A DNA stretch of 33,702 bases from Anaerolineaceae bacterium (lineage in GTDB: Bacteria; Chloroflexota; Anaerolineae; Anaerolineales; Anaerolineaceae): assembly GCA_003563055.1 (NCBI GenBank), contig PWSY01000117.1, positions 1 through 33,702 of the forward strand. Reading direction: 5' to 3'. Below are positions 1 through 33,702 of this stretch, piece by piece. The notes below the pieces were generated by a model. The model was not told the origin of the DNA. It saw nothing but the letters and a program-made list of their open reading frames with translations, and did no database searches. How positions within the stretch are numbered: the first letter of the stretch is position 1; every line of letters starts with the position of its first letter. The position numbers and the translations under genes were made by a program.

Positions 1-500
1 CCCTCATCTGCAAACCCCATCACTACCAGGCCGATTTTGGGTTCCCTATCCTGGATGGTATGCCCTCCTGCGATGACCGTGCCGGATTCAGCGGCCTTCT
101 CTGCCAGTCCACGGATAATCTCCTGTGAAATTTCAATATCCAGGCTGGGGGGCAACGCAGCCACGGTCAATGCCATAAAAGGTGTGGCGCCCATGGCGTA
201 CACATCCGAAAGGCTGTTGGCCGCCGCAATGGCCCCATAGTCATAAGGTGTATCGACCACAGGGGTAAAAAAATCAGTCGTCACAACCAGAACATGGCCG
301 TCTGGTAACCGCCAAACGGCGGAATCATCCGGGCTATCCAATCCGATCACCAGGTCTGGGTAGTTTTTATCTTGAAAAACTTGCTTGATTGGCTGCAGCA
401 CCTGCGCCAGCGCTTCCGCGCGTAATTTTGATGCTCAACCAGCACAATCAGAAAGGGTGGTCAGGCGGATTTCGCGTCCTGAGGTGGCTTGTGAAGACAT
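1..500 (-). CDS. selD: Selenide, water dikinase (SelD), selenocysteine-containing, 3' end truncated by the window edge
   Basis: Reverse-complement translation from the ATG at 500: MSSQATSGREIRLTTLSDCAG-U-ASKLRAEALAQVLQPIKQVFQDKNYPDLVIGLDSPDDSAVWRLPDGHVLVVTTDFFTPVVDTPYDYGAIAAANSLSDVYAMGATPFMALTV...AGGHTIQDREPKIGLVVMGFADEG. SelD hallmarks present (DDSAV, TTDFFTPVVD, AANSLSDVYAMG, AGGHTI). An in-frame TGA (435-437) sits at the catalytic Cys/Sec position; the frame is open on both sides. Confidence 0.93.
435..437 (-). other. In-frame UGA selenocysteine codon of selD, with candidate bacterial SECIS immediately downstream
   Basis: TGA is codon 22, in frame with the ATG at 500. Downstream RNA GCAUCAAAAUUACGCGCGGAAGCGCUGGCGCAGGUGCUGCAG contains GCGC-GGAA-GCGC (loop about 18 nt after UGA) or alternatively UGGC-GCAGGU-GCUG (loop about 30 nt after UGA). 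Confidence 0.85.
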
Positions 501-704
501 AGGAGTTCCATTCTTGGTCCTGGATTAATCACGGGGTAATTATACTGATAGTGGGGGTGGGTGGGTAGGGAATGGGTGGAGGCCGATGGGCAGTGGGGTT
601 TGGGAACTGGTTATTCGGTACTGGGTAAACGTTCTGAGACTAGAGAGCTGGGCGGCTAATCCCAATACCTAACAACAATTCACCCATTCACCAATCACCA
701 TTCA

Positions 705-1442
705 CTACTGCCCATCCTGCTGGCATGCCTCAACAAAGGCCTTGAAAAGGGCCTGTGAGCACGGGTCATCAGGCAGGCATTCCGGGTGCCACTGCACACC
801 CAGGCCAAAGGACGTGTTGTTAACCTCTACAGCTTCTACCAGCCCATCCGGCGCAAAACCGGTTGCTTTAAGTCCCTTTGCCACCCGGAAAATACCCTGA
901 TGGTGCAGACTATTAACCCGGATTTCATCCAGAGCGATGATTTCATCCAGCTTACTCCCACAGGTAATGCTAACCGTGTGAGTCAGTTTATCACGGGGAT
1001 AGTCAGGATAATAATCGTGCTTTAATGCATGCGTCACGCAGTCTTCGATGTGCTCATATAAGCTGCCTCCCAGGGTCACATTGAGAACCTGGATTCCCCT
1101 GCAAATGGCCAGGATTGGCTTATGTTCATCGAGCGCATTTCTAAGCAATGATGTCTCCAGGGTATCACGCTGCGGGCAAATACCATATACCCTGGGGTGC
1201 ATTTCGCCTCCATAATGGATGGGGTCCAGGTCACCGCCGCCAGTCAGCATAATGCCATCCAGGCGGGGCAATAGCGCCGCCAGTGCTTCTTCACCAAGCC
1301 CGGTTGGGATCATAACAGGGATTCCGCCAGCTTTCTGGATAGCAAAGATATACGCCTGGCCAACGTCGCATACCTGGCTGCCCATCTTATTAACGGAAAG
1401 CCCACCAGTGATTCCGATCAGTGGTGATTGAACTTGTGACAT
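705..1442 (-). CDS. Gamma-glutamyl-gamma-aminobutyrate hydrolase family peptidase (class I glutamine amidotransferase-like)
   Basis: MSQVQSPLIGITGG...LDGIMLTGGGDLDPIHYG...PILAICRGIQVLNVTLGGSLYEHI...VQWHPE: nucleophile Cys in AICRG plus HPE. The start at 1442 is preferred over 1454 because GGAGGTG lies just upstream of it. Confidence 0.88.
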   Translation of the reverse strand: MSQVQSPLIGITGGLSVNKMGSQVCDVGQAYIFAIQKAGGIPVMIPTGLGEEALAALLPRLDGIMLTGGGDLDPIHYGGEMHPRVYGICPQRDTLETSLLRNALDEHKPILAICRGIQVLNVTLGGSLYEHIEDCVTHALKHDYYPDYPRDKLTHTVSITCGSKLDEIIALDEIRVNSLHHQGIFRVAKGLKATGFAPDGLVEAVEVNNTSFGLGVQWHPECLPDDPCSQALFKAFVEACQQDGQ

Positions 1443-1460
1443 AGGCACCTCCATAAGACA

Positions 1461-1517
1461 AAAACCTCATCAAGTCTCAACGATGCTTTTACAATCACTG
1501 TTGAAGCCTGATGAGGT
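1461..1517 (-). terminator. Intrinsic terminator/attenuator-like hairpin between rplS and the downstream peptidase gene
   Basis: ACCTCATCA (1464-1472)/TGATGAGGT (1509-1517) and TCAAC (1477-1481)/GTTGA (1500-1504) separated by a 4x4 internal loop; on the minus strand the stem is followed by TTTTTGTCTT. Confidence 0.65.
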
Positions 1518-1574
1518 GTCCCGGTGACAGGATCAGGTAATTCTAATCTGAGAAAAATAGGTGTGGAATCAAAC

Positions 1575-1925
1575 CTAGAAACGCTGCTTGAGGCGAGCGC
1601 GCTTGCCAGTCAATTCACGCAGGTAATACAGACGCGCCCGTCGCACCTTGGTACGACGTTCGACAACCACCTTCTCGATGCGCGGTGAGCGCAGCATGAA
1701 GGTGCGTTCAACACCAATCCCATTGCTTGCAATCCGGCGTACGGTAAACGAGGCGTCATTTCCGCCTCCTCGCACCATGAGTAAGGTGCCTTTAAAAACT
1801 TGGATGCGTTCCCGATCCCCTTCTTTAATTTTGAGGTGCACGGCAACCGCGTCACCGGGGGAAAGATCCGGGATATTTTTATTGACCGGTGCTTCAACTG
1901 ATTTTAAGAGTTCAGCTTTGTTCAT
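1575..1925 (-). CDS. rplS: 50S ribosomal protein L19
   Basis: [49 protein letters not shown]...[27 protein letters not shown] is a typical L19 sequence. Confidence 0.96.
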
Positions 1926-1989
1926 CTTTCGTTCCTTACCTTTCAAAAATTATAGCCACGTCCCCAGTTGATGGTGGGCGCGAAAAAGG

Positions 1990-1998
1990 ATTATACCA
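1990..1998 (-). promoter_or_regulatory. Extended -10 promoter element upstream of rplS
   Basis: Minus strand reads TTGTTGACTCCTATGGTGCGTGGTATAATCC: TG-G-TATAAT (extended -10) with a TTGTTG 17 nt upstream. Confidence 0.5.
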
Positions 1999-2183
1999 CG
2001 CACCATAGGAGTCAACAAGCAGACTTTTTAGAAAGGCTTGTTCAATGATTGGCCATCCTGTGGTGAACGCAGGTAGCGATTTTCGCCTCACAAGCCAGAA
2101 TATGATCGATACTTTCGTTCCTAACTACCGGCAAAGTATGATCTATAATATAATTACGGAAACAAATAAAGGAAAACAATATT

Positions 2184-2501
2184 ATGAGTATTTGGGAAAG
2201 GCTTTTTGGTCATCCTGCTGTCCGCCAATTACCACCAGAGCAAAAGCGCGAAGTGAAGAAGCTGCTTGCGGACCTGATTAAAATTGGAGAAATGGACGAT
2301 TTCCTATCCGTTCATCCGGGCGGGGATTTTAACATTCGCTGTCACCACATACGCGCGCGCAGAATAGGGGAACGATTGAACAAGCTTGGCGGGCTTGAAT
2401 TGATGCAAGCTGCCCGTTCGCATGTCAGACGAAAGCTAAAACCTGTCATGGCTGAACATCTGGATTACTGCTGGCAGGATATTGGAGACTGGCAGCCCTG
2501 A
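2184..2501 (+). CDS. Hypothetical protein (105 aa)
   Basis: ORF MSIWERLFGHPAVRQLPPEQKREVKKLLADLIKIGEMDDF... preceded by AAGGAAAA and TATAAT-like sequence; no family recognised. Confidence 0.65.
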   Translation: MSIWERLFGHPAVRQLPPEQKREVKKLLADLIKIGEMDDFLSVHPGGDFNIRCHHIRARRIGERLNKLGGLELMQAARSHVRRKLKPVMAEHLDYCWQDIGDWQP

Positions 2502-2626
2502 TCTGCCAGCAATCGATAAATGTAAACGCATTTTTCTGGATGAGTTGTATCGATAATTCACCTAACAAACGCTCACGCACAGTTTTTATGAAACGCTATT
2601 CACCCATCTACTGAAGAGGAAAAAAT

Positions 2627-3103
2627 ATGATCGACCAGGACAATAATCAACACGAACACCCCCCCTATTACGATGAGAAAGCCGAAGAGAAACTCGAAAA
2701 AGAGGACGAAAAACATGAAGAAAAGCATCACGACGATCCATTGAGCTCATTCTCCTGGGCGCTGATCCTGATTTGGGCCGGGTTAGTTTTCCTTGCCTCT
2801 AACTTCGGCTGGTTGGACCAATTCCAGTTTGAGCAGCCCCTGCCTGAACCGCTTCATATCGTGGGTTTAAGCCGATGGCCTTTGATCTTTCTTGGCGCAG
2901 GTGTAATAATCTTTGCTGAAGCACTGATTCGCACTTTTGTCCCAGCTTATGGCACCTCCAGCGGCGGCAATTTCGTCCTGGCAGCCATCTTTTTAGGGAT
3001 TGGTCTGAGTGGGATCTTCAGCTGGCAGCTGGTGTGGCCCATTATCCTGATTGGTTTGGGAATTTCAGCCCTGGCCAGCGGCCTGATCCGCAACCGAAAA
3101 TAA
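2627..3103 (+). CDS. Membrane protein with DUF5668/LiaF-type transmembrane region
   Basis: Charged N-terminal tail (EEKLEKEDEKHEEKHHDD) followed by four hydrophobic segments (WALILIWAGLVFLASNFGWL, RWPLIFLGAGVIIFAEALI, FVLAAIFLGIGLSGIF, LVWPIILIGLGISALASGLI). Confidence 0.75.
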   Translation: MIDQDNNQHEHPPYYDEKAEEKLEKEDEKHEEKHHDDPLSSFSWALILIWAGLVFLASNFGWLDQFQFEQPLPEPLHIVGLSRWPLIFLGAGVIIFAEALIRTFVPAYGTSSGGNFVLAAIFLGIGLSGIFSWQLVWPIILIGLGISALASGLIRNRK

Positions 3104-3106
3104 ATC

Positions 3107-4267
3107 TCACAATCCACCCAAATCCAGCGTTTTAAACATTTGCCAGGTATGGACAATTGGTGTGTACCAGCGTTCACGCCCAATACATCGAAAATAAGGC
3201 GGCTTGTAAGCACGGATCAGGTCGCCAATTTTATATCTTGCCAAAACAGGGGTTGAGACCACCAGGCTGCCGGTTTCTCCTGGCTGCATTTCATGAAGCA
3301 TCTTGACCCCCTTACGTGTCTTCACCTCAAAAAAGAACAGGTCATAATTGGGCACCCAGGCTCGTTTTTCATCCATCTGCTGACCAAACATGCCTTCGGT
3401 AGCGCCATAAATTTCTCGGATCGCGGCCTGCCGACCATACAGCCCAAGCAAGGTTCCTGCCCGATAGGTGTTGATTCCAGGCGTACTGCCAAGAGTCATC
3501 ACCAAAATTTGCCACTTATCCTTTGGGTAACAATGGTATTTTCGGTAACAATAGCGGCCAAATTGGATCGCTGTGGGTGCCACCCCACCCAACAGGGTCA
3601 CATTCTGATCCAAACATTGTTCATATGCCAGGTCAAAACGTTGTTTCCAGGCTTCCCAGGTCTTACCTCCGCCCAAAGCGTCAATATCTTCCTGGGAAGG
3701 CACTGACCGTACCGGGGTCTTATGGGAGACAAATTTGGTATAAATACCCGAACTATACCCATATTCTAATTCTAGGTCACCCGCTTTGAGCATACCCACC
3801 ACAGAAGGAAAGTTCAGGTTGAGATTTACCCCTGCGAAAACCTGTGGTGATCGGGTCTGCATGGCGTACATCATCACTGCTCGGCCTGCAGATACCCGCA
3901 TTTCAATATCTGTTGGTGTCATGGGAATAAATTTCGTCTCACCTTTCGTTGTGCCTCGGGTGATTGCCCAACCAACCGCCGGTTCATGGAGCAAAAGCTT
4001 ATGTTCTCCGGCCATCACACGCTGAATGACTGGAAAATAATCATCATAGGTGGCAACGGGGAACTTGCTGCGATAATCCTCAATAGAACCAACCGAATCA
4101 GCCCCATATTTTTCTCCATAAGCTGTTTGCTCATAGATTTTGAGTAAATTCTGAAGGACATTTTCCTGAGTCTGGGCAGGGGTTTCAAGGGATACCTGCC
4201 AGGGCTGTAGCATCTGGGAAATTCTCTGCAAGGGTGTTTTTTCAGCTGACTGCTTATTTTCCGCCAT
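3107..4267 (-). CDS. GH3 auxin-responsive promoter-like (GH3 superfamily acyl-adenylating) protein
   Basis: YGEKYG, FPVATYDDYFPVIQRVMAGE, AITRGTTKGETKFIPMT, YGATEGMFGQQMDE: GH3-family motifs. Confidence 0.82.
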   Translation of the reverse strand: MAENKQSAEKTPLQRISQMLQPWQVSLETPAQTQENVLQNLLKIYEQTAYGEKYGADSVGSIEDYRSKFPVATYDDYFPVIQRVMAGEHKLLLHEPAVGWAITRGTTKGETKFIPMTPTDIEMRVSAGRAVMMYAMQTRSPQVFAGVNLNLNFPSVVGMLKAGDLELEYGYSSGIYTKFVSHKTPVRSVPSQEDIDALGGGKTWEAWKQRFDLAYEQCLDQNVTLLGGVAPTAIQFGRYCYRKYHCYPKDKWQILVMTLGSTPGINTYRAGTLLGLYGRQAAIREIYGATEGMFGQQMDEKRAWVPNYDLFFFEVKTRKGVKMLHEMQPGETGSLVVSTPVLARYKIGDLIRAYKPPYFRCIGRERWYTPIVHTWQMFKTLDLGGL

Positions 4268-4425
4268 AATTTAAGTAAGCTCCTTCGACTGGTTTCCGAT
4301 TACGCCATTAATTTTATCAGTTTTTTCCAACCAGATCGAAATTACAGATGTATAAACAATCCTGAAAAATTTTTACTATTTTAAATATCCAGAATCCAAT
4401 TCCCAACCTTACACTTCTAAAAAAC

Positions 4426-5055
4426 TTAAATTTCTCGTCGAATCACGACCAGTGGATTGGGCCCTATTCCCGGCAAGAGAAACCGCCATGCCCTGAAAAA
4501 ATCCGCCTCGGACATCCAGAATAAATGCCTGCCTTTATCCACCCAGGGGTTGATAAAGCCCCAGGGTGTTGAGAACTTCTCCTCAGTCAAATGATCCTCG
4601 TCATATGCTGCCAGCAGCATGCTGTGGCCCCCTGCTGATCGGGTTTGATTTCGATTTTGAGCCGTGCTACCATAATAAATGGGTGGCGATTGACGCCAGA
4701 GCCAGATCAATGTAACAATCGCCACACAATCAGGGTCAGCTAAGGACTCAAATAATAATTTGCTGTCCCCCCTGAGATATGTCCCGGTGACCGGCAGCTC
4801 CCTCGTATGCGCAAGATAACGAATCAGGCGCACCTGCATACCGGGGGTGATGGCCCAATTGGGAATCACCCGCATGAAACGTCCCCGCCACCACAGCCGG
4901 TTGACCTCGGTCGACAATGCCTCTGGGTCAATCTGTTGGTTGAGCAAAAGGCGTAGTCCTGCCGCTATAACATGAAAGCTGCAGGTGTTTCCCACTTGGC
5001 GGGTCTGGTATGCTGCCAGCTCAGCTTCACTTTTTGACTGCAGGGTTTTTCGCAT
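4426..5055 (-). CDS. Predicted papain-like/C39-like cysteine peptidase-fold protein
   Basis: RQVGNTCSFHVIAAGLRLLL (candidate nucleophile Cys), GGHSMLLAAYD (His), GFINPW (Asn): ordered C-H-N triad pattern; family not identified. Confidence 0.5.
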   Translation of the reverse strand: MRKTLQSKSEAELAAYQTRQVGNTCSFHVIAAGLRLLLNQQIDPEALSTEVNRLWWRGRFMRVIPNWAITPGMQVRLIRYLAHTRELPVTGTYLRGDSKLLFESLADPDCVAIVTLIWLWRQSPPIYYGSTAQNRNQTRSAGGHSMLLAAYDEDHLTEEKFSTPWGFINPWVDKGRHLFWMSEADFFRAWRFLLPGIGPNPLVVIRREI

Positions 5056-5094
5056 ATGGTATTTGCCAGTGAATTAAGCTGATTTGAATTTTGC

Positions 5095-7788
5095 TTAGTC
5101 TATAGTGTACCGCAACAAAGCTTCATGCAGAATGCCGCCAAAATGGAAACTGCACAGCTCTGCATGGGTGTCAATTCTTACCACTACTTTGAACTCAATT
5201 TCACGTCCAATTGCATCATACGCTCGCACTGCACAGTGACCGCCCGGGCTCATATCGCCTAACCCGGTGATGTCATACACCTCTTTGCCCGTCAATCCCA
5301 ATGATTTTACATTTTCTCCCGGCAGAAATTCGAGCGGGATGACGCCCATGCCAACCAGGTTGGCTCGATGAATGCGCTCAAAGGACTCTGCAATCACCGC
5401 CCGAACTCCCAGTAACCGCACCCCCTTGGCGGCCCAATCACGGCTGGAACCAGTACCGTATTCCTTTCCTGCGATCACAATTAGTGGAACAGCCTCAGAC
5501 TGATAATATTGCGCAGCGTCATAAATGCTAACGATCTCGCCATCAGGAAATATTCTGGTGATGCCACCCTCTCTGCCAGGGACAAGTTTGTTTTTTAAGC
5601 GGATATTGGCAAAAGTACCGCGCGTCATCACCCGGTCATTTCCTCGACGAGCGCCATAAGTATTAAAGTCCTTTTCACTGATTCCCAAAGACTTTAAATA
5701 CAAACCAGCAGGGCTGTCAGCAGATATATTGCCTGCGGGGGATATATGGTCTGTGGTGATTGAATCACCCAGCAGCGCCAATACTCTGGCGTTGAGAATA
5801 TCATCAATCCCTTCAGACAGATCAGCTTTGATATGTGTTCGAAAATAGGGTGGTTCCTGAATATAACTTGACTCTGACTCCCAGGCATACACTGATGTGG
5901 CCCGGCCTGGATTAATCGACGCCCAGTTTTGATCCCCTTCAAACAAGTCTGCGTAAATTTGCTTGAATATCTCAGGCTGGATTGTTGAAAACAAAGCCTT
6001 TACCTCGGTAATCGTTGGGTAAATGTCGTGGAAATAGACCAGGTCCCCGTCCTTATCAACGCCAAGCGGATCGCTTAAAAGGTTGATATCGACCGTTCCT
6101 GCCAACGCATAGGCAACAACCAGTGGTGGGGAGGCCAGATAATTGGCACGGGTTAAGGGATGAATTCGCCCCTCAAAATTTCGGTTGCCTGAAGAAATAC
6201 TGGCTGTGACCAAGGTTTGGTTCTGCAAAGCCTCTCTTATTTCAGGGGCAAGCGGACCCGAGTTGCCAATACAGGTGCCACAACCATAACCCACAAGGAC
6301 AAAGCCCAATTCTGCCAGGGGTGCTAATAACCCTGCTTTTTTTAAGTAAGCGGTTACGACACGGGAACCCGGCATCAGCGAGCATTTTACAGCCGGATTA
6401 ACGAATAGACCACGTTCTAGGGCTTTTTTTGCTAAAAGACCTGCGCTTAACATGACCAGCGGATTGGATGTGTTCGTACACGACGTAATCGCTGCGATCA
6501 ATAACGAGCCATGGCTGAGCGCAACAGTTTTCCCTTCAACTGAGATTCTGACTTCACGCTTCTGTTCATCTTCTGACAGGTTAAAACCACGTTCTTTGTG
6601 ACTCCTGGCTAAATCCCTGACAAAGATATCTCGCATATTAGACAGACCTACCCTGTCCTGGGGCCGAAATGGCCCGGCCAGGCTGGCCTCTACCTGCGAA
6701 AGATCAATCGTGATGACTTCAGTAAATTGTGGGTCAGGCACACTGGCATGGCGAAACAACCCTTGAGCGCGGCAATAGGCTTCAACCAATGCCACCTGTT
6801 GAGGATTGCGCCCGGTCAAGCTCAGGTAGGTTAAAGTCTGACCATCTACTGGAAAATAGGTCACCGTCGCACCGCTCTCCGGCGACATATTTGCGATCAT
6901 CGCCCGGTCTGGGATAGAAATCTGGTCCAGACCACTGCCAAAACACTCAACAAATTTACCAACAACGCCAACTTGCCTTAACCGTTCCACAATCGTCAGG
7001 CACAGGTCAGTGGGAGTGACCCTGTCTGGCAGTGAACCCTGGAATTCTAACCCGATTACATCCGGCAGAACCAGGTCAACAGGGTTGCCCAGCAGGGCTG
7101 AAATCGCCTCAATCCCCCCCACACCCCAACCCAGCACACCCAGCCCATTGATCATCGGAGTATGAGAATCGGTTCCAAAGACCGTATCTGGAAAGGCTGT
7201 TGATAATCCCTGATGTTTCCTGTGGGTAACCACAGTGGCCAGGTATTCCAGGTTGATTTGGTGAACGATCCCTTTGCCCGGCGGTACCACCCGAAAATTG
7301 TCAAACGCGTCCTGCGCCCAGCGAAGTAATACATAGCGCTCACGGTTGCGAGCATATTCCAGTTGCACATTGAGCCCCATTGCGTTGGGTGAATTATTAA
7401 AGTCAACTTGCAAGGAGTGATCGATAACCAGGTCAACGGGAATTTGTGGTGAGAGGTTGGCTGGATTTCCCCCCATACGAACACAAGCACTGCGTATGGC
7501 TGCCAGGTCAACGACCAGGGGAACCCCTGTCAGATCTTGTAACAGCACCCGTGCTGGTGAAAATGGCACGGAAGGGCGTTTGACAGAAACAGGTTGCCAT
7601 TCCAGTAGCGCTTCTACTCCTTGTGCGGCCCTTTCATCCCCTTGGGCATGGCGCAGGGTATTCTCTAATAGGATTCGTATCGAAAAAGGGAACCGCTGTA
7701 AATGTTCGCCTGCATAGGTTGGCAAATCAAAGTAATGCAAGTGGCAAAAGGGTTCTGAGAGGTGATTTTTCATGAGGTAACTCCGCAA
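5095..7788 (-). CDS. acnA: Aconitate hydratase A
   Basis: 897 aa; VFGTDSHTPMINGLGVLGWGVGGIEA, AAITSCTNTSNPLVMLSAGLLAKKA, GYGCGTCIGNSGPL, AGKEYGTGSSRDWAAKG: AcnA/IRP-type signatures. Confidence 0.97.
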   Translation of the reverse strand: MRSYLMKNHLSEPFCHLHYFDLPTYAGEHLQRFPFSIRILLENTLRHAQGDERAAQGVEALLEWQPVSVKRPSVPFSPARVLLQDLTGVPLVVDLAAIRSACVRMGGNPANLSPQIPVDLVIDHSLQVDFNNSPNAMGLNVQLEYARNRERYVLLRWAQDAFDNFRVVPPGKGIVHQINLEYLATVVTHRKHQGLSTAFPDTVFGTDSHTPMINGLGVLGWGVGGIEAISALLGNPVDLVLPDVIGLEFQGSLPDRVTPTDLCLTIVERLRQVGVVGKFVECFGSGLDQISIPDRAMIANMSPESGATVTYFPVDGQTLTYLSLTGRNPQQVALVEAYCRAQGLFRHASVPDPQFTEVITIDLSQVEASLAGPFRPQDRVGLSNMRDIFVRDLARSHKERGFNLSEDEQKREVRISVEGKTVALSHGSLLIAAITSCTNTSNPLVMLSAGLLAKKALERGLFVNPAVKCSLMPGSRVVTAYLKKAGLLAPLAELGFVLVGYGCGTCIGNSGPLAPEIREALQNQTLVTASISSGNRNFEGRIHPLTRANYLASPPLVVAYALAGTVDINLLSDPLGVDKDGDLVYFHDIYPTITEVKALFSTIQPEIFKQIYADLFEGDQNWASINPGRATSVYAWESESSYIQEPPYFRTHIKADLSEGIDDILNARVLALLGDSITTDHISPAGNISADSPAGLYLKSLGISEKDFNTYGARRGNDRVMTRGTFANIRLKNKLVPGREGGITRIFPDGEIVSIYDAAQYYQSEAVPLIVIAGKEYGTGSSRDWAAKGVRLLGVRAVIAESFERIHRANLVGMGVIPLEFLPGENVKSLGLTGKEVYDITGLGDMSPGGHCAVRAYDAIGREIEFKVVVRIDTHAELCSFHFGGILHEALLRYTID

Positions 7789-7802
7789 AGTTTTCGTGAT
7801 GC

Positions 7803-9140
7803 TTATTGAGCCACTGCCCGCATATGCTTGATGACTGCCTCACCAAATTCAACCGTGCTCACCAGCCGGGCTTCAGGCATTTGGCAAAGGAAATCAAAAG
7901 TGACTGTTTTGGAATCGATTGTCTTCTGGATGCTTTCCTGTATTAATTCTGCTGCTGCATGCCAACCCAGATGATGAAGCATCATCTGACCTGAGAGGAT
8001 CAGTGAACATGGGTTTGCTTTATTCTGTCCTGCAATCAAAGGCGCCGTGCCATGTGTGGCTTCAAAGATGGCAACCTGGCTTTCGTCATTAAGATTCGCA
8101 CCTGGAGCAATGCCCAAGCCACCCACTTGCGCGGATAGCGCATCCGAAAACAAATCGCCGTTGAGGTTCATCGTAGCAAGAATATCAAATTCGTCAGGAC
8201 GGGTGAGCGTCCGCTCAAAAGCCGCATCGGTAATGGAATCATTAATCCAGATTTTTCCTGCCTGGATTGCTTCAGATCGATGCTGGTTGGCAACTTCCAG
8301 TCCCCCCCGTTTTTTTGATTCCAGCCATTGTCGATAGGTGTAGACCCGATCACCAAATTCTCTCTCTGCCAGGGCATATCCCCACTCAGTAAATGCGCCT
8401 TCTGTATATTTCATGATGTTGCCTTTGTGAATCAGCGTGATGCCACCGCGGTTATTTTTTTGCGCATACCGAATCGCTGCCCGCACCAATCGTTCGGAAC
8501 CCTGGCGTGAAATCGGCTTAATACCAATGCCTGAACTGGCAGGAAAACGGATTTTTGCAAATTCCTCTGGATAATGTTCCCGCAACCAGGTTTGAAATTG
8601 CATATTTGATTCGCTGCCACATTCAAACTCAATCCCCGCATAGATATCTTCCGTATTCTCGCGGAATACCACCATGTCCACATTCTGAGGGTTGTTTACC
8701 GGACACGGCACACCCGGTATCCATCGCACTGGCCGCACGCACACATACAAGTCTAAGGCCCGTCTCAGCGCCACGTTAAGTGAGCGGAACCCCTTACCGA
8801 CCGGTGTGGTCAGGGGGCCCTTGATGCCCACCAGATGCTCAGAAAATGCGTCAATCGTTTCAGACGGCAGCAGCGTGTCATATTGCTTGAGCGCCTTGTC
8901 ACCTGCAGGCAGTTCCATCCAGCATAGTTGGCGAGCAGCGCTGTAAGCCAGTTGAACGGATTCATCGAGAACAGGCCGTGCTGCCTGCCAAACATCCCAT
9001 CCTATCCCATCGCCCTCAATAAATGGAATAATCGGGTTGAGCGGCACATCCAGCCTGCCGCCTTTAAGGGTGATCTTTTCACCACCTGGTATATGTTCAA
9101 AAAAACCTGGTCTCAAACTAATCTCCTTACAATGTGTCAC
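7803..9140 (-). CDS. icd: Isocitrate dehydrogenase, E. coli Icd-like; predicted NAD+-dependent
   Basis: PFIEGDGIG, IKGPLTTPVGKGFRSLNVALRR, VVFRENTEDIYAGIE, NLNGDLFSDALSAQVGGLGIAPGANL, ATHGTAPLIAGQNKANP. Confidence 0.95.
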   Translation of the reverse strand: MTHCKEISLRPGFFEHIPGGEKITLKGGRLDVPLNPIIPFIEGDGIGWDVWQAARPVLDESVQLAYSAARQLCWMELPAGDKALKQYDTLLPSETIDAFSEHLVGIKGPLTTPVGKGFRSLNVALRRALDLYVCVRPVRWIPGVPCPVNNPQNVDMVVFRENTEDIYAGIEFECGSESNMQFQTWLREHYPEEFAKIRFPASSGIGIKPISRQGSERLVRAAIRYAQKNNRGGITLIHKGNIMKYTEGAFTEWGYALAEREFGDRVYTYRQWLESKKRGGLEVANQHRSEAIQAGKIWINDSITDAAFERTLTRPDEFDILATMNLNGDLFSDALSAQVGGLGIAPGANLNDESQVAIFEATHGTAPLIAGQNKANPCSLILSGQMMLHHLGWHAAAELIQESIQKTIDSKTVTFDFLCQMPEARLVSTVEFGEAVIKHMRAVAQ

Positions 9141-9208
9141 TTACCAGTGTGTCAGTTTGCTTTGTTATCAAAATCGCTCTTCAAATCTCAAAAAACCAAA
9201 AATCAGTA

Positions 9209-9238
9209 TTGACAATTAAGCATTTATTCATTTATAAT
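9209..9238 (+). promoter_or_regulatory. Sigma-70-type promoter for iclR-citrate synthase
   Basis: TTGACA (9209-9214), 18-bp spacer, TATAAT (9233-9238): exact consensus hexamers. Confidence 0.8.
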
Positions 9239-9264
9239 CATCCTAACATCAATTAATGAGACAC

Positions 9265-9283
9265 TGTCCCGCCATATGGGACA
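9265..9283 (+). promoter_or_regulatory. Palindromic candidate IclR-family operator
   Basis: TGTCCC-GCCATAT-GGGACA, between the predicted transcription start and the iclR ATG (9296). Confidence 0.55.
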
Positions 9284-9295
9284 TCTGAGGTATCA

Positions 9296-10120
9296 ATGGG
9301 TAGTAAACCATCAAACACACTGAACCGAGCTGTACAGATTATGGATTGTTTTACACGTGAACAACCTTACCTGGGAGTGCGCGAGATGGCGCGCATGAGC
9401 GGCCTCCCCTCCAGCACAGCCGGCCGCATCATGGCATCGCTAAAAGAATTAGGGCTGCTGGTGCAGGACCCGGAAACCAATAAATATGCCCTGGCCGGAA
9501 AAGTTCTAGCCTGGGCTGAGGTGTACAGTGTCACGGTTGATGTGCGAAGGCTGGCGATCCCCTTTATCTATGACCTGCAACGTAAAACCGGTGAGACGAT
9601 CAGCCTTTACATTCTTGAAGGCACTGAACGGGTGTGCGTCGAGCGGTTAGAGAGCGAGCAGAATGTCCGTGTTGTAGCCAGGGTTGGGCGGTATATTCCC
9701 CTGCACGCTGGATCTGCCGGAAAACTTTTCCTGGCTTATTTGCCTGAAGACAAACGTGAGGAAATCCTGGCCAATAAAGACCGTGAGGCCATCACACCCT
9801 ATACCATCACTGATCCAGACGAACTTCGGGAGCAATCTGAAAGCATACGCCAGCAGGGGTATTCCGTCAGCCATGGCGAATGGACCATTGATGCTTCAGG
9901 TGTCGCTGTACCCATTTTCAATTCACGTGGACAGATGGTCGCTGCCCTAACCGTCTCAGGTCCAACACAGCGCTTCTTTCCAGAAAACCTGGAAAAATTC
10001 ACCCTGTCATGTACACGTACGGCACAACAAATCTCTCGATTGCTGGGTTATAACGCCTCGCAACATAAAATCGGCGTTCAGTCAGGGCGGCCGACATCGC
10101 CGCCAACCTCTAATAACTGA
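9296..10120 (+). CDS. IclR family transcriptional regulator
   Basis: N-terminal wHTH (LNRAVQIMDCFTREQPYLGVREMARMSGLPSSTAGRIMASLKELGLLVQD) and C-terminal effector domain (PLHAGSAGKLFLAYLP, GEWTIDASGVAVPIFNSRGQMVAALTVSGP). Confidence 0.95.
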   Translation: MGSKPSNTLNRAVQIMDCFTREQPYLGVREMARMSGLPSSTAGRIMASLKELGLLVQDPETNKYALAGKVLAWAEVYSVTVDVRRLAIPFIYDLQRKTGETISLYILEGTERVCVERLESEQNVRVVARVGRYIPLHAGSAGKLFLAYLPEDKREEILANKDREAITPYTITDPDELREQSESIRQQGYSVSHGEWTIDASGVAVPIFNSRGQMVAALTVSGPTQRFFPENLEKFTLSCTRTAQQISRLLGYNASQHKIGVQSGRPTSPPTSNN

Positions 10121-10145
10121 ACCGGTCCATTTTTGAAATATTTAA

Positions 10146-11573
10146 TTGAAACGAGGCGTACCAATGGAAAACAATCACCATCATCAATGCAAAATACAAC
10201 AAAATAACAAAAATAACATCTCTTTTGAATCTCGCATTGCGGCCCAACTGCCCGCCTGGCAGAAACGTTTACAACGTCTTCTCAGGCAGCATAGTTCGAC
10301 GCCCATTGACCAGGTCACCGTGGGACAGATGTATGGTGGCATGCGCGGCGTTTTCTCATTGATCACAGAAATCTCGCATGTTGATCCTGCCATGGGAATC
10401 CTGATGCGCGGCTACAGCATTGATGACTTGCTCGATAAACTGCCACGGGCTAAAGACAATTCGTTCCCCTTAGCTGGTGGTTTGTACCATCTTTTGCTGG
10501 TTGACCAATTCCCCACACTGGAGGATGCCCAGGCTGTCGAATCTATGTGGCGTGAGCGCCAGGGGTTACCAGGTTATGTGATCGATCTATTGCGCGCAAT
10601 GCCCCCCGACACACACCCCATGACCCTGTTCTCACAGGCAATTTTGGCCATGCAGCCATATTCTGCTGCTGCCGGGGCATATCATCAAGGCATCTCTCGC
10701 CAGGAATATTGGCGCCCCATGTTAGAAGATGCCCTGAACATCACAGCAAACCTGCCGTTGCTGGCCGCAACGATCTATAACCTGAAATACCGCGACGGCG
10801 CTGAAGCCCAACCGGACCCAGATTTGGATTGGAGCGCAAATTTCGCACACATGATCGGAAAGGGTGCCAATAACCATTACAAAGAACTATGCCGCCTGTT
10901 CATGATCCTGCATGCAGACCAGGAGAACGGGAATGCCAGTGCACACACGTCCCACCTGGTCAGCTCCACCCTGTCAGATCTGTACCTATCCTGCTCTGCC
11001 GGGTTGAATGCACTGGCAGGGCCATTGCACGGTTTAGCCAGCCAGGAAACATTGCGCTGGTTACTGGCTCTACAATCGCGTTATAACGGGCTGCCGTCCC
11101 AATCAGAACTGGAAGCTTTTGCTCTCGAAACACTTAATACCGGCAAGGTCATTCCGGGCTATGGTCATGGCGTCCTGCGTAGCACAGATCCCCGGTTTAC
11201 GGCACAGTTCCGGTTTGCTGAACGCTACCTCCCCGATGACCCCATTTTTAACCTGGTCAAGCGTGTTTATGAAGTAATGCCCGGCGTATTACAAGCAACC
11301 GGAAAAATCAAAAACCCTTACCCAAATGTAGATGCCATTAGCGGTACACTGCAACACCATTATGGCATCACCCAATCTGAATTTTGCACGGTTTTATTCG
11401 GTACCAGCCGATTATTAGGTCTGTCAGCCCATGCCGTATGGGCGCGAGCCCTGGGCTTGTCCATTGAACGCCCCCGCGCATTAACCACATCCCTCGTGGA
11501 GGATATGGTATCCCCATCCTTAGGTGTGGACCAGCAGACGGTATCAATATCAAGCAATAACAAACAAAATTAA
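10146..11573 (+). CDS. Citrate synthase, mitochondrial/eukaryotic sequence type
   Basis: [102 protein letters not shown]. Confidence 0.93.
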   Translation: [475 protein letters not shown]

Positions 11574-11670
11574 AATTAGCGAGAAACCCAGTGATTATTA
11601 ACCAAACAATCATTGAACGTTAATCTTGTTGTTATAAACTGAGTCTGGATATATTAAAGAATAATCCTAA

Positions 11671-11723
11671 TAACTACTCAGTCTACAAGGTAGCCTTCAG
11701 CAGCAGGGCTGGCTGAGTAGTTA
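11671..11723. repeat. Palindromic interspersed repeat, copy 1 (MITE-like)
   Basis: TAACTACTCAG (11671-11681) ... CTGAGTAGTTA (11713-11723), an 11-bp perfect inverted repeat; the right end CAGCAGGGCTGGCTGAGTAGT is nearly identical to copy 2. Confidence 0.75.
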
Positions 11724-11749
11724 CAAACCTAACATCATAAAGGAAACAA

Positions 11750-13624
11750 ATGAAAAAAGATTGGCAATATTATCATCCCCCGCAAGAGCTGGCAGCAATA
11801 CTCCAAACAAACCCTGACGTGCAAATTATCAGCACATCTCAAGAATTATATGATCTGGCATGTGGCAACGCGTTAAACAAAACCTTTGATGTCACCTATG
11901 ATGTGCCCGGATTAAGCAAAATCCTGGACGCCAGTGTTGTACGGATGCGTAATGGGATTGCCGCAAACTACCCCTCACCTTACATGCGACGTCGAGACCC
12001 AAACGCGATGTTAATTGGGGATGATGAACCAACCGATCATGAGACTTTTCAAAATGTTTATGGCTATCCATTCACCGAATTACGCCAGCGAACCTTTGAG
12101 TGGCTGGCAAAGAATCCCTTAATCATGTACGGCTATGTGACCGGCAAAAAGGGCATTGGGCGTGACGGGCTGGTTGTCGCACCTGCCAATGCAGGGTTTT
12201 TCGGGTTCGGCCTGGCCTTATTACAGGGGATCACACCTTATGAAGAGGTTGTAGAAGGTTTCAAGCCATTTTCTGTCATTTATGTAGCACCAACCTTTCG
12301 CTACTCAGATTTAAAAGGCAAGCAAGTTGTGATCCATTATCGTAAGCCCGAACAACACGAAGTCTTCTCCTACAGCCTTTACCCAGGCCCCAGTGCAAAA
12401 AAGGCAGCCTACAGCATTTTATTACACCAGGGAGAGCAAGAAGGTTGGATCACAGCACATTGTTCCACGGTACGGGTAGTGACTCCTTATGACAATGCGG
12501 TTACTTTCATGCATGAGGGCGCCAGCGGCGCTGGGAAAAGTGAGATGTTAGAGTATCCACACCGTGAGGATGACGGGCGCATGCTTTATGGTGAAAACAT
12601 CATCACAGGCGAGAAACGACTGCATGAACAACCGCGTACATGCACCCTCCATCCGGTAACAGATGATATGGGCTTATGCCATCCGTCTTTGCAACACAAT
12701 GGGAAATTAGCCATCACGGATGCCGAGGACGCCTGGTTTGTACGCACAAATCACATCCAGCATTATGGCACAGACCTGAACCTTGAACGGTTGACCGCTG
12801 AACCGATAGAACCGCTTCTCTTCTTAAACATCAATGCTGCCCCAGATGGCATCGCCATGATATGGGACCATGTCCTGGATGGGCCTGATAAACGCTGTCC
12901 CAATCCGCGTGTGGTTATACCACGTCAAATCATTCCAAATATCGTCAATCAACCCGTAGATGTTGACATCCGCTCCTTTGGCATTCGCACACCTCCATGT
13001 ACAGCAGACAATCCGAGTTATGGCATTGTCGGCCTATTCCATATTCTCCCACCCGCCCTGGCCTGGTTATGGCGACTGGCAGCACCACGCGGCTTCGACA
13101 ACCCCAGCATCATTGATACAAAGGGCCTGTCATCAGAGGGTGTGGGCTCTTTCTGGGCTTTTGCAACTGGTAAGCGGACGACCCAGGCTAACTTATTGCT
13201 GGAGCAATTCGTCACCTGTCCCCAAACCTGTTATGTGCTAACCCCCAACCAGCACATCGGTGCATGGAAGGTTGGCTTCATGCCCCAGTGGTTAATGCGA
13301 GAATATCTCGCCAGGCGAGGTAACGCACGCTTTGCCCCAGAAACTGTACGAGCTTCACGTTGTGCGCTGCTGGGAGAATACCCGCACCAAATTCAGATTG
13401 AAGGGCGACTATTGTCTCGCTGGTTCCTTGCAGTAGATACCCAGCCTGAAGTTGGTGAAGAGGCCTATGACTTTGGTGCAAATGTTCTCTATGATTTCTT
13501 CCATAAAACCTTGATGGAATATGAGTGGGAGGCATTAACAGGCCTGGGAAAGGACATCTTACAATGTTGTTTCGATCGAGGGAGCGTTGAGGACTATAAA
13601 GCACTCATCCCAATGAACCGATAA
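11750..13624 (+). CDS. DUF4914-like family protein with PEPCK/HprK-like P-loop
   Basis: 624 aa; Walker A-like HEGASGAGKSEM; overall sequence consistent with the DUF4914 family from memory (family assignment not verified by search). Confidence 0.75.
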   Translation: MKKDWQYYHPPQELAAILQTNPDVQIISTSQELYDLACGNALNKTFDVTYDVPGLSKILDASVVRMRNGIAANYPSPYMRRRDPNAMLIGDDEPTDHETFQNVYGYPFTELRQRTFEWLAKNPLIMYGYVTGKKGIGRDGLVVAPANAGFFGFGLALLQGITPYEEVVEGFKPFSVIYVAPTFRYSDLKGKQVVIHYRKPEQHEVFSYSLYPGPSAKKAAYSILLHQGEQEGWITAHCSTVRVVTPYDNAVTFMHEGASGAGKSEMLEYPHREDDGRMLYGENIITGEKRLHEQPRTCTLHPVTDDMGLCHPSLQHNGKLAITDAEDAWFVRTNHIQHYGTDLNLERLTAEPIEPLLFLNINAAPDGIAMIWDHVLDGPDKRCPNPRVVIPRQIIPNIVNQPVDVDIRSFGIRTPPCTADNPSYGIVGLFHILPPALAWLWRLAAPRGFDNPSIIDTKGLSSEGVGSFWAFATGKRTTQANLLLEQFVTCPQTCYVLTPNQHIGAWKVGFMPQWLMREYLARRGNARFAPETVRASRCALLGEYPHQIQIEGRLLSRWFLAVDTQPEVGEEAYDFGANVLYDFFHKTLMEYEWEALTGLGKDILQCCFDRGSVEDYKALIPMNR

Positions 13625-13629
13625 GCGAT

Positions 13630-15003
13630 TTACTGACTAAAGCTTGTGTTCAATTGAGATTGCTTGCGTATTTCTGACAGCCCAAACACGACCAAAATGC
13701 CAACAGAAAACACAAAATAGGCGCTGAATAAAGCTGCCTCTGCCAGGTACCCCAGTATAGGCACAATTAAAAATGCCAGGCCTACTTTAGCAACCATGGC
13801 AAAGAAACTGACCTTCAGGGGTAATTCGGCTTTACCAAAAGCCAACAGTAAAGACCGGTCCCAAAAAAAGATATTGGCAACACCAAAACCAATTAACAAC
13901 ACCAACATTACACCAAAGGCAGGCGCATAGGCTTCTTTATAAATGAATATGGTACGACCAAACAAAGTCCAGGGAGAAAAGAGTAATTGCCGGCCCAAGA
14001 GCAATAATCCGAGGGCCACACTCCCCGTCCAGATCCCGGAAATTATCGTTACCTGTCCTAATAATTGTTTCAATCGTTCCCACTGCCGCATGGCAACATA
14101 CCGGGTCATTTCTGGAAATGTTGTACTGATAAAAGGCGTAATCGGCATAACCATCAAGTTTATCACTGCCAGGGCCACTTTGAAATAGCCTGCAACTGTC
14201 GTATCAAAGAAATAACCGACCCATAAAACCTCGCTGTCACGGGCGAGGATCGTAACAGTACCACTAAAATTGGAATTTATAGCAAACTTAATCATTGGTT
14301 TTATGTTTGGCAGGTTCCCACGCATGGGTGTCCGCCACCAACCCTTGCCCAGGCTTTTCGGCAACCAAAACAGCGCTAAAATTACCGGGCCAATTCCCAG
14401 CATCAGTTTGCCTGCTAGGTAAACGAGCATGACTGCAAAGACCCCACCCTGGGCCAAAAAGACCCCGAAAAACAACCCGGCTGTCATCAAACTTTGTAAC
14501 AGGTTTAATAAGGCCTGGGAGCGAAATTTACCCATCACCTGCAAGGCTCCCGTGGCGGTCTCCGACATCACATTTCCTAAAATCCCAACCCCAAAAACAA
14601 TGAAAAGTCGTTGCGTAGTAGGATCTTTGGCAATATGCGTCGCGCCCCATCCAGATAAGGCGAGGAGTACCACATAGGCCAACAACGAGGTGGCCAGTTC
14701 AGTGAGCGCGGCCACTTTCAGTATGGCTGCGGCTTCTTTATGCTTCTCCTGGGCCAGGAATCCCCCCATATAGCGGACTACAAAATCACTCATCCGAAAA
14801 GATAGCAGCCGGTTGATATTGGTAACAAAACTGATCACAACCCCCAACTCACCAAAACTTGCCACGCCAAGAAAGTTGGCCGTCAGGATACTGACAACAG
14901 CGCCAATAGCCTGACTGCCAAATAAGTAAGCTGAATTGCCAAGGACTTTTTTGAGAATAACGTCTTTCCCCCAGGTTCTTATTCCCGAGAAAAAGCGTTT
15001 CAT
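13630..15003 (-). CDS. Polysaccharide biosynthesis flippase (Wzx/MATE-like, MVF superfamily)
   Basis: About 12 hydrophobic segments; N-terminal LGNSAYLFGSQAIGAVVSILTANFLGVASFGELGVVISF. Confidence 0.85.
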   Translation of the reverse strand: MKRFFSGIRTWGKDVILKKVLGNSAYLFGSQAIGAVVSILTANFLGVASFGELGVVISFVTNINRLLSFRMSDFVVRYMGGFLAQEKHKEAAAILKVAALTELATSLLAYVVLLALSGWGATHIAKDPTTQRLFIVFGVGILGNVMSETATGALQVMGKFRSQALLNLLQSLMTAGLFFGVFLAQGGVFAVMLVYLAGKLMLGIGPVILALFWLPKSLGKGWWRTPMRGNLPNIKPMIKFAINSNFSGTVTILARDSEVLWVGYFFDTTVAGYFKVALAVINLMVMPITPFISTTFPEMTRYVAMRQWERLKQLLGQVTIISGIWTGSVALGLLLLGRQLLFSPWTLFGRTIFIYKEAYAPAFGVMLVLLIGFGVANIFFWDRSLLLAFGKAELPLKVSFFAMVAKVGLAFLIVPILGYLAEAALFSAYFVFSVGILVVFGLSEIRKQSQLNTSFSQ

Positions 15004-15980
15004 GGGGTATCAACCTGGCTGGCCCATGCCCGTTCACGCATATACCATTCCACCAGGTGGGTCACACCCTCCGCCAGGTCCACTTGAGGTGTCCAGCCCA
15101 GGAGCGCTTTGGCTCTTGTGACGTCAGCCTGGTTGGTATGCACATCAGCCAGGTGAAAAGGCTGGTGTTTAACATGGGCAGGTTTACCGATCCGTTCTTC
15201 CAACATCCGGATCAGGTGGTTAATGGTAATAACCTCATGCCCCCCTAAATTGATGATTTCATAACCAACCGGCTTGAGCGCCTGGATAGTACCTCGTGCA
15301 ATATCGTCCAGGTAAGTAAACCCTCGCGATTGCTCACCATCACCATTAACAATCACTGGTCTTCCTTCAGCAATCCACTGGCAAAAGCGAAACATGACCA
15401 TATCCGGCCGCCCTGCTGGGCCATAAACGGTGAAGTAACGTAATACGGTCACATCGATGTCATAAAGATGATGATAGGCATGCGCCATGGCCTCAGCCCC
15501 TTTTTTGCTGGCCGCATAGGGTTGGAGCGGGTGGTCACTGTCATCTGTTTCTTTGAAGGGCGGTTCTGACACCTCGGCATACAAACTTGAAGTCGAAGCC
15601 AGTACTAATTTCTGAATATCCTTCCGACGGCAAAGTTCCAGCAGGTTGAGTGTGCCGGTCATGTTGGTGTCCAGGTAAACCCAAGGGTCCGTCAGGCTGG
15701 TACGAACGCCCGCTCGGGCAGCCAGGTTGATAACCCCGACAACCTCGCCAGGCAGCCAATCTGCCATTGCATCTATGGCCGCACGATCAGCGATATCTAA
15801 CTTGAGGAAGTGAAAACCTGGCAGCAATCTCAAGCTGTCCAGACGATAATCCTTGAGCCGGATATCGTAAGCGTCATTCATATTGTCAACGCCATAGACG
15901 CTGTGCCCTGCTTCCAGAAGAAATGACGCCACGCGAAAAGCAATGAAACCGGCTGTGCCTGTCAGAAGATAATTCGCCAT
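15000..15980 (-). CDS. NAD-dependent nucleotide-sugar epimerase (UDP-glucuronate epimerase-like SDR)
   Basis: YLLTGTAGFIAFRVASFLLEAGHSVYGVDNMNDAYD, YAASKKGAEAMAHAYHHLYDIDVTVLRYFTVYGPAGRPDM, FTYLDDIARG. Confidence 0.92.
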   Translation of the reverse strand: MANYLLTGTAGFIAFRVASFLLEAGHSVYGVDNMNDAYDIRLKDYRLDSLRLLPGFHFLKLDIADRAAIDAMADWLPGEVVGVINLAARAGVRTSLTDPWVYLDTNMTGTLNLLELCRRKDIQKLVLASTSSLYAEVSEPPFKETDDSDHPLQPYAASKKGAEAMAHAYHHLYDIDVTVLRYFTVYGPAGRPDMVMFRFCQWIAEGRPVIVNGDGEQSRGFTYLDDIARGTIQALKPVGYEIINLGGHEVITINHLIRMLEERIGKPAHVKHQPFHLADVHTNQADVTRAKALLGWTPQVDLAEGVTHLVEWYMRERAWASQVDTP

Positions 15981-17299
15981 CAGAGCCTGACCACCTTCGG
16001 CGAGACTTTGCCTGCCTGCCCCAGCGCATTGCGGGTGTCCACCACCAACTGAGCAGAGGCGAGGATCGTCGGGTAGTCATAATCACTATGATTGGTAATG
16101 ATGGCTACACAATCAGCCTTTCGTACTTCAGGAAGTAAGTCCGTAACCGAGACCAGAGCCAGGTTATCATGGTTTAATTGGGGAATAAACGGGTCATGGT
16201 ACACCACATCTGCCCCTTTTTCCTGCAGCAAGTGAATGATGTCCAGGGCGGGTGACTCACGCAGGTCATCAATATCTGGCTTGTAGGCAACCCCCAGCAC
16301 CAGCACCCGGCTGCCATTGAGCGGTTTCCTGTGCAAATTCAAGGCATCCTGAATCTTCCCCAGGGCATAGCGCGGCATGTTGGTATTGATCTCAGATGCC
16401 AGTTCAATAAAACGCGCATTGTAATTGAGAGATCGCAGCTTCCACGAAAGATATAATGGGTCAATGGGGATACAATGCCCCCCCAGGCCAGGGCCAGGTG
16501 TAAACTTCATAAATCCAAAGGGTTTGGTGGCGGCCGCATCGATCACTTCCCAAACATCCACATCCAGGCGATCGCACATGATCGCCAGTTCATTCACCAG
16601 GCCAATATTGATCATCCGGAAGGTGTTTTCAAGCAGCTTGGCCATCTCAGCTACCTCACAGGTGGACACGGGCACGACTGTGTCGAGAGCTTTTTCGTAC
16701 CAAGCAGCTGCGATTTCACCGCAATCGCTTGTGATCCCGCCAAGCACCTTGGGGGTGTTGATTGTTGTCCAATCTTCCCTGCCCGGGTCAACCCGCTCCG
16801 GTGAAAAAGCCAGGAAGAAATCCTCGCAAACCGTCATACCGCTGACCGATTCCAGCGCTGGCAAGACCATCTCCCGGGTGGTGCCGGGATAGGTGCTGGA
16901 TTCGAGCACAACCACCATACCAGGATGTAAAAAGGGTGCAAGGGATTCGCTGGCAGATGCGATGAAAGAAAGATCCGGGTCACCCGTTTTCCGCAGGGGT
17001 GTGGGTACACAGATTGAAACGGCATCCACATCTTTCAGGGCGCCATAATCTGTGCTGGCAGTCAATTTTCCGGCGGCAACCAGCGCCTTGACATCTGCAG
17101 ATTCCACATCCAGGATATAACTCTCACCCTGGTTGATGCAGGCGACTTTTTCCGCATCGGGATCTATACCGACCACATCAAAACCCGCCTGAGCAAAAAC
17201 AACCGCCAGGGGAAGTCCCACATATCCGATACCGACCACACCAATCCGGGCAGTCCGCTTTTCCAATTTATTGAGCAATGCTTGTTTTATAGTATCCAT
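15980..17299 (-). CDS. Nucleotide sugar dehydrogenase (UDP-GlcNAc/ManNAc dehydrogenase, WbpA/WecC type)
   Basis: IGVVGIGYVGLPLAVVFAQAGFDVVGIDPD, VVLESSTYPGTTRE, SPERVDPGR, GPGLGGHCIPIDPLYLSWK, VLGVAYKPDIDDLRESPAL. Confidence 0.94.
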   Translation of the reverse strand: MDTIKQALLNKLEKRTARIGVVGIGYVGLPLAVVFAQAGFDVVGIDPDAEKVACINQGESYILDVESADVKALVAAGKLTASTDYGALKDVDAVSICVPTPLRKTGDPDLSFIASASESLAPFLHPGMVVVLESSTYPGTTREMVLPALESVSGMTVCEDFFLAFSPERVDPGREDWTTINTPKVLGGITSDCGEIAAAWYEKALDTVVPVSTCEVAEMAKLLENTFRMINIGLVNELAIMCDRLDVDVWEVIDAAATKPFGFMKFTPGPGLGGHCIPIDPLYLSWKLRSLNYNARFIELASEINTNMPRYALGKIQDALNLHRKPLNGSRVLVLGVAYKPDIDDLRESPALDIIHLLQEKGADVVYHDPFIPQLNHDNLALVSVTDLLPEVRKADCVAIITNHSDYDYPTILASAQLVVDTRNALGQAGKVSPKVVRL

Positions 17300-17351
17300 T
17301 TAATAGTCCCAAATCATATGATTAGTTCAGAAGAATTATTTTATCATAAAC

Positions 17352-17454
17352 TGTAACTACTCAGGCTGCAGGGGAATCGGGGGGGGTTGTGTGCCGGCTC
17401 CGCTGGCACACAACCCCCCCACCTCTTCACCAGCAGGATTGGCTGAGTAGTAAC
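17352..17454. repeat. Palindromic interspersed repeat, copy 2 (MITE-like) carrying an internal about 19-bp G-rich hairpin
   Basis: TAACTACTCAG (17354-17364) ... CTGAGTAGTAA (17443-17453); inner stem GGGGGGGTTGTGTGCCGGC/GCTGGCACACAACCCCCCC; flanked by CATAAAC at 17345-17351 and 17455-17461. Confidence 0.78.
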
Positions 17455-17473
17455 CATAAACTTAAAAATCAAC

Positions 17474-18163
17474 CTATTTATCAAGTTGTTCTTCAAAAAG
17501 ACTGAGCTGTTCTGTTCCGTTTTCTTCCCCAGGAGCATCGTCTTCATCTTTGTGAGTCATAGCAGCTAACCCGAGGTTCGTTTGTCGGGTTTTCTTGGCC
17601 TGAGAAATCAGACCTGGCAATTTTGAAAAATCTGCTTTGATGACAGCCCGCAGAGATGGTTGATGCAACGCCGCTGCCGGGTGGTACATTGGCACAACCA
17701 TCCTGCCACTTAACCAAAATGACTTTCCATGAATCGCACTGATTTTGCCATTTTGGATGTAATAACCCATCGATATCCGACCCAAGGTGACGATCACATC
17801 CGGATTAATCGTGGCTATTTGCCTGTCAAGATAGGTTTTACAGGCAGTTAACTCCTCGGTATTGGGGTCACGATTGCCAGGCGGTCGGCACTTGACAACA
17901 TTGGTAATAAAAACGTCTCCCCGGTTCATACTTGCTTCACCCAATAACTCGTCCAGAAACTTACCAGCTGCCCCTACAAAAGGCAGACCCTGCTCATTCT
18001 CATGGAAACCAGGGCCTTCTCCGATGAACATAATTGATGTGTACGGATCGCCAACGCCGGGAACGGCGAGTTTACGTGAATGGTGTAGTGCACATCGTTT
18101 GCAGACAGATGCCTGTGCAGCAATTTCTTTCAAGATATCTTCGGGTGTCAAAAGGACCTCCAA
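17474..18163 (-). CDS. Uracil-DNA glycosylase, type 4 (Fe-S)
   Basis: CKRCALHHSRKLAVPGVGDPYTSIMFIGEGPGFHENEQGLPFVGAAGKFLDELL...FITNVVKCRPPGNRDP...VPMYHPAAAL. Confidence 0.95.
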   Translation of the reverse strand: MEVLLTPEDILKEIAAQASVCKRCALHHSRKLAVPGVGDPYTSIMFIGEGPGFHENEQGLPFVGAAGKFLDELLGEASMNRGDVFITNVVKCRPPGNRDPNTEELTACKTYLDRQIATINPDVIVTLGRISMGYYIQNGKISAIHGKSFWLSGRMVVPMYHPAAALHQPSLRAVIKADFSKLPGLISQAKKTRQTNLGLAAMTHKDEDDAPGEENGTEQLSLFEEQLDK

Positions 18164-18189
18164 TTCGTTCTGGTAATTTATGGGTTATA

Positions 18190-18708
18190 TTAACCGGGAT
18201 CAGCCAGTTCAGCAAGTTTCACAGGATCCAGAGATGTCAACTGCAGTAAAAAAGCATCTTCATGCGTATCCTGGTAATAATCAGGTTTATGCCCGGCCAC
18301 AATGAAACCAAATTTTGAATAAAGTTTTTGGGCAGGTATATTACTGGCTCTGACTTCCAAAACAGCTTTCTTAACACCTCGCTTGTAACACACAAGCAAA
18401 GTCTTACCAAGCAACTGTTGCCCAATACCCTGTTTTCGAAAACCTGGCCTGACAGCAAGTGTGCCAATATGCGCTAGGTCGCCTGATATCCAAATGACAA
18501 TAGAGCCAACCAGGATGGGTCTGTCACCCACTCGACCCTTTTCTGCCACCCAGCATACCGAGCGCCTCTTTCGCTTCAATTCCTCAACAAAAGCAGACTT
18601 TGGCCAGGGTGTTGGAAATGAGGCGTTTTCAATGGCTTCTACCTGGCTTAGATCAGCCAGGGTCAACGGACGAAAATTGACCCGAGCCACCTCGGTGTCG
18701 TTGTTCAT
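18190..18708 (-). CDS. rimI: Ribosomal protein alanine N-acetyltransferase RimI (GNAT)
   Basis: LTLADLSQVEAIENASFPTPWPKSAFVEEL...AHIGTLAVRPGFRKQGIGQQLL...LEVRASNIPAQKLYSKFGF; next to tsaB. Confidence 0.92.
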   Translation of the reverse strand: MNNDTEVARVNFRPLTLADLSQVEAIENASFPTPWPKSAFVEELKRKRRSVCWVAEKGRVGDRPILVGSIVIWISGDLAHIGTLAVRPGFRKQGIGQQLLGKTLLVCYKRGVKKAVLEVRASNIPAQKLYSKFGFIVAGHKPDYYQDTHEDAFLLQLTSLDPVKLAELADPG

Positions 18709-18709
18709 T

Positions 18710-19378
18710 CTACCCGGGGATTGGATTGGCCGTGCTGAGGTAAATCGGAGCCAGGCTGACGGGGTCGTCAGTCTGGTTATTTAATAAGCGTTCCCAGGCG
18801 ATTTCTGCCAGGAACCCAGCCCGTCTCAAACACCTGGCCGGTGAGGCAATAAGGGCTTTCTTCCACCTTCGACCAATAATGGCACGGGCCTCTTTGGAAA
18901 GTTCACCACAAATGATCGTGGGTTTATCAATGGTCTTAACCAGATCTTTTGCGTCAATCACTGCGGGCTCTTCCTGCAACTTCCATACCCCACCTTCAAC
19001 CAGGTAGGGGGCATAAGCCAACCGCTTTCGTCCTGCATGCAGAATGGCAATCAAGGGTTTTTCATCAAGTGGCTGTGCTGCAACAATGACATCCAGAGAG
19101 GGAATGCCAACAACAGGAATATTCAGGGCCATCGAGATCCCCTTGATAGCTGCCAGCCCAATCCGCAGGCTGGTAAAAGAGCCAGGCCCAATGGCCACAC
19201 CCAGGCCTGTTAGTTGCTCATAACCAATGTCCATCTGCCTGAATAATCGGTCAATGGCTGGGGTCAGTTCCACTGTGTGGTGATGCTGGCTCTGCCAGGT
19301 GACCTCATAACCAACATAGGTGCCATCATAAAGAGCCAGACTAATCCATGAAGTCGATGTATCTACAGCTAATAACAC
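18710..19378 (-). CDS. tsaB: tRNA threonylcarbamoyladenosine biosynthesis protein TsaB
   Basis: MLLAVDTSTSWISLALYDG...HTVELTPAIDRLFRQ...LGVAIGPGSFTSLRIGLAAIKGISMALNIPVVGI. Confidence 0.95.
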   Translation of the reverse strand: MLLAVDTSTSWISLALYDGTYVGYEVTWQSQHHHTVELTPAIDRLFRQMDIGYEQLTGLGVAIGPGSFTSLRIGLAAIKGISMALNIPVVGIPSLDVIVAAQPLDEKPLIAILHAGRKRLAYAPYLVEGGVWKLQEEPAVIDAKDLVKTIDKPTIICGELSKEARAIIGRRWKKALIASPARCLRRAGFLAEIAWERLLNNQTDDPVSLAPIYLSTANPIPG

Positions 19379-19875
19379 TAGAAATCTCCATATATTTTGC
19401 GGCGCAAATTCTCAACCATCACCTCGTACCGCTTCCCTTCGGGGGAAAGCATCATGTTGCGATGTTCCATAGCAGTGTACACCAGACGAATCCACAGGTA
19501 AGACTTCGGCAAGGCTGCTTTGATCCGTTCTGCCCACTCAATTACTATTGAACCCTGTGACAGCATTCGGTCAAAATCAAGAATTTCGGCTTCCAGCGCA
19601 TTTTCCAAACGATAAGCATCCAGATGATACAGTCTCTGCGCGTCTGGTCGGCGATACTCATTGACAATCACATAAGTTGGGCTGGAAACAGGATCTACAG
19701 CACCCCAACCCTGGGCAATCCCCTGGACCAGAGTGGTCTTTCCAGAACCTAAGTTTCCCTCCAAACAGATCACATCACCCGGACGTAAATACCCACCCAG
19801 GTGGACACCCAGTCGTCTGGTTTGTGCAGGGCTATGGCTAAAAAACTCAAATATTCGGTCGTCTAAGATCGGCAT
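19378..19875 (-). CDS. tsaE: tRNA threonylcarbamoyladenosine biosynthesis ATPase TsaE
   Basis: GDVICLEGNLGSGKTTLVQGIAQGWG, SPTYVIVNEY, LYHLDAYRLE, IVIEWAERI. Confidence 0.96.
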   Translation of the reverse strand: MPILDDRIFEFFSHSPAQTRRLGVHLGGYLRPGDVICLEGNLGSGKTTLVQGIAQGWGAVDPVSSPTYVIVNEYRRPDAQRLYHLDAYRLENALEAEILDFDRMLSQGSIVIEWAERIKAALPKSYLWIRLVYTAMEHRNMMLSPEGKRYEVMVENLRRKIYGDF

Positions 19876-19900
19876 AATCTACCTATATATCATATCAGAT

Positions 19901-21046
19901 TTAAGATTGGCTAACCACCTCAATTATTCTTTGGGCAATATTTTTCGAAGCATCGGGACGAGCCAACCTTTTGGAAGTTGCCGCAACTTTTAAACGCGCG
20001 TCTGGATTGTTGACCCAATACCGCAGGGTAGACACAACTTGCTCAGGATCAGGGGCCCATACGCCTGCACCTTTATCAACCACATAGTCCACATTTCCCT
20101 CCTCCTGGCCAGGCATCCGGGAATAAAGAATAATCGGTAACCCGGCAATGAATGCCTCAGAGATCGTGCCCGGGCCGGCTTTGGTGACAATGATATCAGC
20201 CGCATTCATCAAATCTGGCACATTCTCCACAAAGCCATAAACTTTGGCTTGTGCGTGAAAGTCAATTTTTTCAAGGCGATTTTTGAGCGATTCGTTGCGG
20301 CCGGCAATAATGGCCATCATTAAATTGAGTTTTGCCCGGTTGACAGCCTCAACGGTTTCTTTAATCGGCCCCATACCTTCACCCCCACCCACCAACAAGA
20401 CCACTGGCGTTTCGTGCGGCCATCCAAGCTGCTCTCGCAATTCACTCCTGGGTGCAGGCGGATGTCGAAATTTATCCGCAATCGGTTGCCCAACAACCTC
20501 TATACTTTCAGGACTCATCCCGATTTTAATACCCCGATCTCTGGCTTCTTCTGTTGGCGAGAGTGTCAATGTGGCATCCTTGTTATACCAAAAAACATGT
20601 GTGGAAACCATATCAGTGATTACAATCATATAGGGTGAATGATCAGGCCCTAGGGTTCTTAAAATTGGGGCGTTAATAATTGGGTGCACAGAGACAAACA
20701 TATCACAGGGATGATCTTTTATGAGATTCTCAGCCGCCCTGCGGATATATGGCCAGAGCACCTCATGGACCAACCTGGAACGATATTTTCCATTACTGAG
20801 CTTATAACCCAGCTCCCACAGGTCAGGCACCTGCGCCATGGGTGCATAAGTAGTCACCGCCAGATCAAAGGGCGGCGGAGCATATTCGACGAAAAAGTCC
20901 AGCATCTCAGTTGTGACCATGCCGGGATAATAGATATTTAAAGCTTCAATGATCGCCCTGGCAGCACTGCGATGTCCCCCACCTGTATCTGAAAACAAAA
21001 AGAGAATGTGCGGTTTTTTAGTCTGCTTGTGGTCGATCATCTTCAC
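19901..21046 (-). CDS. MGDG synthase/UgtP-like lipid glycosyltransferase
   Basis: [87 protein letters not shown]. Confidence 0.88.
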
Positions 21047-21284
21047 CTTTGCGGACGACTGCCTTTAAACGGTTTTTAAGCGCCCGCCTTTCGAGCATAA
21101 CCCGATGACCACAGGTTAGGCATTTCAGGCCTATATCAGCACCTAAACGCACCACCTGCCATTCAAAACCTCCGCAGGGGTGTGGCTTGCGCAGACGCAC
21201 CACATCACCAAAACCCAGTTCATGTAACACGTTTGGATTATACCATCCCATTCTGCCCGTATTGATTAAAATGCATGGGAGCAC
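21018..21284 (-). CDS. DUF951 family zinc-ribbon-like protein
   Basis: [50 protein letters not shown]; the true start is probably internal to the ORF. Confidence 0.85.
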
Positions 21285-21319
21285 CCATTGACCTGTTTAA
21301 GGTTGCTGAATTGTAGAAG

Positions 21320-22015
21320 TTACCGAGCCGTCGATAATTTTGAGTTGTTCTCAGCCAATAGCTCATTAATACGTGAATGGCCTGCATAATGTCCCCGATA
21401 TTCAGGCGGCAGCAGTGCAGCAATCTGGCACATGATCTCTTCTGTACAATTGGAAAGCCATTCCTGGCGGTTATCCATATCCATCTCTGGCAGGACATAA
21501 GGCTTGCCAATTCGCATGGTAACAGGGGGACGCCGAAATTTTAGCCAGTGCTCATATATTTTATCCGACCCATCAATACCCACTGGCAGAATCGGCACGG
21601 AAGCTCGAGCAGCCAAAACAGCTGCCCCCTGTTTACCCGCCAACAACCCTGTTGTGTGCCTGCTCCTGGTCCCTTCTGGCGCAATTCCCACAACATTGCC
21701 CTGCCGCAAGAGATCAAGCGCTTCGCGCACAGCAGAGAAATCCGTCTTGTCACGATCCATCCACACCATCGTGCCTATTTTTTCAAGTATCCATTTAAAG
21801 AAGCGTCTTTTTTGATATTTTTTTGCAATAATTGCCACCAGGTCTGTGCGATCTGTGATAGTCATTAACAGCGGTGTGTCCAATCGGCTGAGATGGTTGG
21901 ACGTCATCAACAAACCACCTTTGGGAGGAATATATGCTTTATTAACAACTGTAAACTTGGTTAAAGAACGGACTAAAAACTGGACCAGCGACAATAAGGG
22001 TTTTTTACGCATCAT
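21320..22015 (-). CDS. 1-acyl-sn-glycerol-3-phosphate acyltransferase (PlsC-like)
   Basis: TSNHLSRLDTPLL (HX4D variant), WMDRDKTDFSAVREAL, VGIAPEGTRSR, GAAVLAARASVPILPVGIDGSD. Confidence 0.93.
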   Translation of the reverse strand: MMRKKPLLSLVQFLVRSLTKFTVVNKAYIPPKGGLLMTSNHLSRLDTPLLMTITDRTDLVAIIAKKYQKRRFFKWILEKIGTMVWMDRDKTDFSAVREALDLLRQGNVVGIAPEGTRSRHTTGLLAGKQGAAVLAARASVPILPVGIDGSDKIYEHWLKFRRPPVTMRIGKPYVLPEMDMDNRQEWLSNCTEEIMCQIAALLPPEYRGHYAGHSRINELLAENNSKLSTAR

Positions 22016-22110
22016 ACTGACCCTTATGCAACATAAGCCTATGTGAGACTATCCATTTATTTATAGTAGGCCTTAGCCTGTATTTAATCTTCATCTTATT
22101 TAAAACGCTT

Positions 22111-23343
22111 TTATCCGTGAGATAGTTGCGCTTTTCGCAACTTTCGATTAATCAATATCATTCCAAAAGCAGAGAATATCAATAAAAGGAATAATGGTGA
22201 GTGATACAACAGGTTCTGCCATAGTGATATATCCTCACCAGCAATAATTGGCGCTATGCCAGATATCAATGCCAGTGCATTCCAAAATCCATGTAAAATG
22301 AATGCAGCGCCACTTGTCAGTATCAGGAAGCGCCAGTTCCCCTTCCGCCATGCTTTAGCCAAACCCATCCCAACCAGGCCAGAAGCAAGCATATGCAGTA
22401 CACCTGTCCCTGCCCGGCCGATCGCCATAAACAACCAATCTTCAGGCAATGTGACTGCCGTAAAATAAAGAACGTTTTCCATCAATGCAAACCCAGCACC
22501 ACATAGCAAACCGCCAACAAATCCCTGTTGAAGCGTGATTTTGCGATCTGCAAAAAACCACAGCGCTAATGGTTTGAGCACCTCTTCAATAATGGGCATA
22601 ATGCCAGCAAAAGCTGCCAAAACCCAAAAAATGACGCTGGGTTGAAATAAATAGGGTTCAAGAAACTGAATAATGGCCTCCAGGTCATCTCCTAGAATCA
22701 TGATCCGATTAAATATAAACATTAATTCCCGTTCAATTTGAGGATCAACAGAAAAGCGATACACCAGCCACAGACCGCCAAAACCACCCAGGACAAGTAA
22801 TGCAACCAGCTCAGCGATGATAACCAAAACAGGCATGATGGTCAGGCTAAATCCGAGAACTCCCCACTTCCGCAATTGTGAACCACCATCCAATTCCCGT
22901 TGAGATGCGTGGTAAACCCATAAAATGGGAATACCAGCAACGAGCAGGTTTATTGGACCTAACAAGAAAACAGCAACAGACGGCATGCCGGCAATGTACC
23001 AGCCGATAAAAACCACAATGGGCCAGGCCAGGATGATCCAAATCGCTGTTTTTCTAAAGACGGGCTGTCGAGTATCAAACCATGCAGGTATGGTTTGACC
23101 ACGCAGGCGATAGATGCTCAAAATGACAATGGGCAGCAGAAGCAAGCCCGCCAGAATCGATGACCAGACCAACAGGCCCATTGAAATGCTCTCGACCAGA
23201 CCGGGTTGTGGGTCGAAAAGTGTAACCAGCCAAACGACTCCCAGGGTGAAAGCCTGGCCAAAAAAATACACCATTCCCAGAGCACTGACCACCAGGATAA
23301 AAATATCGCGAGCATTTTTACGCCTTGCATTCTTGTCACCCAA
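22111..23343 (-). CDS. PrsW family intramembrane metalloprotease
   Basis: PIIEEVLKPLALWF, GAGFALMENVLYF, GVLHMLASGLVG, ILHGFWNAL. Confidence 0.9.
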   Translation of the reverse strand: MGDKNARRKNARDIFILVVSALGMVYFFGQAFTLGVVWLVTLFDPQPGLVESISMGLLVWSSILAGLLLLPIVILSIYRLRGQTIPAWFDTRQPVFRKTAIWIILAWPIVVFIGWYIAGMPSVAVFLLGPINLLVAGIPILWVYHASQRELDGGSQLRKWGVLGFSLTIMPVLVIIAELVALLVLGGFGGLWLVYRFSVDPQIERELMFIFNRIMILGDDLEAIIQFLEPYLFQPSVIFWVLAAFAGIMPIIEEVLKPLALWFFADRKITLQQGFVGGLLCGAGFALMENVLYFTAVTLPEDWLFMAIGRAGTGVLHMLASGLVGMGLAKAWRKGNWRFLILTSGAAFILHGFWNALALISGIAPIIAGEDISLWQNLLYHSPLFLLLIFSAFGMILINRKLRKAQLSHG

Positions 23344-23363
23344 TGAACAAGTTCCTTTCAGGC

Positions 23364-24629
23364 TTATTGTTTGATGATTTCGATTTCATAGACGATGGTT
23401 GCGTCTTCAAAATCAATGGCCGTTTGAGGGTCTCGCAAGGCGATATTCTCAAGTACCGCCAAACTGTCATCGGTTACCTGTCCGAAAATAGTGTACCCAC
23501 CATCCAAACTCAGTGCGGGTGCCAGCGTGATGAAAAATTGACTCCCATTGGTGTCTACACCTGCGTTGGCCATCCCCAGTACACCTGCTTTATCAAAGGA
23601 CAAATCGTTGTCGGTTTCATTGACGAAGGTGTAGCCGGGCCCAATGACACCCAGCCCAGATGGATCACCCGCCTGGGCCACAAAGCCACTTAATACACGA
23701 TGAAAATGAACATTATCATACCAACCATTTTGAGCCAGGAACACAAATGAATTCACCGCAAAGGGTGCTGCATCTGCGAAAAGTTCAATTTCAATTTCGC
23801 CTACATCAGTATCCAGACGGGCTGTATACAAAGCATCCGGGTCGATCACCCAGGGCGGACATTCTTCGTAACCACCAAATTCGTGGATGCCGATCAACCT
23901 GAAAATATCTGGTTTACTCTCGCGGAACACCCGACCATTAATGACCACAAAGGGGGTATAGTTCACGCCCAGGGACAACCACGCTTCCGTCCTTTCTTCC
24001 AATGCCTTCCTGGCTTCTTCGTCGTAAAGGTCAGCCTTAAACTGTTCAACATCAAGGTCAAAGGCTTCTACCTGGTGCATGACCCAATCAACAAATCCCT
24101 CTTCCGTTAAACCGGTCCACTCAAATGCAAATTGAAACAGGACGTCATGCATTTCCCAAAACTTTCCCTGGGCGCCTGCTGCTTCAGCGGCCATTGCAGA
24201 AATATACGCCTTATCCTGGATAGCCGCAAGTGGCATCGGCCTGTAAACAATTCGCAATGAATCAGGAAATTCGCCTGTCAATGCATTCATAAACTGGGCA
24301 AAATTGCCACATGCTGGGCACTGAAAATCTGAATATTCTACAATCGTGATTGGTGCATCAGGATTTCCATAAGCCCAATCTTCTTCAGTGACAGGTGGCA
24401 ATTGATCCGCAATCTGCTGGTACATTGCTGTGTTCGGGTCAATCTCATAGTCAAAAACCGTCTTACACGGCATTCGCTCATCGTCTTGCGCAAGATCATC
24501 ATCAGCAGCAATCACTTCCAAATCAATTTCATCAAGGACAGGTGCGTCAATCGGTCCTGCGTTTGAAGGAGAACATGCTGCCAGTAATAACATGCCGATC
24601 AGCAACACAAATATCATTTTCTTAGGCAT
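23364..24629 (-). CDS. Lipoprotein with DsbA-like thioredoxin domain fused to cyclophilin-type peptidyl-prolyl isomerase
   Basis: Lipobox LLLAACSPS; NPDAPITIVEYSDFQCPACGNFAQFM (DsbA-like CPAC); VNSFVFLAQNGWYDNVHFHRVLSGFVAQAGDPSGLGVIGPGYTFVNE...GVLGMANAGVDTNGSQFFITLAPALSLDGGYTIFGQV (cyclophilin). Confidence 0.94.
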   Translation of the reverse strand: MPKKMIFVLLIGMLLLAACSPSNAGPIDAPVLDEIDLEVIAADDDLAQDDERMPCKTVFDYEIDPNTAMYQQIADQLPPVTEEDWAYGNPDAPITIVEYSDFQCPACGNFAQFMNALTGEFPDSLRIVYRPMPLAAIQDKAYISAMAAEAAGAQGKFWEMHDVLFQFAFEWTGLTEEGFVDWVMHQVEAFDLDVEQFKADLYDEEARKALEERTEAWLSLGVNYTPFVVINGRVFRESKPDIFRLIGIHEFGGYEECPPWVIDPDALYTARLDTDVGEIEIELFADAAPFAVNSFVFLAQNGWYDNVHFHRVLSGFVAQAGDPSGLGVIGPGYTFVNETDNDLSFDKAGVLGMANAGVDTNGSQFFITLAPALSLDGGYTIFGQVTDDSLAVLENIALRDPQTAIDFEDATIVYEIEIIKQ

Positions 24630-24706
24630 TCGTAACCTTTCTTGTTTTAATTTTTATGGACAATAATCCACATCCGTCTTATCCACGGGGCAGTCTCCAC
24701 ATATCA

Positions 24707-25330
24707 TTAATGCTTCAGCCTGTGCAAGATAGCCTTACGCATCGCTTCCTGGATATGGTCTATAGGCTTGGCAGCATCAATGATGACCCACCGTTCAGGT
24801 TCATTGTTTGCTAGGTCTAAATACCCCTGGCGCACACGCTTGTGAAAAGCTTCAGCATAAGCATCCAGTCGGTTCCATTCAGCGTTGTTAGCTCGCTTTC
24901 TTGCCATTCCCACCTGCACCGGCACATCCAACAACAAGGTCAGGTCAGGTTTAAGCCCTGCCGTGGCGTAATCGAGCAAAAAGCGTAATGTATCAATATC
25001 AGACTGGTGGCCGAAACCCTGGTAAGCCAGGGTTGAATCACCATAACGATCACAAAGGACGATCTTCCCTGCCTTAAGGGCTGGTTTAATTAATAATTCA
25101 ACATGCTGCGCACGCGCAGCCAAAAAAAGCAAGATCTCTGTTCGTGGGATGATCGAGTCATTATCTAAATTCATCAAAATTTCCCTGATCTGATCCCCCA
25201 CAGTGGTGCCACCCGGCTCTCTGGTCACGAGGACCTCAAAACCGACCTCACAAAGATAGTGCGCCAAGGGGGCCAGCTGAGATGTCTTTCCGCTGCCTTC
25301 GGGACCTTCCAGGGTAATAAACATCATCAA
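24707..25330 (-). CDS. tmk: Thymidylate kinase
   Basis: FITLEGPEGSGKTSQLAPLAHYL, VTREPGGTTVGDQIRE, VLCDRYGDSTLAYQGFG. Confidence 0.96.
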   Translation of the reverse strand: MMMFITLEGPEGSGKTSQLAPLAHYLCEVGFEVLVTREPGGTTVGDQIREILMNLDNDSIIPRTEILLFLAARAQHVELLIKPALKAGKIVLCDRYGDSTLAYQGFGHQSDIDTLRFLLDYATAGLKPDLTLLLDVPVQVGMARKRANNAEWNRLDAYAEAFHKRVRQGYLDLANNEPERWVIIDAAKPIDHIQEAMRKAILHRLKH

Positions 25331-26970
25331 TCCCGAAATATCCTGACATGCCGATTGGGTTCTTTGCCATAAGAGTGCGAGACCAGTTCAGCCTGTCTTG
25401 CCATCTCATGCTGCAACCGACGTACTGTTGATGAAGCCGGGTCAAGGTCAACCCAGCGTTCCCCATTAAGCACAGCTTGAATAGCTGCCTGAGTCTGATC
25501 CACCATTGCACCTTCCTCTCCCGGCCGGTTATTTACACTGGTGAGATTGAATAAATCAACCAGGAATTGCTCCATTTGCTGGCTGGTATTGGAACGCAGC
25601 ACAAATATGGGTAAACCACGCTGTTCAGCTTCAATAACAGGTTGCTGACGTTCACGATAATAACGCCTTAAGGTAAGCAAAGCTTCAGCATCCTTTAAGT
25701 TGCGCACAATTTTAGCGGGTACTTTCAAGTTTTTTGCGGCTTGGAGCAAACGATTACGCGCCACACCGTAGGGGTAGATTTCAACCGATTTCAGCCCATG
25801 GCGTTCATCCTGCACCATCCCCAGCGACTCTTCCAGAGTCTCTACACGCCCACCGCCATTGGGCTGTCGCTGGCTGCCAGCCGATCGGCTGAAGGGGGCA
25901 GTATCCCGCTTCATGGACCGGCTTATGGCCTGGGCAGCCGTACTCACTTTCGGCCCCGATGGTTTTTGCGTATGGATCTTATTTTCATCATCCCGATAGC
26001 GAATCTCAGGAGGCAGCGGATACCCACGCAGGAGCGCGTCCACCGCAGCAGACACATCACTTTGCACCGCGATCCTATCCCGATCTTGTATTTCAACCAG
26101 TACATCAAAGGTTGGTGGCGCCCTCCGTTCCAAAACCGTCTTTTGGGTTCCTCGTCGACGAGCTTCATCATCTGAAAGGGTAACTGATTCAATCCCGCCC
26201 ACCAGGTCAGACAGAGTGGGGTTCAGGAGCAAGTTTTCTAATGTATTGCCATGGGCGGTACCAATCAACTGCACCCCTCGCTCGGCAATAGTGCGCGCAG
26301 CCATAGCCTCCAATTCGCGTCCAATCTCATCAATCACGATCACCTCAGGGTTGTGGTTCTCCACCGCCTCAATCATAACCTCATGTTGAAGGGAGGGTTG
26401 AGCCACCTGCATGCGACGGGCAGCCCCAATTGCGGGGTGAGGCACATCGCCATCACCCCCAATCTCATTACTGGTGTCGACAATGATCACACGGGCACTT
26501 TCCGCCAGGATGCGAGCAGCCTCCCTCAAAATAGTGGTCTTGCCAACACCAGGCCTGCCTAATATCAGGATGCTGGAACCCGATTCGATTAAGTCTTGAA
26601 TAATATCACTGGTGCCATAGACAGCCCGCCCAATTCGAAAAGTTAGCCCCACCACATCTCTATGGCGATTGCGGATCGCTGATATCCTGTGTAAAGTCCG
26701 CTCGATCCCTGCACGATTGTCGTCATCAAACTCACTGATCGATTTTATGACCAGATTAATATTATCGTAAGTGACCTCACTATCACTTAATACAGCTTCA
26801 CGGTGAACAAAGCGCGCTTTTGGCAAACGGCCAACATCCATCACAATTTCCAATAAGTTGTCACTGTCATCAAGCTCTCGGACAACTTCAGAAATGCGCG
26901 ATGGCAGCACATTAAGCATTAAGTCCAAATCATCGGTAATTTTTTGATGTTCAAGCATAAACTTTTTCAA
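25327..26970 (-). CDS. SpoIIIAA/Ycf45-like AAA ATPase with C-terminal R3H domain
   Basis: LNVLPSRISEVV...LILGRPGVGKTTILREAARILAE, VIIVDTSNEIGGDGDVPHPAIGAARRMQV, EVIVIDEIGRELEAMAART; C-terminal STVRRLQHEMARQAELVSHSYGKEPNRHVRIF. Confidence 0.92.
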   Translation of the reverse strand: MKKFMLEHQKITDDLDLMLNVLPSRISEVVRELDDSDNLLEIVMDVGRLPKARFVHREAVLSDSEVTYDNINLVIKSISEFDDDNRAGIERTLHRISAIRNRHRDVVGLTFRIGRAVYGTSDIIQDLIESGSSILILGRPGVGKTTILREAARILAESARVIIVDTSNEIGGDGDVPHPAIGAARRMQVAQPSLQHEVMIEAVENHNPEVIVIDEIGRELEAMAARTIAERGVQLIGTAHGNTLENLLLNPTLSDLVGGIESVTLSDDEARRRGTQKTVLERRAPPTFDVLVEIQDRDRIAVQSDVSAAVDALLRGYPLPPEIRYRDDENKIHTQKPSGPKVSTAAQAISRSMKRDTAPFSRSAGSQRQPNGGGRVETLEESLGMVQDERHGLKSVEIYPYGVARNRLLQAAKNLKVPAKIVRNLKDAEALLTLRRYYRERQQPVIEAEQRGLPIFVLRSNTSQQMEQFLVDLFNLTSVNNRPGEEGAMVDQTQAAIQAVLNGERWVDLDPASSTVRRLQHEMARQAELVSHSYGKEPNRHVRIFRD

Positions 26971-27106
26971 CTTCTAACCCTGTAACTAATAATTTAACAT
27001 CACGCCTGGTAGCATAGTGCCTAATTTTATCCGATTATTATTAACATAACCTTTGACGAAACTTTTACTTCAGCTACGGCAGTTTTACTTCATCTTTATC
27101 TTACTC

Positions 27107-28048
27107 TTAATCACAATTATGCATCGACCCAATTGGAAAGGTTGGCTCAGGGTTCCCATTTTCGATGGGTTTAAATGAGAACTGGGCTTTGACTCTTTGG
27201 CGTAATGCCAGGTAACGCACCAGGTAGACTTGTTCTGGCCCAGGATCGAAGCCCATTTCTTCGAGGGCATGTTCCACCCATGGCTGGTAAGATCGCACCG
27301 TCATAAAAACCGGCCTGCCATTGAGCCCTGGTAATTCATGCAGTAAATGCGCCAATATACCAGAGATGCTTTCTTTTGTCTGCGGGTGAATCAAGGGCAA
27401 AACCCATGCACCAGCAGGGCCATAAACCAGGTCAGCATAAGCCTGCAATTCACCTTTTTCATCATAATGCACCATCCCCAACATCTCACGTCGAGATATT
27501 GGTTCAACGGTCTGCACCAAAGGGGGCACCATAGTATGATACAGACTCCGAACGGCTGCAATATCTTCACTGCTCCAAACCTGCCAGCCCCTATGAAGAT
27601 TTGTCTGACCCTTCGCTGGTGACTCGCACCTGAAAACTCGTTGCTTTGCAATCACAGAAAATCCTGCCTGCCGAAATTGTGGAAACCAATTGGAATCGAT
27701 CGCCAAATCTGCAGCAACCTGTTTAGCACCCCAATGACCAGCTTGTTTGATCAATCCCTCCAGCAAAATAACCAGATTTTGAGGGTCACTTTTTTCTGTC
27801 TGAAGCAAATAATTCACCTGCGCACTGGGCATCCCCTGAGATTGATGGATCTGGCCAACAATTTTATCTGAATCTTGATCCGACTCGAGCACACCTGTAA
27901 AGACATGATCCGTAAGGCGGAAAGAAGTCATCAAATGCGACCATGAGAACGGAGAGCCACAGGTTAAAGCAAGGACATTATCCAAGCTTTGCAGTTCCTT
28001 TCGATGACGGAAGAGAAACGACCAGTCGTACCAGATAATCGGGCGCAC
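27107..28048 (-). CDS. Hypothetical protein, GNAT-like fold suspected
   Basis: 313 aa; GLIKQAGHWGAKQVAADLAIDSNWFPQFRQAGFSVIAKQRVFRC resembles a GNAT C-terminal core; family not certain. Confidence 0.5.
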   Translation of the reverse strand: MRPIIWYDWSFLFRHRKELQSLDNVLALTCGSPFSWSHLMTSFRLTDHVFTGVLESDQDSDKIVGQIHQSQGMPSAQVNYLLQTEKSDPQNLVILLEGLIKQAGHWGAKQVAADLAIDSNWFPQFRQAGFSVIAKQRVFRCESPAKGQTNLHRGWQVWSSEDIAAVRSLYHTMVPPLVQTVEPISRREMLGMVHYDEKGELQAYADLVYGPAGAWVLPLIHPQTKESISGILAHLLHELPGLNGRPVFMTVRSYQPWVEHALEEMGFDPGPEQVYLVRYLALRQRVKAQFSFKPIENGNPEPTFPIGSMHNCD

Positions 28049-28050
28049 TT

Positions 28051-28626
28051 TTATGATTTTGTCATCTCCAAAAAAAATTGGTGAAAACGAATGTCTACCG
28101 TCAGTTCTGGATGAAAAGAGGTTGCCAGCAGTTTATCCTGGCGGGCTGCCACAATGCGTCCATCAGGCAGCATCAGGAGGTTTTGGGCACGGCCATTAAC
28201 AGATTTTATGATAGGGGCACGGATAAATACGGCATGAAAGGGTTTATGATTACCCTTATCTAAAAATGGGGCTTGTAAATCAATTTCAAAACTATCCACC
28301 TGACGTCCAAATGCGTTACGTTCCACCTCAATATCCATCAAGTTAAGCAAGGGCTGATCACTTTTGGCATCCTTCGACAGGAAAATCGCACCGGCACAGG
28401 TGCCCCAAACAGCCTGCGTTTGACCAAATAGGCGTAAGGGCTCGATCATATTAAAAGCAACAGCTAATTTTCCAATCGTGGTCGACTCACCACCCGGAAT
28501 AATCAAGCCCTTCAAACCAGACAAATCCCTGGGCAATTTAACCAGTCTTGGACTGACATCAAGTGCTTGAAGGATTTGACAATGTTCCAGAAAATCGCCC
28601 TGAAGTGCAAGGACACCGATTTCCAT
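28051..28626 (-). CDS. pdxT: Pyridoxal 5'-phosphate synthase glutaminase subunit
   Basis: MEIGVLALQGDFLEHCQIL, GLIIPGGESTTIGKL, WGTCAGAIFL, ATSFHPELTVD; Met start at 28626 chosen over the upstream ORF start. Confidence 0.95.
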   Translation of the reverse strand: MEIGVLALQGDFLEHCQILQALDVSPRLVKLPRDLSGLKGLIIPGGESTTIGKLAVAFNMIEPLRLFGQTQAVWGTCAGAIFLSKDAKSDQPLLNLMDIEVERNAFGRQVDSFEIDLQAPFLDKGNHKPFHAVFIRAPIIKSVNGRAQNLLMLPDGRIVAARQDKLLATSFHPELTVDIRFHQFFLEMTKS

Positions 28627-28651
28627 GTGGTATTCTCTCAAAAAATATGTG

Positions 28652-29539
28652 CTACCAGCCGCGGGTGGCAATCAGTTCTGCTTCAGGTATATCTGTCACC
28701 TGGCGTCCTACCATTGGTTCGCCCAGGTTGCGACTGACCTGTCCCAGAATCTCTGGATCATTATAATGGGTGGTCGCTTTAACAATTGCATTAGCACGTT
28801 TAGCAGGGTCACCGGACTTAAAAATGCCCGAACCAACAAAAACGCCATCGACACCCAACTGCATCATCAAGCCTGCATCAGCCGGCGTCGCAATGCCACC
28901 CGCCGCGAAGTTAACCACAGGCAGCCGTCCCAAGGCACGGGTTTCTTTGACAAGCTCATAAGGTGCCCCAATTTCTTTAGAAAAGGTCATCAGTTCTTCT
29001 TCGGGCATATTCTGTAAACGACGGATTGCACCATATACACTGCGTGCATGCCGGACGGCTTCAACGACATCGCCCGTGCCTGCCTCACCCTTCGTGCGCA
29101 TCATCGCGGCCCCTTCGCCTATCCGGCGAAGTGCTTCTCCCAGGTTGCGGCAACCGCACACAAAGGGCACCTTAAAATCGTGCTTATTGATGTGATGTGC
29201 TTCATCTGCCGGGGTTAATACTTCTGATTCGTCAATATAATCAACGCCCAGGGATTCGAGAATCTGGGCTTCCACAAAATGACCAATCCGACACTTTGCC
29301 ATCACCGGTATGGAAACAGTTTCCATAATCTTTATGATTAATTCAGGATCGCTCATCCGGGCAACGCCACCATGGGCGCGAATATCTGCCGGGACACGTT
29401 CCAGCGCCATAACGGCAACCGCGCCTGCGTCTTCGGCAATTTTGGCATGTTCTGGGGTGACCACATCCATGATCACACCACCTTTTAACATCTGTGCCAA
29501 CCCTTTTTTAACCTTAAATGTTGCGACCTGTTCTGCCAT
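28652..29539 (-). CDS. pdxS: Pyridoxal 5'-phosphate synthase lyase subunit
   Basis: [65 protein letters not shown]...; start at 29539 is conventional. Confidence 0.97.
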
Positions 29540-29744
29540 AACACCTCCGAGGAATCTAATTCCCACACATTCTACCACGCGGGGGGTCAACAAACAATCC
29601 CGTTCACGGACAGGAATCCAATGGCCGACAGGAAAAACAATGGCTTACCTGAGGTGGGTGGCAATAAGTTTTCTGAATTTATTTCCAGCGGGTCAAGATC
29701 GTTTCACGCTCAAAGATTGTGGCACCTGAATTGACTCATTCCCT

Positions 29745-30115
29745 TCTAATCTGAGGATTTTGCCTCTCAGAATTTGATAAATCAACTACCAGGGTATAGT
29801 CAGTACCCTCAACCTGAAAGACGCCATCCAATTATTTGATCAGCCTTATCCAGCCTGGATTGAAGGGCCAGAATTGAAATTCCACTTTGTGTCCAAACAT
29901 TTTTTCCTCAAGTTCTCAGGTCGATCAAATTCGATCAAGCGAGTTTTAAAAATGCCCATCCGATCACATAGTTGATCTACCTCATTGAGATTAGGCGTAC
30001 AAAGAAAAATCGTGCGACCTTCACTGGGTAGCGCTTCAATAAAATGGCAGATCATCCTTGCAAAACTTTTCCTGATTGAGGCGACTTCAAAAACTTACAA
30101 ATTACCCCCCCAGCC
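29745..30115 (-). pseudogene. Remnant of an ABC transporter ATP-binding protein (C-terminal part, frame-disrupted)
   Basis: ALPSEGRTIFLCTPNLNEVDQLCDRMGIFKTRLIEFDRPENLRKK matches the region after Walker B of ABC ATPases; no Walker A or signature upstream; downstream sequence DGVFQVEGTDYTLVVDLSNSERQNPQIRRE continues in another frame after a stop. Confidence 0.75.
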
Positions 30116-30118
30116 TGT

Positions 30119-30748
30119 TCACACGCTTGACAACCAGTAAGCAGCCACACCAAAAGCCACAGAGACATTGAGGGATGATTTTTTACCAGACATGGTCAGC
30201 CCCAGGACCTGATCACAGCAGGCAATCAGCCCCGGGTCAACGCCAGATTGCTCATTGCCCACAACCAGGACCAACGGCGTGGTCTCGTTTTTTAAGCGAT
30301 ATTCAAAAACTGGGATAGCTTCTGGGGTACATTCCAAAACCAGGATGCAATAACCCCTTTGACTTAAATCTTCCACCAACCTGAGCGCATTGCGATGATA
30401 GGACCATGACACACTTTGTTCCGCCCCAAGTGAGGTTTTTTGAATTGCCACATTTTCATCAGGCACAGGGGTGATTCCGCAAAGATAAACATGATCCACA
30501 CCCACCCCGTCGGCAGTTCTGAATATTGCACCCACATTGTGGGCGCTGCGGATATTGTCTAACAACACTGAAATTCTGCGGGGGGGCTGGCTGCCAGACA
30601 AACAGGGCTGATTTTGAAAAGCTGGCACGGCACAATCCATCAATGCCCCACAAACCGGACAGTAAGTCCCCTGATACAACTCTCTATCAATGGGCATCCT
30701 GATACCACAGCTCTTTTCGGGACATTGACGAATTTCAAAGTCAGCCAT
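30119..30748 (-). CDS. SpoU/TrmH family RNA methyltransferase with N-terminal zinc-ribbon-like segment
   Basis: RISVLLDNIRSAHNVGAIFRTADGVGVDHVYLCGITPVP, LVLVVGNEQSGVDPGLIACCDQVLGLTMSGKKSSLNVSVAFGVAAYWL; N-terminal CPEKSC...CPVC. Confidence 0.93.
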   Translation of the reverse strand: MADFEIRQCPEKSCGIRMPIDRELYQGTYCPVCGALMDCAVPAFQNQPCLSGSQPPRRISVLLDNIRSAHNVGAIFRTADGVGVDHVYLCGITPVPDENVAIQKTSLGAEQSVSWSYHRNALRLVEDLSQRGYCILVLECTPEAIPVFEYRLKNETTPLVLVVGNEQSGVDPGLIACCDQVLGLTMSGKKSSLNVSVAFGVAAYWLSSV

Positions 30749-30882
30749 GCTTCTACTCCTGGTTCAATTCCACAAGGAAGTCACCAACCCAAAACTTGTA
30801 ACTATTGTAAAGTGTAAATCAGAAAAAGTGACCTAAAGCTGACAAATACTGCGAATATCAAGGAAAATACCCCATTAAAAGC

Positions 30883-30917
30883 CAAACGCCTGGGTGAGGG
30901 GGGCACCCAGACGTTTG
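30883..30917 (-). terminator. Hairpin terminator downstream of the MTHFR gene
   Basis: CAAACG-C-CTGGGTG ... CACCCAG-A-CGTTTG with 7-nt loop; on the minus strand followed by GCTTTTAATGGGG. Confidence 0.6.
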
Positions 30918-31026
30918 ACGATGTAAATATAGCATACTTTTTAAAGTTTGGCAAGGGGGAATTTTGGGATTTTTATAAATTGATGTCCTGAATATTTTTC
31001 ACAAAAATTTTCTACAAGATGAAAAC

Positions 31027-31042
31027 GTCGCCCCTTGGCGAC
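31027..31042 (-). terminator. Short hairpin directly after the MTHFR stop codon
   Basis: GTCGCC-CCTT-GGCGAC; on the minus strand followed by GTTTTC. Confidence 0.4.
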
Positions 31043-32542
31043 CTAACCCTCGTTAGCCCGGATATTACTGATTTCAGGTGTGTGACCCCTGAGACCGCTT
31101 TCCTTGAGTAATCGCTTGAGGTCATCCGTATTTACGATTGCCATAAAGTGAATACCATCCACTCCCGGCAGTGATTTTAACTGCTCAATAATCTCTAAAT
31201 TTATCTGATGGGATTCTTTTATTACATCCCTGGCGCTTCGCAACCGCGCCATGATTTGATTGGGAATTTCAACCCCAGGAAGTTCCGCCAGGTAGTTCGC
31301 GGCTCTAATATTCCTGATCGGCGCCACACCTGCCAGCAGGTGAACGCGTTTTAATACATCCCTCTTGTCAAGCGCTTCGAGATAAGCTTCGAATTTTGGC
31401 AGGTCATAAACCAGATTCGTTTGCAGAAACTGCGCGCCGGCGTTAACCTTTTTCTCTGTCTTCAGGGCTTGAAATCTCGGCGTCATGGCAAAAGGGGCAG
31501 ATCCAGCGCCAATAAAAAAATTCACCCGGTCGTTAATCCGCCGTCCATCAAGAAGCACGCCTTCATCACGCATTTTTCTGGCCATCCACACCGCTTGCAC
31601 GCTGTCAAAATCCCAGATATCCATTCTGCTGTAGGGTATTTGACCTAAACTGGGGTGATCTCCGGTAATGAACAGAAGGTTACGGATGCCTGAAGCTGCT
31701 GCACCCAGGACATCCCCTTGGAACCCAATCCGAGTTCGATCACGTGCAACCATCTGAAGGATGGGGTCCATACCTAATTCTGCCGCCCGGATGGCACACA
31801 CCAAGGAGGAAATATGCGGTGTGGCTGAAGGGCTATCGGTGATATTGACTCCATCAACAAGGCCCTTAAGCTGGCCTATCTTTTTGTCGAAGACATGAAA
31901 GCTATTCGTTGGCGGTGGGACAAGCTCACAGGTGATTGCAAATCGACCCTGTGAAAGAACACGCTCCAGGCCAGAAACAGGTTCATGGAATGGTGGGTTG
32001 TGGGGAACTGCATCACCAGCCCACCAATCTGGTTGGCGAATTTCACTAAAAAACCTGTCCCATTTTCTGACACGTTCTCCAGGTGCTGCACGAATGACTG
32101 ATCTGGCAATATTTACCAGGCCGTATCCCTTGGCTTGAATATACACATCATGGAGTGCCGATGTGCCTGTTTTATTCCAATCAAGAGGGGGCAGCACCTC
32201 CAGCAGCTTTTCCATCCGACCCATTTTTTCAGCGCGCTCGAAAATCGCATACCAAATGCAAGGTCGTGAGGGGTCCACACAACATTGGCCGGGTTTCGAC
32301 CCACCACAGGGGCCGTTACGCAACCCCTTCGGACATGCCATGGGACAGATAAAGGCCGTTTCCTGAAGAAGGCAATTCCCGCACATACGGCAGCCCCATA
32401 GGAAGCCTTTTAAAGACCTTTCAAAAGTTTCTTCAGCGCGTTCCAATAAGCGCCTCTTTTTGAATGGATAATAGGCTTTTTGCCAGCGTCGAGCAGGTGT
32501 AAAAATCGGCATAGCTATTTCACGGAGGCCAGGACTTTTCAC
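31043..32542 (-). CDS. Fused MTHFR_C (MetV-like) and methylenetetrahydrofolate reductase (MetF-like) protein
   Basis: N-terminal GCRMCGNCLLQETAFICPMACPKGLRNGPCGG...CVDPSRPCIWYAIFERAEKMGRMEKLLEVLPPLDW (MTHFR_C); C-terminal FAITCELVPPPTNSFHVFDKKI...VDGVNITDSPSATPHISSL...LLFITGDHPSLG (MTHFR TIM barrel). Confidence 0.93.
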   Translation of the reverse strand: MKSPGLREIAMPIFTPARRWQKAYYPFKKRRLLERAEETFERSLKGFLWGCRMCGNCLLQETAFICPMACPKGLRNGPCGGSKPGQCCVDPSRPCIWYAIFERAEKMGRMEKLLEVLPPLDWNKTGTSALHDVYIQAKGYGLVNIARSVIRAAPGERVRKWDRFFSEIRQPDWWAGDAVPHNPPFHEPVSGLERVLSQGRFAITCELVPPPTNSFHVFDKKIGQLKGLVDGVNITDSPSATPHISSLVCAIRAAELGMDPILQMVARDRTRIGFQGDVLGAAASGIRNLLFITGDHPSLGQIPYSRMDIWDFDSVQAVWMARKMRDEGVLLDGRRINDRVNFFIGAGSAPFAMTPRFQALKTEKKVNAGAQFLQTNLVYDLPKFEAYLEALDKRDVLKRVHLLAGVAPIRNIRAANYLAELPGVEIPNQIMARLRSARDVIKESHQINLEIIEQLKSLPGVDGIHFMAIVNTDDLKRLLKESGLRGHTPEISNIRANEG

Positions 32543-32570
32543 CTGGTATCCCTACTTTTAAATGGGCGAC

Positions 32571-33065
32571 CTAAGGGTTAACAACAATTTCAACAACTTG
32601 AAAAACCCAGCGATTGGCAGGTGTGGCAGGAAAAACCAAACGGATGGGGCCGGCAACTGGTTCTGTATTCACAATCCAATCACCGCCATCTTTTAGAGCC
32701 ACAATGCCATCGATAAGCTCATCGGATGTAATCTCAACAGCATAACCGTCTGCAGCTCTGGCGGTGATCGAGCTGAATCCGTCCTGTGCACCAACCTGAT
32801 TTAGGATCAGCGCTAATGCTACACCATCAAAGGAACGAAATTCATCTTCACCCCGTGTTTTCTCCATTAAGACATCTGTTAGCGACATCTGGGGCAAGTC
32901 TGCCAGTTCATTGAAAGTAAAGACGGTTGGGCTGCTCACCGCCCCGGTCACCGACAATTCCCAATCGACGTTGGGCCTGCCACTGCAAGCTGCAAGCAAA
33001 ACAGTGGTTGCGATTAAAAAACCAAAAACAAACATTCTCAAGTATTTAATGTATTTCTTTTTCAT
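32571..33065 (-). CDS. Lipoprotein with small molybdopterin-binding (sulfite oxidase-like) domain, probably non-catalytic
   Basis: Lipobox VLLAACSG; FTFNELADLPQ...FRSFDGVALALILNQVGA...ADGYAVEITSDEL...GPIRLVFPATPANRWVFQVVEIVV. Confidence 0.75.
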   Translation of the reverse strand: MKKKYIKYLRMFVFGFLIATTVLLAACSGRPNVDWELSVTGAVSSPTVFTFNELADLPQMSLTDVLMEKTRGEDEFRSFDGVALALILNQVGAQDGFSSITARAADGYAVEITSDELIDGIVALKDGGDWIVNTEPVAGPIRLVFPATPANRWVFQVVEIVVNP

Positions 33066-33121
33066 TTTTCTCCTATTTCTCCATAAATGTGACGATCCTT
33101 CTTGAATTTCTCATTTATTTA

Positions 33122-33702
33122 TCATTTCGTTGAATCGATTTGAACGACACCGGTTGGCCAGATAATTCGTCCACGATCGGGTAACACCAGGGTGACTTCT
33201 CTCCTTACGATGGCGAGAACCGCATCGCTGATCTCTTCACCTGCGAACTCATGCTGGTTTCCATCCATGTCCGTGACAGTAATTTTTGAGGGCGAAGGGG
33301 TTTTTAAAAGCGGTAAAAGCCGGGCACCCTCCACCCAATTTGCGACATAAGCAATGCCGGTCTTCCCATCCTCAGTGGTCAACATCGTATCCGACCCTTC
33401 TACTGTCACACGAACCGTGTTTTCTAAAAGCAATCGCCCAATCGAGGTAGCTTCACCATCGATGCCCAATGGCTTATCCGTTCCCACTACTATGATTCTT
33501 TTGATGCTCTTAAGCCAAGTGGAGACGTGAACAGATTCTGTCACAAAACGAACGCCATCAACATAAGGGACGAGCATGGCCGTATCATCCAAATATTGGG
33601 CTTCAATGGTAGTCAGTCCTCCGTCATTGGTGAGAAAAGATATGGACTCAAAGGTTTCGATTCCATTCTGGGCCAGGAAATCAAACAAGAGAATATGCGT
33701 GC
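33122..33702 (-). CDS. Related small Moco-domain-like protein, 5' end beyond the window
   Basis: LTTIEAQYLDD...ITVTDMDGNQHEFAGEEISDAVLAIVRREVTLVLPDRGRIIWPTGVVQIDSTK; frame remains open to the right window edge (ORF-track start at 33688 is a TTG). Confidence 0.6.
   Translation of the reverse strand, partial: THILLFDFLAQNGIETFESISFLTNDGGLTTIEAQYLDDTAMLVPYVDGVRFVTESVHVSTWLKSIKRIIVVGTDKPLGIDGEATSIGRLLLENTVRVTVEGSDTMLTTEDGKTGIAYVANWVEGARLLPLLKTPSPSKITVTDMDGNQHEFAGEEISDAVLAIVRREVTLVLPDRGRIIWPTGVVQIDSTK

What the first reader, a model, noticed from the sequence alone, without database searches (positions are those of the whole stretch)
17345..17461. MITE-like element copy 2 with flanking 7-bp direct repeat and an internal strong hairpin
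Terminal inverted repeats GTAACTACTCAG / CTGAGTAGTAAC enclose about 100 bp, and CATAAAC occurs immediately on both sides (17345-17351, 17455-17461), like a target-site duplication. Inside lies a separate, nearly perfect 19-bp stem GGGGGGGTTGTGTGCCGGC-TCC-GCTGGCACACAACCCCCCC that copy 1 lacks. The ends are conserved while the interior differs, as expected for a non-autonomous mobile element or a cargo-carrying REP-like family. No transposase is in the window.
Basis: partly seen in the sequence, partly recalled or inferred. Interest (0 to 1): 0.7.

Follow-up and report, generated by a model that had tools for sequence, protein, structure and literature searches.

The report
IS66-type MITE with a palindromic core
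This is one of about 64 recovered copies of a tiny jumping-DNA element in an Anaerolineaceae genome; it has no gene of its own and its ends and 8-bp target duplications match single-gene IS66 (ISBst12-group) insertion sequences, so it is an ordinary kind of element, though its inner hairpin seems to flip its loop unusually often.

Summary
The element spans window 17353-17454 (102 bp), with 12-bp terminal inverted repeats GTAACTACTCAG/CTGAGTAGTAAC and a direct repeat that is 8 bp, not 7: CATAAACT at 17345-17352 and 17455-17462. The same genome has 87 exact copies of the 12-bp end, against 0 for a reversed control. I recovered 64 paired elements (43-108 bp); 49 have 8-bp flanking repeats with at most 1 mismatch (about 1 expected by chance). 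Twelve of 13 orthologous loci in the same genus lack the insert; the thirteenth has its own, independent insertion.

A one-gene IS66 insertion sequence from the same genus carries the same ends. Cyanobacterial IS66 elements have GTAACTACTCAG ends and perfect 8-bp duplications, and ISDge4 (ISBst12 group), seen to transpose, has near-identical ends and an 8-bp repeat. So this is a MITE of the IS66/ISBst12 group, presumably moved by a transposase not found in this incomplete genome.

The inner hairpin is confined to this family. Its arms change in concert (53 double against 16 single changes), and loop orientation is essentially random across related copies. That fits replication template switching better than an RNA function. 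New member of a known kind.

The parts
17345..17352 (.). left copy of the 8-bp target-site duplication, CATAAACT
   Evidence: statistics over the family
17353..17454 (+). whole 102-bp MITE, long (hairpin) class
   Evidence: absent from 12 of 13 orthologous sites
17353..17364 (+). left terminal inverted repeat GTAACTACTCAG
   Evidence: 87 exact genomic copies; identical to ends of IS66 elements
17380..17420 (.). inner hairpin: arms 17380-17398 and 17402-17420, loop TCC at 17399-17401
   Evidence: family-specific
17443..17454 (-). right terminal inverted repeat CTGAGTAGTAAC (one mismatch)
17455..17462 (.). right copy of the 8-bp target-site duplication, CATAAACT
   Evidence: degraded duplication 11663-11670 / 11725-11732 if one end base was lost

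Best explanation
The element is a MITE (gene-less miniature transposon) of the IS66 family, ISBst12 group, the branch with a single transposase gene. A DDE transposase encoded by an ISBst12-group insertion sequence recognises the 12-bp ends in trans and inserts the element into an 8-bp, A+T-rich target, which is duplicated. Shown: the ends, the 8-bp duplications, the many copies, the empty sites, and IS66 elements carrying these ends. Inferred: mobilisation in trans, and that the transposase source was lost from, or is not assembled in, this genome. The inner palindrome belongs to the long class of the family; its concerted arm changes and frequent loop inversions are best read as DNA-level turnover (template switching or recombination between the arms) rather than RNA function, which is inferred.
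For: 87 exact ends against 0 in the control. 64 paired elements with conserved ends and variable cores, 49 with 8-bp flanking repeats at no more than one mismatch, chance about 1. Twelve orthologous empty sites and one independent insertion. Same-genus G007 has a 1.56-kb one-gene element with these ends whose 487-aa protein is an IS66 transposase (PF03050 3.9e-42; NF033517 9.3e-90). Cyanobacterial relatives L173, L178, L181, L186 have these ends (at most one mismatch) and perfect 8-bp duplications. ISDge4 of the ISBst12 group transposed in the laboratory with near-identical ends and an 8-bp repeat (PMC12898284). Other genomes of the order have short elements with the same ends, unrelated cores and perfect 8-bp duplications.
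Against: No IS66 transposase is detectable in this genome or in G002, G011 and G016, which also have many copies. Similarity to the known IS66 elements is limited to about the terminal 12 bp, so the direct parent has not been found. Activity today is not shown.
Confidence: 0.93

Rival explanations
1. A REP/BIME-like repeat spread by a Y1 (RAYT) transposase, with the hairpin as the recognised structure.
For: Short intergenic hairpin repeats in many copies, and three Y1-type transposase genes exist in the genome.
Against: 8-bp target duplications in 49 of 64 copies; no copy of the end within the fetched surroundings of any Y1 gene; about half of the copies lack the long hairpin.
Confidence: 0.02
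2. The hairpin, or the whole element, is kept by selection as a structured RNA or a bidirectional transcription terminator, so that the ends and the interior co-vary as one functional unit.
For: Strong stem, 53 both-sided against 16 one-sided changes; almost wholly intergenic.
Against: No Rfam match; no T-run and no terminator hit; G-T (6) is not favoured over A-C (11) among stem mismatches; loop orientation is random with respect to relatedness; about half of the copies lack the long hairpin. A secondary effect on nearby genes is not excluded.
Confidence: 0.08
3. The loop inversions are an artefact of metagenome assembly of a repeated palindrome (this rival concerns only the hairpin claim, not the MITE assignment).
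For: The genome is a fragmented, 75.5% complete assembly, and several contigs end in or near elements.
Against: Near-identical copies with opposite loops also occur in the separate assembly G011 (L270 TTC, L278 GAA). The hairpin, about 41-47 bp, is shorter than ordinary reads (inference).
Confidence: 0.2

Closest known systems
IS66 family, ISBst12 group (ISDge4, PMC12898284; one-gene IS66 elements of Anaerolineaceae and cyanobacteria)
   Same: 12-bp ends GTAACTACTCAG or nearly so, and 8-bp target duplication
   Different: Those elements are about 1.3-1.6 kb and carry the transposase gene; this one is 102 bp without a gene, and shares little beyond the terminal 12 bp
Bacterial MITEs such as MITEPsy1 (PMC3189936)
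   Same: About 100 bp, inverted ends, target duplication, no gene
   Different: MITEPsy1 relates to another family (marked IS5? there) and makes a 4-nt duplication; the present family has IS66-type ends, 8 bp, and a flipping inner palindrome
Hairpins shaped by replication template switching (PMC8794818)
   Same: Compensatory arm changes and inverted loops, as described for RNA-gene hairpins
   Different: Here inside a mobile element, with loop orientation close to random among copies

Membership tests
MITE | short element without a gene, with terminal inverted repeats | tested here: met
   43-108 bp, 12-bp ends, no room for a gene
MITE | target-site duplication of fixed length | tested here: met
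   8 bp in 49 of 64 copies with no more than one mismatch
MITE | many dispersed copies and empty sites | tested here: met
   64 elements recovered; 12 orthologous empty sites
MITE | ends match an autonomous element of a known transposase family | tested here: met
   IS66 elements in the same genus and elsewhere
MITE | moved in trans by that transposase | not testable with these tools
   needs a transposition assay
IS66 family, ISBst12 group | ends beginning GTAA | tested here: met
   GTAACTACTCAG; IS66 examples
IS66 family, ISBst12 group | 8-bp target duplication | tested here: met
   also in the autonomous elements
IS66 family, ISBst12 group | single IS66 transposase gene in the element with these ends | tested here: met
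   met for the related autonomous elements L124 and L123; the MITE itself has none by definition
IS66 family, ISBst12 group | an autonomous partner in the same genome | tested here: not met
   none found in this 75.5% complete genome; incompleteness leaves it open
REP/RAYT repeat | no target duplication; repeat flanks a Y1 (RAYT) gene | tested here: not met
   duplications present; no repeat near the three Y1 genes

The most novel reading that the evidence does not exclude
The inner palindrome of this MITE is rebuilt continually by template switching, or by recombination between its arms, fast enough that loop orientation has lost all memory of ancestry. The family would then be a natural recorder of palindrome mutagenesis, and a warning that covariation in bacterial repeats can arise without RNA selection.
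Probability: 0.5. Interest if true: 0.5.

Novelty: new member of a known kind. Interest (0 to 1): 0.35.

Why it matters
It ties an abundant intergenic repeat of an Anaerolineaceae genome to a transposase group (IS66/ISBst12) for which my searches of the held literature found no described MITE. The same ends, with unrelated cores and perfect 8-bp duplications, recur in other genomes of the order, so the pattern is general there. The hairpin gives many parallel copies in which palindrome turnover (compensatory changes, loop flips) can be counted, and it shows that compensatory changes alone need not mean a functional RNA.

Tried and rejected
A full-length insertion sequence with these ends in the fetched parts of this genome: two candidate spans (L063 681-1968, L048 9277-10003) lack matching flanks at their outer ends and hold no IS66 gene; they are neighbouring separate elements. 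IS66 transposase in the own genome by family and by protein: none. REP/RAYT origin: rejected. Rfam RNA family: none. Intrinsic terminator or sigma-70 promoter at the element by consensus scan: none. The inner hairpin as an independent mobile unit: all 30 strong hairpins in 690 kb are of this one sequence type or lie in elements, 25 inside recognised elements and 5 at other places with the same kind of sequence. Literature search for the 12-mer gave only an unrelated hit. The specific right end CAGGGCTGCCTGAGTAGTTAC was found in no other genome of 250 sampled from the order, so it did not lead to the parent element.

Full report
What is there. Window 17353-17454 is a 102-bp element with 12-bp inverted ends, GTAACTACTCAG and CTGAGTAGTAAC, flanked by the 8-bp direct repeat CATAAACT (17345-17352, 17455-17462) and containing a hairpin at 17380-17420. 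The element folds far better than shuffled sequence as single-stranded DNA (z = -8.4). It lies between a nucleotide-sugar dehydrogenase gene (15980-17299, minus strand) and a family-4 uracil-DNA glycosylase gene (17474-18163, minus strand).

Copies. The window is contig 236 of a 2.47-Mb, 75.5% complete genome in 256 contigs. The 12-mer end occurs 87 times exactly, against 0 for the reversed control. I fetched most of these places and recovered 64 paired elements in this genome, 43-108 bp long. They fall roughly into three classes: 43-68 bp without the long hairpin, 73-76 bp mostly with a short G/C stem, and 98-108 bp with the long hairpin. Ends and subterminal sequences are shared; cores differ. 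Of the 64, 28 have exact and 49 have at-most-one-mismatch 8-bp flanking repeats. On the 63 counted first, shuffled partners give 1.0 on average and at most 5 in 1000 trials, and lengths other than 8 give almost none; the duplicated targets are 73% A+T. Fifty of 56 copies fall between open reading frames although reading frames cover 86% of the sequence (reading frames were picked mechanically). Related elements occur in two other species of the genus: G002, 25 elements, 13 with good duplications; G011, 15 elements, 5 with good duplications.

Empty sites. Thirteen other genomes of the genus have the orthologous gene pair with both flanks alignable. In 12 the element is absent, and the alignment runs on at the insertion point just after the conserved ATTTTATCATAA (one of them, G003, has an unrelated stretch in the same gap). 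G011 instead has its own element, with different internal sequence, nearer the dehydrogenase gene. This is direct evidence of insertion rather than an ancestral structured RNA.

Which transposase. Ends starting with GTAA together with an 8-bp duplication are the marks of the IS66 family (established knowledge; IS66 ends beginning GTAA in PMC12888890). This genome has no detectable IS66 transposase. In the same genus, G007 (Anaerolineaceae bacterium 46_22) has a 1.56-kb element at the start of a contig: GTAACTACTCAG, one 487-aa gene, then the inverted GTAACTGCTCAG. The protein matches PF03050 (3.9e-42) and NCBIfam NF033517, IS66 family transposase (9.3e-90). A second case, L123 from another family of the order, has exact ends on both sides, though its flanks do not match each other. 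Further relatives of this protein were fetched. Among them L173, L178, L181 and L186, all cyanobacteria, have these ends with at most one mismatch and perfect 8-bp duplications, and many others have both ends intact. ISDge4 of Deinococcus geothermalis, assigned to the ISBst12 group and seen to transpose, has ends GTGACTACTCAGCA and GTAACTGCTCAGCA and made the 8-bp repeat CCTCGATG (PMC12898284). The assignment to the IS66 family, ISBst12 group, is therefore well supported. That such an enzyme moves the element in trans is inferred, and the direct parent, sharing subterminal sequence, was not found.

Other genomes. With the same 12-bp ends but unrelated cores, short elements with perfect 8-bp duplications appear in other genomes of the order and family (L098, L100, L111, L116, L117, L119), and one genome holds more copies of the end than this one (G056: 153). 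The specific right end of the present family was seen in no other genome of 250 sampled.

The hairpin. In 690 kb of this genome there are 30 perfect hairpins with stems of 15 bp or more; 25 lie in these elements, and the other 5 have the same kind of sequence at places where the paired ends were not recognised. Over 33 long elements 627 of 645 stem pairs are Watson-Crick, and the mismatches show no preference for G-T (6) over A-C (11). Against the commonest pair, 53 cells changed on both sides and 16 on one side. The 3-base loop occurs in both orientations relative to the asymmetric ends, 16 pyrimidine-type and 16 purine-type; on a tree built without the loop at least 12 changes are needed, about as many as for shuffled labels (mean 11.0). 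L060 and L071 have identical ends and opposite loops. The same is seen in the separate G011 assembly (L270, L278). Loop inversion together with compensatory arm change is what replication template switching is described to leave (PMC8794818). I therefore read the hairpin's covariation as DNA-level turnover, with assembly error as the main caution and recombination between the arms as an equal alternative route. The element carries no terminator-like T-run and no Rfam match.

Consequence at this site. The left duplication overlaps the conserved motif whose minus strand reads TTATGATAAAAT, which resembles an extended -10 promoter (TG-n-TAAAAT) for the dehydrogenase gene; the motif is present in the relatives aligned, some with one change. 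The element replaces whatever lay directly upstream. An effect on expression is possible but untested.

Verdict. This is an ordinary kind of element, apparently undescribed as far as my searches of the held literature show, and its transposase group can now be named. Its most interesting feature is the frequent loop inversion of the inner palindrome.

Noticed in passing
window 17338-17349 (minus strand): Conserved TTATGATAAAAT, like an extended -10 promoter, upstream of the nucleotide-sugar dehydrogenase gene in the aligned species of the genus; the MITE sits directly upstream of it.
   Followed up: partly
L150 (G011), intergenic region between the same two genes: An independent insertion of a related MITE in the orthologous intergenic region, at a different position.
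   Followed up: partly
G056 and G041 (same order): 153 and 61 exact copies of the same 12-bp end, in MITE families with unrelated cores.
   Followed up: partly
L076 189-327: Two short-class elements lie about 20 bp apart, each with its own 8-bp duplication.
   Followed up: no
L007 (C12) and L034 4899-5000, L046 17740-17786: Two elements in L034 and L046 fall wholly inside mechanically called reading frames and may supply coding sequence or mark disrupted genes.
   Followed up: no
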